Positions 1-54,162 of a stretch of DNA of 54,162 bases are shown one piece after another. Made by a program: the position numbers and the translations under genes. The notes under the pieces are model-generated. The model ran no database searches and was not told the DNA's origin. It saw only the letters and a list, made by a program, of their open reading frames with translations. Positions within the stretch are counted from its first letter, which is position 1, and every line of letters starts with the position of its first letter. This DNA is from a virus, in the IMG/VR virus record IMGVR_UViG_3300044655_000258, positions 1-54,162 of that record, one strand, 5' to 3'.

Positions 1-222
1 TGCAGCACCTGCAGCACCTGCAGCACCTGCAGCACCTGCAGCACCTGTTAAAGCGACAACACCTGCAGCACCTGCAGCACCTGCAGCACCTGTTAAAGCG
101 ACAACACCTGCATCACCTGCAGCACCTGCAGCACCTGCAGCACCTGCAGCACCTGCAGCACCTGTTAAAGCGACAACACCTGCAGCACCTGCAGCACCTG
201 TTAAAGCGACAACACCTGCAGC
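1..222 (+). repeat. 9-bp tandem repeat tract encoding Ala-Ala-Pro
   Basis: Perfect 9-bp units GCAGCACCT are arrayed in blocks of two to five or more, separated by an 18-bp spacer encoding VKATTP that itself recurs at least four times. The tract is in frame with the downstream gene and reaches the left edge of the window, so its true length is unknown. Such tracts are prone to slippage and to assembly collapse, and may explain why the sequence ends here. Confidence 0.9.
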
Positions 223-3200
223 ACCTGCACCGTCTGTCACAACAGCAGCGTCCACACCAGCCACACCCGGTGCTCCAGCAACACCGGGCGCTACAAGCTA
301 CACAGCTGCACAGACCGCTATGACTCCCGGCATGACTGTGGCGACACCTACTACAGGCGCTACAGTTGCTGCCAAGCCTGCACAAGCTACACAAGCCGCT
401 GGTGTAACTACTCCTGCCGCAATCAAATCCACTGCTGCCACTACACAGGCCACACAAGGTGCTGTGACAAAAGCACAGGCCGGACAGCAAGCTGCTACAG
501 GCACTGTCTCTGAAGGTGCTCTTGCTGAAGCAGCACAAGGTACTGTTTCTAAGGGTGCCGTTGCTACAGCGCCTACAGCACCCGATGCAGCAGAAGTGGC
601 TGCACCAACAGACCTGCAAGCAACACAAGCTCAAATGGCTAAGGCTGCTACAGCTGCTGATGTCGGTGGTCCTGCTGAAGCTGAAGCACAAGTAACGGAT
701 AAAAAATTCATTGCTAAAGCTGCACAGCTTGGTATCACTCCTGAAGCACTTGCCGCTGTAGGTTACACACTCGACGCTGCCAATGCCGCTGAGATTGAGC
801 AAATCATTGTTGAGGAAGCTGCTAAAGCTGGTGAAGCTGAGCAAGCTGTAGCTGCACAGGCTGGTCCTGCTGAAGAGATTAAGGCTGCTACGTTCACAGG
901 TGCAACACCACAAGCTGTTGCTGCCACTCAATACACACTGGAGGCTACCAAGTCTGCTGAAGCCACTAACACAGCGGTGCAAGCTGCCGCTAAAGCTGGT
1001 GTCATTCCTCAAGCCATTGCTGCACAAACTGCAGCACAGTCCACTGCCATTGCTCAACAACGCACAGCAACACAACAAGAGTTGGTTGATGTAGCTCGTC
1101 AGAACCTGCAGCTTACAGAGCCTGTACAGGCCGTTGCTGCGACAATGGAGAAGCTCAACAGCGCTGCTGTTGCTGCTGCTCAACAAGGTAGCTTCAGTCA
1201 AGCTCTGGCTACAGCACAGACTGGTTCTGTTGAAGCTGCTGCCACTGTTGCTGGTCAGATGGAAAAGCTGATGCAGCAGTTCAATGACGGTACACCTGCA
1301 TGGGCTGCTGGTGCTTTGCGTCAAGCTAACGCTGCTATGGCCTCTCGTGGATTGGGTGCTAGTAGTATGGCTGGTGCTGCCATTGTGCAGGCTGCTATGG
1401 AAGCTGCTGTACCTATTGCTGCTGCTGACGCTCAGACGTTTGCACAGATGGGTTTGACCAACCTGAACAATCGTCAGCAAGTTTCGTTGGCTAACGCTGC
1501 AGCTATGCAGAACCTTGAGTTGGCAAACCTCAGTGCTCGTCAACAAACTGCATTGCAGAACAGCGCTAATGCTTTCACCTTGCAGGGTCAGAACCTCTCT
1601 AACCAACAAGCTGTTGTGCTTGCTAACGCTCAGCTTAAAGCTGCTATGCAAGAGAAGAACTTGGATGTTAAGACACAGGTTGCTTTGACCAATGCTGCTC
1701 GTTACGCTGAAGTGAACAACATCAACTTGAGCAATGCTCAGCAAGCAGCCATGCAGCGCTCTGCTGAAACTGTACAGATCAACCTTGCTAACCTGTCTAA
1801 CACTCAGCAAACTGCGTTGTCCAACTTGCAAGTGAGAGCAGCCATCACTGGTCAAGAACTGAGCAATGAACAGCAAGTGGCAATGCTTCGTAGCACACAA
1901 GCTTTTGAAGCTATGCAGCAAACTGCTACCAACAAACAGCAAGCGTTCATGCAGGACGCACAAGCTGCTGCTGCTCTCAAAGGGCAGGTGTTGTCTAACC
2001 AACAGCAGACTCAGTTGTTCAACGTTGCCTCTGTCTTGGAAGAGCGTAAGATCAACCTGAACAATGAGCAGCAAACATTGTTGACCAATAGCGCCAACAA
2101 GATGCAGATTGACATTGCAAACTTGTCGTCTGCACAACAAACAGCATTGGCTAACCTGCAAGTTAGGGCTGCTCTGCAAGGTCAAGAGCTTACTAACGAA
2201 CAACAAATGGCAGTGCTGCAAAGCACACAGAACTTTGAAGCTGCACGGATTGATGCCACTGCTCAACAACAGTCATTCATCTCCACCTTCACTGCTGACG
2301 CTGCCCTCAAAGGACAGGTGTTATCCAACCAACAGCAAACTGCTTTGTTCAATGTCTCGTCTGCTTTGCAAGAACGTGGGTTGCAGTTCAATGCTGAACA
2401 ACAAACAAACCTGTTCAACACTACAACAGCGTTGCAGCTTGAGACAACTAACTTGTCTAACAAGCAACAAACTGCTTTGGCGAATGCACAGATTGAAGCA
2501 GCTTTGAAGGGTCAAGAGCTTAGCAACAAACAGCAAGTGAACATCACCAATGCTGCACGTGTTGCTGAAGTGGCTAACATCAACTTCACAGCAGATCAGC
2601 AGAACGCTCTTGCTAACGCACAGTTTATTCAGCAGATCAACTTGGCAGATCTGAGCAACGAGCAAGCTACAACGCTGGCTAACGCTGCTACGTTTGCTTC
2701 GATGGACATGGCAAACTTGAATGCTCGTCAGCAAACTGCTGTGCAGAATGCTCAGGCTTTCTTGGCAACAGACATGAAGAACTTGGACAACAAACAGCAG
2801 ATGGCTGTATTGAAGAGTCAGCAAGTGGCACAGTCTATCTTGTCTGATGCTGCTGCTGCCAACGCTGCTTCGTTGACCAATGCTACTAACGCTAACGAAA
2901 TTGCAAAGGTCAATGCTACATTGGCTTTGACAGCTAGTCAGTTCAATGCTTCTGAGAAGAACAAGATTGGTTTGGCTAACATGGACGCTGCTAACGAACT
3001 CATCAAGTTCAACGCACAAGAAGCCAATGATCGTGCTGAGTTTAATTCACGCATGTCTGCTGAGATTAACGTAGCCAATGCTAAAATCTTGGCTGATGTT
3101 TCTACAGCTAACACTGCTGCAACCAACGCTGCCAATGCTGTGAATGCAAAGAACGCTACAGACTTGTCTGCTGCAGCATACGCTCAACAGAGTCAGACCT

Positions 3201-3373
3201 ATCGTGACTTGTTGTCGTATTCTTGGAAGACAGGCGAGAGTGCTAAAGATCGCATATCTAACTTGGCTATTGCTTCTATTCAGAAGGATGTAGCTAACAT
3301 TAAAGCTGATGCTGATTCTAGCTCAGCGTTAGGTGAAAACTTGGTCAAGCTCGGTATTGCTATTTGGGGATAA
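2..3373 (+). CDS. Partial CDS: Ala-rich virion protein with AAP and LSNxQQ repeats
   Basis: The frame is open from base 2, so the gene begins left of the window; the first ATG in view (base 320) is internal. The first ~75 residues are an (AAP)n-VKATTP low-complexity tract. From roughly bases 1440 to 2850 there are about 20 degenerate units with the core L-S-N-x-Q-Q, each followed by an Ala/Asn-rich helical stretch, spaced about 17-24 residues. No catalytic motif or membrane segment is visible. It heads a tight + strand cluster ending in a giant virion protein, so a structural or ejected role is inferred. Composition suggests a long helical rod. The family is not recognised by name. Confidence 0.8.
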   Translation, partial: AAPAAPAAPAAPAAPVKATTPAAPAAPAAPVKATTPASPAAPAAPAAPAAPAAPVKATTPAAPAAPVKATTPAAPAPSVTTAASTPATPGAPATPGATSYTAAQTAMTPGMTVATPTTGATVAAKPAQATQAAGVTTPAAIKSTAATTQATQGAVTKAQAGQQAATGTVSEGALAEAAQGTVSKGAVATAPTAPDAAEVAAPTDLQATQAQMAKAATAADVGGPAEAEAQVTDKKFIAKAAQLGITPEALAAVGYTLDAANAAEIEQIIVEEAAKAGEAEQAVAAQAGPAEEIKAATFTGATPQAVAATQYTLEATKSAEATNTAVQAAAKAGVIPQAIAAQTAAQSTAIAQQRTATQQELVDVARQNLQLTEPVQAVAATMEKLNSAAVAAAQQGSFSQALATAQTGSVEAAATVAGQMEKLMQQFNDGTPAWAAGALRQANAAMASRGLGASSMAGAAIVQAAMEAAVPIAAADAQTFAQMGLTNLNNRQQVSLANAAAMQNLELANLSARQQTALQNSANAFTLQGQNLSNQQAVVLANAQLKAAMQEKNLDVKTQVALTNAARYAEVNNINLSNAQQAAMQRSAETVQINLANLSNTQQTALSNLQVRAAITGQELSNEQQVAMLRSTQAFEAMQQTATNKQQAFMQDAQAAAALKGQVLSNQQQTQLFNVASVLEERKINLNNEQQTLLTNSANKMQIDIANLSSAQQTALANLQVRAALQGQELTNEQQMAVLQSTQNFEAARIDATAQQQSFISTFTADAALKGQVLSNQQQTALFNVSSALQERGLQFNAEQQTNLFNTTTALQLETTNLSNKQQTALANAQIEAALKGQELSNKQQVNITNAARVAEVANINFTADQQNALANAQFIQQINLADLSNEQATTLANAATFASMDMANLNARQQTAVQNAQAFLATDMKNLDNKQQMAVLKSQQVAQSILSDAAAANAASLTNATNANEIAKVNATLALTASQFNASEKNKIGLANMDAANELIKFNAQEANDRAEFNSRMSAEINVANAKILADVSTANTAATNAANAVNAKNATDLSAAAYAQQSQTYRDLLSYSWKTGESAKDRISNLAIASIQKDVANIKADADSSSALGENLVKLGIAIWG

Positions 3374-3376
3374 CTA

Positions 3377-3583
3377 ATGAAGCATATTAAAACTTACATG
3401 AACAAAATTGAAGCATTGATTGCTTCAAAGAATAAGTCAACATTGAAAACAAAAGAGTCTAAGGGATTGTTGGCACCTTCCAAAGCTTTACCATCCAAAG
3501 AACAACCGAAGACAGACATTGATGTCGTTGCTAATTTTGTTAATAGCATTCGTCAAGCACGAGAGGAAATGAAGAATGGCTAA
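3377..3583 (+). CDS. Small Lys/Ser-rich hypothetical protein, 68 aa
   Basis: It starts 4 bp after the preceding stop and overlaps the next gene by 8 bp, which suggests translational coupling in the virion cluster. The product is basic and polar (many Lys, Ser, Glu) with a probable C-terminal helix (FVNSIRQAREEM). No signal peptide, membrane segment or known motif is visible. Position argues for a minor virion or assembly factor; the function is unknown. Confidence 0.6.
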   Translation: MKHIKTYMNKIEALIASKNKSTLKTKESKGLLAPSKALPSKEQPKTDIDVVANFVNSIRQAREEMKNG

Positions 3584-4073
3584 TTTAAACACAGTTGATT
3601 TTATCAAACCAGTACCTCCCGGCATATCGTTGACGGATACTCCTCGTGGAACACCTTGGAATACACCACCTAAGCTTGTTAAAGTGAGTGATGTTGCTCA
3701 GAAATATATTGACGGATTGTCATCTCCTGAGATGCTTAATAGCACACTAGATGCTATTGAAACCGGAGTACCTCTGGCTGCACTGGCTAACGCCATGATG
3801 CTGACTGGTGTTGCTAGTAACGGTCACACCATTGATGCTGGTATCTTGGTTACCCCTGTCATCATTGAAATGCTGGTGACATTGGCTGAAATGCATGGTG
3901 TTGAATACACAGTGTTTCCTAAAGACCCAGAAGAAGATATTGTTCCTGCACGAGTGATCAAGAACGCTATGAAGAAAGCAGGAGAACCTGTATCTGAAGA
4001 AGAAGAGATTGCTCCAGCTGTAGAGCTTTCTGGTTTGATGGTACGTAAGCCTAACAAGATGGAGAATATGTAA
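3576..4073 (+). CDS. Hypothetical virion-cluster protein, 165 aa
   Basis: It overlaps both neighbours (8 bp upstream, 1 bp downstream at TAATG). The N terminus is Pro-rich (KPVPPGISLTDTPRGTPW). The middle is a hydrophobic helical region (GVPLAALANAMMLTGVA ... VTPVIIEMLVTLAEMHG), and the C-terminal third is acidic (EEEE). Conserved position between repeat-rich and giant virion proteins suggests a structural or chaperone role in assembling the internal core. I do not recognise a named family. Confidence 0.65.
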   Translation: MANLNTVDFIKPVPPGISLTDTPRGTPWNTPPKLVKVSDVAQKYIDGLSSPEMLNSTLDAIETGVPLAALANAMMLTGVASNGHTIDAGILVTPVIIEMLVTLAEMHGVEYTVFPKDPEEDIVPARVIKNAMKKAGEPVSEEEEIAPAVELSGLMVRKPNKMENM

Positions 4074-5431
4074 TGGGTTTCAGACTTAGTTCATTCTTAG
4101 CTGGTGCTTCTAAAGGTGTAGCTGGTGTTCTTGAAGAAGACGAAGCCACCGCAGCTAAAAGCGCAACATTCGGTGTTAAAGCACTGAAGGAAAACTATGA
4201 CAAGGTTCAGGCTGAAAATCGTAAGCTTGAAACTGAAGTGTCAGAAAACATCAAGACATTGCGTACATTTGACAACACAGCTACAGAGGCTGAGTTGTTC
4301 GCTGCTGCTACAAACAAAGCCTATATGACGATGGCTGTTGAGGCGGCTAAGAGTAATCCTGCAAACTTTAAAGTTGGTGATGTTGTTAAGATTAAAGAAG
4401 ACAATCCATCTACATTGACAGCGATGGAGATGTTGAAGAAGTATACGGAACTTCCTACTGTAGCTAAAGAAGCACAACAAGCTAAAGAAAGTTCTGGCAA
4501 TATCATCACTGATCTGCGTAGTAAAGTTTCAGGTCGTGCAGCCAGTAAAGCAGAAGAGCAAACAGCAAAGGCTATGGGTGTTTCCATTGAGAAGCTTCGT
4601 GCTGCTGGTGAGTTTAGACGTACTGAAATTGATACTGGTGCTGAGTTTGATTTCACATCTATGCAGAAGCCTAAGACGTTCGACCAACAAGAGAATGATG
4701 CTAAGGTGAATCTGCTTAATGCTCAACGTGCTAATGATCCAACCAAAGTGAAAGAGGCTCAGGCAGATCTGTTGATTGTTAAAAGCATTAAACAGTCACT
4801 CACATCAGAGCAAACACAGTTCTCCGACAAGGTTGCTGACATCAAGAACCGTTATATGTTCGGTACACCTGAAGAGCGTAAAGCTGCTAAGCCTGAATAC
4901 GACAAGCTCATGGCTGACATTCGTGCTGAAGCATTGGCTAAGAAGGTTACTAAGGACGGTGAAGGCGAAGGTAAGATTCCTGCATTGGGTACATTGAATA
5001 CCTTCACATCTGCTGCTGTCGTTAGAGCCGTTGCTGCTAAGCATGGTGACCTGATCAAGACTAAGCAGCTTGCCATTGTTGAGAAGGCTGACGGTAGTGT
5101 TGGTATTGACTACATTGGTGACAGCGATACACTTCGCCGTCAAATCTTGGAGACACAGGCCACTGCAGCTAAGAACGCTTTGTCGCTCTACACAGACGCT
5201 AAAGGTCAACCGTTCAACCGTGATGTTGCATCGGTGCTGAACTCGTTCACTTCTGTTGTTCCTTCTGTTATGCGAGACGGTAACGCTCCTGCAACACCTG
5301 CTGCTGGACCACAACCTGCTGCGAAACCTGCAGCAACCACGCCTGCTCCTAAGACCAAAGCAGAGTATGATGCTATACCAAAGGGTACACAGTACATCGA
5401 TACAGATGGTAAGACAAAGATCAAAGGATAA
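4073..5431 (+). CDS. Coiled-coil-rich probable virion protein, 452 aa
   Basis: The start codon overlaps the preceding stop by one base (TAATG). The sequence is mostly helical and charged, with heptad-like stretches near residues 20-70 and 200-270, and ends in a Pro/Ala-rich linker (residues about 405-435) followed by a short polar tail. Glu, Lys and Ala are abundant and there is no membrane segment. Its place just before the giant protein resembles the internal core protein block of T7-like phages, so an internal or ejection role is inferred. No enzymatic motif was seen. Confidence 0.65.
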   Translation: MGFRLSSFLAGASKGVAGVLEEDEATAAKSATFGVKALKENYDKVQAENRKLETEVSENIKTLRTFDNTATEAELFAAATNKAYMTMAVEAAKSNPANFKVGDVVKIKEDNPSTLTAMEMLKKYTELPTVAKEAQQAKESSGNIITDLRSKVSGRAASKAEEQTAKAMGVSIEKLRAAGEFRRTEIDTGAEFDFTSMQKPKTFDQQENDAKVNLLNAQRANDPTKVKEAQADLLIVKSIKQSLTSEQTQFSDKVADIKNRYMFGTPEERKAAKPEYDKLMADIRAEALAKKVTKDGEGEGKIPALGTLNTFTSAAVVRAVAAKHGDLIKTKQLAIVEKADGSVGIDYIGDSDTLRRQILETQATAAKNALSLYTDAKGQPFNRDVASVLNSFTSVVPSVMRDGNAPATPAAGPQPAAKPAATTPAPKTKAEYDAIPKGTQYIDTDGKTKIKG

Positions 5432-5434
5432 GTA

Positions 5435-8400
5435 ATGGCGTTTGGTATTAACGACGAAGAAGTTTCTACTGGCTTCGGAGCCAATGATCAAGTTGTTGGT
5501 GGTTTCGGAACAAACGATGTTGTTGTTTCTAAGCCATCTATGGCTGCACCAAAACCAACACCGCAACAGATCGAACGCATGGCTGCAAAGCCTGAAGTCG
5601 ATCTGACTAAGCCTGCCTTTGCTGCTCCACGTCAACGTGCTACAGAGCTACAGAAAGTGCAGGCTGCTGCCGTTGAAGAACGTGCTAAGCCTGAACCACC
5701 TAAGTTTGACTACAAAGAACTCTACACCAATCCTGAGTTGTTCAAGATTGTTCAAGACTACAACAAAGTGGCAACAGGTACAGAGTACAAAGAAGGCCAA
5801 GACAAAGAACAGTTTGTTGCTGGCTTCATGTCTAACCTGCGTGGTCAAGAATGGAACACCTTCTCTAACATTGCTGCCCTTAACAAGCTGAAGAACTCTC
5901 CAATGTCTGACAGAGAGAAGCTTGCTGCTGGTACACGTTTGTTTGATCAGGTTAAGAGCGCCACAGAAGAAGGCGGTCAACCCGGCATGACACCATACGT
6001 TGACATTGCTAAGTCTGCATTGACTGACTTGACCAACTACATTGGTTTCGGTGTTGCCACTGGTTTGAAGAAGGTTGCCGCCAAGCAAGCTACACAAGCT
6101 GCAACAGCTTCGTTGTTGAAAGCTACACCCGCCACCATCACTGCTGCCACTATGGGCACTGAAGCAGTTATTGGTGCTGGTCAAAACATTGTCGAGCAAA
6201 AGAAACAACAAGCTGTGTCTACAGAGTTGGGTCAAACACCTAAAGACTTGGACGCAACACAGATTGGTCTTGCTGCATTGATTGGTTCTGTTGGTGGCTT
6301 CTTTGAAGCTAAGGGCACTATGGCTGTCCCTGCTGGTAAGACTGGCGCTGATCAACTCACTGACATCTTGAAGAAGAAAGCTGCTGCACCTAAAGATCCT
6401 AACGCACCCGTCACTTCTGTTGAGCGTGTGTTGATTGATCCTGTCACACAGAACATGGATCAGGTTGTTGAAGAGTTTATTAAGATTGAAGGTCGTCGTA
6501 TCTTGGACGAGGTCAATCCTGCTACAGCTTTGACAGATGCAAAGATTCAAAAGGATATGTCTGCTCGTGCTGTTCGTGTAGCGATGCACGTCATTGAACA
6601 AGACCCTACATTCCGTTTGAAGCCGGGTCAGCAAACTAGCTCTGCCATCAATGAAGTGTTCTCCAATCTGGACAATGTCAACGATGCTGTGCTGGAACAG
6701 GCTATTCGCAAAGAAGGACTGACACCAGACGACTTCGCTAAAGCAAACAAGATGACTGTGTCAGAGGCTGCTCAGGTGATGCAGCAATACTCTGCAGCAT
6801 CGAAGGTGCTCAAGCGCATGACAGAGATTGACCCTGCTATCAAGCAACAAGTCGATGAGTTGTTTGCTAAACCAGACAGTCAAGTGTCAGCACTTGGTCG
6901 TGTTGGTCAAGCCATTCGTTTTGCTGAGCGTGAATCTAAGGCGTTCATTGTGTCTGGTATCGGCACCACAGTTCGTAACGTCTTGGGCACCACTGTCGGT
7001 CTGACATACAACTCTGCTGCTTCGCTGGTCGAAGGCGCTCTGTACACTGTTGGTCGTACACTGGACGGTGCAGCTAAAGGTCAACGGCTCACCACAGCTG
7101 TGCGTAGTCTTGGTGACACAATGAGTGATGCATTTAGTGTGTATGGTTACATGGCTAAGGGTGGGTTGTCCACTGAAGTGACAGACACTTTGTTGCAACA
7201 CAACCCTGCACTGCGCAACAACATCTTGAGCGCTACACAGGAAAGCTCCACCACTGAGTTGTCTAAGGCTGCACAGGTATTCAACACCTTGAACGTGGCA
7301 CAGGATGCTTTCTTCCGTAAAGCCATATTCAACGCTTCTGTTGAGAAGCACATGCGCCGTGCTGGTCTGGACATGTATGAAGTGATTGGTCAAGGCAAGA
7401 CCATTCCCGCATCCATCCTGCAACAAGCTACAGACGAAACTCTGAAGGCTACATTCTCGTACACACCAAAGGTTCAGAAGCAAGGTATTCAAACCTTTGA
7501 AGCTGGTGCAGAAGCTGCAGGTAACTTGTTCGTTAAGGCTGCTGAGTTTCCCGGTGGTAGCTTGATTGCTACATTCCCGCGCTTCATGTCTAACGCCATC
7601 GCTTTCCAATATCGCTACAGCGTCTTTGGTGCAGCGTCAGGTATGGAAGACTTGCTACAGGGTTCGTTGTTGAAAGCTGCAGGTTCTTCTGGTGGTGAAG
7701 CTCTCATCCGCAAAGGTCAAGAGAACATTGCCAAAGGTGTTGTTGGTACAGCAGCATTGGCTGCAGCGTATGACTATCGTCTGAACAACCAAGACACTGA
7801 GTGGTTTAACATTAAGAACGATGATGGCTCCACTGTCGATACTCGTTCGGTGTTCCCTTTGGGTCCAACACTGGCTGTTGCCGACTTCATGGCTAAACGT
7901 AAGATGGGATTGGAGCCAAAGACTGCTGAGATGGTTGAGTCCATCGTTGGTATGAAGATGCCTGCTGGTACACAGAACCAATTCCTTGATCAAGTGTTTG
8001 CTGCTATGTCGTCTGAGAAAGAAGCAGACAAGATGGAAGTTGCACTCGGTAAAGTGGTGGGTGATTTCGTTGCTCGTTTCTCACAACCGTTTGTGTTCAA
8101 GAGTGCTTACGAATTCTTTGATTTGTTCCGTGAAGAAGGTGCCATTCAGCGTGACCCTAACGTCATCACTGCTGAAGATAGTGGTGATCGATTCTTGGAA
8201 GCTGCTGCCAATCGTGTACAGGGTAAGCTTCCTGTACTCAAAGAGTCTTTACCAGAAGCTGTTCCACGTTTGCGTGAAGGCCCAGTGTACAAGGAAGGTG
8301 AATTCTTCTACAGCTTGGTCGGTGTACGTGAAGCACCACCAAAGACTGTTGCTGAGAAAGAGATTGTTCGCCTCGGTATTGATCCATTCAAACTGTATGG

Positions 8401-10666
8401 TCCATCGTCTGGTGACCGCTTGTATGATCGTGCCTTTGTTGAAGCTGCTAACCCGATGGTCATTAGCGCCATTGAACGCACTACAGCAAACAAGCGCTAC
8501 CAAGCATTGTCCCCCACTGAACAGAAGCTGGCACTGACAAACGTTGTTCGTGATGTAACGGGTATCGCTCGTGACAAAACAGACGGTAAGTTTATGTCTG
8601 AGGATTTGTTGCGTGTTAAGAAGATGCGCTTCGACAAACTGTCACAAGATCAACGCAAGGTTATTAACGAACGTTATGCTCGTGACAACAATGGTGTAAC
8701 TCTGGAAGAAGCCAAAGACTACAAAGCTGTCGACAAGTATGAAGCAATGCTGGGTAATCTTGCATTCGCCAAAGGTGGTTTTGTTCCTGCGTTTGCCAAA
8801 GGTGGTTTTGCCGCCAAGGTGTTGGGTAAGAAAGCTATTGGTGAAGCTGCTGAACCAATCTTGGACACACTCAAGAAGAAAGCTGGCACTGTTACACCAA
8901 CCGATGATGCTGCTATCGATGCCATCATCAACAAAGAACTGTCCAGCCCTGCACCGTCTGCTGCAATGGACCAGACCGCTAGTATGTTGATGGGTAAAAA
9001 GCCTGTGCTGCCTAAGCCTGCAGCAAAGTCTAAGCCTATGCTTCCTGAAGAGGCAGCAAAGCCACCAGAAGCGCCTGTGTTGAGTCAAACAGAGCAAGCT
9101 CTACCTACCCCACCTGCACAAGTGATGGAGGCTCCTGCACCCTCTAAAGCCTTTGCCGATGAAGATTACATCATGGGTGAAGAAGCTATGCTGGAGTTGT
9201 ATACACCTGCTCAGTTGAAGAGTTGGAAGATTGCTAACCCCGAAGACTATGAGAATACATTGCATAGCTTCACTGGTCAGGCTAAAGGATTGAAGTTTTC
9301 TGAGATGCCACCACAGCCTTTTGCCAAGAAGACTGATGAGTCTGCTGAGACTTTGGTGGATGAAGTTGAATATGACATGGAAGGTAATCCTGTCAGTATT
9401 GGTGGTAAAGCTGTTGTTAAGAAAGCTGAACCAGTTGCTGATGAATACGGGGTTGATCCTAAGTACTTGTCTGGTGATGTGAACAGTATCACTGGTAATG
9501 TCAGTGTCAATGCACGTAACAAAGCGGTTGCTGCCATCAAAGAAACTCGTGAAGATAGTTTCTTCAAGCTGCGTAACAACGACAAGTTTGCAACAGTGGA
9601 CGATGAAGTGTTGGGTACTGTGTTGGGTGACTATCGTTATTCACGTGGTATAGAACTCAACCCTAAAGACCCTGAGATGCTTGCTGATGCTGTGAAGCTG
9701 GCTGGTCAGTATCAGAAACGCCTTGACACATTGCGTGAGAAGTACAAGGATGTACCACCTGTGAAGCTGTTCCACGGTCAAGGTGTGACAGAAGATATTG
9801 AACCAATTAAGAAGTCAGGTTTTGCAGATCCAACCAAGCGTAGTGAGTTCCATTCTGAAATGATGGTGGGTGCTCCATCGTTCACTAAAGACTTGAACCT
9901 TGGTTTCAGAGGTACACCGTTTGGTGGAACAAAACCACAGAACTATGTAGTGACAGAGATTCCCTACGCTGACTATGTGTTCAGTAAGATCAACATGGCT
10001 CCTGAGAAGTATGACCGTAAGGACATGAACACCATTCTTCGCGCTGTCACTGGCGCACCCGGTGTTGTTCGTCCTATTGGTCTGCCTCGTGCTGGCTTCT
10101 TGGAAACAGAAGACATGATGTTGGAAGCTGAGAAGCTTCGCGTCAAAGGTAGAGATGCTAAGTTGCGTAGTGGTGAGAAGGATGTTGCACAGGTGCTGGA
10201 GACTGGTGGTAAAGGTCTGAGTAGGGCAACAATGAAGGGTGAGGAAGAAGTCGTGTCTGAGTACATGAAGCTTGCTCGTACCACTCCAGACCCTAAACAG
10301 AAAATGAAGCTGGCATACATGTCCTATACAGGCATCAAAGACCTGATGAACAATTACTTGGACATGGCATCTGCAACATCTACTAAGGCTGGTCTTGGTC
10401 AACAATATCAAGCTGCAATCAACAACTTTGCAGACTACTCAGGTATTCAGCGACAGATGCGTGAGATTGCTGACATCTTGGATGCTGGTGGAGCTAAGCA
10501 GAAAGCACAGAATCTGTATGAACTTACAGACAAGCTGAAGAAGTTTCAACAGACTGAGCCGAACATCTCAACTGCTGTTGACGAAGCCAAACGTACTAAG
10601 CCGCTGGACGAGGTGAGGAAGTTTGTACCGAAGCTGGCAAAGGGTGGACTAGCAAGTCGTCGGTGA
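5435..10666 (+). CDS. Giant internal/ejected virion protein, 1743 aa, with ART-like segment
   Basis: Size and position match the large internal virion proteins of podoviruses that are injected with DNA. The N terminus has three GFGxND-type repeats (residues ~2-33). A long helical body follows, with an AKGG motif near residue 574 (YMAKGG), two at about residues 1112-1130 (FAKGGF) and one at the extreme C terminus (LAKGGLASRR). Residues about 1440-1510 read LFHG (His1447), APSFTKD (Ser1482, Thr1484) and VVTEIPYADY (Glu1508). That spacing resembles H/S/E positions of ADP-ribosyltransferase folds; this is inference, not a family match. A bidirectional terminator follows the stop. Peptidoglycan-hydrolase motifs were not found. 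Confidence 0.75.
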   Translation: MAFGINDEEVSTGFGANDQVVGGFGTNDVVVSKPSMAAPKPTPQQIERMAAKPEVDLTKPAFAAPRQRATELQKVQAAAVEERAKPEPPKFDYKELYTNPELFKIVQDYNKVATGTEYKEGQDKEQFVAGFMSNLRGQEWNTFSNIAALNKLKNSPMSDREKLAAGTRLFDQVKSATEEGGQPGMTPYVDIAKSALTDLTNYIGFGVATGLKKVAAKQATQAATASLLKATPATITAATMGTEAVIGAGQNIVEQKKQQAVSTELGQTPKDLDATQIGLAALIGSVGGFFEAKGTMAVPAGKTGADQLTDILKKKAAAPKDPNAPVTSVERVLIDPVTQNMDQVVEEFIKIEGRRILDEVNPATALTDAKIQKDMSARAVRVAMHVIEQDPTFRLKPGQQTSSAINEVFSNLDNVNDAVLEQAIRKEGLTPDDFAKANKMTVSEAAQVMQQYSAASKVLKRMTEIDPAIKQQVDELFAKPDSQVSALGRVGQAIRFAERESKAFIVSGIGTTVRNVLGTTVGLTYNSAASLVEGALYTVGRTLDGAAKGQRLTTAVRSLGDTMSDAFSVYGYMAKGGLSTEVTDTLLQHNPALRNNILSATQESSTTELSKAAQVFNTLNVAQDAFFRKAIFNASVEKHMRRAGLDMYEVIGQGKTIPASILQQATDETLKATFSYTPKVQKQGIQTFEAGAEAAGNLFVKAAEFPGGSLIATFPRFMSNAIAFQYRYSVFGAASGMEDLLQGSLLKAAGSSGGEALIRKGQENIAKGVVGTAALAAAYDYRLNNQDTEWFNIKNDDGSTVDTRSVFPLGPTLAVADFMAKRKMGLEPKTAEMVESIVGMKMPAGTQNQFLDQVFAAMSSEKEADKMEVALGKVVGDFVARFSQPFVFKSAYEFFDLFREEGAIQRDPNVITAEDSGDRFLEAAANRVQGKLPVLKESLPEAVPRLREGPVYKEGEFFYSLVGVREAPPKTVAEKEIVRLGIDPFKLYGPSSGDRLYDRAFVEAANPMVISAIERTTANKRYQALSPTEQKLALTNVVRDVTGIARDKTDGKFMSEDLLRVKKMRFDKLSQDQRKVINERYARDNNGVTLEEAKDYKAVDKYEAMLGNLAFAKGGFVPAFAKGGFAAKVLGKKAIGEAAEPILDTLKKKAGTVTPTDDAAIDAIINKELSSPAPSAAMDQTASMLMGKKPVLPKPAAKSKPMLPEEAAKPPEAPVLSQTEQALPTPPAQVMEAPAPSKAFADEDYIMGEEAMLELYTPAQLKSWKIANPEDYENTLHSFTGQAKGLKFSEMPPQPFAKKTDESAETLVDEVEYDMEGNPVSIGGKAVVKKAEPVADEYGVDPKYLSGDVNSITGNVSVNARNKAVAAIKETREDSFFKLRNNDKFATVDDEVLGTVLGDYRYSRGIELNPKDPEMLADAVKLAGQYQKRLDTLREKYKDVPPVKLFHGQGVTEDIEPIKKSGFADPTKRSEFHSEMMVGAPSFTKDLNLGFRGTPFGGTKPQNYVVTEIPYADYVFSKINMAPEKYDRKDMNTILRAVTGAPGVVRPIGLPRAGFLETEDMMLEAEKLRVKGRDAKLRSGEKDVAQVLETGGKGLSRATMKGEEEVVSEYMKLARTTPDPKQKMKLAYMSYTGIKDLMNNYLDMASATSTKAGLGQQYQAAINNFADYSGIQRQMREIADILDAGGAKQKAQNLYELTDKLKKFQQTEPNISTAVDEAKRTKPLDEVRKFVPKLAKGGLASRR

Positions 10667-10680
10667 TAAGTACAGACGAA

Positions 10681-10712
10681 AAAAAAGGCAGCTTCATCGG
10701 CTGCCTTTTTTT
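10681..10712. terminator. Bidirectional intrinsic terminator
   Basis: A perfect hairpin GGCAGC-loop-GCTGCC is flanked by A-runs on the left and T-runs on the right, so it can terminate on both strands. It lies between the convergent 1743-aa virion gene (+) and the phosphatase-like gene (-). Confidence 0.9.
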
Positions 10713-10714
10713 AT

Positions 10715-11101
10715 TTACGCTATCTTGAATGCTTCTTTCAACTGCGCTGTCGCAGCCTCTACAAGCTTGGGATGTCTGAACTTATAGATGTCAGGAATAT
10801 CTAACACATGATGTTCCATATTGTCGATCAATTCCTTGTGGTCGTAGCAGGCTACTCGGTAGTTGCCATCATCAACAAAGACAACAGCATCAGCCCATTG
10901 AAGCTGCACCTCATCCAACACAATCAAAGCGTATTCACTTGATGTTCCTACAGCACGAGTGTTGAAGTTGAACGGCTCGTTAGACAAGATCCAAGCCAGC
11001 GTAGGGCTACGCAACAACCCAGCTGAACAGACACACAACACTTTCTTGTTGCTGCCTTGGTTGGGGTTGCGCATGTTATGCAGGCGATTGAACGTTGTCA
11101 T
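10715..11101 (-). CDS. Low-molecular-weight tyrosine-phosphatase-like protein, 128 aa
   Basis: The P-loop CSAGLLRS fits the C-x5-R-S signature of cysteine phosphatases (Cys25, Arg31, Ser32) right after a beta strand (KKVLCV), as in low-molecular-weight PTPs and related ArsC-like folds. Candidate general acids are Asp101 and Asp104 (LDIPDIY). It is the last gene of the leftward operon and overlaps its upstream neighbour by 4 bp (ATGA). Known LMW-PTPs remove phosphate from phosphotyrosine; the substrate here is unknown. Slightly short for the family (usually 140-160 aa). Activity is likely but not proven by sequence. Confidence 0.65.
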   Translation of the reverse strand: MTTFNRLHNMRNPNQGSNKKVLCVCSAGLLRSPTLAWILSNEPFNFNTRAVGTSSEYALIVLDEVQLQWADAVVFVDDGNYRVACYDHKELIDNMEHHVLDIPDIYKFRHPKLVEAATAQLKEAFKIA

Positions 11102-11277
11102 TTGGAAATCCTTGCGAGGTTGTCGAAGTAGGCCATGTCAAATCCACGTTGCCATTCCTTACCAGCTACCGATTCAGGATCGTATTGGTTGTTGAGCCAT
11201 CCACGACTGAATGCATAGTAGCCTTGACCAACTTGAATCTTCAATGGTGCTGGCCGTTCAGGGCGCTGTTGTTGCAT
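11098..11277 (-). CDS. Small hypothetical protein, 59 aa
   Basis: I chose the internal ATG at 11277 because GGAG sits 6 bases before it; an in-frame ATG at 11289 would add four residues. It ends in an ATGA overlap with the phosphatase gene. The product has the segment YYAFSRGWLNNQYDPESVAGKEWQRGF cut across aromatic residues, typical of small phage proteins. No function can be assigned. Confidence 0.6.
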   Translation of the reverse strand: MQQQRPERPAPLKIQVGQGYYAFSRGWLNNQYDPESVAGKEWQRGFDMAYFDNLARISK

Positions 11278-11557
11278 AGTTGTCTCCATAGAGTTCGTTG
11301 CTGAGCAGATAACCTTCTAGCTCCCACATCTTGTTGATAGCATCTTCGTATGCATACTTCTCACCAAGGGCTTGATTGTACTTAGCAGGGTCTACACAAG
11401 CACTCTTACCAAGGATGAGGAAGCCACAATGCAGATGTAGAAAACACAACGTTGTTGTCGTATCAGCAACGCGATAATACTCCACCTTCTTTGTCTTTGC
11501 CTGCATGTCTGTGGTGGTGACAGACGTGCGCTTCACAGGTTCATTCGGCTGATTCAT
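11258..11557 (-). CDS. Phage Gp49-like protein, 99 aa
   Basis: The C-terminal half carries GKSACVDPAKYNQALGEK followed by AYEDAINKMWELEGYLL. I recognise this as the conserved core of the phage Gp49-like family (Pfam PF13876). The function of that family is unknown. The start at 11557 fits the conserved domain and overlaps the upstream gene by 17 bp; longer in-frame extension lacks family-like sequence. It overlaps the next gene by about 20 bp, so coupling is likely. Confidence 0.75.
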   Translation of the reverse strand: MNQPNEPVKRTSVTTTDMQAKTKKVEYYRVADTTTTLCFLHLHCGFLILGKSACVDPAKYNQALGEKYAYEDAINKMWELEGYLLSNELYGDNYATTAP

Positions 11558-11729
11558 CTTTGTAAGCCTCATCAACTTTCTTGACGATGTACTGGTGAGC
11601 CAACACAGCAGCAATGTGTGCGTTGCTTTCCTTGTTAGGTGTCTCAGGTTCAAATGTAATCTGAATAGTGAGGCTACCATCGTTGTCGTCAGTGAAGACA
11701 ATAGTTGCTTTATTGGTTGACATATTCAT
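11541..11729 (-). CDS. Small hypothetical protein, 62 aa
   Basis: The ATG at 11729 is preceded by AAGGA at good spacing. The protein begins with beta-prone sequence (TIVFTDDNDGSLTIQITFEP) and ends in a helix rich in Ala and Lys. It overlaps the Gp49-like gene by 17 bp. Nothing in it identifies a function. Confidence 0.65.
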   Translation of the reverse strand: MNMSTNKATIVFTDDNDGSLTIQITFEPETPNKESNAHIAAVLAHQYIVKKVDEAYKDESAE

Positions 11730-11768
11730 GTCCTTTCAGTTGGTTGTGCCGACATTGGCGAAGAGATG

Positions 11769-12263
11769 TTACCACATGTCGGGCCACCAACGATTACCTT
11801 TTGATGTGTTGTCGCTTGCAGGCAACAGTTGTAGATTAGCTTCGCAATGCAGGCCGCATACTGAATCGCTCCGTAATGGAACAACATGGTCTACGTGTAG
11901 GTTGAGTCCTGTTCGGTTGAAAATAGTCGCAAGTTTATACATACCTCTGACCGCTTCTTTATCAACCCACGATGGTGTTGCTTTAAACTTTATCGCTTTT
12001 CGTTTTGCATTTTTAGCGTTGCTAATGTGTGGGTTGGCTTTTAGATAAGCGCTGTTTCGTTTAATGATAACGTCTTTGTTCGCGCTGTAATAGGCATTCT
12101 TTTGTTCGCACATAGTATCTTTGTTAGCTTGGTAATAATCGCTGTTTGTTTTTTTGCAGCATACCTTACACTCAGAGTTAACACCATGTTTACAACTTTT
12201 ATGTTTATAAAATTCAGCAACACCCTTCTCAACCCCGCATTTCGTACACACCTTTGTTAACAT
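11769..12263 (-). CDS. HNH homing endonuclease, 164 aa
   Basis: The ATG at 12263 has an AGGAAAAG ribosome site; in-frame sequence upstream is the structured RNA described below. The N terminus has a C4 zinc-ribbon (CTKC ... CKVC, Cys6, Cys9 and two more near residue 30). A Lys/Asn/Tyr-rich linker with YYQANKD/YYSANKD repeats follows, then the HNH core LHVDHVVPLRS ... HCEANLQLL ... N. The enzyme cuts DNA at a target site and usually spreads its own gene. It interrupts an otherwise contiguous operon, which fits a free-standing homing gene. Confidence 0.85.
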   Translation of the reverse strand: MLTKVCTKCGVEKGVAEFYKHKSCKHGVNSECKVCCKKTNSDYYQANKDTMCEQKNAYYSANKDVIIKRNSAYLKANPHISNAKNAKRKAIKFKATPSWVDKEAVRGMYKLATIFNRTGLNLHVDHVVPLRSDSVCGLHCEANLQLLPASDNTSKGNRWWPDMW

Positions 12264-12282
12264 AACTTTTCCTATAAACAAA

Positions 12283-12399
12283 AAAGCCTGAAGAAACCAC
12301 CGCCGACATGACTGGAACTCATGTCGTTGTACATCACTGTACATTGATGGCCTCTTCAGGCTTCACTGTAGCGTCAGATGGTTCCAGCAACCAACGCTA
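12283..12399 (-). ncRNA. Compact multi-helix RNA upstream of HNH gene
   Basis: On the minus strand an upstream hairpin (12369-12399; outer stem TAGCGT/ACGCTA, inner TGGTT/AACCA) is followed by an 11-bp closing stem (12284-12294 with 12353-12363). The closing stem encloses three helices: GATGGC pairing with ACCACC on the + strand reading, a 6-bp hairpin with a GTGA (GNRA) tetraloop at 12328-12343, and an 8-bp perfect hairpin at 12304-12326. The 7-nt loop at 12312-12318 is complementary to 12381-12387 in the first hairpin. A run of T follows at the 3' side. It may serve as a terminator, but the internal helices exceed that need. Confidence 0.6.
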
Positions 12400-12407
12400 T
12401 GGTGGAG

Positions 12408-12884
12408 TTATATCACAGCTTGCAGCTTATGAATAGGCAGATTGTAACAGCTACTCCGAACAACATACCCGTTGTCTGGATCGACTGTTCCTTTCGCCAT
12501 GAAAATGGCTTCCTTATAGTACCGTTCTTTAGAACATACACCAAGGAACCATCCTACACTGTAGTCGTTCTTTATCCTTGTGAACGCATAGTAGTCACAT
12601 TCTTGTGTGGTGTTTAGCTTAGCAACAGAACACATGTAGGTGTCTAAAGGTTTGACAGATGTCAGTTTTGTTTTGACATCTATGGTTGTACCATCCTTCA
12701 GCACCAAATCATATTCGTATGTGTTGGCTAACACACCACCCATGACCTGTTGAGCGATAGCTTCACCTATGAAGCCAGCAATGTTGCCAGCCCCACGGGT
12801 GATGCTGTTACGCAGCTTACCCATCTCTGCAGCTTTGTCTCTAGCAGTGACGAGCATTTCGCCAGTAACAACAACTTCAATCAC
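12408..12884 (-). CDS. PD-(D/E)XK nuclease-like protein, 158 aa
   Basis: It uses a GTG start overlapping the upstream stop (GTGA). The sequence has FIGEAIAQQV (candidate Glu), then YDLVLKDGTTIDVKTK. This matches the D-x(n)-(D/E)-x-K nuclease pattern with Asp and Lys in IDVKTK. Such folds occur in Holliday-junction resolvases, restriction enzymes and phage host-DNA nucleases. Length (~160 aa) suits a single minimal nuclease domain. It sits beside PhoH and the RNR genes, so recycling host DNA or processing replication intermediates are both possible. The exact role is inferred. Confidence 0.6.
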   Translation of the reverse strand: MIEVVVTGEMLVTARDKAAEMGKLRNSITRGAGNIAGFIGEAIAQQVMGGVLANTYEYDLVLKDGTTIDVKTKLTSVKPLDTYMCSVAKLNTTQECDYYAFTRIKNDYSVGWFLGVCSKERYYKEAIFMAKGTVDPDNGYVVRSSCYNLPIHKLQAVI

Positions 12885-13063
12885 TTCTTACCACCAATCA
12901 GGTTCATATCACCGATGTAGATTTTGACGAACGGTAACAGGATGATGATGCCGATGAAGGCAAACAAACCGTCTTCAATCTCATCGGTTGATGCAATGTG
13001 GCAGATGTCTTGGTTGAATTCAATGTCAAGGCCGATGCCTTGTCGCAGTTCGATGAGTAACAT
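12881..13063 (-). CDS. Small membrane-associated protein, 60 aa
   Basis: Start and stop are coupled to both neighbours (TAATG with phoH upstream, GTGA downstream). One hydrophobic segment (LFAFIGIIILLPFVKIYIG, residues ~33-51) predicts a single membrane pass. The N-terminal LDIEFNQDICHI is a pattern I have seen in small phage proteins of unknown function. A holin-like role is possible but not supported by any lysis-gene context. Confidence 0.65.
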   Translation of the reverse strand: MLLIELRQGIGLDIEFNQDICHIASTDEIEDGLFAFIGIIILLPFVKIYIGDMNLIGGKK

Positions 13064-13809
13064 TATTGACGATCCTCATAAAGTGTTTTGGCGATGATGT
13101 AGTTCTTCACCAAACTACTACGAACAATATCGTCCATACCAAATTCAAAGCGGCTGAACTCTCGCATGTCCTGCACAATGTCCAAGAACTTTGGCAAGCC
13201 TGTCTTGTCATCCTTCTTCTTCAAGTCAGTCTGTCGAATGTCACCGCAGTAGATGATCTTCGATGTATGACCAACACGAGTGACGATGGTGTCGAGTTCT
13301 TCAAACGTCATGTTCTGAATCTCGTCAGCCAACAAGATGGAGTTGGTGAATGTGGTGCCACGAATAAAGCTGGTAGAGATGAACTCAATGTAGCCTTGTT
13401 CAGACAGACGGTCCCATGCATCCTTGCGGTTGAACAGGTCGGCACAGATCTGACGATAGGGCTGGATGAATGTCTCCATCTTCTCGTTAGCGTCACCGGG
13501 CAAGAAACCCATGTCACGACTCTGCACAGAACTACGAACAATGACAACCTTCTTGTAGGGGCTGGCCTTATCCATCACTTCTTCAAGCGCTTTGTACAGG
13601 GCAATGTAAGTCTTACCTGTACCAGCAACACCATGCAGACACATGAAGTAGTCTCCAGCATTGTAGGCATCAAAGAACTCCTTCTGCTTTGCTGTCTTGG
13701 GTTGAATAGTTGCCATGTCGTCAAGACGAACACGCAAGCTATTGTTCTTTGTAGCTGGTGCTGGTGCATCAGGGATGACGTGCGACACTACTCGTTTCTT
13801 AGTAACCAT
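13063..13809 (-). CDS. phoH: PhoH-like ATPase, 248 aa
   Basis: A Walker A GVAGTGKT (residues ~60-67) and Walker B-type ILLADEIQN are arranged as in the PhoH family of P-loop ATPases, and the length is typical. PhoH-like proteins are common in phages and are linked to RNA or nucleotide metabolism; the precise reaction in infection is not settled. The ATG at 13809 is the natural start. The opposite strand also stays open for the same length, which is a shadow. A strong hairpin lies just upstream. Confidence 0.9.
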   Translation of the reverse strand: MVTKKRVVSHVIPDAPAPATKNNSLRVRLDDMATIQPKTAKQKEFFDAYNAGDYFMCLHGVAGTGKTYIALYKALEEVMDKASPYKKVVIVRSSVQSRDMGFLPGDANEKMETFIQPYRQICADLFNRKDAWDRLSEQGYIEFISTSFIRGTTFTNSILLADEIQNMTFEELDTIVTRVGHTSKIIYCGDIRQTDLKKKDDKTGLPKFLDIVQDMREFSRFEFGMDDIVRSSLVKNYIIAKTLYEDRQ

Positions 13810-13832
13810 TGATACTTCCTAGGTTGGTTGAG

Positions 13833-13858
13833 GGAAGCCCCATTGTACAGGAGCTTCC
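13833..13858 (-). other. Stable hairpin before phoH
   Basis: Nine base pairs (GGAAGCTCC with GGGGCTTCC on the minus strand, one T-G wobble) close an 8-nt loop in the 57-bp gap upstream of phoH. No U-run follows on the minus strand, so it is more likely an mRNA processing or stability element than a terminator. On the + strand a T-rich stretch follows, but no + strand gene lies nearby. Confidence 0.55.
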
Positions 13859-13865
13859 TTTGGTT

Positions 13866-14048
13866 TTACAGACTAGCGCCAATCTCTATAAACTCAAACG
13901 AGAGTTGCCAGAGATGTGCATAGCTTGGTTGCTCACGAAGCCAAGACAGAAACTTGTCTTGTGCGTCAGAGATTGTGCAAGCTTCAACGTGCAAAACACC
14001 TTTGAAGACGTTGTTCTGACTGCTATAGCTGACAGTGAAGTGTCTCAC
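13866..14048 (-). CDS. Small hypothetical protein, 60 aa
   Basis: It begins with GTG overlapping the nrdB stop (GTGA), so it is probably co-translated with the small RNR subunit. Predicted beta strands (FTVSYSSQ, GVLHVEACTI) are followed by an amphipathic helix (AQDKFLSWLREQ). There is no CxxC pair, so it is not an obvious glutaredoxin. Function is unknown. Confidence 0.55.
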   Translation of the reverse strand: MRHFTVSYSSQNNVFKGVLHVEACTISDAQDKFLSWLREQPSYAHLWQLSFEFIEIGASL

Positions 14049-15004
14049 GCTGCCTTACCCCACACATCATCCCATGTTCCAGTCTGAGCACCCTTGCTGT
14101 AGTCTGTAACCTTCTGTTCAAAGAAGTTGGTGTGTGATGTACCGAGCATGCCATCAACCCACGGCAAAGGATTCTTCTTAATCTTGTAGATTCCTTTCAT
14201 GCCCATAGCGATGAGTCGACGATCTGCAATGTAGCGGATGTACTCTTTCACTTCTTCTTTGGTGAGCTTCTCAACTTCCACCATACCAAAAGCAAGATCA
14301 ATGAACTGGTCCTCAAGATCCACCATCTCTTTAGCAATCTCTTTGATCTGTTCAGGCGTTGTTTCATCTTGGTGATGTTTAACATATTCACGATAGACCT
14401 TTATCATTCCTTCAGCATGCATAGTCTCATCAAGGATGGACCAGCTAATGATTTGACCAAGTCCTTTCAGCTTACCGTTACGTGCGAAGTTGAGCAGCAT
14501 AACGAAGCTGGAGAACAACTGCATACCTTCACCGAAGGCAGAGATGACAGCAATCTTCTCAGCCACTGGTGATGTGTTGAGTCGTTGCAGATAGTCATGC
14601 TTCTCAAGCATCTCAGCATATTGCAGGAACTCGTTGTAGGTTGACTCAGGCAACCCCAATGTTTCGATCAAGTGTGCGTAGGCTGCAACGTGCAAAGCTT
14701 CACGAGCAGCAAACCCACTCATCATCATTCGCACTTCCGGTTGACGGAACAGAGGAATGTAATGGTCGTGGTAGCCACTGCCAATGTCCAAGTCACCCTG
14801 CACAAAGAAGCGCAAGATCTTTGTCAGAAACTCCTGCTCGTCCTTGTTCAACTTCTTGTAGTCTTTAACGTCCTCTGACATAGGCACTTCAGTGTGCAGC
14901 CAATGCGACTGCTCGTGCTGCAACCATGCGTCATAGGCCCAAGGAAACTTGAACGGTTTGAAGATGGTACGTTCTTGTGTAATATCTGATTTAGTCTTTG
15001 TCAT
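14045..15004 (-). CDS. nrdB: Ribonucleotide reductase small subunit (class I beta), 319 aa
   Basis: The ATG at 15004 has AAGGA five bases upstream; an in-frame TTG further upstream lacks support. The di-iron pattern is visible: an Asp in QGDLDI (~71), E102 and H105 in REALH, Y109 four residues after the His as in radical-bearing NrdB, E159 in FGEGM, and E193 and H196 in DETMH. It supplies the tyrosyl radical for NrdA to reduce ribonucleotides to deoxyribonucleotides. It is slightly shorter than E. coli NrdB. It follows nrdA at 2 bp. Confidence 0.95.
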   Translation of the reverse strand: MTKTKSDITQERTIFKPFKFPWAYDAWLQHEQSHWLHTEVPMSEDVKDYKKLNKDEQEFLTKILRFFVQGDLDIGSGYHDHYIPLFRQPEVRMMMSGFAAREALHVAAYAHLIETLGLPESTYNEFLQYAEMLEKHDYLQRLNTSPVAEKIAVISAFGEGMQLFSSFVMLLNFARNGKLKGLGQIISWSILDETMHAEGMIKVYREYVKHHQDETTPEQIKEIAKEMVDLEDQFIDLAFGMVEVEKLTKEEVKEYIRYIADRRLIAMGMKGIYKIKKNPLPWVDGMLGTSHTNFFEQKVTDYSKGAQTGTWDDVWGKAA

Positions 15005-15006
15005 GT

Positions 15007-16785
15007 TCATCCTTCGCAAGCCAAGCAGGTGTCACCATCTGCAATCTGTTTCAAATCAATTTCATCTTCGATGCGTTGACGTTTAATCTGCGCACCAACC
15101 TTGTCTGCCTTCTTCACTTTCTCACTGCGGAGATAGTACAAACTCTTGAGTCCACTCTTCCAAGCCAAGAAGTGAACGCTGTGCAGATACTTCACAGACA
15201 CGTTAGCAGGGAAGAACAGATTAACCGACTGTCCCTGATCAATGTACTTCTGACGGTCAGCAGCAAGCTCAATCAACCATCGTTGATCAATCTCCATCGC
15301 TGTCTTGTACACTTCCTTCAGCTGCTCAGGCACGTCCAGATGCTGAATAGAACCATCATTGGCAATGATGGATGCCCATGTATCGTCGTCGTCTTTACCA
15401 AGCTGTGCAAGCTCTGCTTTGAGGAAACGATTCTTGTACACGAACGCACCCGATAATGTATCTTGACGGAATACATTAGCGCGATAAGGCTCGATTGATG
15501 GGGACGTATTGCCCATGATCAGGCTGCTAGAGGCGTTAGGTGCAATAGCAGTCCAGTGACTAAAGCGACGACGAATACCACTGAGATGTGCATCAGGGCA
15601 TTCGCCACGTGATGTAACCAAGATAGCATCACCAATCGTGCATTGGCTGTGGATGTGTTTAAAGATTTCATTGTTGTAGCTTTTAGCCATGACACCATCA
15701 ATGGCAACACCTTTCTTTTGTAGGAAAGCATGGAAGCCTAGTGTGCCGATACCGATGCTACGCTCCATGAGAGCACTGGCACGAGCACGAGCGATAGTGT
15801 CTGGTGCATTGTCAATAAAGTATTGAAGCACATTGTCCAACATCTCCATAACATCAAGGATGAATTGTTTGTCCTTTTTCCATTCGTCATAGTATTCCAA
15901 ATTCAGTGAAGACAAGCAGCATACAGCTGTACGTTTCTCGTTTGTTGGCAAGAAGATTTCTGTGCAGAGATTGCTACCGTTGATGGTGAAGCCTTTGTCT
16001 TGCAACCAAGATGGCAAAGCTTTGTTGGCTGTGTCAATGAAGACAAGATAGGGTTCGCCTGTCTGCATGCGCAGGTCCAAGATCTTTTGCCACAGATACT
16101 TAGCCGACACAGTCTCAACCACTTCACCGTTGGAGGGGTTGATCAGGTTGAAGCTGTCGTCTGCGTTGTCGTCTTTCATGCAGCGTTCGATGATATTCAT
16201 GAACTCGTCAGACATGTTGATGCCGTGGTGCATGTTCAAGGTGCGAACGTTCTGGTCACCAGTGGGCTTACGCATCTCCAGAAACTGGATGATGTCAGGG
16301 TGATTGATGTTGAGATAGGCAGCATAGCTACCACGGCGTGTGCGTCCTTGACGGTAGGCCAATGAACTAGCGTCATAAATTTTCAAGTGTGGCATAACCC
16401 CTGTCGACTTGTCGTCACTGTTGCGGATACCAACGTGAACACCGACACCACCACCCATCATCGAGAGCCAGTTAGTCTCTGAAAGATTATCGACCAAACC
16501 TTCTGCGCTATCATCCATATAATTAAGAAAACAGCTAATAGGCAACCCGCGCTTAGAACGACCAAAAGATAAGATAGGAGTAGAATAACTGAGCCAATGT
16601 TTACTAGAGTAGTCATACAGTCTTTGAGCATGTTCTTCATTACTTGCAAACGCTGCAGATACGAATGCGAATCGTTCTTGTGGACTTGTTTCATCTTCTT
16701 TCATGTAGCTTTCTTTAAGACGCTGCAGTCCGAGTTCGTCGAACAATGCATCACGGGATAGGTCAATGTCAACCTTGAATGTCAT
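15007..16785 (-). CDS. nrdA: Ribonucleotide reductase large subunit (class I alpha), 592 aa
   Basis: Key features are the substrate-side Cys in LPISCFLNYM, the radical-site block NGSNLCTEIFLP (N-x-C-x-E), TAVCCLSSLNLE, the conserved ERSIGIGTLGFHAFLQ segment and a C-terminal redox pair CLACEG. An N-terminal ATP cone is absent, so allosteric control through that domain is probably lost, as in many phage enzymes. It pairs with nrdB downstream. The product provides deoxynucleotides for rapid phage replication. Confidence 0.95.
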   Translation of the reverse strand: MTFKVDIDLSRDALFDELGLQRLKESYMKEDETSPQERFAFVSAAFASNEEHAQRLYDYSSKHWLSYSTPILSFGRSKRGLPISCFLNYMDDSAEGLVDNLSETNWLSMMGGGVGVHVGIRNSDDKSTGVMPHLKIYDASSLAYRQGRTRRGSYAAYLNINHPDIIQFLEMRKPTGDQNVRTLNMHHGINMSDEFMNIIERCMKDDNADDSFNLINPSNGEVVETVSAKYLWQKILDLRMQTGEPYLVFIDTANKALPSWLQDKGFTINGSNLCTEIFLPTNEKRTAVCCLSSLNLEYYDEWKKDKQFILDVMEMLDNVLQYFIDNAPDTIARARASALMERSIGIGTLGFHAFLQKKGVAIDGVMAKSYNNEIFKHIHSQCTIGDAILVTSRGECPDAHLSGIRRRFSHWTAIAPNASSSLIMGNTSPSIEPYRANVFRQDTLSGAFVYKNRFLKAELAQLGKDDDDTWASIIANDGSIQHLDVPEQLKEVYKTAMEIDQRWLIELAADRQKYIDQGQSVNLFFPANVSVKYLHSVHFLAWKSGLKSLYYLRSEKVKKADKVGAQIKRQRIEDEIDLKQIADGDTCLACEG

Positions 16786-16805
16786 GGAGTAATACCTTTG
16801 TGTTA

Positions 16806-16834
16806 GAGGAAAAGAAAGCAGCCGAAGCTGCTTG
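16806..16834 (-). terminator. Minus-strand intrinsic terminator with UUCG loop
   Basis: On the minus strand AAGCAGC-TTCG-GCTGCTT (7 bp, C(UUCG)G tetraloop) is followed by TTTCTTTTCC. It lies between mazG and nrdA. Only about 20 bp remain before the nrdA start, so readthrough or an upstream promoter must still feed nrdA; the element may only attenuate. Confidence 0.8.
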
Positions 16835-16860
16835 TGAGGGAGGGGTAGGAGTTATACCAT

Positions 16861-17175
16861 CTATCGAGTATCACCGCTGCCTTGAATGACATCACGTTGT
16901 TGCCTTGATGACAGCTTCTCAAGGTTGTGCTCAGCCACTTGCGACAACATCCAACCGTGGTCTTTAGCAACTGCAGCAACCTGCCACAACACATCACCAA
17001 GTTCTTTCTTGATGTGCGTATTGTATTCCTCAACATCGCCCCCATCTCGGCGGTGCTTTGCAGCCTTACCCGCAACTTCACCAGCCTCGGCAAAGAGATT
17101 GAGCAGAGCATACTCACGGTCTGCTGTAGGCAAACGGAAGGTCATTGCTGACCGTTGATATTGATCGAGATTCAT
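16861..17175 (-). CDS. mazG: MazG-like nucleotide pyrophosphohydrolase, 104 aa
   Basis: The ATG at 17175 has AAGGAAA upstream and overlaps the preceding stop (TAATG). The motif FAEAGEVAGKAAKHRRDG followed by KKELGDVLWQVAAVA gives the E-x2-E ... E-x2-D metal site of all-alpha NTP pyrophosphohydrolases. These enzymes split (d)NTPs to monophosphates and pyrophosphate. In phages MazG is thought to adjust nucleotide pools or (p)ppGpp. Single-domain length fits phage MazG. Confidence 0.88.
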   Translation of the reverse strand: MNLDQYQRSAMTFRLPTADREYALLNLFAEAGEVAGKAAKHRRDGGDVEEYNTHIKKELGDVLWQVAAVAKDHGWMLSQVAEHNLEKLSSRQQRDVIQGSGDTR

Positions 17176-17336
17176 TACAGTTTCCTTCCAAAGGCAGCTA
17201 CGCCTGCGATAACCAACACCACCACAGATGCGTGGATCAATGTAGGCATAACAACAAACCACCAACTCCAATCGATGAAGCCTGTAAGTTTCAACGCTAC
17301 AAACAAAAGTGTTAATAGAGATAAGAACATTATCAT
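17175..17336 (-). CDS. Small transmembrane protein, 53 aa
   Basis: Two hydrophobic segments are visible (FLSLLTLLFVALKLTGFI and VVMPTLIHASVVVLVIAGVA) joined by the aromatic patch DWSWW. The ATG at 17336 forms an ATGA overlap with the upstream gene; the next ATG at 17330 has better SD spacing (AGAGGA). It ends TAATG into mazG. The KLTG-I-WSWW pattern is common among tiny phage membrane proteins of unknown role. Holin is one possibility. Confidence 0.65.
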   Translation of the reverse strand: MIMFLSLLTLLFVALKLTGFIDWSWWFVVMPTLIHASVVVLVIAGVAAFGRKL

Positions 17337-17497
17337 TCCTCTGTTGGTGTTGCTACTTTACCTGCTTCGATGGCATCGGTGATGCAGGCAATAATGGCGT
17401 AACGAATCAGGAAGTCTTTAGCGTCTGCGTCTAGGTAGACATTGCAGTCTGCAGATCCATCATCGTTTTCTTTGATGCTTTCAATTTCTATTTTCAT
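17333..17497 (-). CDS. Small hypothetical protein, 54 aa
   Basis: It starts one base inside the RNA ligase stop region and ends in an ATGA overlap with the small membrane protein. The product is acidic at the N terminus (IEIESIKENDDG) and has an Ala/Ile-rich helix (LIRYAIIACITDAIEAG). It is too short for most gene callers, but the coupled junctions on both sides support it. No function is recognised. Confidence 0.6.
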   Translation of the reverse strand: MKIEIESIKENDDGSADCNVYLDADAKDFLIRYAIIACITDAIEAGKVATPTEE

Positions 17498-18387
17498 CAG
17501 AACAACTCCGGTTTAAGTTCTTTGATCTTCGCTGTCGTGTAGTGCGACAACACCTTGAAGTCAATCTTTGGATTCTTAAACTCCTTCACGAAGTTCCAAG
17601 TTTCCTCAGTGACTAAGTCGTAGTATACAGTGTGAATCAAACGAGGGATGTATTTGCTGGACCATCCTTCCATTTCATTCGTGATCTTTGCAACAACCTT
17701 GTCCACCAAAGCCTGCGTCACATACTTAGCAACGATCTTCTCTTCAACGATTTCACAACCAACAACAGGCGCACCCATTGCGATGTGATGCTTGGCTTTG
17801 AATTCGTTGGTGACAATCTTGGCCCAAGTCTGACGACCATACTTGTTCTGGTAGTCGTAGTTCTTTACCACCACACCTTCACCACTACCTTCACCGTCCT
17901 TCACCAAGTAGTGTGCCTTGCTCAGACACTCAGTGAAGTGGGCTTCAGTGCCGTTCTTGATGATGGCAATAGGGGCAATGACGTTGATACCAGCAGCGAT
18001 CAAGCCTTCTGAGTATTCGTCATAGCTCAGCAGTCGTTCTTTGATACGGTCATACACATCGAACACATAGAACTTGCGCCATGCATCGTCGTTGTAGGTC
18101 TTCAGCGTGTGCGGCACAAGCCATTCACCGTAGAGAACATGTTCGTTGTTCGCCATTATGTACGTTAGTACGGGTACATTGTCCATCATGGCGTTCATGA
18201 AACCAGCATTGTCGTTGTCCGGTGATAGCTCACGGTTGCGACTACCACAGCGCAGTGTGCCAGCCTCATACCAGACACTACCGTTAGTACCATCTAGCTT
18301 AGGGAACACGTAGCATGTCCCCACTTCAATGCCTTCCACTTCGGTGTTACCGTAGCGTTCAAGGTGTTGATATTTGATGAAGCTCAT
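17497..18387 (-). CDS. RNA ligase, Rnl2-like, 296 aa
   Basis: The nucleotidyltransferase motifs are all present: motif I FPKLDGTNGS (adenylated Lys30), a motif III-like LYGEWLVPHT (~86-95), motif IV EGVVVKN (~170-176) and motif V WAKIVTNEFK (~188-197). This order and spacing fit the Rnl2/DRB0094 RNA-ligase group rather than long DNA ligases. It seals nicked or cleaved RNA using ATP. In phages such enzymes can repair tRNAs cut by host anticodon nucleases. No polynucleotide kinase is seen in the window. Confidence 0.8.
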   Translation of the reverse strand: MSFIKYQHLERYGNTEVEGIEVGTCYVFPKLDGTNGSVWYEAGTLRCGSRNRELSPDNDNAGFMNAMMDNVPVLTYIMANNEHVLYGEWLVPHTLKTYNDDAWRKFYVFDVYDRIKERLLSYDEYSEGLIAAGINVIAPIAIIKNGTEAHFTECLSKAHYLVKDGEGSGEGVVVKNYDYQNKYGRQTWAKIVTNEFKAKHHIAMGAPVVGCEIVEEKIVAKYVTQALVDKVVAKITNEMEGWSSKYIPRLIHTVYYDLVTEETWNFVKEFKNPKIDFKVLSHYTTAKIKELKPELF

Positions 18388-18764
18388 TTCTTTTTCCTTT
18401 CAAGTTTCTCTTGATCAGTTTTGATTTTATGACAAGGCTTACACATCACCTGCAGATCTTCTATCTCACAGAACATACGGTTGATATAAATATCCCAGCT
18501 AACAAACCCCTTCTTAGGGTCTACAACGGGCTTGATATGATCGACCTGTACATCGGTAGCAACATAGAGTTTCTTGCAAGCAGCGCACGTGTAATGCATT
18601 GCCAGCTTACCAGTCTTTGCATTCACTTTCCTGCCAGCGAAAGCTTCCTTCAAAGCTTTGTACTTCGGAGGCCAGCGCCGTGATGCAGCACGTAGGGCAG
18701 AGGTCACGAAAGATTTGAATCGCGCCTCTGTCCATTCACCACCATTGCGTTTCTTATCTGTCAC
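18384..18764 (-). CDS. HNH endonuclease, 126 aa
   Basis: I chose the GTG at 18764 because family members begin near NGGEWTEARFKSF; a TTG at 18785 would extend it. The core has a zinc pair CAAC, VDHIKPVVDP (HNH first His), an Asn-containing middle (INRMFCEIEDLQV) and a second zinc pair CKPCH. This is the compact HNH type often found in phage replication modules, with the SALRAASRRWPPKYKAL helix in front. It overlaps RNA ligase by ATGA. Likely a nicking or homing nuclease. Confidence 0.8.
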   Translation of the reverse strand: MTDKKRNGGEWTEARFKSFVTSALRAASRRWPPKYKALKEAFAGRKVNAKTGKLAMHYTCAACKKLYVATDVQVDHIKPVVDPKKGFVSWDIYINRMFCEIEDLQVMCKPCHKIKTDQEKLERKKK

Positions 18765-18945
18765 TTGGTACAGCTTCAAAGGCAACGTTGGTCATGTCCA
18801 ACACATCTCTCGGTTCAACTAAGATGTTCTGCACAATACCACACACATCGTCAACGTCTAGCGCAACGAAGTAGTAGGTGTTGTCTGGTGTATCTTCTAC
18901 CGCTACAACAAAGCCGTTCTCAGCATCAGTGATTGTTAGTTTCAT
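18754..18945 (-). CDS. Small hypothetical protein, 63 aa
   Basis: It overlaps the HNH gene by 11 bp and starts in an ATGA junction with the 57-aa gene upstream. The product is acidic, with predicted beta strands (KLTITDAENGFVVAVED, YYFVALDVDD). No known motif. The tight overlaps argue that it is a real small gene of the leftward operon. Confidence 0.6.
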   Translation of the reverse strand: MKLTITDAENGFVVAVEDTPDNTYYFVALDVDDVCGIVQNILVEPRDVLDMTNVAFEAVPSDR

Positions 18946-19115
18946 TCTAGCCCTTCCACATCAACCTTGTTGAATGTTATCTCTGCATCAAGCCTACTCA
19001 TGGCGTAGATGATGTGTTCCTTGACAGTGTCGATGAGGTAGTCTTCGTTAGCATACTCAGCACCCAAGTCATCAACATCAATCTCAGCTTCAAATGTCAC
19101 TGTTACTTTTGTCAT
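18942..19115 (-). CDS. Small acidic hypothetical protein, 57 aa
   Basis: The ATG at 19115 has a clear AGGAGA site upstream and the gene ends in ATGA with its downstream neighbour. The sequence starts KVTVTFEAEIDVDDLG, beta-prone and acidic, then a helix (YLIDTVKEHIIYAMSRLDAEI). It overlaps the 3' end of the DUF5664 gene by 26 bp. Function unknown. Confidence 0.65.
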   Translation of the reverse strand: MTKVTVTFEAEIDVDDLGAEYANEDYLIDTVKEHIIYAMSRLDAEITFNKVDVEGLE

Positions 19116-19551
19116 TGTGTTCTCCTAAGTCAAAGGCTACAAGGTAGAGTAGGCAGCAAATAGCGTGAGCCAGATGATGCTTACCAGTTTCTGGATCGTG
19201 TGTTTCACCACTGGCATAGGCAGTGAAGTGACGAAAGCCTGCGTCGATGTAACGACGACGAGCATCAGGCACCTTCTTCCAGTTGTCGGGAGCATACTTC
19301 TTCGCACCGTAGGTCAACACTTCAACGACCTGTGTCAGTGCTCCGAAGGGCAGCAAAGACCATTGCGGTTTGCCGTTGTCATACTTGACACCACTAGCAG
19401 GCTGAACACCAATACCTTTTGAAAAGGCTGCGTCTTGTGGTTTGTATTGCAATACGTTACTCACCCAATTACTGTAAGGATTATCACAAGTCACACACGG
19501 TTCTTGATCACCATCTATGTGACGATAAAGACAGTTAGCACACTCTTTCAT
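19090..19551 (-). CDS. DUF5664-type dATP/dGTP pyrophosphohydrolase with N-terminal zinc ribbon, 153 aa
   Basis: Residues ~54-140 show KYDNGKPQWSLLPFGAL, YGAKKYAPDNWKK, YIDAGFRHF and DPETGKHHLAHAICCLLYL. This is the signature order of the DUF5664 family, related to the MazZ dATP/dGTP diphosphohydrolases. The N terminus adds a C-x2-C ... C-x2-C cluster (Cys4, Cys7, Cys19, Cys22), probably a small zinc ribbon. It likely removes specific dNTPs to shape the nucleotide pool. PurZ, expected for a diaminopurine genome, is absent from the window. Confidence 0.75.
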   Translation of the reverse strand: MKECANCLYRHIDGDQEPCVTCDNPYSNWVSNVLQYKPQDAAFSKGIGVQPASGVKYDNGKPQWSLLPFGALTQVVEVLTYGAKKYAPDNWKKVPDARRRYIDAGFRHFTAYASGETHDPETGKHHLAHAICCLLYLVAFDLGEHNDKSNSDI

Positions 19552-19862
19552 TGCACACCTCCCTCACACTTAGTGTCTTTGGTAAGCAACGCAGTACCAC
19601 CATCACCAATGAGTACATCACCAGTGAGTTGTTCAGCCCTGTCACGAAGCAACTCAGTAAAAGCTTTGCTCTCTTCCATCAACGGAACAGCAGCAGCAAG
19701 GTAGCTTGCCACAGTCATCAGGCTACGCATTGGTTCTTCACCAAGCGTCACAGGTCCAGCAACACTCACTAACATCTGGAACGCACCGTCCCATTCAACA
19801 CCATCTTCAATGATGGGTCGTAGCACTACAGCTACATCGTTCGGTTTGAGGGGGGAGTCCAT
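19548..19862 (-). CDS. Hypothetical protein, 104 aa
   Basis: It overlaps the exonuclease gene upstream by 31 bp and the DUF5664 gene by ATGA. The predicted structure is mainly helical (MRSLMTVASYLAAAVPLMEE, AFTELLRDRAEQL) with a Gly-rich C terminus. No catalytic motif or membrane signal. It is part of the replication operon, but its role cannot be read from the sequence. Confidence 0.6.
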   Translation of the reverse strand: MDSPLKPNDVAVVLRPIIEDGVEWDGAFQMLVSVAGPVTLGEEPMRSLMTVASYLAAAVPLMEESKAFTELLRDRAEQLTGDVLIGDGGTALLTKDTKCEGGVQ

Positions 19863-20533
19863 GTTTGTCCTTCATGTCTACGTAAGAAAAGTAGATGGGC
19901 GTTCTCAACAACCCTATCTTCGTTGCCATCATAGGCTTCAACACAGCGCTGAAACATCTCTGTCTCATCCTCTGCTCCTTCTAACATTTTCTTGGCTCTA
20001 ACATTACCAATGTTACGAAGACCTATGATGTTATCAGCAGTGTCGCCTGTCAAGATTTGCATGTACAACCTGAGCAACCCTTCAGCTTCAGTGATGTAAT
20101 AAGCTTCTCTCTTGACGAAGTTGTAATGCCACCCTGCCACTTGGTCTAAGTCTTTGTCCAACGAAACAATGACCCCATTATCACCAAGCTTTGTAGCTTC
20201 AATGGCAATGGAGTCATCGGCTTCTTGACCTTCAGACATGTCAGCTTTCCACTCTTGCACCAGATGTTGACGCAGTGCAGCCAGATGTTTAGGCTTTACT
20301 TTGTCTGCTCTGTTACCTTTGTAGGGGGCTGTGACGGCTATGTTGTTTCTGAAGTTGCCCTTACCAGTAAGGAAGAGCTTCCACTCATCAACGTAGCCAC
20401 ACTTATCTACACCACACATGAGAGTGTTGATGATGAGAGAGTCTACAGACCGGATAGCCTGTAGCTCATCTTCATTCTCACATGCTGCTGCGGCTCGGTA
20501 ACAATAAATGTCCGAGTCCAGAAGCGCAATCAT
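19832..20533 (-). CDS. 5'-3' exonuclease (FEN/T4 RNase H-like), 233 aa
   Basis: Metal-binding acidic clusters are visible: LLDSDIYCYR near the start, EGQEADDSIAIEA (~101-113), VSLDKDLDQ, and LTGDTADNIIGLRNIGNVRAKKML with the helix-hairpin-helix DNA-binding element. Order and length match phage flap endonucleases that remove RNA primers and process 5' ends. It lies beside SSB-like and polymerase genes. The stop overlaps the next gene; the start overlaps the preceding stop by one base. Confidence 0.88.
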   Translation of the reverse strand: MIALLDSDIYCYRAAAACENEDELQAIRSVDSLIINTLMCGVDKCGYVDEWKLFLTGKGNFRNNIAVTAPYKGNRADKVKPKHLAALRQHLVQEWKADMSEGQEADDSIAIEATKLGDNGVIVSLDKDLDQVAGWHYNFVKREAYYITEAEGLLRLYMQILTGDTADNIIGLRNIGNVRAKKMLEGAEDETEMFQRCVEAYDGNEDRVVENAHLLFLRRHEGQTWTPPSNRTM

Positions 20534-20721
20534 CAGTCGCTCAGACCTGCGGATTGTTCAGCTTGCTCAGCTTTAGCAGCAGCCTGTGCAGCTTCAAACT
20601 GTGGGGCAGCTTGTTGCTGAATGACATTGATATGCTGTGCAGCAAACTCGTAAGGCAACTTACCCAATGCAGTCAGGCAAGCGTTAACGGTGTCGAGGTG
20701 GAGGTCCAATTTGATTTGCAT
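20533..20721 (-). CDS. Small conserved phage protein, 62 aa
   Basis: The sequence LHLDTVNACLTALGKLPYEFAAQHINVIQQQA is of a type I have seen repeatedly in small phage proteins located next to replication genes. It is helical, with an Ala/Gln/Glu-rich C-terminal half. It is coupled to the exonuclease by a 1-bp overlap. Function unknown. Confidence 0.65.
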   Translation of the reverse strand: MQIKLDLHLDTVNACLTALGKLPYEFAAQHINVIQQQAAPQFEAAQAAAKAEQAEQSAGLSD

Positions 20722-20738
20722 AGTATTTCCTTTAAGTA

Positions 20739-21149
20739 TTACAGAACGTCTTCATCATCAGCAGAGATGTTGCCACCAGCTGCGTACTCAACCAAGTCGG
20801 TGATGACCAACTTAGCCAACGAAGGGCTAACGCCTTTCTTGTTTTTGTATGTCCAAGGGTAGCTACCAACCATACAGATTGCTTTGCTACCGTTGCCAAT
20901 GTCTTCAACGATTTCTTCGTTGTCAGTGTCAAAAGCTTTGATGGGACGCTGGCTCTTGCAGGTGATGTACTTACCCTGCTCAGGCTTCTTCTCAAGGTTC
21001 TCTTGCACAGAGATACCCATGTCTTCCAATGCAGCCACTGCCTTATCAGACAGGTTACACAGGTCAACCATGTAGGCATCAGCCATCTCGTTCTTACGAT
21101 TCAGTGAAGCCCAATATACATCGGCTTTCAGTTTCAACTTGTCACTCAT
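20739..21149 (-). CDS. Probable single-stranded DNA-binding protein, 136 aa
   Basis: The protein has an OB-fold-like strand pattern (YITCKSQRPIKAFDTD, SKAICMVGSYPWTYKNKKG, LAKLVITDLVEYA) and an acidic C-terminal tail (SADDEDVL), as in many SSBs. It sits between exonuclease and DNA polymerase. The LSDKAVAALEDMGI and KNKKGVSPSLAKLVIT segments recall phage SSB-like proteins. It would coat single-stranded DNA during replication. The call rests on context and composition. Confidence 0.6.
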   Translation of the reverse strand: MSDKLKLKADVYWASLNRKNEMADAYMVDLCNLSDKAVAALEDMGISVQENLEKKPEQGKYITCKSQRPIKAFDTDNEEIVEDIGNGSKAICMVGSYPWTYKNKKGVSPSLAKLVITDLVEYAAGGNISADDEDVL

Positions 21150-21171
21150 TTGAGTTTCCTTTGATTTAAAT

Positions 21172-21196
21172 GCTGACCAATTTAACAGGGGTCAGC
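21172..21196 (-). terminator. Intergenic hairpin after DNA polymerase gene
   Basis: A perfect 7-bp inverted repeat GCTGACC/GGTCAGC surrounds an 11-nt spacer in the gap between polymerase and SSB-like genes. Only ATTTAAAT follows on the minus strand, so termination would be weak; attenuation or RNA processing is as likely. Confidence 0.5.
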
Positions 21197-21208
21197 TTCC
21201 TGCATGCT

Positions 21209-23278
21209 TCATTGTATCACCAACTTTTCAGCGGCGTCAATGTAGTATTTGTAATCGACATCCTTCCACGTGAAGTCGTTGATGTCGTTGCAGGTCCACA
21301 TACCGTAGCCATCACCAATACCTATGCGGCGTGGCTCAGCTTCTTCCTTCAGAGGTGGCATCACTTTGACAAGGGCACCACCTGCATTGCAAGCATAGAA
21401 CCTACACATGTTTTGTTGCTGCACTTCTGTACCGTCCTGCATCACCATCACAAGCTTGCTGCTACGAGGCACCTTAACCCTGAGCATGAAGTCATACTTG
21501 TTCTTATGACCTTTGATGTATACGTCAAGAGGAATGCCATGCAGCATAGCCGCTTCAGCTGCCATCGGTATGACCAAGCCACCCTGATCTTGATGCCAGC
21601 CTAAGTCTTCATACTGATACGCACCCTTACGCTTCACCTTACCGTTGGTGTATACAGCGATGTAGTTGTTCACGTCACGAATAATCATCTTTGAATACTC
21701 AGCATACTCAAGCTGTAGACCAACCTGTCTTTGCCATGCATCACAGATGTTGATGTACTCATCACGCTTGTCACGTGGTAGCTTCACAGTGATACCGTCT
21801 GTGTTGACCTGCACAATAGTCAAGCCTTCAATGTCCATCAGCTTCTCAGCTAACAGGCACAGCGACAACTGACCATTGATGGTGATCGTCATCGTGTATT
21901 GCGGGTCATAGAAGGGGCTGTACTTGTTGTTACTATCCCCGTACACACCGTTCAATGCAAGCTTCAGCATGGCGTTCTCAGCGCTGCCTTTGGGGTAGCT
22001 CTTACGCTGCTCGTACACGTCTTGGTAGATGTCACAGAACTTCTCAGACAAGTGCTCAGGATAGACACGGTTGGCAATGGCAATGTTCGGATACATTGAT
22101 GCAACGTCTGCGTCGATGATCATGTGTTTGTCATCTTCACTGACGATCTGTGACTCAACAGATCCGTGAATACCACCAGTGCCGAAGTCGAAACGAAAGC
22201 CATTGATTGTGACGTTCAAGTTGGTAGCAACTTTCCAGTTCTTCCAATAGCTGTATTGCTTCTCACCCTTTTTCTTAGCCTTCAACTCTTCCTCTGATAC
22301 CCATCCCATTGGATGCAAAGCTTTGAAGCCTGCAACAACATCATCGCTTGGTTTGTTGAACCACTTCTGACGCTTCGTCACCATCTCAGCATAGGCTGCT
22401 AGGTCACCAAGGTCGCTCTCTTCAATGTCAGACAGCGCACCCTTTGTTTCTGTCAAAGACTGTGCAGCAAACCAAGCAAGCACAAGCTGAAACTCAGGAC
22501 GATTGAAGTCGTAGTAGTTGAACAGACAATCTTTGATGTGAATCACTGATCGCTTTGTCTGATTGATGTGACGCTCACCCTTCTTACCAACACGATAACA
22601 ACTACCGGGCATGTCTTCTTCAAGACGCATGATGAAGTAGTCTTTGCCGATCTTCGTATCGTTGTGGTTGAGGAAGTTGCGACCATACTTTGTAGACAAC
22701 TCTTCACGGAATATAATCTGTGACAGGCATTCTTTGTAGAACTGCAGCGTCATCTTCACATCGTGCATGTTGTATTTTAACAACACATCAATCTGGTCAT
22801 CAGTCAATTCAGAGTGAGGATCGTAAGGTAGGTCAACGATGCTGTCAGCTTTCATGTTGAACTCAAGCGCCTTCAACGATGTAGCCCTTGCGGGATTGTC
22901 GAAGTGCATGATCTTGAACAGGTCAACTTGCTGTACATACTGTTGGTTGTCACGGATGAGGTGACCAAACCTGTCGTCACTACCAATGATGCTCTGTGCT
23001 TTCTTGTACGCACGTGTAGCCACAGCCCTGCCAGACACTGTCACTGCCTTGTCTCGTACAGACAATAAGTCGTGCAGCACAGGGTAGTCAAAGCCTATGT
23101 TGTTGTACCCCACCATCCTGTGTTTCTTCTTCTTCAACTCGTCGAGGAAGCTGAACAATGCAGGGGCTTCGTTCTTTCGTTGTGAGCATTCAAACGCTAC
23201 AGCATGCGACTCATCAGCACTGATCGCTGAGAATGTGAACGCTGTCTTGTAAGTCTCTATGTCCCACAGGTAGTCCAT
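21209..23278 (-). CDS. Family B DNA polymerase, 689 aa
   Basis: The ATG at 23278 has AAGGAAA upstream. The 3'-5' exonuclease motifs are DIET (Exo I, residue ~5), YNNIGFDYP (Exo II) and YNMHDV (Exo III). Polymerase motif A is DVASMYPN (Asp391), motif B is KLALNGVYG and motif C is QVNTDGI (Asp494). Motif C has only one Asp, where most family B enzymes have DTD. It replicates the phage genome together with the primase-helicase. T7-like phages usually use family A, so this is a mosaic genome. Confidence 0.9.
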   Translation of the reverse strand: MDYLWDIETYKTAFTFSAISADESHAVAFECSQRKNEAPALFSFLDELKKKKHRMVGYNNIGFDYPVLHDLLSVRDKAVTVSGRAVATRAYKKAQSIIGSDDRFGHLIRDNQQYVQQVDLFKIMHFDNPARATSLKALEFNMKADSIVDLPYDPHSELTDDQIDVLLKYNMHDVKMTLQFYKECLSQIIFREELSTKYGRNFLNHNDTKIGKDYFIMRLEEDMPGSCYRVGKKGERHINQTKRSVIHIKDCLFNYYDFNRPEFQLVLAWFAAQSLTETKGALSDIEESDLGDLAAYAEMVTKRQKWFNKPSDDVVAGFKALHPMGWVSEEELKAKKKGEKQYSYWKNWKVATNLNVTINGFRFDFGTGGIHGSVESQIVSEDDKHMIIDADVASMYPNIAIANRVYPEHLSEKFCDIYQDVYEQRKSYPKGSAENAMLKLALNGVYGDSNNKYSPFYDPQYTMTITINGQLSLCLLAEKLMDIEGLTIVQVNTDGITVKLPRDKRDEYINICDAWQRQVGLQLEYAEYSKMIIRDVNNYIAVYTNGKVKRKGAYQYEDLGWHQDQGGLVIPMAAEAAMLHGIPLDVYIKGHKNKYDFMLRVKVPRSSKLVMVMQDGTEVQQQNMCRFYACNAGGALVKVMPPLKEEAEPRRIGIGDGYGMWTCNDINDFTWKDVDYKYYIDAAEKLVIQ

Positions 23279-23684
23279 CTTTCTTTTCCTTCTTTGGTTT
23301 CGGGAACAGTTTATCACGGTAGGCTCTCATCAGTGAAGCACTCACGTTCTGAATAGCATACGCCTCTATCTCACTACCGGGATTGTCTTCGCAGATATAC
23401 CTGAAGTATTCCTGCACCACATGCACAGCTTCGTGTACCAACAATGTTGCAACGTCGATGCCATCTGTCTCAGGCTTCACAGGTATGCAGACTATGGTGA
23501 CTCTGCTGCCCTTCGGTGTGGTGAAGTAGTGCGTGGTAGCTAGTGCGTCCTGCATCAACCATCTGTCCCAATCTGCGATGGGTATCTTCAAATATCTCAA
23601 TGTGCGATAGTAGTCTGCCTCGGTGGTGCAGACTGCTAAGTGGTCACCTTCTATCAGGCAACGGCTCATCCATTTTGTCGTCAT
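23214..23684 (-). CDS. HExxH zinc metallopeptidase-like protein, 156 aa
   Basis: The ATG at 23684 has AAGGAC upstream. The motif LLVHEAVHVVQEYF gives the zincin signature (His84, Glu85, His88), with GSEIEAYAIQ about 17 residues later supplying a probable third ligand Glu. It overlaps the polymerase start by 65 bp. No signal peptide is present, so it would act in the cytoplasm. The substrate is unknown; similar short zincins recur in phage genomes. Confidence 0.7.
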   Translation of the reverse strand: MTTKWMSRCLIEGDHLAVCTTEADYYRTLRYLKIPIADWDRWLMQDALATTHYFTTPKGSRVTIVCIPVKPETDGIDVATLLVHEAVHVVQEYFRYICEDNPGSEIEAYAIQNVSASLMRAYRDKLFPKPKKEKKDGLPVGHRDLQDSVHILSDQC

Positions 23685-23802
23685 CGTTGTCCTTTGTTTG
23701 TTCAGGTTTATCTCTGCCGAAGATGGCATCCCATCGACTGGCCCATTCTTCATCGGCTACAGAACGTGGTCGCTGTGTAGATCCTTTGCCGCCGTCACTC
23801 AT
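23644..23802 (-). CDS. Small conserved phage protein MSDGGKGS type, 52 aa
   Basis: The N terminus MSDGGKGSTQRPRSVADEEW and the helix RWDAIFGR match a short phage protein type I recognise from many tailed phages. The rest is highly charged. Start and stop overlap both neighbours (41 bp into the metallopeptidase). It has no known function. Confidence 0.65.
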   Translation of the reverse strand: MSDGGKGSTQRPRSVADEEWASRWDAIFGRDKPEQTKDNDDDKMDEPLPDRR

Positions 23803-23929
23803 TGTCGTCCCTCAGTTGTTCATATATGTACAAGTCATGCTCAGCATCTTCAAGATCAGCATAGAGCTTTGCCAGTTCTGTGTTGCCTGTAATGTAGGCT
23901 TCGCGTTCAAGTTCTTTGTAGGTTTTCAT
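23795..23929 (-). CDS. Very small hypothetical protein, 44 aa
   Basis: An acidic helical product (KTYKELEREAYITGNTEL then AKLYADLEDAEHDLYIYEQL). It shares overlaps with both neighbours, continuing the chain of coupled mini-genes. No motif is recognised; the coupling is the main support. Confidence 0.55.
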   Translation of the reverse strand: MKTYKELEREAYITGNTELAKLYADLEDAEHDLYIYEQLRDDNE

Positions 23930-24078
23930 CACGCTCTCCGGTTGTTTAAGATTTGCAACAAGATGTTGACACTCTGTACCAACATCATCTGTTCCATCGG
24001 GTCAAGCTGTTGATAGCTTGGTGTAGGGTGGGGCCATCGCTTTCGTATGGCTTCCCAATAACGTTCTACGTCACTCAT
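23929..24078 (-). CDS. Very small hypothetical protein, 49 aa
   Basis: It begins MSDVERYWEAIRKRWPHPTP and continues with a Met/Gln-rich helix (MEQMMLVQSVNILLQIL). It starts in an ATGA junction and ends one base inside the next ATG. Coupling and reading-frame integrity support it; function unknown. Confidence 0.55.
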   Translation of the reverse strand: MSDVERYWEAIRKRWPHPTPSYQQLDPMEQMMLVQSVNILLQILNNRRA

Positions 24079-24248
24079 AGTATCTCCAATACTTTGATGA
24101 AACCTAGCTCGTCGCCTATCTCGTTAGACCACGCAACTACTTCACCACCTAAGACTTCATCATTGAACCAAGCAATACCATCAGCATCGTCTTCATGCAT
24201 CATGTCATTGTCATAGGTCAACTCAACTAACATTTTGACTGTCTTCAT
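24075..24248 (-). CDS. Small acidic conserved phage protein, 57 aa
   Basis: The product starts KTVKMLVELTYDNDMMH and ends SNEIGDELGFIKVLEIL. This N- and C-terminal pattern is familiar from small phage proteins near helicase genes. It is strongly acidic and beta-prone. It overlaps the helicase stop by ATGA. Function unknown. Confidence 0.65.
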   Translation of the reverse strand: MKTVKMLVELTYDNDMMHEDDADGIAWFNDEVLGGEVVAWSNEIGDELGFIKVLEIL

Positions 24249-25858
24249 AGTACATCTCCTTCAGGCTCGTCTTCAATCTCAAACATTCTACCTGTCTCTT
24301 TGTTGTAGAGCAAGCTGCATGCTGGACCAGTGACACCACTGTATCGATTCTTCAACACACGCACACGGGTGGTGTTGCGCTCAACCAAGTCTTCAGCCTG
24401 ACCGTTACGCTCAAGACCAATCACCATGTCACTAAGCTGTGCAATGGATGCAGACCCACGCAGCTGTGCAAGCGATGTTGCTGCACCTTCTTCATGGCCC
24501 TTATCGCTTGGACGTTTCAAGTGGCTGACCAAGATGAGAGCAATGTTGGTTTCTTGCACCAGCATACGCAGCTTTGTCATCACCTCATCCAATGCTTTGC
24601 GTTCGTCACCACTCTCCTGACTTGAGATGATGATGGACAAGTGATCAAGGAACACATACTTGCACGACATACCCTTAGCCAAATAGCGCACACGGTTGAC
24701 GATGTTCTCAATGCTCGTGCTTCCAAAGTGGTCGAAGAGATAGAGTCGACCTGTACCAAGTGTGTTCTCGAAAGCAATCTTTCTGTCGTCCTCTGACACA
24801 GCAGTGTCGGGCAAATGCAAAGGCACGTTAGCTGCCATCGACATCATAGACAACGCAGTCTTACGCACACTCTCTTCAAGGAACATCAAGCCGATGTTGT
24901 CTTCAGTGTTCTTGATCAGGTGCCATGCCAACTCACGCAGCACTTGCGACTTACCCAATCCGCTACCAGCGGTGATGGTGACAAGCTCACCCAAGCGGAT
25001 ACCATAGGTTAGTTCATTCAGTCCAGCCCAAGGATACTTGCAATCGGCAGGTGCCATAGGCTCTGACACTAAGTCCCACAATGTGCTGCCAGAGACAATG
25101 CCATCTGGTACAAAGGGTTCGCTGGCCCACCAACGACTAACATACTGTGCTTCTTTGCTCTCGCTAAGCCAGTCGCATGCATCTTTAAGATCTGGTAGAG
25201 GCTTGAACAACTTGCACTTGTTGCCGAACAACTCAGCAACTTCTTTAGCAGCTTTCCTACCCGGTTCATCACCGTCAAAGTTGACAACGATGGTTTCAAA
25301 GCTGTTCAGATATTCATACTGTGCTTTGCAATCCTTCAAGGCTGAGCCAGCACCGTTACGCACAGATACTACAGGCCACTTACTACCTGTCATCTGGAAT
25401 GCAGCCAGTGCATCGAACTCACCTTCAGTGATGGTGATGTACTTGCCACCGGACGGGTAGAGGTTCTGCCCAAACAATGTACCTGTTGTCCACTTACCTA
25501 CAGTGGAGAACTTCTTATCCGCTACAGGTCTAACCTTAGCTGCAACAAGCTGACTGTCCTTGTCGTAGTAGGGGAAGTAGAAGTTGCCGCTCTCACGAAC
25601 AACACCATACTTCTCCATCGTACTCTTGGTGATGCGGCGCTCACTCACTGAGACAGAGTTGCCGTTGTTGAAAGCTTTGACAAAGCTCATGTCTGCAATT
25701 GGTTCAATCACTTTTGTTTCCTTGATGATGGTGATGTTTTCGGAAGAGGGTGTGTGTGTACTGCACACGAAGCAGTAGGTGGAGTGGTCGTCGTTGAGCG
25801 ATGCACCATCACTACTACCGCAGTGTTCACAGCTTATGTGTGTGCGAATGAATGCCAT
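24245..25858 (-). CDS. Primase-helicase (T7 gp4-like / DnaB family), 537 aa
   Basis: Domains in order: a C4 zinc motif (Cys10, Cys13, Cys29, Cys32), a TOPRIM fold with TEGEFDA (Glu145) and NFDGDEPG (~193-200), then a RecA-like helicase with Walker A GSGLGKS (~298-304), Walker B VFLDHL (Asp405) and a final segment with Arg-rich RVRVLKNRYSG. It should unwind DNA 5'-3' and make primers at the fork. Length matches phage gp4-type fusions. It works with the polymerase and SSB-like proteins nearby. Confidence 0.92.
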   Translation of the reverse strand: MAFIRTHISCEHCGSSDGASLNDDHSTYCFVCSTHTPSSENITIIKETKVIEPIADMSFVKAFNNGNSVSVSERRITKSTMEKYGVVRESGNFYFPYYDKDSQLVAAKVRPVADKKFSTVGKWTTGTLFGQNLYPSGGKYITITEGEFDALAAFQMTGSKWPVVSVRNGAGSALKDCKAQYEYLNSFETIVVNFDGDEPGRKAAKEVAELFGNKCKLFKPLPDLKDACDWLSESKEAQYVSRWWASEPFVPDGIVSGSTLWDLVSEPMAPADCKYPWAGLNELTYGIRLGELVTITAGSGLGKSQVLRELAWHLIKNTEDNIGLMFLEESVRKTALSMMSMAANVPLHLPDTAVSEDDRKIAFENTLGTGRLYLFDHFGSTSIENIVNRVRYLAKGMSCKYVFLDHLSIIISSQESGDERKALDEVMTKLRMLVQETNIALILVSHLKRPSDKGHEEGAATSLAQLRGSASIAQLSDMVIGLERNGQAEDLVERNTTRVRVLKNRYSGVTGPACSLLYNKETGRMFEIEDEPEGDVL

Positions 25859-25860
25859 AG

Positions 25861-26010
25861 TTATTTGATGTTAAGCCACAACCCAACCTGAGCAAACGCA
25901 TAGCCTGTCCAGATCATACCGTTGCTCAGTTCGCCCTTGCTCCATTGAAGAACGCCGACGATGAGGTAGCCTATGCCTGTAGCGGCAACGATGGTTTGTT
26001 CAATGTTCAT
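25861..26010 (-). CDS. Small transmembrane protein, 49 aa
   Basis: The ATG at 26010 fits the conserved-looking core IGYLIVGVLQWSKGELSN and MIWTGYAFAQVGLWL, giving two hydrophobic segments. Upstream in-frame sequence belongs to the preceding gene's region and looks random. Similar two-helix peptides are frequent in phage genomes. A holin-like or superinfection role is possible but unproven. Confidence 0.65.
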   Translation of the reverse strand: MNIEQTIVAATGIGYLIVGVLQWSKGELSNGMIWTGYAFAQVGLWLNIK

Positions 26011-26011
26011 G

Positions 26012-26485
26012 TTAGTCCCACAAGTTCTGAAAGTATTTACCGAACAACTCAAAGCCTCGCTGCTTACGTGCGTTGTAAGCATCCAAGCCTTCGTGGTCAC
26101 ACTTAATCTGTGACACCTGCTCAAACAAGTCAGCCTCTTCATTCACTTCGCTGTGATCAAAGAACTTGTCATCGCCTGTGCCTTCAGCATGCTCTGTCAA
26201 CGCCCATATCATCTCGTCCAAGACCCAATCCCAACGCTTGTGGAAGTTGTCGTCAGTGTCCCATTCATTCTCAACAGGGGGTGCTGACGTGCTACGCAAC
26301 TCTTCAGGTACGTCCTCGTCATCCACCATACCTGAGCCATGCTTGGTCAGCTTCAGTTGTTGAAGCAGCGGTGCAGCAATGAGGGCTATGGTGTGGTCAG
26401 CATTCCAGCTATCCCACTTGTCAATGAATACATCCTCTTGTCGAGGGGTGCCATCGTCTTGATAGGGTCCGAGAAACACTTTCAT
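26012..26485 (-). CDS. Conserved hypothetical phage protein, 157 aa
   Basis: The central segments LKLTKHGSGMVDDEDVPEEL, RSTSAPPVENEWDTDDN and FHKRWDWVLDEMIWAL form a pattern I recognise from phage proteins of unknown function. The product is acidic and rich in Trp. It overlaps the upstream gene by ATGA. No catalytic residues can be assigned. Confidence 0.7.
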   Translation of the reverse strand: MKVFLGPYQDDGTPRQEDVFIDKWDSWNADHTIALIAAPLLQQLKLTKHGSGMVDDEDVPEELRSTSAPPVENEWDTDDNFHKRWDWVLDEMIWALTEHAEGTGDDKFFDHSEVNEEADLFEQVSQIKCDHEGLDAYNARKQRGFELFGKYFQNLWD

Positions 26486-26736
26486 TTCGTACCTGCCTTG
26501 CTGTATATGTGCATCAGTTTGCTACGGATGATGGCATCCTCACGTTCACGAGCGCTGCCATAGATGGTGCCATAGTTGACGTTGTCCTTACGCTTACGCT
26601 CCACCACCTCTGTTGCCAGCTGTGAGCCTGTCTTAGCAGACTGCTTAGCTTTGAAGACTAGGTCGTCAGCGAAGATGGAAGGACGTGGATGTTGTGCCCA
26701 CAGGAACGGGCTTGTTGGAGGGCAGGTGCAGGTCAT
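26482..26736 (-). CDS. Hypothetical protein, 84 aa
   Basis: The start overlaps the ThyX stop (ATGA). The N terminus is Cys/Pro-rich (TCTCPPTSPFLWAQHPRP). The remainder is helical and basic (LATEVVERKRKDNVNYG, EREDAIIRSKLMHIY). No function is recognised; conserved coupling supports a real gene. Confidence 0.6.
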   Translation of the reverse strand: MTCTCPPTSPFLWAQHPRPSIFADDLVFKAKQSAKTGSQLATEVVERKRKDNVNYGTIYGSAREREDAIIRSKLMHIYSKAGTK

Positions 26737-27377
26737 GATTGTTCTCCAAAGAAAGCAGACATTGTTACAGGTGCAACATCACGCAGCACAACCAGTGCAT
26801 CCTGTGCCACCAGTCGATGTTCCTTCTGTGTAGACGGATCAAGTCGTGCTTGCAAGAATGTAATCCAGCTACGCATAGTGCCGTTGACGTACAGCTTAGA
26901 TGGTGTCAACCCTTCAGGCAGGAGAGCACGGGCTTGTTCTTTGGCAATGCCACGATTCAATGCTTCACCGTACAAATACTCAGCCTCACCAATCATCCTA
27001 GCCTGTGCTGCTGCCCACCACACTGTGAGGTCGAAGTCGTCTGTCTCTAAAGAGTTCTGTCGATTCTTGTCGTCTTGCAAACGGCATTCACGAATAGCGA
27101 AGTCACCGAGTTGTGTAGCGTCAGCATATCTTTGAGAGAATTCTTGGAAGCTAAAGCTTCTGTGTCGCAATAGTTGTCGGGCAATGTCGCGAGTGGTCGA
27201 CACTTCAAGACACACACTAGCCATCTCAAACACAGACCAGTGTGCATTCTTTGCACAATACTTCAGCAGCCCTGCCACGTTGGGGTTGTCTTGGTTGCCG
27301 GGGTTACTGACACGGGCGCAATAGCCGATGTGTTTGTCTGCGTCTGGTGTTGCCCAGATAAGTTTTACGCTGCTCAT
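26733..27377 (-). CDS. thyX: Flavin-dependent thymidylate synthase ThyX, 214 aa
   Basis: The ThyX signature RHRSFSFQEFSQRY (RHR-x7-S, residues 71-84) is intact. The family's helical flanks are present (HWSVFEMASVCLEVSTTRDI before, LLPEGLTPSKLYVNGTMRSW after). It makes dTMP from dUMP using FAD and methylene-tetrahydrofolate. With NrdA/NrdB it gives the phage its own dTTP supply. Length is typical. It is followed after 8 bp by the integrase on the same strand order. Confidence 0.95.
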   Translation of the reverse strand: MSSVKLIWATPDADKHIGYCARVSNPGNQDNPNVAGLLKYCAKNAHWSVFEMASVCLEVSTTRDIARQLLRHRSFSFQEFSQRYADATQLGDFAIRECRLQDDKNRQNSLETDDFDLTVWWAAAQARMIGEAEYLYGEALNRGIAKEQARALLPEGLTPSKLYVNGTMRSWITFLQARLDPSTQKEHRLVAQDALVVLRDVAPVTMSAFFGEQS

Positions 27378-27385
27378 ATCTTTCC

Positions 27386-28489
27386 TTAAAACATTGGTTG
27401 TAAGTCTCTCATGTCCTGAGCCACTGTCGCAGACTTGAGTGTGTGTCTGATGTACGGTGTCAGACTTGATGGTGTTGCATGACCAGTCAACGACATGATG
27501 TTAGTGGTTGCTACACCAGCCATCACCATCTCTGTCACTGCAGTGCGGCGCAGGTCCATAAGCTGTAGCTCATCAGGCAGTTGAGCGTCTTGCATTATAG
27601 CTCTGCCAGCCTTAGCCAGTCCTTGCAAACTATACGGCTGTAGTATGCCAGCAACAGTGCGTGTCGTAGGGAACACATACTTCTGCCAGCCAAGCTCGTC
27701 ACGTTGCTGCTTCAACATTTGTTGCAGGTCTTTAGGTAGCGGGATAGATACCCTTGCCCTGCGCTTGCTCTGTGTCAGCGACAACGTACCTGTCTCAACA
27801 TCATAGCTGTCCCATGTCAACAGACGCATGTCGCCCAAGCGCTGTGCTGCACAATAGGCTGTATAAATCAACAGTGCTAAGCTGCGTGTCTCAAACTTGC
27901 TGAACGCCACAGTCATGAAAGCTTTGATGTGTTCGCGCTCCCATGTCACACGCCTTGGCTTACTTGTTTGTTTCTTCACAGCAGTGAAGGGATTGAAGGT
28001 GGTGAAGCCATTGCGAATGGCATAGCTAAACAACAAACGATAGACAGCCAGCACATGACTAGCCAAGCTAATGCTATGTGCAGCATGCAGGTCATAGATG
28101 CGCTGCATAGATGGTGTTGTCAGGTCTTGCAGCCTGCTGGCATACAGTGTAGTGTGTGTTGCTTTGTCACCTGCCCAGCGCTTGAGGTAGTAGACATAGT
28201 CTTCCTTGCTCTTGCTTGACAGCTTGCTGTAGTCGATGGAGTTGATGTAGCTCTTGACCAGATCCAACACTGTGCTCTTGGTGGTGAGGTGTTTCAGGTA
28301 GCGATGTTCCTTGCGCCACTCATCAAGCACATCGTTCTGTTCGTTGCAATAGTTGATGGCATCGACAAGGTTGGTGCCCAATGCTTTGCGCTTGACGACA
28401 CCAGCTTCAACAGCATCAGATGGTGGTGCATACTTGTAAGAGACTACGCCGTTGCGGTCAACGTGTTGCATGTAACGTGCTAGTTTCAT
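27386..28489 (-). CDS. Tyrosine recombinase/integrase, 367 aa
   Basis: The ATG at 28489 overlaps the upstream mini-gene by ATGA. An N-terminal helical core-binding domain (SSKSKEDYVYYLKRWAGDKA) precedes the catalytic domain: Arg217 in AAQRLGDM, candidate Lys242, box II MDLRRTA (Arg314, with Met in place of the usual His), His337 in SLTGHATP and the nucleophile Tyr346 in TPYIRHT. It catalyses site-specific recombination. It is buried in the replication operon with no adjacent non-coding attP, so a prophage role is uncertain. Confidence 0.88.
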   Translation of the reverse strand: MKLARYMQHVDRNGVVSYKYAPPSDAVEAGVVKRKALGTNLVDAINYCNEQNDVLDEWRKEHRYLKHLTTKSTVLDLVKSYINSIDYSKLSSKSKEDYVYYLKRWAGDKATHTTLYASRLQDLTTPSMQRIYDLHAAHSISLASHVLAVYRLLFSYAIRNGFTTFNPFTAVKKQTSKPRRVTWEREHIKAFMTVAFSKFETRSLALLIYTAYCAAQRLGDMRLLTWDSYDVETGTLSLTQSKRRARVSIPLPKDLQQMLKQQRDELGWQKYVFPTTRTVAGILQPYSLQGLAKAGRAIMQDAQLPDELQLMDLRRTAVTEMVMAGVATTNIMSLTGHATPSSLTPYIRHTLKSATVAQDMRDLQPMF

Positions 28490-28614
28490 AGCTTTGCTTT
28501 CCCGGTAAGAACCCAAACAATCGGGAACATGAACAGTCTGACAAGCCGCCCAAGGACTGACGAGCCACCGCTTGTGTCAAAGTCAATCGTGTATTCTTTT
28601 TTGTCGGTCTTCAT
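28486..28614 (-). CDS. Very small membrane protein, 42 aa
   Basis: The product reads KTDKKEYTIDFDTSGGSSV and then a hydrophobic segment LVRLFMFPIVWVLTG. It starts in an ATGA overlap with the gene upstream and ends in ATGA with the integrase. Two coupled junctions and a clear membrane helix support it. Function unknown. Confidence 0.6.
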   Translation of the reverse strand: MKTDKKEYTIDFDTSGGSSVLGRLVRLFMFPIVWVLTGKAKL

Positions 28615-29117
28615 GTGTTGTCCTTAATGCAATCATCAACTGCCTTGTCAACTTCTTCTGGCGAGTACAGGCCGTGGTCGTAGCCACCTAAGTCCCATGT
28701 TCGCAGTACCTTATATCTGGCGGCTTGGTGCTCAAGCTCTTTGATCCGTTCGCTCAGCAGCTCACGCTCGTCAGCCCTCTCCTGCTCCAGCCTTGCCCTA
28801 AAAGCGTTGGCAATGAAGTCAAAGAATAGCTTGGCGCTCTCGTCTGCATCACCAGTAAACGTCATCTCTGGCCCATTGAAATTCAGCTCACCAACTTGTT
28901 TGCCATCACGGTGGAAGGTGATGTTGTAGTTGGGCTTCATTTCAAGTAGGGTGATTGGTAATTCCGATGGCTGCTTGAATGTGTAGGTCCATGGCTCATA
29001 GTCCAGCCCCAACTCACGGGCGTTATCTGCCTTCTTGTCGAGGGCTTGCTGCTTCGGGATGCAGCCGTGCTTCATGCAGTGCGCCACGGTTTCGCACTCG
29101 TCACATAGTTTGCTCAT
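28611..29117 (-). CDS. Cys-motif hypothetical protein, 168 aa
   Basis: An N-terminal Cys cluster (CDECETVAHCMKHGC, residues 5-19) suggests metal binding. The middle is beta-rich with FTGDADESAKLFFDFIANAF, and a coiled-coil stretch follows (ARLEQERADERELLSERIKE). It overlaps both neighbours by ATGA. The GDADESAKLFFD pattern resembles phage proteins of unknown function. No enzyme call is justified. Confidence 0.65.
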   Translation of the reverse strand: MSKLCDECETVAHCMKHGCIPKQQALDKKADNARELGLDYEPWTYTFKQPSELPITLLEMKPNYNITFHRDGKQVGELNFNGPEMTFTGDADESAKLFFDFIANAFRARLEQERADERELLSERIKELEHQAARYKVLRTWDLGGYDHGLYSPEEVDKAVDDCIKDNT

Positions 29118-29359
29118 GTGTTCTTCTCCTTGAGTTTGGCTTCGAGGGCTTCGGCGTAATCTTCATAGTCAAGCGTCATGCCATCCTTGTCATACAAGGC
29201 TGCACTTTTCTCGGATTCCGTCAGCCCAACCCATGTGCGCTGTGCTCTCTCGTCAGCACGGACAAGCTCGGCTAGTCTGTGTATCTCAGGCATGTACTCC
29301 TGAAACAATCCCCAGTCGTCACCCGCAGCTTCACGGGCCATCTCAATAGTTGTTCTCAT
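29114..29359 (-). CDS. Hypothetical protein, 81 aa
   Basis: The product is acidic and helical, starting RTTIEMAREAAGDDWGLF and continuing LAELVRADERAQ. It overlaps the genes on both sides by ATGA. It resembles small host-takeover-type phage proteins in size and charge, but nothing in the sequence identifies a partner. Confidence 0.6.
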   Translation of the reverse strand: MRTTIEMAREAAGDDWGLFQEYMPEIHRLAELVRADERAQRTWVGLTESEKSAALYDKDGMTLDYEDYAEALEAKLKEKNT

Positions 29360-29532
29360 TTCTGTTCCTCATTCTGTACAGATTGCATACGTTGTTTACA
29401 ATGAGCAACACAGACACCACAGATGTGCTTACCTGTACCGCTTGAGAAGAAGTGCTTAGCGTCTGTCTCGGGTGTGCCACAGAAGCTACACTTCGGGATG
29501 GGTCTTTTGAATGGTAGTACTTCAGTGGTCAT
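29356..29532 (-). CDS. ClpX-type C4 zinc-finger miniprotein, 58 aa
   Basis: Cys15, Cys18, Cys38 and Cys41 give exactly the C-x2-C-x19-C-x2-C spacing of the ClpX N-terminal zinc-binding domain, in the context KCSFCGTP ... FFSSGTGKHICGVCVAHC. In ClpX this domain dimerises and binds adaptors and substrates. Here it stands alone, with no AAA+ part. It could act as a decoy or adaptor for host ClpXP; this is inference. ATGA overlaps on both sides support the gene. Confidence 0.75.
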   Translation of the reverse strand: MTTEVLPFKRPIPKCSFCGTPETDAKHFFSSGTGKHICGVCVAHCKQRMQSVQNEEQK

Positions 29533-29714
29533 TGCTTCTCCTCAATTGCATCATTTACTTGATGAGCGTCAAGCTGCGCAGACCACATACTCACGGAGCA
29601 TCTACGCTTGATTGATCCACACTTCTCGCATTCACATACTTGATGTAAGTTGCCATTGAAGTCTTGGATCACCCTGCTCCAACGACCCCACTTGTGCCAA
29701 CAAAATTTAAACAT
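29529..29714 (-). CDS. Small Cys-containing phage protein, 61 aa
   Basis: Features are KFCWHKWGRWS and VCECEKCGSIKRR, giving a likely zinc-binding C-x-C-x2-C group with an additional upstream Cys. Aromatic residues dominate the N terminus. It overlaps the ClpX-type gene by ATGA and the upstream gene by 8 bp. This small zinc-ribbon form is common in phages, function unknown. Confidence 0.65.
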   Translation of the reverse strand: MFKFCWHKWGRWSRVIQDFNGNLHQVCECEKCGSIKRRCSVSMWSAQLDAHQVNDAIEEKQ

Positions 29715-29913
29715 TGCTTTCTTCCTTTCGTTTCTTAGGCAGAGGTGCCCACCCTACCCAGAATGTTTCCTTACCGTGATACTCTCCGTACACAGCAACA
29801 CCATGCACACTGAGTAGCTGCACCTTCGCAGACTTCGGGCATGTCTCCATTGGTTGCCAATAGTATTCGGTGTCGACGATGGCTGTGCCGTCCTTGGTTA
29901 GTCTAACTGTCAT
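29707..29913 (-). CDS. DUF551-like small phage protein, 68 aa
   Basis: The order YWQPMETCPKSAKVQLL, then VAVYGEYHGKE, then FWVGWAPLPKKR recalls the phage DUF551-like pattern (W-P-x-P-x ... W-x-P-L-P). The product is beta-rich. It overlaps the ADP-ribosylglycohydrolase gene by ATGA. Function of the family is unknown. Confidence 0.7.
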   Translation of the reverse strand: MTVRLTKDGTAIVDTEYYWQPMETCPKSAKVQLLSVHGVAVYGEYHGKETFWVGWAPLPKKRKEESNV

Positions 29914-30734
29914 GTGTTCCCCATAGCATAAAGCTTTTGTGCAACAGCAAGCAACTCGTCATGCTGTACCAGCTTATCAAGCCACCGTTGAGGGATGGCA
30001 TCGTAGCCATACAAACGACCAGCAATCATACCTGTCACAGCACCAACTGTGTCAGCGTCACCACCCTTGTTGATGGCATGGACAACAGCGTCTTCAAAGG
30101 ACGATGTTGCACAGACAGACTGCCATGCCGATGCATAGCATCCCATCACTGTGCCGCTCTCTTCCTTGATGCCCTTGTCGAACAGGGCTTGATCACCAAC
30201 GGTGACACCATCAAACAACTCAGCAGCCAGTGCAGCGCTGTAGGCTACGCAGTTGCCAGTGCCATGAGTGAGTAAGCCACCAGCTACGCTGTCAGCAATC
30301 GCCATCGTCTTGTTGTTGTGGTTGAACAGGATGTGTGGTGCCAGTCGCATGATGCCACCGTTACCGTCTGTCATGAACGAACAACAGCCACCGAAGGGAC
30401 GCTTGTTAGAGCTTGCACTCAGCGCTTCAGCAGTAGTAGTTCCAATATCAAAACAATAAGATCGAGTGCCGAATGTTCCACTGTTTCTCCATTGCTTGAA
30501 GTTTTGGGCGATAGCGCCCGGTGCAAAGCGTTTGTATGAGATGTATGCATCAGCGATAGCCATCGCCATAGCACCATCATCTGTCCACTCACCGGGGCTT
30601 GTCTCATGCACACCACCACCGACCATGTCCTTGAGTGGGTTGCCAGTGTTAGGCTCTGTGAATTCCAATGGTGCGCCGAGTGCATCACCAATAAACAAAC
30701 CCATGAACATACCGATAGCGTTGTTGTTTTGCAT
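29910..30734 (-). CDS. ADP-ribosylglycohydrolase (DraG/ARH-like), 274 aa
   Basis: The ATG at 30734 has AAGGAAG upstream and starts just before GMFMGLFIGDALGAPLEF, the usual N-terminal motif. The metal-binding blocks are EWTDDGAMAMAIADAY near residue 50 and GGDADTVGAVTGMIAGRLYG near the C terminus. Family members remove ADP-ribose from proteins or nucleic acids with two Mg ions. In a phage it may reverse host or defence ADP-ribosylation. The longer in-frame start would run into the tRNA gene and is rejected. Confidence 0.9.
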   Translation of the reverse strand: MQNNNAIGMFMGLFIGDALGAPLEFTEPNTGNPLKDMVGGGVHETSPGEWTDDGAMAMAIADAYISYKRFAPGAIAQNFKQWRNSGTFGTRSYCFDIGTTTAEALSASSNKRPFGGCCSFMTDGNGGIMRLAPHILFNHNNKTMAIADSVAGGLLTHGTGNCVAYSAALAAELFDGVTVGDQALFDKGIKEESGTVMGCYASAWQSVCATSSFEDAVVHAINKGGDADTVGAVTGMIAGRLYGYDAIPQRWLDKLVQHDELLAVAQKLYAMGNT

Positions 30735-30756
30735 GCACTTCCTTGTGTTGTTGTGT

Positions 30757-30831
30757 TGGTGTGACGTACTGGATTCGAACCAATGACCAAGCAATTATGA
30801 GCTGCCTGCTCTACCACTGAGCTAACGTCAC
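30757..30831 (-). tRNA. tRNA-Met/Ile2 (anticodon CAT), CCA encoded
   Basis: A full cloverleaf folds on the minus strand: 7-bp acceptor GTGACGT/ACGTCAC, D-arm GCTC/GAGC, anticodon loop CTCATAA, T-arm ATTGG-TTCGAAT-CCAGT, discriminator A and an encoded CCA. The anticodon stem has two G-T wobbles. CAT could read Met, or Ile if C34 is lysidinylated. Confidence 0.93.
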
Positions 30832-30903
30832 GTTTGCACGTCTCTCCGTGCTGTCACCGATTGTCTAACAGAAAAACCCCATAGCGGTTAAGGCCATCAG
30901 CGT

Positions 30904-31743
30904 TTACGCTGTCACAAACTCATCAGCAATGTTCCACAGTTCTGTGTTGATACGCACAGCTTCCTTGATGGAGTTGACTGGTCGAGCCTTACGCATGACA
31001 CCTTCAGGATGTGTCTCAGTGATGGAGCGAATCATTGCATTGCCACGGATGACACCTTCTTGGATACGGTTGAACACAGTCCAAGCATCGTAGCCCTCGT
31101 CACCGTTACGGCGTACATTCATCACGTCCTTGACCGTCTGTGCCACAGCATAAGCACCACGGGGTTGACCTGTGTAGTCTGCCCAACGGGTAGCAACACC
31201 AGCAATAGCCATGTCATGTACATCACCAGTGGACAACGACACACCACGCATCCTGTCAATGCGGCCCATCAACTCAGGCAATGTAGCCACGGTGTTGCGC
31301 AGCATCTCTTCAAAGCCGTTCAATGCTTTGCTGTGGTAGATGCGAGACTGGAAGCCATCACCTGCCACGATGCCATTGGAGCAGATGAAACGGAATGCAC
31401 CAGCAAACAGCTTCACTGAGCCTGTGCCATCGTGAGAGTTGTACATGATGATTTCAGGACGGATGTCACCAGCTTCGATGATGTCAGTGGTGCGGCTGAA
31501 TGCCAGCATGTGAGCAGCATGTTCAGCGCTTGCCTTACGGCTACGTTTCTGTGCAGCCTGTGTCGGCAGGTATCCATAGTCTGCCATGATGGGCAGCACA
31601 TCACTTGTGTTGAGGGATACGTAACGGTCTGTCAAACGGTCAGACTTGGTAGTGCTGAACGCAGCAGGGGCACGGTGTTGGATCTGCTCAAGTGTCAGAG
31701 CGGAGTTGTCAATGTTGCGGGAGAAGATGACGTGATTTGCCAT
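30904..31743 (-). CDS. DUF932 family protein, 279 aa
   Basis: The core MYNSHDGTGSVKLFAGAF followed by RFICSNGIVAG is the hallmark of DUF932 plasmid/phage proteins. Flanks YGYLPTQAAQKRSRKA and MRGVSLSTGDVHDMAIAG fit the family. Length is within the family range. Its function is not established; it is often found on mobile elements near replication genes. It has its own promoter about 70 bp upstream (31808-31837). Confidence 0.85.
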   Translation of the reverse strand: MANHVIFSRNIDNSALTLEQIQHRAPAAFSTTKSDRLTDRYVSLNTSDVLPIMADYGYLPTQAAQKRSRKASAEHAAHMLAFSRTTDIIEAGDIRPEIIMYNSHDGTGSVKLFAGAFRFICSNGIVAGDGFQSRIYHSKALNGFEEMLRNTVATLPELMGRIDRMRGVSLSTGDVHDMAIAGVATRWADYTGQPRGAYAVAQTVKDVMNVRRNGDEGYDAWTVFNRIQEGVIRGNAMIRSITETHPEGVMRKARPVNSIKEAVRINTELWNIADEFVTA

Positions 31744-31756
31744 GATTGTTTCCTTA

Positions 31757-31860
31757 GTAGGGTTTGCCTTGCGGCGGGGATAGGCATTGCTGCCGAGTTG
31801 GGCCTTCAGTGTAAAGGCTTTCCAGATGGCTTGTCAAATAAACCATCCAGAAAACCCTAC
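31757..31860 (-). other. Inverted repeats around the DUF932 promoter
   Basis: The 9-bp arms GTAGGGTTT (31757-31765) and AAACCCTAC (31852-31860) flank the promoter. A second shorter pair (GATGG/CCATC) brackets its -35 box. These could form an operator or a terminator-antiterminator pair between the 79-aa gene and DUF932. Confidence 0.45.
31808..31837 (-). promoter_or_regulatory. Sigma70 promoter, TTGACA-N18-TACACT
   Basis: A consensus -35 lies 18 bp from TACACT on the minus strand. It sits in the 120-bp gap upstream of the DUF932 gene, with transcription starting about 60 bases before its ATG. Confidence 0.7.
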
Positions 31861-31863
31861 AAA

Positions 31864-32103
31864 TTAGTCGGGCTTTGCTTTCTTCACAAGCGGTGCAACT
31901 TCAGCCCATGCTTGCAGATGTATCACTTCGTTCTTCATGTTCAGGCAGTAGCTGTACATACCGTCGATGTGATCAAAGAATACCACCTCGTCAATACCTG
32001 TACCGTCCATCCACGGTAGCTTGATAAAGCTGCGAGGCTTCACCTTGTACAACTCACGCACTGGCAGCACATCGAAGTCTGCTATATCAATTTCACTCAA
32101 CAT
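31864..32103 (-). CDS. Conserved small phage protein, 79 aa
   Basis: The motif EVVFFDHIDGMYSYCLN followed by VIHLQAW is one I recognise from phage proteins of this size. The product is mixed alpha/beta and acidic. It overlaps its upstream neighbour by 7 bp. A promoter for the next gene begins downstream. Function unknown. Confidence 0.65.
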   Translation of the reverse strand: MLSEIDIADFDVLPVRELYKVKPRSFIKLPWMDGTGIDEVVFFDHIDGMYSYCLNMKNEVIHLQAWAEVAPLVKKAKPD

Positions 32104-32282
32104 GTTTGTTTTCCTAACGTTTTTTCACGGTCTATATCGTTTTGTAGCGCCACACCACCATCGATATAGCCTTGTCTGTATTGCTGTGCTTCCCAGCTTG
32201 TGTCGGTCATGAACATACGTGACGCTGGCTGCTTACGAAACCCATGAAGCCTACCTATTGTGTATGGTACAGAATTATTCAT
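32097..32282 (-). CDS. Small hypothetical protein, 61 aa
   Basis: I prefer the ATG at 32282 over an in-frame GTG three bases upstream. The product has YTIGRLHGFRKQPASRMF and a Gln/Tyr-rich helix (WEAQQYRQGYIDGGVAL), a form seen in small phage proteins. It overlaps the gene upstream by 8 bp. Function unknown. Confidence 0.6.
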   Translation of the reverse strand: MNNSVPYTIGRLHGFRKQPASRMFMTDTSWEAQQYRQGYIDGGVALQNDIDREKTLGKQTC

Positions 32283-32502
32283 CACGCACCTTCACCAATG
32301 CATCAGCAAGTTTGTATGCATAGCGGCTAAGCTCTAGCGGGTCTGACACAGACACACCACTGGCAAGCACACCCTTAATTATCTCCAGCGAGAACGTATC
32401 ACGCAGGGTTGGTTCAGCTTTCTCAGCGAATGAGGGACGGCCTCGGCTACGTGTCGGCTTCTCAGAAGCCATTGACGTTTCATGCAAAGTTGTGTCGTTC
32501 AT
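32275..32502 (-). CDS. Hypothetical protein, 75 aa
   Basis: The ATG at 32502 lies just before the SleB stop region. The N-terminal half is Ser/Thr/Arg-rich (TRSRGRPSF) and probably disordered. The C-terminal half is a helix (LELSRYAYKLADALVKV). The RGRP tetrad resembles an AT-hook, so DNA binding is possible. No further call. Confidence 0.6.
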   Translation of the reverse strand: MNDTTLHETSMASEKPTRSRGRPSFAEKAEPTLRDTFSLEIIKGVLASGVSVSDPLELSRYAYKLADALVKVRDE

Positions 32503-32503
32503 G

Positions 32504-32968
32504 TTAGTTCTTTCTATAGAAAATGTGGTTGTTGATGACACCAATTTTGTCCAGCGACTTACGCCAGATTGGTTTCACCTTCTTCGTGTGGTAGTGGGTA
32601 GCACCACCTGTAATGTCCTGCATAGCACCTGTCATAGCCTGTGCTGCTACAGCATACACCACAGCGGTGTCACCTGTCATTGGCTTGTCACGACCCTTCG
32701 CAGTGTTGGCCCAGCTAAATTGCTTTGGTGCATACACCACGTCACAGACACTGGTGTTGGCCTGTGCTGCCCTGTTCAATGTCACAGCAGCAACAGCTTG
32801 CATGCCTTCAACACCCTCACCACGTGCCTCATGGTAGATGTTCTTCATCATGCAGCACCACTCTGAAGCCACTGCAGGGGACGGTGTCGGTGCATGGTCA
32901 CAAGAGGCTGTGCTGAGTAGCAAAGCACCAAGGAAGACGGTGATGGGGATGTGTCGGGCTATGCTCAT
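32504..32968 (-). CDS. Cell-wall hydrolase, SleB/Hydrolase_2 type, 154 aa
   Basis: The SleB-type core is clear: KNIYHEARGEGVEGMQAVAA, TLNRA, FSWANT and GATHYHTKKVKPIW, with Glu in YHEARGEG as the likely catalytic acid. An N-terminal hydrophobic segment (ITVFLGALLLSTASC, residues ~9-23) predicts export, with a Cys that is a weak lipobox match. It would cut peptidoglycan for lysis. No holin is recognised beside it; several small membrane proteins elsewhere are candidates. Confidence 0.85.
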   Translation of the reverse strand: MSIARHIPITVFLGALLLSTASCDHAPTPSPAVASEWCCMMKNIYHEARGEGVEGMQAVAAVTLNRAAQANTSVCDVVYAPKQFSWANTAKGRDKPMTGDTAVVYAVAAQAMTGAMQDITGGATHYHTKKVKPIWRKSLDKIGVINNHIFYRKN

Positions 32969-32969
32969 G

Positions 32970-33323
32970 TCACACTCCCTGTTCCTCTGCCATCAATGCT
33001 GCCCACTTGAGCCACATGTAACGCATGCCTTGTACAGACTCAACAGTTTCGGTAAAGAAAACAGGGTCGCCATGTTTTCTGAACAGCGTTGGTGAGTTCC
33101 TATCACAGCCCATGTTTACTAGACCAGTAAGAACATCATCTAAAAGGAACTCTTTATCAACAGCCCCATTGTGTATGAAATAGGCATCAATGACAGCGGA
33201 ACAACTGAACTTGTTCTTGCGGGGTTCAGTTGAGCCTTTGCTGCCTAGGCAATGATCAGCAGCATAGTGCAACACATCAGATATTAAAAGCTTTTTCTTT
33301 TTCATAGGTTTCGTTGCACTCAT
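32970..33323 (-). CDS. Hypothetical protein, 117 aa
   Basis: It has a basic N terminus (MKKKKLL) and a helical core (ISDVLHYAADHCLG) with FSCSAVIDAYF and VQGMRYMWLKWAALMAEE. It ends one base before the lysin start region and begins in an ATGA overlap. Family-like features exist, but I cannot name it. Confidence 0.6.
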   Translation of the reverse strand: MSATKPMKKKKLLISDVLHYAADHCLGSKGSTEPRKNKFSCSAVIDAYFIHNGAVDKEFLLDDVLTGLVNMGCDRNSPTLFRKHGDPVFFTETVESVQGMRYMWLKWAALMAEEQGV

Positions 33324-33424
33324 AACGGTGCATCCTCATGGTTGTTGGGGTTGAACGGTGGACGCTTATGTCCACTGTCTAGTGGGTTAGGAAACTCAGG
33401 AAAGGGCCATGTTGCCGAAGCCAT
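33320..33424 (-). CDS. Possible Pro-rich micro-protein, 34 aa
   Basis: The reading frame gives ASATWPFPEFPNPLDSGHK then RPPFNPNNHEDAPL, ending in ATGA with the next gene. The WPFPEFPN pattern resembles micro-proteins in other phages. It overlaps the upstream gene by 29 bp and lacks a good ribosome site, so it is tentative. Confidence 0.35.
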   Translation of the reverse strand: MASATWPFPEFPNPLDSGHKRPPFNPNNHEDAPL

Positions 33425-33686
33425 ATTCATACCTTTCATAAGATCTGATTTTGCTGTCACGATTGCTACGCTTCTCAACAAACTTGACTCGTGTGTCTCG
33501 TTCGTTCAGTGCCATGCATAGGGTGGTCAGGTCACAGTCTTCTTCGAGGTAGGCATAGTCGCCACGTTGGTAGCTGTAGCGGCTGATCTTGTCGGCAATG
33601 CCGAGGTTGACCAACACCTCTCGCTTGACCTTGCCCCAGCCATGACCGGGGTCGCTGTACATTGTGATGGTGAATGTCTTGCTCAT
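33396..33686 (-). CDS. Conserved small phage protein, 96 aa
   Basis: GHGWGKVKREVLVNLGIADK, ISRYSYQRGDYAYLEEDCDL and IRSYERYEYG form a pattern I recognise from many phage genomes. It is mixed alpha/beta. It starts in an ATGA overlap. Function is unknown. Confidence 0.75.
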   Translation of the reverse strand: MSKTFTITMYSDPGHGWGKVKREVLVNLGIADKISRYSYQRGDYAYLEEDCDLTTLCMALNERDTRVKFVEKRSNRDSKIRSYERYEYGFGNMALS

Positions 33687-33949
33687 GTTAGTTCCTTGAT
33701 TTGTTGCAACACAGCCTGTGCTTCGGTGTATGTCAGGTGTCCAATCACATCGGTGGTGATGGGTGTGTCATATGTTATGTGCCAATCCCATTCACCATCG
33801 CCAGTGAATTTGATGACAGCAATCTCCCACAAATTACGATCACCACCATAACTGAAATCGTGCATCACCTTGCTTGCACCATAGCCGTTATCGAAGCGAT
33901 GAATTTCCTGTGTGCCATTGTTAATGGAACGTTCTACAATGATTGTCAT
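33683..33949 (-). CDS. Conserved small phage protein, 88 aa
   Basis: The block NGYGASKVMHDFSYGGDRN followed by LWEIAVIKF and YDTPITTDVIGHLT is typical of small phage proteins travelling with the preceding family. Beta-rich. ATGA overlaps connect it on both sides. Function unknown. Confidence 0.75.
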   Translation of the reverse strand: MTIIVERSINNGTQEIHRFDNGYGASKVMHDFSYGGDRNLWEIAVIKFTGDGEWDWHITYDTPITTDVIGHLTYTEAQAVLQQIKELT

Positions 33950-34116
33950 AGTTCACCTCCAGCCATGTAAGCCACTGTAAAGTCAGCAATTTCATCCTCG
34001 CTCAACCACTTGCCAGCTTGAATATCTTCAAGAGACATGAAGCGAATGCCGTAGATGTTTCGTAGAAAACCAGAGGCATCGATGAAGCCTGTGTGCATCT
34101 TGCGATATGTATTCAT
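33946..34116 (-). CDS. Small hypothetical protein, 56 aa
   Basis: I use the ATG at 34116 (MNTYRKMHTGFIDASGFL). An ATG at 34128 lies inside the end of the upstream gene and would add four residues. The C-terminal part has a helix with WLSEDEIADFTVAYM. No function recognised. Confidence 0.55.
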   Translation of the reverse strand: MNTYRKMHTGFIDASGFLRNIYGIRFMSLEDIQAGKWLSEDEIADFTVAYMAGGEL

Positions 34117-34118
34117 AG

Positions 34119-34523
34119 TCACCACCATGAGTCGTAGTACACAGCGTTGCCATCAGCCAGTGCCTGTCTTGCTTTAGCAATGAAGGTTGTGACGCTTTCG
34201 AGGTCTTCGGGGTAGATGGTTTGCTCACCGAAGAAGAAACCATTGATGGGTACAAGCTTGTTGTTGCCTGTGTCCATCTCAAGTCGGTCAAGATCTTTCA
34301 GATCAAGGCGAACGGTGTTGCAATTGAACGACACAGCAGTGCCACCTTTGAGGCGGTACAGGTTTTCCATCCACCCATGCAGAGCATTGAACTTACGCCA
34401 GTAGAATAGCTCTGTCGATTCAAACAATGGATGAACATCGTTTTCATCGTAGCGTTTCAGATCAACTACGTTGTCGCCAGCATCCTTTGCTGACACTGTG
34501 AATGCATACATGTCTAAGCCCAT
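34119..34523 (-). CDS. Conserved phage protein, MGLDMYAF type, 134 aa
   Basis: The sequence starts MGLDMYAF and contains FYWRKFNALHGWMENLY, NGFFFGEQ and a YYDSWW terminus. This is a widespread phage/plasmid protein type of unknown function that databases sometimes label as an enzyme without support. The WRK-N-LHGWM block suggests a conserved binding site. It is followed by another small gene on the same strand. Confidence 0.75.
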   Translation of the reverse strand: MGLDMYAFTVSAKDAGDNVVDLKRYDENDVHPLFESTELFYWRKFNALHGWMENLYRLKGGTAVSFNCNTVRLDLKDLDRLEMDTGNNKLVPINGFFFGEQTIYPEDLESVTTFIAKARQALADGNAVYYDSWW

Positions 34524-34534
34524 GATAGTTCCTT

Positions 34535-34711
34535 TCAGGAGAGTTGTTCTTGAATGATGTAGGTCGATGCAGCCAGTGCATCCTTGATGGAATCGACAGC
34601 CCAGCCTGTGTATGTCTGCCCTTCGTTGTCGAAGAACAGTTCATAGACCTGTGCTGTCTGGTCAAATTGTGCCCAGATTTCGATGCCGTTTTTCTTGGTG
34701 ATGAGTTTCAT
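34535..34711 (-). CDS. Small conserved phage protein, 58 aa
   Basis: The product begins KLITKKNGIEIWAQFDQTA and includes NEGQTYTGWAVDSIKDALAA. The TYTGWAVDS block is familiar from small phage proteins. The ATG at 34711 ends in an 11-bp gap before the next gene. Below usual ORF-calling length, but the frame is clean. Function unknown. Confidence 0.65.
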   Translation of the reverse strand: MKLITKKNGIEIWAQFDQTAQVYELFFDNEGQTYTGWAVDSIKDALAASTYIIQEQLS

Positions 34712-34762
34712 TGTGTTTCCTATGGAAGAAGGACGTTAGTCCGACAACTCGACAGTGAGTCA

Positions 34763-34790
34763 GTAATGCTACTGTGGTCAATAGCATTAC
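34763..34790 (-). other. 9-bp inverted repeat in intergenic gap
   Basis: Perfect arms GTAATGCTA and TAGCATTAC surround a 10-nt loop between the 128-aa gene and the 58-aa gene. No U-run follows, so I read it as an operator or RNA-processing hairpin rather than a strong terminator. Confidence 0.5.
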
Positions 34791-34799
34791 AAAGCGCTG

Positions 34800-35186
34800 T
34801 CAATTCCAGACGTTGATGTGAGAACGTTTGTTCTCTGTTACAGTCAGTGCCACAAGACGGCCTGTCTTGATTGGGTGCAGGCCGTACAAGTGAACGAAGC
34901 TGTCGTACTTGTATGGGTTGTAGGTGATGGGTGTGCCGTTGTAAACGATGCGCTCAATTGTCAACTCATCGTCAAGGCTGCCGAGCCATTGACCGACAAC
35001 ACCAGCATGCACATTCTTTTTACGTTCACGGAGGACACGCTGTCGACCTGCCTCTGACACCTTGAACACACCGTCAGACAGCAACACCTTGTCACTGTGT
35101 GCCACGACACGGCCCTTGTTCGGGCCTTCCAGTGCTTTGATGCTGAAGCATTTGCGATGTAGGTTAAAGTAGACGAATACTTTCAT
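34800..35186 (-). CDS. Conserved phage protein, 128 aa
   Basis: FVYFNLHRKCFSIKALEG, PNKGRVVAH, SEAGRQRVLRERKKNVHAG and YNPYKYDSFV give a pattern I have met in phage and prophage proteins from proteobacteria. It is basic and beta-rich, possibly nucleic-acid binding through the RQRVLRERKK helix. Function unknown. Confidence 0.7.
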   Translation of the reverse strand: MKVFVYFNLHRKCFSIKALEGPNKGRVVAHSDKVLLSDGVFKVSEAGRQRVLRERKKNVHAGVVGQWLGSLDDELTIERIVYNGTPITYNPYKYDSFVHLYGLHPIKTGRLVALTVTENKRSHINVWN

Positions 35187-35197
35187 TGTGTGTCCTT

Positions 35198-35407
35198 TCA
35201 GGAAAGCTTTTTCAGTTCATCGGATGTGTCATCGATACCCAATTGAATGCGGTCAACCCTGTCCCATTCACCCATGTTATACGCCTCATCCCTTGCCTCT
35301 TGCAGGGCGAAGAGGTGATGTTGAAGCTTAGCTTTACGGCTTTGCAACTGTGCATAATGCAAACGTGCATCTTCACGGTCAAAGCCGCCTCGTCGTGTTG
35401 TGTACAT
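35198..35407 (-). CDS. Small helical hypothetical protein, 69 aa
   Basis: The ATG at 35407 has AAGGA nine bases upstream, whereas the longer frame runs into the leader. The product is a coiled-coil-like helix (LHYAQLQSRKAKLQHHLFAL, EARDEAYNMGEWDRV). It is the first gene after a 250-nt leader. No function recognised. Confidence 0.6.
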   Translation of the reverse strand: MYTTRRGGFDREDARLHYAQLQSRKAKLQHHLFALQEARDEAYNMGEWDRVDRIQLGIDDTSDELKKLS

Positions 35408-35662
35408 GTTGTGTATCCTTTCAGGAAGGCTTGATATAAACTCTGTAGCCCTGTGCCACAAAGCTTATGAAAGCCACGTCATTATCTGCACCGACCCCGA
35501 TGCCATGACGTAGTCCCTATGCACATTATCATCCTCATGTGCTATGAGCAGTGTAAGATGTTACGTGCTTACAATCACGCTGGTCCATAGCAACATCTGT
35601 CACATGTCACCGACACCACGTCAGGTTTTTAAAGAACAATTTTGTGATGCCGATGCATCGAT
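35408..35662 (-). other. Long structured 5' leader with boxA-like site
   Basis: About 250 nt separate the promoter at 35670-35699 from the first ATG. Near its 5' end is TTGTTCTTTAAAAA (35626-35639), one mismatch from the GCTCTTTAA core of boxA. Then come nested hairpins (TGTtGCTATG/CATAGCACA, ACGTCAT/ATGACGT with an inner GCATC/GGTGC) and a TCCT-GAA-AGGA hairpin that can hide the ribosome site. No ORF on either strand looks real here. Confidence 0.5.
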
Positions 35663-35669
35663 GCTTTCA

Positions 35670-35699
35670 ATTATGCAGACTTTGCAAAAACCCTGTCAA
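35670..35699 (-). promoter_or_regulatory. Sigma70 promoter, TTGACA-N18-CATAAT
   Basis: A consensus -35 (within CACTTGACAGGG, shared with the 36.55-kb promoter) lies 18 bp from CATAAT on the minus strand. It begins the long leader described above. Confidence 0.8.
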
Positions 35700-35739
35700 G
35701 TGTAAGGCTATTCAACCTTACTCGCTGTAGGGACTTTGC

Positions 35740-35763
35740 AAAGCCTCCCCGAAGGGAAGCCTT
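35740..35763 (-). terminator. Hairpin with UUCG loop after the 244-aa gene
   Basis: On the minus strand AAGGCTTCCC-TTCG-GGGAGGCTTT forms ten pairs (two wobbles). The U-run is short. It lies right behind the stop of the 244-aa gene and before the next promoter. Confidence 0.65.
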
Positions 35764-35766
35764 ACG

Positions 35767-36501
35767 TTATGCTACATACTTGGCACCTGAGCCATGTGCC
35801 ACAACAGCGATGGACTTGGCTTTCACGCTATTGCCAGCACACAATCCACACTTCTCGCAGGTTGTCTTGGCACCGCCTTCGGCTGTCGCAGGGCACACAA
35901 TCTCGCTGCTACGGATAATGTCGTTGACATTAGAAACGATACGGAAAGTGCGACGACCCAGACTCCAAGACAGCGAAGCTGCAGCGACTGACTCGACGCT
36001 TTCCATGTACAAGGCAGGGTTGAATGCAGCACCTTCGGTGTTAGCTTGGTGGCTGTAACCAGTGTGGCCTTCAGCTTCGCTGATCAACTCATTCCACACC
36101 GAAGCTGGCACTGCAGCACCGTCACCGTAGGTGCCGATTCTGACCATACGACCTTTGCCGATGGCTGACAAGCTTTCAGCTTTAGGATACTTACCAGCGG
36201 CAAAGCCTTTGTAAACAATGACCGGGCCTTGACCAATTACTACGTAACAGCTACGGTTCTTGGCAAGCTTCGCTTTAGGGTCTGTAGTGGCTGTGCCACG
36301 GTGAGGACATGTGCCACAAATGGCAACATCGGCACCAGTCTTGGATGCATCACGGGGGTCCATATCGCTACGGATGATGTATGTCTGTATCATGTCCGCT
36401 GTCTTGGCATTGGATGACTTCGTCAAGGCAATGGCGACAATCGGTGAACCATCGATCAACGATGGGCCTTCATATACTACGTATCCGGTGACTTTGCTCA
36501 T
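35767..36501 (-). CDS. Cys-rich conserved phage protein, 244 aa
   Basis: The ATG at 36501 starts SKVTGYVVYEGPSLIDG, as in related phage proteins. Conserved blocks are LTKSSNAKTADMIQTYI, ICGTCPHRG, CYVVIGQGP, RIGTYGDGAAVP and a C-terminal TTCEKCGLCAG. The paired Cys groups suggest metal binding. I know this as a frequent phage/plasmid protein type (DUF7227-like) with no established function. It has its own near-consensus promoter. Confidence 0.75.
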   Translation of the reverse strand: MSKVTGYVVYEGPSLIDGSPIVAIALTKSSNAKTADMIQTYIIRSDMDPRDASKTGADVAICGTCPHRGTATTDPKAKLAKNRSCYVVIGQGPVIVYKGFAAGKYPKAESLSAIGKGRMVRIGTYGDGAAVPASVWNELISEAEGHTGYSHQANTEGAAFNPALYMESVESVAAASLSWSLGRRTFRIVSNVNDIIRSSEIVCPATAEGGAKTTCEKCGLCAGNSVKAKSIAVVAHGSGAKYVA

Positions 36502-36523
36502 GGTGTTTACCTTTGGTAAGTGG
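36499..36523 (-). promoter_or_regulatory. Leader hairpin at ribosome site, copy A
   Basis: CTTACC-AAA-GGTAA can pair (TTACC with GGTAA) so that the SD-like GGTAA lies in a small hairpin just before the ATG. Similar elements precede the genes starting at 36815 and 37019. Confidence 0.5.
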
Positions 36524-36550
36524 CTGCAGCGAAATTGCTGCATGGCCTCA

Positions 36551-36579
36551 ATTATATCGACGTTGAAAAGCCCTGTCAA
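36551..36579 (-). promoter_or_regulatory. Consensus sigma70 promoter, TTGACA-N17-TATAAT
   Basis: Both boxes match the consensus exactly with the optimal 17-bp spacer on the minus strand. TGAGGCC follows the -10 box, as it does at the 37.09-kb promoter. Confidence 0.92.
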
Positions 36580-36587
36580 GTGCAGGG

Positions 36588-36815
36588 TTATTTGGCAGCT
36601 TTCATCGCAACGAAGTTGCCACGCTTATACACCGTTGCAACGTCATAGCATGCTGCCCATTCTGCAGCTTCGCTGTAGGTGAAAGTGTAATGACGTTTTT
36701 TGAAGCCTTGACCGATGACACAAAAGCCGAAGGCTTTCTTGAGTTGCAAAGCAATTTCGTTTTGCATCATGTACAAAGCAATGGCGAGTGATGTGAGAGA
36801 GATGATGAGCAGCAT
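36588..36815 (-). CDS. Hypothetical protein with N-terminal membrane segment, 75 aa
   Basis: Residues 1-18 (LLIISLTSLAIALYMM) form a hydrophobic segment, possibly a membrane anchor or signal. The rest is soluble, with a Cys/aromatic-rich part (FCVIGQGFKKRHYTFTYSEA). The ATG follows a CTTAC-TGAAA-GTAAAC element shared with neighbours. Function unknown. Confidence 0.6.
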   Translation of the reverse strand: MLLIISLTSLAIALYMMQNEIALQLKKAFGFCVIGQGFKKRHYTFTYSEAAEWAACYDVATVYKRGNFVAMKAAK

Positions 36816-36820
36816 GATAG

Positions 36821-36837
36821 TTTACTTTCAGTAAGTG
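36821..36837 (-). promoter_or_regulatory. Leader hairpin at ribosome site, copy B
   Basis: CACTTACTGAAAGTAAAC repeats the pattern found before 36501 and 37019. TTAC can pair with GTAA around the SD region. Confidence 0.45.
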
Positions 36838-37019
36838 AAGCCGATGAAAACGATTTTGTCAGACTTGACGTAGACAACTCTGTTGATGTCGTCGGTGTCG
36901 ATCAACTCAAACGACTTCGTCGTCCTGTCATATGCACCTTTGATGTATACGGTTGCTGCATCGGCTTTTCGTTTGACGTAGTCACCGGGCTTGACGTTTT
37001 TGAGTGTGATGTTTTGCAT
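36828..37019 (-). CDS. Small basic hypothetical protein, 63 aa; first gene of leftward operon
   Basis: It is the first gene behind the 37.09-kb promoter. The product is beta-rich and shows VKPGDYVKRKADAATVYIKG and VVYVKSDKIVFIGF, an SH3-like or OB-like strand pattern with basic residues. Being first, it may be an early regulator or host-takeover protein; the sequence alone cannot show this. Confidence 0.6.
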   Translation of the reverse strand: MQNITLKNVKPGDYVKRKADAATVYIKGAYDRTTKSFELIDTDDINRVVYVKSDKIVFIGFTY

Positions 37020-37020
37020 T

Positions 37021-37038
37021 GTTTACCTTCGGTAAGTT
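37021..37038 (-). promoter_or_regulatory. Leader hairpin at ribosome site, copy C
   Basis: ACTTACCGAAGGTAAAC precedes the ATG at 37019; TTACC pairs with GGTAA. A second hairpin (GACAGCA-ACGG-TGCTGTC) lies just upstream in the same leader. Confidence 0.5.
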
Positions 37039-37066
37039 GCGACAGCACCGTTGCTGTCTGGCCTCA

Positions 37067-37096
37067 ATTGTAGCGACTTCATAATGGCCTTGTCAA
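37067..37096 (-). promoter_or_regulatory. Sigma70 promoter, TTGACA-N18-TACAAT
   Basis: A consensus -35 lies 18 bp from TACAAT on the minus strand, about 45 bases before the first leftward gene. TGAGGCC follows the -10, as in the 36.55-kb promoter. Confidence 0.88.
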
Positions 37097-37237
37097 CTGT
37101 GGGGTTATATAGTTGACCAAACTGTAGGGGCTTTGCTGTCGGTCTCATGCGGTGTAGGTGCGTGATTGGATTGTGCGGGTGGAAAGGCTTTGCTGGATGG
37201 TGGAGAGCTGTATGGCTGTACAGTATACCGCCCTTCG

Positions 37238-37259
37238 TTACTGACTCGCTGGTCAGTAA
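37238..37259. promoter_or_regulatory. Palindromic operator-like site, TetR type
   Basis: Perfect 8-bp arms TTACTGAC and GTCAGTAA flank 6 bp. The arm sequence and spacing resemble operators bound by TetR-family repressors. No TetR-like gene is seen in the window. Confidence 0.45.
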
Positions 37260-37266
37260 AACCAAA

Positions 37267-37281
37267 TGAGAATCATTCTCA
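37267..37281. promoter_or_regulatory. Fur-box-like 7-1-7 palindrome
   Basis: TGAGAATCATTCTCA is a perfect 7-1-7 inverted repeat. It matches the TGATAATnATTATCA Fur consensus in architecture, with T-to-G and A-to-C changes that are common in natural Fur sites. Confidence 0.5.
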
Positions 37282-37742
37282 ACAACTATAAATCACCGAT
37301 ATTTGATCAGTTGTCTCATGCGTGTAAGTCTTTGAATTCATTGAAGATCTATGCATGCGGGTTGAATCGCGCCAGCCTATGCCATGCATCCTGCGCTGCG
37401 ATGCATACCTATGTATACGGCTGCGCAACTGCGCCTAGGTGGGGCGGGTGCGTGGGCCAGTGGGGGGTAGGGCGCTAGTTGTATACTATGTAGCCCACAG
37501 AAGAGCTTTTTTAGCCTGTTAACCACAACACAGTCTACACCACCTCCCACACACTATTGCCCCCACAGAAGCCCTATACAGCCCCTACAATGCGTTACCA
37601 TCTCCAACCAAGGGCTAGGTAGCTCCACCACTCGATAGCCCCCTACAGGACCATTAAAGCGTTCCAGCTTTAGCAGCCTATGCCGCTACAGAAAGTCGAC
37701 TGTGAAGATGTTGTTCCTGTACCACACAATGAAATATATCGC

Positions 37743-37770
37743 TTGACAAGATTTTACAGCTTGGTATAAC
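37743..37770 (+). promoter_or_regulatory. Rightward late promoter, TTGACA-N16-TATAAC
   Basis: A consensus -35 and TATAAC -10 are preceded by TGG, giving an extended -10. The same TGGTATAAC occurs at the 46.65-kb promoter. It drives the packaging and head genes after a leader of about 250 nt. Confidence 0.8.
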
Positions 37771-37776
37771 ATTGGG

Positions 37777-38026
37777 GTGCAGGGGTGCTGATGCTTCTAT
37801 ATAGTCTATGTAGAAATCTGTTTAATCCACATAGATAGATACCTACATACCCTATATAGCTCTATAGAGCTATATAGCAAAATCGACTGTGAAGACATCA
37901 GCTACATAGACAAACAATTTGTTTCTTATGTTTGTTTACTTTGTTGCTCTTTGCCTATATACTACAGTTCAGCTAGTCAATGTCGCTACAGTAGACAGTC
38001 TGAACTAGCCTATATAGTGCATAGCA
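37777..38026 (+). other. Long 5' leader of the rightward operon, boxA-like site and hairpins
   Basis: The leader holds the 26-bp palindrome, TGCTCTTT at 37945-37952 (matches the boxA core) and an AGTTCAG/CTGAACT inverted repeat (37966-37972 with 38000-38006). No ORF is convincing. Together these resemble an antitermination or regulatory leader. Confidence 0.5.
37852..37877. repeat. Perfect 26-bp palindrome
   Basis: Thirteen bases on each side of the centre at 37864/37865 are exactly complementary, with no spacer. The arms read CTATATAGCTCTA and its reverse complement. It could be a dimeric repressor site, a cruciform or part of an origin. Confidence 0.8.
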
Positions 38027-38326
38027 ATGAAACAACACAAACCATCAGTGATAGACTTTTTGTTAGATCAAGAACATCTGTTGCTCACTAGAGATCAAGT
38101 AGAAGCTAAAGGGCTTCTAAATAGCCCTCCATACTCTTATGCGGCAAAGATCTATATAGCCCTACACAGAGGCAGCTTAGACAATGTCTATGTTCCTCAT
38201 TCAGATGTGTTTTATGTTAGAGCCTCTGTTGAAAAGCAAACAGGCTTTTATTTCCCGTTAGACAATGTAGAAGAAGCGATGAGGGCTAACGGGTGGCGCG
38301 ATAGGCGTAATAGCTGGAGATATTGA
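38027..38326 (+). CDS. Hypothetical protein, first rightward gene, 99 aa
   Basis: It is the first gene after the rightward leader. Features are FLLDQEHLLLTRDQVEAKG and FYFPLDNVEEAMRANGWRDRRNSW. The C-terminal helix is basic and aromatic. It may be a small regulator or DNA-binding protein, given position, but no HTH was clearly seen. Confidence 0.65.
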   Translation: MKQHKPSVIDFLLDQEHLLLTRDQVEAKGLLNSPPYSYAAKIYIALHRGSLDNVYVPHSDVFYVRASVEKQTGFYFPLDNVEEAMRANGWRDRRNSWRY

Positions 38327-38327
38327 T

Positions 38328-38603
38328 ATGGCAATCAAAAGAGGCAGTGAAGAGTTCAGTGGCTACAACAAGCCTAAAGCAACACCCGATCATCCGACAA
38401 AGAGTCATGCTGTGTTGGCTAAGGATGGTGACAAGGTAAAGCTGATTCGATTTGGTCAGCAGGGCGTTAAAGGGGCTGGTGACAATCCTACCAGCGAGAA
38501 GGACAAAGCTCGTAAGAAGTCCTACTACGCACGGCACAACGCTCAAGACCCTACACCGGATAAGATGTCGGCTCGGTACTGGTCGCATAAAACTAAGTGG
38601 TGA
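38328..38603 (+). CDS. Conserved phage protein with FGQQG ... ARYW pattern, 91 aa
   Basis: KLIRFGQQGVKGAG, ARKKSYYARHNAQ and MSARYWSHKTKW give a basic pattern I recognise from phages with T7-like heads, where it lies near terminase genes. The product is Lys/Arg-rich and may bind DNA or capsid. Function is not established. Confidence 0.7.
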   Translation: MAIKRGSEEFSGYNKPKATPDHPTKSHAVLAKDGDKVKLIRFGQQGVKGAGDNPTSEKDKARKKSYYARHNAQDPTPDKMSARYWSHKTKW

Positions 38604-38617
38604 ACAAGTAGCAAAGC

Positions 38618-38626
38618 TGCTATAAC
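38618..38626 (+). promoter_or_regulatory. Possible extended -10 promoter, TGCTATAAC
   Basis: The extended -10 lies in the 74-bp gap before the 99-aa gene at 38678 and resembles the other rightward -10 boxes. No good -35 box was found, so it is tentative. A GAGGC/GCCTC hairpin follows. Confidence 0.35.
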
Positions 38627-38677
38627 TACCACGTACATTGTTGAGGCAGAGCCTCGTTTATTTCAAAGGAAACTATC

Positions 38678-38977
38678 ATGGCTACTACTGCCCCAAATAA
38701 AGATGCTGCTAAAGTGGCTAAGCTGCGTGAGATGGCTAAGGACAAAACTTTGCCACAAGATGTGCGTAATCAATATCTCGACCAAGCTAACATGCTGGAA
38801 GAGAAAGCTGCTATGGGCGCTGGTGTGAAGCTGGCTAAGGGTGGTGCTGTTAAGAAGCCTGCTGCTAAGAAGACCGCTGGTAAGGGTCCAGCTTTGGTCA
38901 TCGCTGTTGGTATGGGTAAGCCAAAAGGTAAAGAGATGATGAACAAAGGCGGTATGGCTAAGAAAGGTAAGTGCTGA
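38678..38977 (+). CDS. Basic Lys/Ala-rich AKGG-motif protein, 99 aa
   Basis: A helical N-terminal half (VAKLREMAKDKTLPQDVRNQ) is followed by KLAKGGAVKKPAAKKTAGKG and a terminal NKGGMAKKGKC. The charge suggests DNA or capsid binding. The AKGG motif recurs in at least three other virion-region proteins here. Function unknown. Confidence 0.65.
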   Translation: MATTAPNKDAAKVAKLREMAKDKTLPQDVRNQYLDQANMLEEKAAMGAGVKLAKGGAVKKPAAKKTAGKGPALVIAVGMGKPKGKEMMNKGGMAKKGKC

Positions 38978-38978
38978 A

Positions 38979-39284
38979 ATGAAGCCGGGTCTGTACAGCA
39001 ACATTGCTGCAAAGCGTGAGCGCATTGCTGAAGGCTCTGGCGAGAAGATGCGCAAGGTGGGCAGCAAAGGTGCTCCCACCGACAAAGCCTTCAAAGAAGC
39101 TGCAAAGACTGCGAAGATGGCTAAGGGTGGTGCTGTTGCAAAACAACAAGCCAAGGTTGCTAAAGTGATGGGTGAGTTCAAAGAAGGCTCCCTGCACAGC
39201 GGCAAAGGCGGTAAGGTGGTAAAGTCGCCTAAACAAGCGATAGCCATTGCATTGTCAGAAGCTAAAGTGAAAGCTAAAAAGTAA
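38979..39284 (+). CDS. DUF6496-like protein, 101 aa
   Basis: KVMGEFKEGSLHSGKGGKV followed by KSPKQAIAIALSEAK matches the DUF6496 core I recognise. The N terminus GLYSNIAAKRERIAEGSGEK is also typical. It carries an AKGG motif (KMAKGGAVAK). Highly basic; role unknown. It overlaps the next gene by 1 bp. Confidence 0.75.
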   Translation: MKPGLYSNIAAKRERIAEGSGEKMRKVGSKGAPTDKAFKEAAKTAKMAKGGAVAKQQAKVAKVMGEFKEGSLHSGKGGKVVKSPKQAIAIALSEAKVKAKK

Positions 39285-39646
39285 TGGCTAATGGAAACGG
39301 TAAAGCTGCTAAGGTTCGCAGTGTTGGTAAGAACCTAACAGCTGGTGCAGCCAACACAATCTACACCTGCCCAGCCAATCACACGGCTAGGGTGGAGTTG
39401 TTGTTCGTGGCAAATACTACAAGCGGTAACAAGACAGTGTCAATCCAATGGCACGATGAAAGCTTGGGTGCTCAATACTACATTGTTGGCGGCTACACCG
39501 TTTCTGCATTTGGTTACTTGAAGCTCGATGGTAGCTATCTTGCCTTGAGCGCTGGTGACTACATTGTTGTAACACCAGAGGCTGGATCAACAATGGACGC
39601 TACAGTGAGTGTTGAAGAATACTTTGATCCTATGAATGGTGGATGA
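39284..39646 (+). CDS. Beta-rich hypothetical structural protein, 120 aa
   Basis: The sequence alternates beta strands (TARVELLFVANTTS, KTVSIQWHDES, YYIVGGYTVSAFGY, DYIVVTPEAGS) like a small beta-sandwich. Position between the DUF6496 and terminase genes suggests a head decoration or connector part. It overlaps neighbours by 1 and 4 bp. Unrecognised by name. Confidence 0.65.
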   Translation: MANGNGKAAKVRSVGKNLTAGAANTIYTCPANHTARVELLFVANTTSGNKTVSIQWHDESLGAQYYIVGGYTVSAFGYLKLDGSYLALSAGDYIVVTPEAGSTMDATVSVEEYFDPMNGG

Positions 39647-40014
39647 TGGCTAAAGAACTAACAGAACAACATAAGCGCTTCCTTGAGGTGTTGTTTGCCG
39701 ATGCAGGTGGCAACATCAATCAAGCTATGCGTATGGCAGGTTTCTCTGAAGGCTATAGCCGACGAAGCCTCACCAACTATCTCAAAGAAGAGATCATTGA
39801 AGCCACACAGCTTTATATTGCTATGGCAGCACCAAAGGCTGCAGTGGCTATGATCAATGCCATTGACGATCCTACAGAGCTTGGCTTGAAAGAGAAGATG
39901 TCAGCTGCTAAGGACTTGCTTGACCGTGCTGGTTTGGTGAAGACAGAGAAGGTGCAGGTTGAAAGCACTGGTGGTATTATGGTGTTGCCTGCAAAGGAAC
40001 GTGAGGAAGACTAA
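39643..40014 (+). CDS. terS: Terminase small subunit, 123 aa
   Basis: The N terminus forms a helix-turn-helix (QHKRFLEVLFADAGG, INQAMRMAGFSEGYSRRSL) of the type used by phage small terminases to bind packaging sites. A middle helical oligomerisation part (AAPKAAVAMINAIDDP) and an acidic tail follow. Location two genes before the large subunit agrees. It recognises the genome for packaging. TAATG coupling leads into the next gene. Confidence 0.75.
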   Translation: MMAKELTEQHKRFLEVLFADAGGNINQAMRMAGFSEGYSRRSLTNYLKEEIIEATQLYIAMAAPKAAVAMINAIDDPTELGLKEKMSAAKDLLDRAGLVKTEKVQVESTGGIMVLPAKEREED

Positions 40015-40487
40015 TGGCTGAGCAAGGTGCCGTAGACACATTCGATTTCGGCTTAGGTACTTACGTACTACCACAGCCTACGTCAACGAATGAATATGTT
40101 AAGATACCAAGGCTGTCTCGCACTGTTCCATTTGGATATGTTGTTGATAGTGAAGACGATGGTTGGCTTCAACCTGTAGCAATTGAGCTTGATGCGCTTG
40201 AAAAAGCTAAGAAGTATTTGAAGCAGTATAGCTCTAGGCAGGTGGCGGCATGGCTCACCACTGTGACAGGTAGAGAGATAAGCCATGTAGGTCTATTGAA
40301 ACGTATAAAGAATGAACAGTCCCACAAACGCAAATCCTCTACTTATCGAAAGCTTGCCGATGGGTACGAAAAAGCCCTCAAGAAAGCGCAAGAGTACGAA
40401 GAAAGACTCGGCACCAAAGACGGAAGCTTCTTCGATAGTGATCGATACGTCGAACTTAAACGATACTTCACAGGCTCCACTAATTGA
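40014..40487 (+). CDS. HTH-like protein overlapping terL, 157 aa
   Basis: The segment YSSRQVAAWLTTVTGREISHVG followed by LLKRIKNEQ looks like a helix-turn-helix with a basic tail, then a coiled-coil-like end (ALKKAQEYEERLG). It starts TAATG from the small terminase. Its last 176 bp overlap the long form of terL in another frame. It may help DNA recognition in packaging. Confidence 0.65.
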   Translation: MAEQGAVDTFDFGLGTYVLPQPTSTNEYVKIPRLSRTVPFGYVVDSEDDGWLQPVAIELDALEKAKKYLKQYSSRQVAAWLTTVTGREISHVGLLKRIKNEQSHKRKSSTYRKLADGYEKALKKAQEYEERLGTKDGSFFDSDRYVELKRYFTGSTN

Positions 40488-41898
40488 AGTTGTTCAGCCT
40501 GTACGCGACAACGTCATCTTCAGACCCAACCCCGGCCCTCAGACCAACTTCCTAGCCGCTTCAGAGCGTGAAGTGTTGTATGGTGGTGCTGCTGGTGGCG
40601 GTAAAAGCTATGCCATTCTTGCAGATCCGCTACGCTACATTGCCCATCCCCAATTCTCTGGACTAATTCTTCGTCACACTACAGAGGAATTGCGAGAACT
40701 CATTTGGAAATCGCAGGAGATGTATCCAAAGATATACCCCGGTATCAAGTGGAGTGAGCGAAAGATGCAATGGCAGCATCCAAGTGGGGGTAAGTTGTGG
40801 ATGTCCTACCTCGACCGTGACGAAGATGTCATGCGTTATCAGGGTTTGTCGTTCTCCTACATCGCTTGGGACGAGCTAACACAGTGGCCTACCCCATTTG
40901 CGTACAACTATATGCGTTCTCGTCTACGTACAGCAGCGCCTGACCTGCCTGTATTCATGAGAGCCACCACCAACCCCGGTGGTCCCGGTCATCAATGGGT
41001 TAGGAAGATGTTCATTGTGCCTGCAGCGCCCGGTAAAAGCTTCTATGCCACCGATGTTGAGACAGGAGAGACTCTGGTGTACCCAAAAGGGCACAGCAAA
41101 GAAGGCCAACCGCTGTTCAAACGCAAGTTTATATCGGCTAAGCTGGCTGACAATCCCTATTTGGCTGAGTCAGGCGACTATGAAACGATGTTGTTGTCCC
41201 TGCCAGAGCACCAACGTAAACAATTGTTGGAAGGCAACTGGGATATTGCAGAGGGTGCAGCGTTTTCTGAGTTCAACAGAGCCATTCACGTTGTAGAACC
41301 CTTCACAATACCAAGCAGCTGGCCTAGATTTAGAGCTTGTGACTACGGATATGGCAGCTATAGCGCTGTATTGTGGTTTGCTGTAGCGCCTGATGACAGT
41401 TTGGTGGTCTATCGTGAGCTTTATGTCAGCAAAGTGCTGGCAGAAGACCTTGCTGTGATGGTTATGCAGGCCGAAGACGGTGAGAAGATCCGTTATGGTG
41501 TGCTGGATAGCTCATGTTGGCACAAACGTGGTGACACTGGACCCTCTATTGCTGAACGAATGATTATGAAGGGGTGCCGTTGGCGTCCTGCTGACCGTTC
41601 TGCTGGTAGTCGTGTTGCGGGTAAGAACGAAATACACCGCCGTCTGCAGGTTGACCCCATGACAGATCAGCCACGCATGGTGTTCTTCAACAACTGTACA
41701 CAAATCATTGCAGATTTACCAACTTTACCAATTGATAAGACTAACGTAGAAGATATTAACACCAAAGTTAGCAACGATCACACTTATGACGCTTTGCGCT
41801 ATGGTGTAATGTCACGTCCACGTAGCGGCTTGTTTGACTTTGATCCTATGTCGCAAAATACTGGCAAAGTTGTAGCCGACTCTGTGTTTGGTTATTGA
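40312..41898 (+). CDS. terL: Terminase large subunit, 528 aa
   Basis: Walker A GGAAGGGKS (~91-99), Walker B YIAWDELTQ and the coupling motif RATTNPGGPGHQWV form the packaging ATPase. A C-terminal nuclease of RNase H fold shows DYGYGSYSAV, VLDSSCW and DHTYDALRYG. It cuts and pumps DNA into the prohead. The start could be 40312 or the internal ATG at 40360; both overlap the upstream gene in a different frame and neither has a strong ribosome site. Confidence 0.93.
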   Translation: MNSPTNANPLLIESLPMGTKKPSRKRKSTKKDSAPKTEASSIVIDTSNLNDTSQAPLIEVVQPVRDNVIFRPNPGPQTNFLAASEREVLYGGAAGGGKSYAILADPLRYIAHPQFSGLILRHTTEELRELIWKSQEMYPKIYPGIKWSERKMQWQHPSGGKLWMSYLDRDEDVMRYQGLSFSYIAWDELTQWPTPFAYNYMRSRLRTAAPDLPVFMRATTNPGGPGHQWVRKMFIVPAAPGKSFYATDVETGETLVYPKGHSKEGQPLFKRKFISAKLADNPYLAESGDYETMLLSLPEHQRKQLLEGNWDIAEGAAFSEFNRAIHVVEPFTIPSSWPRFRACDYGYGSYSAVLWFAVAPDDSLVVYRELYVSKVLAEDLAVMVMQAEDGEKIRYGVLDSSCWHKRGDTGPSIAERMIMKGCRWRPADRSAGSRVAGKNEIHRRLQVDPMTDQPRMVFFNNCTQIIADLPTLPIDKTNVEDINTKVSNDHTYDALRYGVMSRPRSGLFDFDPMSQNTGKVVADSVFGY

Positions 41899-41939
41899 TC
41901 AACTACATGTTATACCTTTCTTAATACTCTGGAACACTT

Positions 41940-44015
41940 ATGGCCCTCATTGACAAACCCTCTAACGATAAAACTCTAGCGCTTGATGACGCTCCTAAGA
42001 ATGAAGACGACTTCCAAGGTGGTAGTCTGATCAGCTTCATTCAGAAACGCTATACCAAATCGGAAGAGTCACGCCGCACTGACGAAGATAGGTGGCTCCG
42101 TGCCTATCGCAACTATCGTGGCCTGTATGGTCCCGATGTCAAGTTCACTGAGACTGAGAAGAGCCGTGTATTTGTGAAGGTGACGAAGACTAAGACGCTT
42201 GCTGCGTATGGTCAGATTACTGATGTGTTGTTTTCTAACAACAAGTTCCCTCTCAGCGTTGACCCGTCTGTTTTGCCAGAAGGTGTAGCTGATTCTGTCC
42301 ATTTCGACCCACAGAATGCTGCTGGTGGTGCTCCTCCAGCTATTCCGTTCGGTGAAGAGGGTGCTGCTGGTATCGGTAAAGACTTCGACTTGGACAAGCT
42401 GGAAGAGATGCTGGGTAGTCTCAAAGAAGACTTGAAAGATGTTCCCGGCTTGAAGAAGGGACAGGGACAGACACCAACGTCTGTGACGTTCTATCCCGCT
42501 ATGCTGGCTGCTAAGAAGATGGAGAAGAAAATCCATGATCAGCTTGACGAGAGCGGTGCTAGTAAGCATCTCCGCGCTACAGCTTTCGAGATGTCGCTGT
42601 TCGGTACAGGTGTGATGAAGGGTCCATTCGCTGTCAACAAAGAATATCCCAACTGGACAGAAGACGGTGAATACAAACCAACCATCAAAACCGTACCAGA
42701 AGCTTCGCATGTTTCCATCTGGAACTTCTATTGGGATCCAGACGCAAACAACACAGAAGACTGCCAGTATGTTATCGAGCGTCATAAGATGTCGCGTACA
42801 CAGCTTCGTGCTCTGAAGCGCCGTCCCCATTTCCGTAAGAACGTCATTGACCAACTCATTGACCAAGGCGAAACCTACGTTAAGAAGTATTGGGAAGATG
42901 ATCTGCGTGACTACGCTCCCAACTTCGACGTTGATCGCTTTGAAGTGTTGGAGTACTGGGGTAACGTTGACGTTGAATTGTTGGAAGAGAACGATGTCAC
43001 CATCCCTGAAGACTTCAAAGACGGTGATGAGTTGCAAGCCAACATCTGGTACTGCAACGGCAAAATCATTCGCTTGGTGTTGAATCCGTTCAAGCCTGCA
43101 AAGATTCCCTACTACGCTGTTCCATACGAACTCAATCCATACAGCTTGGCTGGTGTTGGTATTGCAGAGAACATGGACGATACACAGACGCTTATGAACG
43201 GCTTCATGCGTATGGCTGTGGACAACGCTGTGTTGTCAGGCAACCTCGTCTTTGAAGTTGATGAGACCAACCTTGTCCCCGGTCAAGACATGTCTGTCTA
43301 TCCCGGCAAAGTGTTTCGTCGTCAAGGCGGCGCTCCCGGTCAAAGCTTGTTCGGTACTAAGTTTCCTAACGTGTCGCAAGAGAACCTGCAGCTGTTCGAC
43401 AAAGCTCGACAGCTTGCTGACGAATCGACAGGTATGCCTTCGTTTGCTCACGGTCAAACTGGTGTGAGTGGTGTTGGTCGTACAGCATCTGGCATCTCTA
43501 TGTTGATGAACGCTGCTGGTGGTTCCATCAAGACAGTGATTAAGAACGTTGATGACTACTTGTTGGCTCCGCTCGGTAAAGCCTTCTTCAGCTTCAACAT
43601 GCAGTTTGATTTCGACCCAGAGATTAAGGGTGACTTGGAAGTCAATGCTCGTGGTACTGAATCGTTGATGGCTACTGAAGTGCGCTCACAGCGATTGATG
43701 CAGTTCTTGCAGATTGTTAGCAACCCTGCTCTGATGCCATTCGCTAAGATGCCCTACATCATCCGTGAGATTGCCAAGGCGATGGATCTTGATCAAGACA
43801 AAGTCACTAACAACATGGATGAAGCTGCACGTCAGGCTGCGTTGATTGCACCACCTGCTGCACCCGCTGGTGCTCCTGCTGCTGGTGCTCCACCTGTACC
43901 GGGCGCTGGTGTGGCTGACATGACTGGTGGTGGTGCTGGCAACATTGGTGTTGGTGCTGCTGCTGCTCCCGGCGAACAAGGCTTTAGCGCTGCTCCTCAA
44001 GAGGCTGCTCAATAA
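41940..44015 (+). CDS. Portal (head-tail connector) protein, 691 aa
   Basis: Order and length fit phage portals: N-terminal DRWLRAYRNYRGLYG, KSRVFVKVTKTKTLAAYGQI, a central NFYWDPDANNTEDCQY, and the stem region with GIAENMDDTQTLMNGFMRMA. The C terminus is a Pro/Ala/Gly-rich tail (PPAAPAGAPAAGAPPVPGAG). It forms the dodecameric gate for DNA. It lies directly after terL and before the scaffold block. Confidence 0.88.
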   Translation: MALIDKPSNDKTLALDDAPKNEDDFQGGSLISFIQKRYTKSEESRRTDEDRWLRAYRNYRGLYGPDVKFTETEKSRVFVKVTKTKTLAAYGQITDVLFSNNKFPLSVDPSVLPEGVADSVHFDPQNAAGGAPPAIPFGEEGAAGIGKDFDLDKLEEMLGSLKEDLKDVPGLKKGQGQTPTSVTFYPAMLAAKKMEKKIHDQLDESGASKHLRATAFEMSLFGTGVMKGPFAVNKEYPNWTEDGEYKPTIKTVPEASHVSIWNFYWDPDANNTEDCQYVIERHKMSRTQLRALKRRPHFRKNVIDQLIDQGETYVKKYWEDDLRDYAPNFDVDRFEVLEYWGNVDVELLEENDVTIPEDFKDGDELQANIWYCNGKIIRLVLNPFKPAKIPYYAVPYELNPYSLAGVGIAENMDDTQTLMNGFMRMAVDNAVLSGNLVFEVDETNLVPGQDMSVYPGKVFRRQGGAPGQSLFGTKFPNVSQENLQLFDKARQLADESTGMPSFAHGQTGVSGVGRTASGISMLMNAAGGSIKTVIKNVDDYLLAPLGKAFFSFNMQFDFDPEIKGDLEVNARGTESLMATEVRSQRLMQFLQIVSNPALMPFAKMPYIIREIAKAMDLDQDKVTNNMDEAARQAALIAPPAAPAGAPAAGAPPVPGAGVADMTGGGAGNIGVGAAAAPGEQGFSAAPQEAAQ

Positions 44016-44228
44016 ATGAACAAAACATTTCTTCCGAAGCTCAAGGGTATGTTCAATACACATCATGTGTGGGATGCCTTTGTTGAAAAGCTTGACTACG
44101 ACATTGAACAGCACCAACGTAAGCTGGAACAAGCAACAGAATTGAGCGAAGTGTTTAAGGCACAAGGTGCCATTGCTGCATTGCGTCAGCTAAAGTATTT
44201 GAAGGATGAGATCAATCATGCAGGCTGA
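44016..44228 (+). CDS. Small helical hypothetical protein, 70 aa
   Basis: It follows the portal gene without a gap and overlaps the next gene by 11 bp. The product is nearly all helix (VEKLDYDIEQHQRKLEQATE, GAIAALRQLKYLKDEI) and could oligomerise. Position suggests a head-assembly accessory role. Unrecognised. Confidence 0.65.
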   Translation: MNKTFLPKLKGMFNTHHVWDAFVEKLDYDIEQHQRKLEQATELSEVFKAQGAIAALRQLKYLKDEINHAG

Positions 44229-45645
44229 AATGAACAAACTGTTTGCCGAAGGCGGCGTAATGCAAGAGGGCGGCACAGTCGATCCTGTCTCTGGTAATGA
44301 AGTGCCTCCCGGTGCTATGGCAGAAGAAGTGAGAGATGACATTGACGCTAAGCTCAGCGAAGGCGAGTTTGTCTTTCCTGCTGATGTTGTGCGTTATTGG
44401 GGTTTGGAAAAGCTAATGATGATGCGTGACAAGGCCAAGAAAGGTCTGAAGCGCATGGAAGAGATTGGTCAGATGGGTAACGCTGAAGAAGTACCTGATG
44501 GTGAAGCTCTTCATGGTGAAGAAGATGAGATGGACGATGATACGTTCTCGTCTGAGATTGATTCCATCATGTCAGAAGATGAAGGCGGTGAAGAGCGCGA
44601 GTATGCTGAAGGTGGTTATGTTCTTCCAGAGAATGAACAGCTTTATCGTGATGCACCCGTTAAAGGTTTTGAAATGGTGCCAATGACCAATGATGCTGGT
44701 CAGACCATCTATATTCCTTTCATCAACGGTGTTGCTCAGTTGTCTATTCCTTCTGGTTATAAAGTGAAAGCTGCTGGTGCTACTGAGCCTACGGCTCCTG
44801 TTGCCGCTGGTCCAACTACACAGACAACACCTAGTGGTGGTGATGCTGGTGGTAGTGACGGTGGTGGACCTGTCGGTGGTGGTGGTGGATCGTTCGGCAC
44901 AGACGCTCCAAACCCTAGCAGTACACATGGTGGTATTACCACAGGTTCTCCTGTTGCATCAACCCTTGGTGGAATTGTTGGTGGATTATTTGGTTTAACA
45001 GTTGGTATGCCTTCATTGGGTGTTCAGGCTGGTAAATCATTAGCGTCTTCCTTGTCTAACTCACAGGCTCAGGCTCAGACAGCAGAAGCTATTGGTTTCA
45101 ACCTTGGTGTTGAGGGATACAGCAGTCAAGCCGTTACAGCCGCACAACAAGCAGCACAGAGTGCCAGCACTCAGGCTAATGCTACAGCGGGAAGTATTGC
45201 TGCTGCAGGTGCTCAGGCCGCTGCTGATGTTGATGGTAAAGATCCTATGGAAGCAATGATGTCCATCACTAACGCATTTGGTACTGGTACATCCGGTACT
45301 TCTGTCAGTGAAGGAGAGAACCCGTCAGGTGGCACTAACGTTACAGGTACGGTTAATGGTGAAACTTTTGGTTATACTGAAGCCGCTCCTTCAACTAACA
45401 CCAGTACCGAAGGTAGTGTTGGTGTTGGTCCTAGCTCCAGTAGTTCCGCTGTCGGAACCGCTGACGCCGCTAGTGAGAGTATGGGTGGTGATGGTATTGG
45501 TGGTGCAGGCACTGGTGTTGGTGATGGTGACAGTGGTGGTGTTAGTGGTATTGGTGCAGATGGTATCGGTTTTGCCAAAGGCGGCTTCGTCTCTAAACCA
45601 AACAAAACTAAGAACAAACCAAAAGGCTTAGCAGGTCGTCGTTAA
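44218..45645 (+). CDS. Gly/Ala-rich AKGG-motif virion protein, 475 aa
   Basis: I prefer the ATG at 44218, ten bases after AAGGATGAG; an in-frame ATG at 44206 exists. The N-terminal domain has FAEGGVMQEGGTVDPVSGN, PPGAMAEEVRDDIDAKLSEG and FVFPADVVRYWGLEKLMMMR, a conserved phage pattern. The rest is low-complexity Gly/Ser/Ala, ending FAKGGFVSKPNK ... GLAGRR. Function unknown; likely part of the head or an assembly factor. Confidence 0.75.
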   Translation: MQAEMNKLFAEGGVMQEGGTVDPVSGNEVPPGAMAEEVRDDIDAKLSEGEFVFPADVVRYWGLEKLMMMRDKAKKGLKRMEEIGQMGNAEEVPDGEALHGEEDEMDDDTFSSEIDSIMSEDEGGEEREYAEGGYVLPENEQLYRDAPVKGFEMVPMTNDAGQTIYIPFINGVAQLSIPSGYKVKAAGATEPTAPVAAGPTTQTTPSGGDAGGSDGGGPVGGGGGSFGTDAPNPSSTHGGITTGSPVASTLGGIVGGLFGLTVGMPSLGVQAGKSLASSLSNSQAQAQTAEAIGFNLGVEGYSSQAVTAAQQAAQSASTQANATAGSIAAAGAQAAADVDGKDPMEAMMSITNAFGTGTSGTSVSEGENPSGGTNVTGTVNGETFGYTEAAPSTNTSTEGSVGVGPSSSSSAVGTADAASESMGGDGIGGAGTGVGDGDSGGVSGIGADGIGFAKGGFVSKPNKTKNKPKGLAGRR

Positions 45646-45667
45646 TGTAGTACACTATGAATACCAG

Positions 45668-45760
45668 AGTCTGTGGTGGGCAGACTGGTACTAAACAATA
45701 CCCACCATCATTGGCTACCTGACTCCGAGACATGTTGTCTCCTACAGTGCAGCCCCAACT
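45668..45760 (+). ncRNA. Likely pseudoknot and hairpins before scaffold gene
   Basis: Stem 1 AGTCTG (45668-45673) pairs with CAGACT (45681-45686). Its whole 7-nt loop TGGTGGG is exactly complementary to CCCACCA at 45701-45707, giving an H-type pseudoknot. A GAGACA-TGT-TGTCTC hairpin (45727-45741) follows within a GGCT/AGCC frame. The 127-bp gap holds no gene. Confidence 0.55.
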
Positions 45761-45772
45761 TAAAAGGTAAAT

Positions 45773-46645
45773 ATGACTGAAGTAGTCTTGGAACAAAAAC
45801 CGCAGGCGACAGCGCTTGCTCCGTTCGGTAAACGCAACACCAACCGTGAACGCATTGAACGCGAAGAGCAGGAACTGAAAGAACTCACTGAGAAGAATGT
45901 AGAGAAATCTGCAGCTGTTGAAGATGGCGCAGAAGACGACAGCAACTTGTCAGCAGAAGAGAAGAGCTTTAAGAAGCGCTATGGTGATCTTCGTCGTCAC
46001 TCACAGCAACAACAGCTTACCCTGCAAAAGCAAATTGACGAACTGCGTACACAACTTACTCAGTCTACCGAGAAACAAATCAAGCTACCAACGAACGAAG
46101 AAGACCTTGCTCGTTGGGCAGCAACCTATCCTGACGTGGCAAAGATTGTAGAGACAATCGCCATCAAGAAAGCTAAAGAGCAAACTGCTTCTATGGAGCA
46201 ACGCTTTGCTGCATTGGATGAACAAGAGAAGCTGACAGCACGTGAGAAGGCTGAGCTTGAGTTGATGAAGATTCATCCAGACTTTGACACCATCCGAGAC
46301 ACCGATGACTTCCATGACTGGGCAGACGAGCAACCTAAGTGGGTGCAACAAGCCCTATATGAGAATGATACAGATGCTCGTGCTGCTGCTCGTGCCATTG
46401 ATCTTTATAAGGCTGATCGCAACATGGCTAAGACGAGGTCGAAGAAGGAAGATACTTCTGCAGCACAAGGTATCCGTACCCGTAGCGAACGATCTGCACC
46501 TACTCGCAACGATACCGAAGGCGTTATGTACGAGTCTCAGGTGGCTAAGATGTCTAGTAAGCAGTATGAAGCCAACGAAGAAGCCATCATGAAGGCTATG
46601 CAAACTGGTAAGTTTGTGTACGATTTGAGTGCTGGCGCACGATAA
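45773..46645 (+). CDS. Capsid scaffold-like protein, 290 aa
   Basis: The product is highly charged and helical (RERIEREEQELKELTEKNVE, LQKQIDELRTQLTQ), with a conserved KKRYGDLRRHSQQQ block near residue 65 and a basic, helical C terminus (SSKQYEANEEAIMKAMQTGK). Position just before the capsid gene, length and charge match podovirus scaffold proteins that guide prohead assembly and then leave. A short MSBs-like coiled coil is possible at residues 75-100. Confidence 0.75.
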   Translation: MTEVVLEQKPQATALAPFGKRNTNRERIEREEQELKELTEKNVEKSAAVEDGAEDDSNLSAEEKSFKKRYGDLRRHSQQQQLTLQKQIDELRTQLTQSTEKQIKLPTNEEDLARWAATYPDVAKIVETIAIKKAKEQTASMEQRFAALDEQEKLTAREKAELELMKIHPDFDTIRDTDDFHDWADEQPKWVQQALYENDTDARAAARAIDLYKADRNMAKTRSKKEDTSAAQGIRTRSERSAPTRNDTEGVMYESQVAKMSSKQYEANEEAIMKAMQTGKFVYDLSAGAR

Positions 46646-46648
46646 TAG

Positions 46649-46678
46649 TTGACACGGGCTGAAAAAGTCTGGTATAAC
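46649..46678 (+). promoter_or_regulatory. Sigma70 promoter, TTGACA-N18-TATAAC
   Basis: A consensus -35 overlaps the scaffold stop region. The -10 TATAAC has an upstream TGG. It drives the HNH and major capsid genes. The expected start near 46685 coincides with the first base of the structured leader. Confidence 0.82.
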
Positions 46679-46685
46679 TTTTAAC

Positions 46686-46736
46686 AGGACGAAAACGACG
46701 ACGGTCGCTGACAGTGCTAACTCACTGTCTAGTCCT
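46686..46736 (+). ncRNA. Three-way-junction leader at the transcript 5' end
   Basis: An outer stem AGGAC/GTCCT (46686-46690 with 46732-46736) encloses CGAC-GACG-GTCG (46696-46707) and a 7-bp hairpin GACAGTG-CTAACT-CACTGTC (46710-46729). TTTATTAAA follows. It begins at the predicted transcription start, 25 bases before the HNH start codon. Confidence 0.55.
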
Positions 46737-46761
46737 TTATTAAATCTAGTTAGGGATTGAA

Positions 46762-47322
46762 ATGAATGATGTAAAGACTTGCAGTTGTTGCAAGGTTGAG
46801 AAGCCTTTGGTTGAGTTTGGGAAGTCCAGCAAAGCCACAGGTACAGGTTACAAAGCTGTCTGTAAGATTTGTTTAGCTGAGAAGTTGAGGATGGCACGGT
46901 TAGCCAACCCAGAAAAAGCTAGAGAACGAGATAGGATTTGGGCTAATAAGAACAAAGACAAGATTAGTGAGAAGAATAAACAACGATACACTAATTTGAC
47001 TTTGAATGAGAAGTTTGTTCAGCTAGTCAAGAATGCTAGTAAACGTGAACGAGTAAAGTGTTTTATCACTGTTGAACATCTACATGATGTTTGGCAGCGA
47101 CAAAAAGGTCTGTGTGCATACACTAAGTTGCCGCTATCTAGCGAAGCTCACCAACTTAATACAGTAAGCCTAGACCGAATCGATAGTGACAAAGACTACA
47201 CGGCTGATAATATACAGCTAGTCTGCGTACCTATCAATAGAATGAAGTTGGATTATTCTGAAGATCAGTTTATCCAGCTTTGTAAGTTAGTAGCGCAAAA
47301 CGTAAGTAAGCAGACAACCTAG
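46762..47322 (+). CDS. HNH homing endonuclease between scaffold and capsid genes, 186 aa
   Basis: An N-terminal C4 zinc ribbon (CSCCKVEKP ... CKICLAEK) and a charged linker lead to the HNH core WQRQKGLCAYTKLPL, SLDRIDSDKDYTADN and NRMKLDYSE. The arrangement parallels the HNH gene at 11769-12263, although the sequences differ. Interrupting the conserved scaffold-capsid pair is typical of homing genes that target conserved head genes. A GAATACC/GGTATTC hairpin follows. Confidence 0.85.
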   Translation: MNDVKTCSCCKVEKPLVEFGKSSKATGTGYKAVCKICLAEKLRMARLANPEKARERDRIWANKNKDKISEKNKQRYTNLTLNEKFVQLVKNASKRERVKCFITVEHLHDVWQRQKGLCAYTKLPLSSEAHQLNTVSLDRIDSDKDYTADNIQLVCVPINRMKLDYSEDQFIQLCKLVAQNVSKQTT

Positions 47323-47338
47323 TTGATCTAGCCTATAC

Positions 47339-47365
47339 GAATACCTTAATAGCTAGGGGGTATTC
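47339..47365 (+). terminator. Hairpin after HNH gene
   Basis: A perfect 7-bp stem GAATACC/GGTATTC surrounds a 13-nt loop, followed by TTATAC, a poor U-run. It may attenuate or protect RNA ends. The capsid gene starts 84 bp later with a strong AGGAGA site. Confidence 0.45.
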
Positions 47366-47449
47366 TTATACACCTAGAAGAGACAGCCCTGTGATACTTG
47401 AGTGAGCGTATTTTGTATATGCCATACATTTATCTATAGGAGAATTTTC

Positions 47450-48520
47450 ATGGCTTTCCCTTCAGCTGCAGGTCATTCCAATCTGCCAAATGGTAACTTT
47501 AGTTCCGTTATTTATTCCAAAAAAGTACAACTGGCGATGCGCAAATCGTCGGTCGTCGAAGACATCACAAACAGTGACTACTTCGGTGAAATTGCCCAGA
47601 TGGGGGACTCAGTCCGTATCATCAAGGAGGCTGAGGTCAGCGTTCAACCCTATAAGCGTGGTACTCAAATCACTGCTCAGGATCTGGACGACGAAGACTT
47701 CACACTGGTTATCGATCAAGCTAACTACTTTGCATTCAAAATTGACGATATCGAGGCTGCTCACTCTCACGTGAACTTCATGCAGATGGCTTCGGATCGC
47801 GCTGGCTACCGTCTCCGCGACCAGTATGATCAAGACGTGCTCGGTTATTTGACTGGTTACACCCAGTCTGCTTTGCATGCCAATGCTGACACTGCTCGTA
47901 CCACTATCCCCGGCACTAAAGCTGTTGCCACTGCTGACGCTGATGAATTGCTGGCTTCCATGAAGCTGAGCCGTCCTAGCTTCGGCAACTTGACTACCGC
48001 TGGTAGCGTTGGTGACTCCATTCCTTTGGCTCCTCGCTTGCCCGGTGCAACGTCATTGCCCACTGCCACTGTGTCGCCTTTGATGGTGATCGCACGTATG
48101 GGTCGTCTGTTGGATCAGCAGTTCGTTGACACCCAAGGTCGTTGGTTGGTCGTCGATCCAGTGTTCATCGAAATGTTGAAGGACGAAGACAGCCGTCTGT
48201 TGAACTCCGACTTCGGTGGTTCCGGTCTGCAAAACGGTCTGGTCATCAACAACCTGCACGGCTTCCGTGTGTATGTGTCGAACAACCTGCCTAAGATTGG
48301 CACTGGTGCTGGTACCGCTGGTACTTCTGCTCAGTCCACCAACTTCGGCGTGATCGTTGCTGGTCAAGACGCTGCTGTGGCAACTGCTCAGCAGATCAAC
48401 AAGACCGAGACTTACCGTGATCCCGACAGCTTCGCTGACATCGTGCGTGGTATGCACCTCTATGGCCGTAAACTGCTGCGCCCCGAGGCTATCGTGACTG
48501 CAAAGTACAACGTGGCCTAA
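47450..48520 (+). CDS. Major capsid protein, 356 aa
   Basis: The ATG at 47450 follows AGGAGA at good spacing; the longer in-frame start at 47402 is in the leader. The product shows VIYSKKVQLAMRKSSVVEDI, EVSVQPYKRGTQITAQDLDD and ADRAGYR-type segments (SDRAGYRLRDQYDQDVL), with a C-terminal DSFADIVRGMHLYGRKLLRP. The length and order after scaffold suit a podovirus HK97-fold capsid protein. Strong ribosome site and a terminator after the gene fit high expression. Confidence 0.88.
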   Translation: MAFPSAAGHSNLPNGNFSSVIYSKKVQLAMRKSSVVEDITNSDYFGEIAQMGDSVRIIKEAEVSVQPYKRGTQITAQDLDDEDFTLVIDQANYFAFKIDDIEAAHSHVNFMQMASDRAGYRLRDQYDQDVLGYLTGYTQSALHANADTARTTIPGTKAVATADADELLASMKLSRPSFGNLTTAGSVGDSIPLAPRLPGATSLPTATVSPLMVIARMGRLLDQQFVDTQGRWLVVDPVFIEMLKDEDSRLLNSDFGGSGLQNGLVINNLHGFRVYVSNNLPKIGTGAGTAGTSAQSTNFGVIVAGQDAAVATAQQINKTETYRDPDSFADIVRGMHLYGRKLLRPEAIVTAKYNVA

Positions 48521-48530
48521 TAATGGAACA

Positions 48531-48553
48531 GGGGAGGCTCAAAAGGCTTCCCC
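48531..48553 (+). terminator. Hairpin terminator after major capsid gene
   Basis: GGGGAGGC pairs with GCTTCCCC (one wobble) around an A-rich loop, followed by GTTTCT. It is GC-rich and right behind the capsid stop; the U-run is short, so partial readthrough is expected. Confidence 0.65.
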
Positions 48554-48591
48554 GTTTCTACATACACATCTCTCAATAAAGGAAATTTAAA

Positions 48592-49080
48592 ATGGCTACT
48601 GTTACTACCCTCGCTGGTGGCGCTACCGCTGGTCGCACCGCTGCTCCCGTGCCTTATGTCGTTGACAAGGTCATCGACTTCGCTGCTGCTGCTACCGCCA
48701 AAGGTTCTGCCTTGGCTGCTGCTGACGTGATCGAGTGCATCTCTGTTCCCGCCAACACCGTCATCTTGAACGCTGGCTTTGAAGTTATCACCGTTGCTGG
48801 TGGTGAGTCTTCTGACACCACTTACGACTTGGGCGTGACTGGCGTTGATGCTGACGTGTTCGTTGACGGCTTCGACGGTGACGCTGCTGCTGCTGGTGCT
48901 TACGCTCAGAACGCTGCTGCCTTCCAACCTGTCGTGATCGGCACTGCTGACACCATCGACTTGGTCATCGCCACTGCCACTACCGCTCCTACCTCTGGTT
49001 CGTTGCGTGTGTGGGCTGTGCTGGTGAGCGTTGACGGTCGTCCTGCTACTACCGAAGTCGACCGCGACCAACTGGCCTAA
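48592..49080 (+). CDS. Probable head decoration protein, 162 aa
   Basis: A beta-rich Ala/Val/Thr-rich protein (VIECISVPANTVILNAGFEV, DTIDLVIATATTAPTSGSLR) with an acidic middle. It follows the capsid gene and has its own AGGAAA site and terminator, like minor or decoration capsid proteins made in large amounts. The family name is uncertain. Confidence 0.65.
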   Translation: MATVTTLAGGATAGRTAAPVPYVVDKVIDFAAAATAKGSALAAADVIECISVPANTVILNAGFEVITVAGGESSDTTYDLGVTGVDADVFVDGFDGDAAAAGAYAQNAAAFQPVVIGTADTIDLVIATATTAPTSGSLRVWAVLVSVDGRPATTEVDRDQLA

Positions 49081-49099
49081 TCTTTTAGGCTGACCTAAG

Positions 49100-49136
49100 A
49101 GGGAGGGTCTTTCACGAGGCTCTCCCTTTTGTTGTT
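49100..49136 (+). terminator. Intrinsic terminator after decoration-like gene
   Basis: AGGGAG pairs with CTCCCT around a 16-nt loop and is followed by TTTTGTTGTTT. It separates the head genes from the tail and neck genes. Confidence 0.75.
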
Positions 49137-49157
49137 TGAAACATACAGGAACATATT

Positions 49158-49601
49158 ATGGCTATCACATCTGCACTCTGCACCAGCTTCAAGAAAGAAT
49201 TGTTGGAGCGTAAGCACGACTTCAATGCCACTAGCGGTCACACATTCAAGATTGCTCTGTACACATCGTCTGCAACTCTCGGTGCATCCACTACCGCTTA
49301 CACCACCAGTAACGAAGTTGTTGGTACAGGTTACACAGCTGGTGGTGTGACATTGACAAACATCGACCCAACATCATCGGGCACTACAGCCTTTGTAGAC
49401 TTTGCCGATGCAACATGGCCTAGCGCAACCATCACTGCTGCTGGCGCTCTCATCTATAACACCACCACTGACGGTGGCTCTGGTACAACCAACGCTGTTG
49501 CTGTCATCTCCTTTGGTGGTGATAAGACTTCGACTAACGGCGACTTTGTTGTGCAGTTCCCTGCAGCAGACGCAAGCAACGCAATTATTCGTTTGGCATA
49601 A
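49158..49601 (+). CDS. Beta-rich structural protein, 147 aa
   Basis: The sequence AITSALCTSFKKELLERKHD, FKIALYTSSATLGASTTAY and VTLTNIDPTSSGTTAFVDF is a pattern I recognise from phage structural proteins found near neck genes. The Thr/Ser/Ala composition and alternating strands suggest a virion surface or neck part. No named function. Confidence 0.7.
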   Translation: MAITSALCTSFKKELLERKHDFNATSGHTFKIALYTSSATLGASTTAYTTSNEVVGTGYTAGGVTLTNIDPTSSGTTAFVDFADATWPSATITAAGALIYNTTTDGGSGTTNAVAVISFGGDKTSTNGDFVVQFPAADASNAIIRLA

Positions 49602-49611
49602 GGTTGCTTAA

Positions 49612-50583
49612 ATGGCAACAACAACACGCACTGGCGCGATATACGGCATAGGTACCTACGGTACTTCCGTCTATGGCGTTAGCAATGTTGCTTACGTTCC
49701 AGACGGTGTAGTCTCTGTAGCCACTTCAGACAGTGGTGTTGTCATTGAAGCTGATGCCAACCACGTTGTTGTCAGTCTTGTCAGTCCAGCCATTGTAGGC
49801 AGCGTAGGTGTTGTAGGTGTTGCTGTCACCAGTCTTGTTGGTGTGGTTGCTACAGGCGCTATAGGCACTGTAGCTTTGTCGCTTGGTTGCACTACAGACG
49901 CTACAGGTGTTGCTGCTACAGGCGCTGTAGGTAGTTTGGTTGTTGTCGCTGAAGCCAACACACCATTGGTTGGTGTTGCTGCAACAGGTGTTGTCGGTAC
50001 AACAACAATCGTTGCTAATGCGACAACACTTGTCACAGGCTCTGAAGCTGTTGGCGCTGTTGGTGTTCCTGATGTTCGCTCCATCAACCGCATCCCTGTA
50101 GATGGTGTAGCTGCTACAGGCGCTGTAGGCGATCTAACAATTGTTGCAGACTCTAACATCACACTTGTTACAGACGCAATCAGTGTTACACTCGGAGATG
50201 CTATTGCTAAAGCATCATCTCTCACAATCGTTAGTGGTGTATACGCTACAGGTTTTATTGGTGATGTTGCTGTTGCTGAGAATGCTAGACCAACTTTTGA
50301 TGGTGTCAGCGCTGCTGCAGTTGTAGGAGATGTAACAGTTGTTGTAGCCGTGTTCGACTATGACGCTGTTGCTTCTTTGTATGCTAGAACTAGGGCAGTG
50401 CTTGTCGAGCGTAAGGCAACCAGTAAAGAACGCACTATAGCGATTGCTGCTCAGCCCCGTATTGTTTATGTTGAAGCTAGGTCTACACCACCTGCACGAA
50501 CCTATAACGTGTCGACAGAAGACAGAAAAGTGTACACATATAGAAAGACTAGCTCGTCTGACAGAGCAGTGATGGTAGCTTAA
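49612..50583 (+). CDS. Repeat-containing virion protein (GVAATGAVG repeats), 323 aa
   Basis: Residues about 30-250 contain about nine copies of a roughly 22-residue unit with GVAATGAVG and T/V-rich strands, as in phage tail-associated beta repeats. The N terminus (GAIYGIGTYGTSVYGVSNV) looks like an anchor, and the C terminus is basic (RTRAVLVERKATSKERT). It may bind the host surface or decorate the tail. Sequence repeats may vary between strains. Confidence 0.7.
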   Translation: MATTTRTGAIYGIGTYGTSVYGVSNVAYVPDGVVSVATSDSGVVIEADANHVVVSLVSPAIVGSVGVVGVAVTSLVGVVATGAIGTVALSLGCTTDATGVAATGAVGSLVVVAEANTPLVGVAATGVVGTTTIVANATTLVTGSEAVGAVGVPDVRSINRIPVDGVAATGAVGDLTIVADSNITLVTDAISVTLGDAIAKASSLTIVSGVYATGFIGDVAVAENARPTFDGVSAAAVVGDVTVVVAVFDYDAVASLYARTRAVLVERKATSKERTIAIAAQPRIVYVEARSTPPARTYNVSTEDRKVYTYRKTSSSDRAVMVA

Positions 50584-50602
50584 ATAGGATAGGAATAGAT
50601 AT

Positions 50603-50920
50603 ATGTCGTTTAAATGGCCTCCAAAGGATAAGGACGAGTTGCTAGATTACAGTGTAGACTGGTCTAGGTTCTTGGGTGCTGCCACCATTAGTTCCGTTAC
50701 TTGGTATGTAGACGATGCTACTGGTACTAAAACTGCACTCACTGCTGGCAACACAGTCAATGGTATTCAGAACGTTGCACAGACCATTAGTGGTGGTGTA
50801 GCCACCATCAACCTCGGTCTTGGTACAGCCAACTACGACTACAAATTTACATGCCGTATGGAAGACAGTGCAGGCAGCATTGCTGAACGAGTTATTCGTT
50901 TGAAGATTAAGGAACAATGA
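50603..50920 (+). CDS. Small beta-sandwich tail-associated protein, 105 aa
   Basis: FKWPPKDKDELLDYSVDWSR, ISSVTWYVDDATG and TCRMEDSAGSIAERVIRLKI match an Ig-like pattern found in phage fibre or tail adaptors. It lies directly before the tail tubular proteins. The role as adaptor is inferred from position. Confidence 0.65.
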   Translation: MSFKWPPKDKDELLDYSVDWSRFLGAATISSVTWYVDDATGTKTALTAGNTVNGIQNVAQTISGGVATINLGLGTANYDYKFTCRMEDSAGSIAERVIRLKIKEQ

Positions 50921-50921
50921 T

Positions 50922-51650
50922 ATGGCATACGACTACATCGGGCTTGTCAACGAAGTCAATCGTCGACTCAACGAAGTGGAACTGACCTCTGGCAATTTTG
51001 CTACAGCTAAAGGTTTCTATTCGCAGATCAAGGACAGTGTCAACTCTTCCATTCGTGACATCAACCAGACACACTACGAGTGGCCTTTCAACCACGTGCT
51101 TGCTGAAGATACATTGACAGCTGGTACAACCCGTTATGCTTTCCCTAATGATGCTGGGTCGATTGACTTCGATACCTTCCGTATCAAAGAAAGCACCACA
51201 TTCGGTAATGCAACAGTGAAGCTTAGTGTCGTTGACTATGACGACTATCTAACCACTGCTGTCGACCAAGAGTATGGTGACAACACTTCTAAGCGTCAGA
51301 TTCCTGATGCGGTGTTTCAGGCACCAAGCTTGGAATGGGGTGTAATACCACCACCTGATCAAGCCTATGAAGTTGTCTACGAATACTACCGGGTTCCTGT
51401 AGATCTTGAGAGCGCTACAGACGTTCCTTCCATTCCAGAACGATTCCGTCATGTCATCATTGACGGTGCTATGTATCATGCTTATATGTTCCGTAGCAAT
51501 GAACAAGCTGCCAACATTGCCAAGGGTAAGTTTGAAGAAGGCTTGAAGCGTATGCGTACCATCTTGGTCAATCGCTTTGTTTACATGCGCTCTACTGCCA
51601 TCATTCAATCTGGTAGCGGTAGTAGTGCTTTTGGTGATCGGGTGCGCTAA
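50922..51650 (+). CDS. Tail tubular protein A-like (gp11-type) adaptor, 242 aa
   Basis: It begins YDYIGLVNEVNRRLNEVEL with SSIRDINQTHYEWPFNH, as in podovirus head-tail adaptors. A helical body and beta core lead to GAMYHAYMFRSNEQAANIAK. It overlaps the next gene by one base. It should join the portal to the nozzle in the short tail. Confidence 0.8.
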   Translation: MAYDYIGLVNEVNRRLNEVELTSGNFATAKGFYSQIKDSVNSSIRDINQTHYEWPFNHVLAEDTLTAGTTRYAFPNDAGSIDFDTFRIKESTTFGNATVKLSVVDYDDYLTTAVDQEYGDNTSKRQIPDAVFQAPSLEWGVIPPPDQAYEVVYEYYRVPVDLESATDVPSIPERFRHVIIDGAMYHAYMFRSNEQAANIAKGKFEEGLKRMRTILVNRFVYMRSTAIIQSGSGSSAFGDRVR

Positions 51651-53632
51651 TGGCTGATGGACTCCAGACATATCCGTTTGAGTTCCGTGGTGGACTCATC
51701 TCCAACCTGTCCCCGTTGCAACATGGTACACAGGCTCCCGGTAGCGCTCGTCTGCTGAAGAACTTTGAGCCATCCACTGACGGTGGTTACAAACGCATTG
51801 AAGGTTACGACAAGTATTCAAGCTCGTTCGTGCCTGCTTACGGTGAACCAAAGGTGCAGGGGTCTGGACAGACTGGTACAACACTGGTGCTTGCCAACAT
51901 CTACACCGCTCCCATTGAAGGCTCCACATTCACCATTGCTGGTGTCACTGGTACCTACACTATCGCCACAGCAGGTGTGTCGTTTAACAGCACATACAAA
52001 CAAGCAACACTGACATTGACAACATCGCTGGCTTCTAGCCCAGCCGATAAAGCTGCTGTCACCTTCACAAGTCATACAGGCACCATCAAAGGTGTTGTTG
52101 CTTGGAACGAGACAGTGATGTCCTATCGCAACTCTGACATCTACACCACCACTGGCACAACACACACTAAGGTGTCTAAGCCTTCATACGGCACAGTGCT
52201 TGTGAACGGTGGTGCTCAGACAGGCGCTACATTGAACGTTGATGGTTTGACAGGCTTGCCACAGATTGGTGACACATTCTCCATCGCTGGTGTTGAGAAG
52301 GTGTATACAGTGTTGGCTGTACCAACTGTAACGTCTGGTGCTGCTGCGTTGTCCATCTACCCTTCGTTGGCATCTAGCCCTGCAGACAATGCAGCCATCA
52401 CCATGCTGTCGTGTGACAGAAGCGGTGGTGGTAAGCTGCGTGTTGCTAAGTATAGAGTGGCTGGTGTAGACAAAGTTGCTGGTGTTGATGGTACTAACAC
52501 TCCATTCATTTGGAATGGCAGTGCCTTTGCAGAGATGACAGGTGCTCCGTCTGATGTAGTTGGTGCAAGCTTCATTGCTTACCATAAAAATCAAATGTTC
52601 TTCGCTAAGGGCGAAACTTTGACATTTACGTCACCTTATACCGACACAGACTTCAGCGCTGCTAACGGCTCTGGTGTCATCAACGTTGGTGGCACTATCA
52701 CAGGCATCATCCCTTTCCGTGAAGCTCTCATCATCTTCACAGACAAAACCATCAATCAACTTGTCGGTAACACTTTGCAAGACTTCGTGTTGCAGCCTGT
52801 AACAAAGAATGTTGGCTGTGTTGCTCCTGACACTATTCAGGAAATTGGTGGTGATGTCATCTTCCTTGGTCCTGAAGGTTTGCGTTTGTTCAGCGCTACA
52901 GACCGTGTTGGTGACTTCAACTTGGGTGTGGTGTCTAAACCTATTCAGAACGAGATGACATCGCTGATTGCTTCTAGCAGCAGCTTTGCCAGCTGTGTTA
53001 TTAAACAGAAGTCGCAATACCGCATCTTTGGTTACAACGCTACAGGAACATCTACAGCGAACGCTAAAGGTGTCTTGGGTACACAGATGGTTGGTGACAA
53101 CACCAGCACTATGTCGTGGGCTGAGACATTGGGTATCAAAGCCTATGTTGCTGATGGTGACTATGAAAACCAAACAGAGACATTGGTGTTTGCTCACGAC
53201 GATGGTTACATTTATGAAATGGAAAACGGCAACAGCTTTGATGGAACAAACATCATTGCTTCATTTGCTACACCTTTTGTTTCAATCAACGATCCACGTA
53301 TTCGTAAAACGTTTTACAAACTATTCCTCTACACAGACCCTCAAGGGGGTGTCACCACCTCTGTCAACTTGAAGCTTGACTTTGACACACAAGGCAGCAT
53401 TCAGCCTGACACTATTGAGTTGTCTAACGAAGCAGGCACTGTGGGTTTCTATGGTAGCTCTGGTGCTAGATATGGCACCACAGTGTTTGGAAGTAAGTTG
53501 GTAAAGCAGTTTGAGACTCAAGTGATTGGGTCGGCTTTTAGCGTGTCGCTGCAGTTTGTGTCGGATGGTCAAAACCCTCCGTTCAGTTTGGACGCAGCAA
53601 CTTTGGAATTTGCAACACATGACAGGCGTTAA
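51650..53632 (+). CDS. Tail tubular protein B-like (gp12-type) nozzle, 660 aa
   Basis: It begins FEFRGGLISNLSPLQHGTQA, GSARLLKNFEPSTDGGYKR, a pattern of T7-like nozzle proteins. Two tandem Ig-like or beta segments (TFTIAGVTGTYTIATAGV and FSIAGVEKVYTVLAVPTV) follow near residues 70-230. A beta-propeller-like body shows IIFTDKTINQLVG and DVIFLGPEGLRLFSATDR. It follows the adaptor gene and precedes the fibre. Confidence 0.8.
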   Translation: MADGLQTYPFEFRGGLISNLSPLQHGTQAPGSARLLKNFEPSTDGGYKRIEGYDKYSSSFVPAYGEPKVQGSGQTGTTLVLANIYTAPIEGSTFTIAGVTGTYTIATAGVSFNSTYKQATLTLTTSLASSPADKAAVTFTSHTGTIKGVVAWNETVMSYRNSDIYTTTGTTHTKVSKPSYGTVLVNGGAQTGATLNVDGLTGLPQIGDTFSIAGVEKVYTVLAVPTVTSGAAALSIYPSLASSPADNAAITMLSCDRSGGGKLRVAKYRVAGVDKVAGVDGTNTPFIWNGSAFAEMTGAPSDVVGASFIAYHKNQMFFAKGETLTFTSPYTDTDFSAANGSGVINVGGTITGIIPFREALIIFTDKTINQLVGNTLQDFVLQPVTKNVGCVAPDTIQEIGGDVIFLGPEGLRLFSATDRVGDFNLGVVSKPIQNEMTSLIASSSSFASCVIKQKSQYRIFGYNATGTSTANAKGVLGTQMVGDNTSTMSWAETLGIKAYVADGDYENQTETLVFAHDDGYIYEMENGNSFDGTNIIASFATPFVSINDPRIRKTFYKLFLYTDPQGGVTTSVNLKLDFDTQGSIQPDTIELSNEAGTVGFYGSSGARYGTTVFGSKLVKQFETQVIGSAFSVSLQFVSDGQNPPFSLDAATLEFATHDRR

Positions 53633-53635
53633 AGC

Positions 53636-53663
53636 TTTACAGCTTTGATGTTTCGGTTATAAC
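53636..53663 (+). promoter_or_regulatory. Promoter before tail fibre, TTTACA-N16-TATAAC
   Basis: A near-consensus -35 and TATAAC -10 with a 16-bp spacer match the late rightward promoter. The expected start lies about 18 bases before the fibre ATG. Confidence 0.65.
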
Positions 53664-53687
53664 TACACACACTAGACAGGAACTATT

Positions 53688-54162
53688 ATGACAGGATATG
53701 TACGAGTCGATACAAGTAACAACATTGCTGACGGTAACGTCATTAGTGCGGCTGATCTCGACAATGAATTTGATGGCATTCAAGCAGCCTTTAACGCCAG
53801 TACAGGTCACAACCATGACGGTACTACTGGTGAGGGTGCTCCCATCTTGGTGTTGGGTCCGACACAGGATGTTGTTGTTGGCTCATCCACTGTTACACCT
53901 AAGACAACCAACACCGTTGACATTGGTAGCTCTTCGCTGAAGTTCAAAGACTTATTCTTGGCTGGTAATGCTTCTATTGGTGGCACATTGGCTGTTACAG
54001 GTGTTGCCACTCTCACTGCCAACCCAGTCATGTCTGGCGGCACAGCCAACGGCGTGGCCTACCTCAACGGCTCCAAAGTCCTGACCACGGGGAGTGCGCT
54101 GACGTTTGATGGGAGTACGTTTCAATCAGATACTAGCGGCTTCAGGATTGGTAAGTCTCCCG
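53688..54162 (+). CDS. Partial CDS: tail fibre N terminus (158+ aa in view)
   Basis: The ATG at 53688 opens a frame that stays open to the window edge. TGYVRVDTSNNIADGNVISA, DLDNEFDGIQAAFNASTGH and NHDGTTGEGAP form the typical anchor of podovirus tail fibres that attaches to the tail. Repeated beta segments follow (DIGSSSLKFKDLFLAGNASI, TLAVTGVATLT). The host-binding C terminus lies beyond the window. Confidence 0.85.
   Translation, partial: MTGYVRVDTSNNIADGNVISAADLDNEFDGIQAAFNASTGHNHDGTTGEGAPILVLGPTQDVVVGSSTVTPKTTNTVDIGSSSLKFKDLFLAGNASIGGTLAVTGVATLTANPVMSGGTANGVAYLNGSKVLTTGSALTFDGSTFQSDTSGFRIGKSP

Follow-up and report, generated by a model that had tools for sequence, protein, structure and literature searches.

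A covarying, pseudoknotted RNA directly upstream of mobile HNH endonuclease genes in uncultured phages, with a proposed role as a terminator-like leader

Directly upstream of an HNH endonuclease gene in the viral record IMGVR_UViG_3300044655_000258 (54,162 nt, analysed over its whole length and hereafter called the window) lies a short region that can fold into an elaborate RNA, which raises the question of whether this RNA is real and what it does beside a predicted homing endonuclease. Folding of positions 12280-12399 yielded -58.1 kcal/mol on the minus strand (z -7.0, equalled by 0 of 200 shuffles) and -43.6 kcal/mol on the plus strand (z -5.35). Based on this difference and on the G-U pairs, the RNA was assigned to the minus strand and the plus-strand reading was rejected. 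The RNA spans minus 12399 to 12276, about 120 bases, and its 5' to 3' order is extended -10 box, P1, CAGTG linker, P2 5' strand, P3, P4, P2 3' strand, U-tract, Shine-Dalgarno and the HNH ATG at 12263 (Table 1), with the conserved CAGTG standing just before the 5' strand of P2, the stem that closes a three-way junction. The elements of a preliminary description, namely a compact fold of several helices, a GNRA loop, a 6-bp GUGA hairpin, an 8-bp hairpin with a 7-nt loop exactly complementary to a second loop, and a separate upstream hairpin (here P1), were all recovered, as was the proximity of the RNA end to the HNH start, the U-tract ending about 13-20 nt before the ATG. The closing stem is likewise present, but the 11 bp first attributed to it apply only to a plus-strand reading; on the minus strand it comprises 18-19 bp, counting G-U wobbles.

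Table 1 Positions of the RNA elements and of the endonuclease cassette in the window.
Feature	Position	Strand	Evidence or remark
Whole cassette: promoter-like box, RNA/terminator, HNH gene and 3' tail	11746..12417	-	right border approximate
HNH endonuclease gene, 164 aa	11769..12263	-	PHROG 1035 'endonuclease VII', 1e-26
Shine-Dalgarno AGGAAA and AGTTA before ATG	12263..12273	-	sequence
U-tract TTTTTTGTTT ending P2, intrinsic-terminator-like tail	12276..12285	-	CTTTTTTG or CTTCTTTG in 18/18 members
Stem P2, 3' strand GGTGGTTTCTTCAGGCTT	12284..12301	-	fold and covariation
Hairpin P4, 8 bp, 7-nt loop	12304..12326	-	7/7 scored pairs compensated, 99.2% paired
P4 loop, kissing strand 2, GTTCCAG (RNA GUUCCAG)	12312..12318	-	exact complement of 12381-12387
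Hairpin P3, 6 bp, GNRA tetraloop GUGA at 12334-12337	12328..12343	-	tetraloop GNRA in every member
Stem P2, 5' strand AAGCCTGAAGAGGCCATC	12346..12363	-	changes on both sides in 13/18 pairs, 97.5% paired
Hairpin P1, 9 bp TAGCGTTGG/CTGACGCTA, two G-U	12369..12399	-	5/9 pairs compensated, 92.8% paired, n=18
P1 loop, kissing strand 1, CTGGAAC	12381..12387	-	perfect complement of P4 loop, 18/18 members
Extended -10 promoter-like element TGTGATATAAC (family consensus TRTGRTATAACT)	12407..12417	-	before nearly all 18 members

Using the HNH protein, DNA patterns and a covariance model (R1) as queries, we gathered 18 distinct members, all in viral (phage) contigs, two copies being found at different sites in contigs G006 and G009. 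The preliminary description had let the case for an RNA hinge on compensatory base changes in related phages, and these are abundant: across the 18 members, aligned by model fitting (alignment A5), 30 of 45 pairs have changed on both sides, pairing holds in 96.7% of the cells of the structure, and a covariation score of 0.580 contrasts with 0.228 in shuffles. Sliding the partners by 1-3 columns in the same alignment cut pairing to 32-41%, a slide of one column alone giving 33-41%, and the initial 14 sequences gave 93.9% of cells paired with a covariation score of 0.463 (0.207 in shuffles). Architecture is similarly constant, with a P2 of 18 bp in 17 of 18 members and a P3 tetraloop that varies among GUGA, GAAA, GCAA and GUAA. 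The fold is far beyond chance, and these sequence comparisons argue with very high confidence that the RNA is real and one of a family. Weak model matches on the opposite strand (<=34 bits) correspond to the mirror of P2-P4, and the pattern matches L482, L483, L485, L486 and L488, which are without the fold, were rejected as members.

The possible kissing or pseudoknot contact noted from the window sequence gained particular weight from the family. This helix of 6-7 bp, joining the P1 loop to the P4 loop, is 98.4% paired over the 18 members, with both-side changes in 4 of 7 pairs, and occurs as nine distinct sequences (CTGGAAC, CTGACC, CTAGACC, CTGATAC, CTCGCAC, CTCATCC, CTCGTCC, CTCGACC and CTCGAAC), every one of which is perfectly matched. 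The two unpaired cells are accounted for by two members whose contact measures 6 nt and in which the gap was placed differently. Since the covariance model left out the kissing helix, the alignment was built independently of this helix, and column-wise covariation is the valid test of the pair; counting the longest complementary word is too blunt, as about 5% of shuffles reach 7. P4 length and kissing contact sum to 14-15 bp, as though the geometry were fixed.

The covariance searches proposed in the preliminary description thus led to 18 members through our own model and the accompanying searches, and to no Rfam family. Against Rfam release 15 (4227 families) at gathering score, only a tRNA was detected in the window, and at E-values up to 10 there were only chance matches. 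Seven other member loci had no Rfam match. A catalytic RNA, either a self-cleaving ribozyme or an intron remnant, would suit a compact pseudoknotted fold adjoining a homing-endonuclease gene; however, no ribozyme or intron family matched at gathering score or at E<=10, and the insertion is intergenic with intact neighbours, making this origin exceedingly improbable. A group I or II intron was rejected on the same two grounds, the absence of an Rfam intron match and the insertion between genes. The covariance model had no match in ten related phage contigs without the cassette, in the first 50 kb of the relative ctYwJ313, around HNH relatives encoded by three other phages, or in 369 bacterial genomes of one class, the last search being run without a positive control. 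Used as blastn queries against isolate phages, the window locus and two further members retrieved no copy. A bacterial or prophage source was rejected as well, a pattern scan of GTDB contigs giving only chance matches among the matches listed.

The RNA was consistently associated with an endonuclease gene. An HNH ORF stands directly downstream in 18 of 18 members, which extends to the whole family the link with the HNH gene first drawn from the window. In 17 of these the protein belongs to one family (PHROG 1035) and the remaining member (L122, 8232-8367 minus) is followed by an HNH_3 + AP2 protein, suggesting that the RNA goes with endonuclease expression and not with one protein. Since close HNH relatives at 52-63% identity (L383, L384, L386-L388 and L398) are without the RNA, it is not required by every such endonuclease. 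A guide RNA for the HNH protein was rejected because these close relatives lack the RNA while another HNH type has it. The HEARO, or omega RNA, of IscB is also a structured RNA beside an HNH gene, whereas the RNA reported here has no Rfam match, no RuvC/IscB protein and no guide segment. The window protein displays an N-terminal CxxC...CxxC, variable NKE-type repeats, whose number varies among the 17 proteins of the family, and the motifs HVDHVVPL...HCEANLQLL...N; its Pfam HNH match (0.018) is below the cut-off.

RNA and gene form a mobile cassette. In the window, it is located at the 3' end of a 158-aa gene, behind the stop codon and ahead of the next gene. A search with the 158-aa protein identified 80 viral loci. 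Where the downstream region of these loci could be read, the insertion was present in L003 and L004 only, and the others run straight on to the next gene. The cassette is thus present or absent at one site in close relatives, and it occurs at several sites.

Several further observations concern the cassette and its surroundings. At its 3' end (window 11746-11768), downstream of the HNH stop codon, the cassette carries a short GCCAATNTCGGC hairpin that is common to the cassettes of L003, L004, L039 and L085, that of L039 being at another site. The integrase gene of the window (27386-28516 minus; PHROG 1, 3e-38) has an empty 3' end, the position at which an RNA and HNH cassette is inserted in L122 4781-4916, L193 63-198 and L484 7716-7851. 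Two cassettes, at L122 8232-8367 minus and at L196 2567-2702 plus, have their upstream flank in common (ACATCAACAACACATCTAACATA...TGTTATGATATACC) and differ in kissing words and endonuclease families, so that RNA and ORF seem to be exchangeable modules. An ORF with VLCVCSAGLLRSP (window 10715-11101 minus) looks like a low-molecular-weight phosphatase active site; it had no Pfam match at 0.001.

Because a U-tract follows the outer stem, termination is probably part of the role of this RNA. A stable stem with an adjoining U-tract, as in intrinsic terminators, was found in 18 of 18 members, in most of them as 18 bp of P2 and then U6. The loop is not the short one (3-8 nt) of such terminators, as P2 closes a junction of about 45-50 nt, and a simple terminator scan does not list the P2 stem. 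Across members the gap from tail to ATG is only about 12-16 nt, too short to leave room for another promoter. The long stem and U6 of most members could also be those of a plain intrinsic terminator shielding the insertion site, with the extra helices as neutral decoration, yet P1, P4 and the kissing helix covary strongly and are unneeded by a terminator. This covariation largely refutes the plain-terminator reading, which we consider very improbable. The earlier expectation of something more than a simple terminator is accordingly borne out by the covarying P1, P4 and kissing helix, with the qualification that the stem does end in a terminator-like manner.

The 5' strand of P2 (12346-12363) is itself an inverted repeat, of AGCCU-N4-AGGCU type, in 18 of 18 members, and could therefore fold alone. 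The resulting local hairpin of 4-6 bp, rarer than 2% of shuffles in most members, is mutually exclusive with P2, and its predicted energy is -2 to -7 kcal/mol versus about -22 to -32 kcal/mol for P2; it is possibly a folding intermediate or an antiterminator. Three-way junctions with a kissing loop and a GNRA loop are a build like that of known sensors. Together with the self-complementary strand that excludes P2 in all 18 members, this would fit an attenuator that senses a ligand or protein, either riboswitch-like or by HNH autoregulation, and in which transcription would stop or continue depending on the kissing contact and on which of P2 and the local hairpin forms. I-TevI does repress itself, though at the DNA level (PMC2988022). 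Against such a sensor, the local hairpin is far weaker than P2, few unpaired bases are conserved besides the CAGUG linker, and one member precedes an unrelated HNH protein; we regard it as quite unlikely.

At the other end of the RNA, the extended -10 box, with predicted promoter activity, contains the TAA stop codon with which the upstream gene ends, and the same holds for several copies. At the two sites where empty and filled alleles were compared, namely the 158-aa gene and the 3' end of the integrase gene, homology to the empty allele ends immediately ahead of TRTGRTATAAC, indicating that the cassette begins, at its 5' end, with the promoter-like box. Further TATAACT-type -10 boxes lie in the window at 46670 plus, preceded by TTGACA 17 nt before it, 53655 plus and 16859 minus, and their sequences suggest that such boxes are host sigma-70 promoters for the phage. 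The box of the cassette overlaps one arm of a potential helix, P0, in which AGTTA of the start region can pair with TAACT at 12406-12410. When the segment with the -10 box and leader was paired with the segment from U-tract end to ATG, cognate partners gave -7.6 kcal/mol and swapped partners -6.0 kcal/mol (1 of 2000 permutations, kinship between members being ignored), and three control regions were flat. P0 is good in about 10 of the 18 members and weak in others (weak or missing in L084, L039, L004, L122a and L392). The predicted unpaired fraction of the ribosome-binding region was 0.38 in read-through transcripts and 0.55 in own-promoter transcripts (Wilcoxon 4e-5, again ignoring kinship), and the modelling suggests that P0 would cover the start region of transcripts that originate upstream.

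Given the conserved fold, U-tract, position and mobility observed for this cassette, we lean, at slightly better than even confidence, towards reading the RNA as a 5' leader that belongs to a mobile, free-standing HNH cassette, a pseudoknotted terminator or attenuator that limits expression of the predicted homing endonuclease. The mechanism, proposed with moderate confidence, would run as follows. Host RNA polymerase would start at the extended -10 element or arrive from the upstream gene, the RNA would fold and lock through the P1-P4 kissing contact, and most transcripts would end at the U-tract, leaving little endonuclease mRNA. Read-through transcripts from upstream would include the -10/leader segment, whose pairing with the start region (P0) would lower translation, while own-promoter transcripts would be without the P0 masking arm. 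Termination and masking would thereby hold the DNA-cutting enzyme low or late, limiting harm to the host phage, and the RNA probably keeps enzyme production low or well timed.

This leader account leaves partly unexplained something that the fold must do, since a plain terminator needs no kissing loop, GNRA loop or near-constant 18-bp P2. Tentatively, the kissing-locked RNA may sense a metabolite, the HNH protein or the infection state and switch between termination and read-through, or it may act as a small RNA in trans. Taken separately, a trans-acting small RNA of roughly 115-125 nt, running from the cassette promoter to the U-tract, would have the fold as its product and the HNH gene as its vehicle, and would act for the benefit of the element or of the phage, for instance through binding to a protein or RNA. 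Its own promoter-like box, compact tertiary-type fold and terminator at the end would suit it, as would helices that are all compatible together, like a finished RNA and not a switch, and the phages with two copies (G006 and G009). However, the RNA is never found alone and always directly 5' of an HNH gene, a Shine-Dalgarno follows right behind its tail, and no target or partner is known, so that we consider this alternative unlikely.

The leader reading is close to what has been described for other phage endonucleases. T4 I-TevI, SegB and Aeh1 MobE have regulatory hairpins over the Shine-Dalgarno that mask the start region in upstream transcripts, the own-promoter transcript being without the masking arm (PMC2988022). 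Here, too, an RNA structure stands directly upstream of a phage homing-endonuclease gene, and the same logic of masking and promoter placement is proposed, with a moderately supported masking helix P0; unlike those hairpins, a 120-nt pseudoknotted RNA and a U-tract lie between promoter-like box and gene. In T4 mobE and segF, simple intrinsic terminators located early in the coding region, at its 5' end, lower endonuclease transcripts, with about 30% termination at mobE (PMC2988022). The predicted terminator reported here would be alike in lowering such transcripts, whereas it is a terminator-like stem that closes a three-way junction in a 5' leader containing a kissing loop. Both layers, masking and termination, hence have precedent in T4-type phages (PMC2988022). 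Among Endo VII-type proteins, F-CphI is a phage homing endonuclease with homing activity that shares the endonuclease VII-annotated group with the window protein, and the part of its description consulted mentions no such leader RNA (PMC6083498). The window protein differs from F-CphI in having the HNH-like pattern HxDH..N..N and not DHDH (PMC6083498). In the open-access literature we found no homing endonuclease described with a kissing-loop terminator leader.

Judged from sequence, the RNA would represent a new family within the already known RNA-based control of phage homing endonucleases. What is known of such control comes mostly from simple hairpins and a small number of T4-type phages. 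To this the locus, from a freshwater phage, adds a new RNA fold whose kissing helix is supported by covariation and which travels with endonuclease genes in an uncultured podovirus group, one copy even standing before an unrelated HNH protein. The leader is a candidate new Rfam family and would offer a test case for a tertiary RNA contact acting on an intrinsic terminator.
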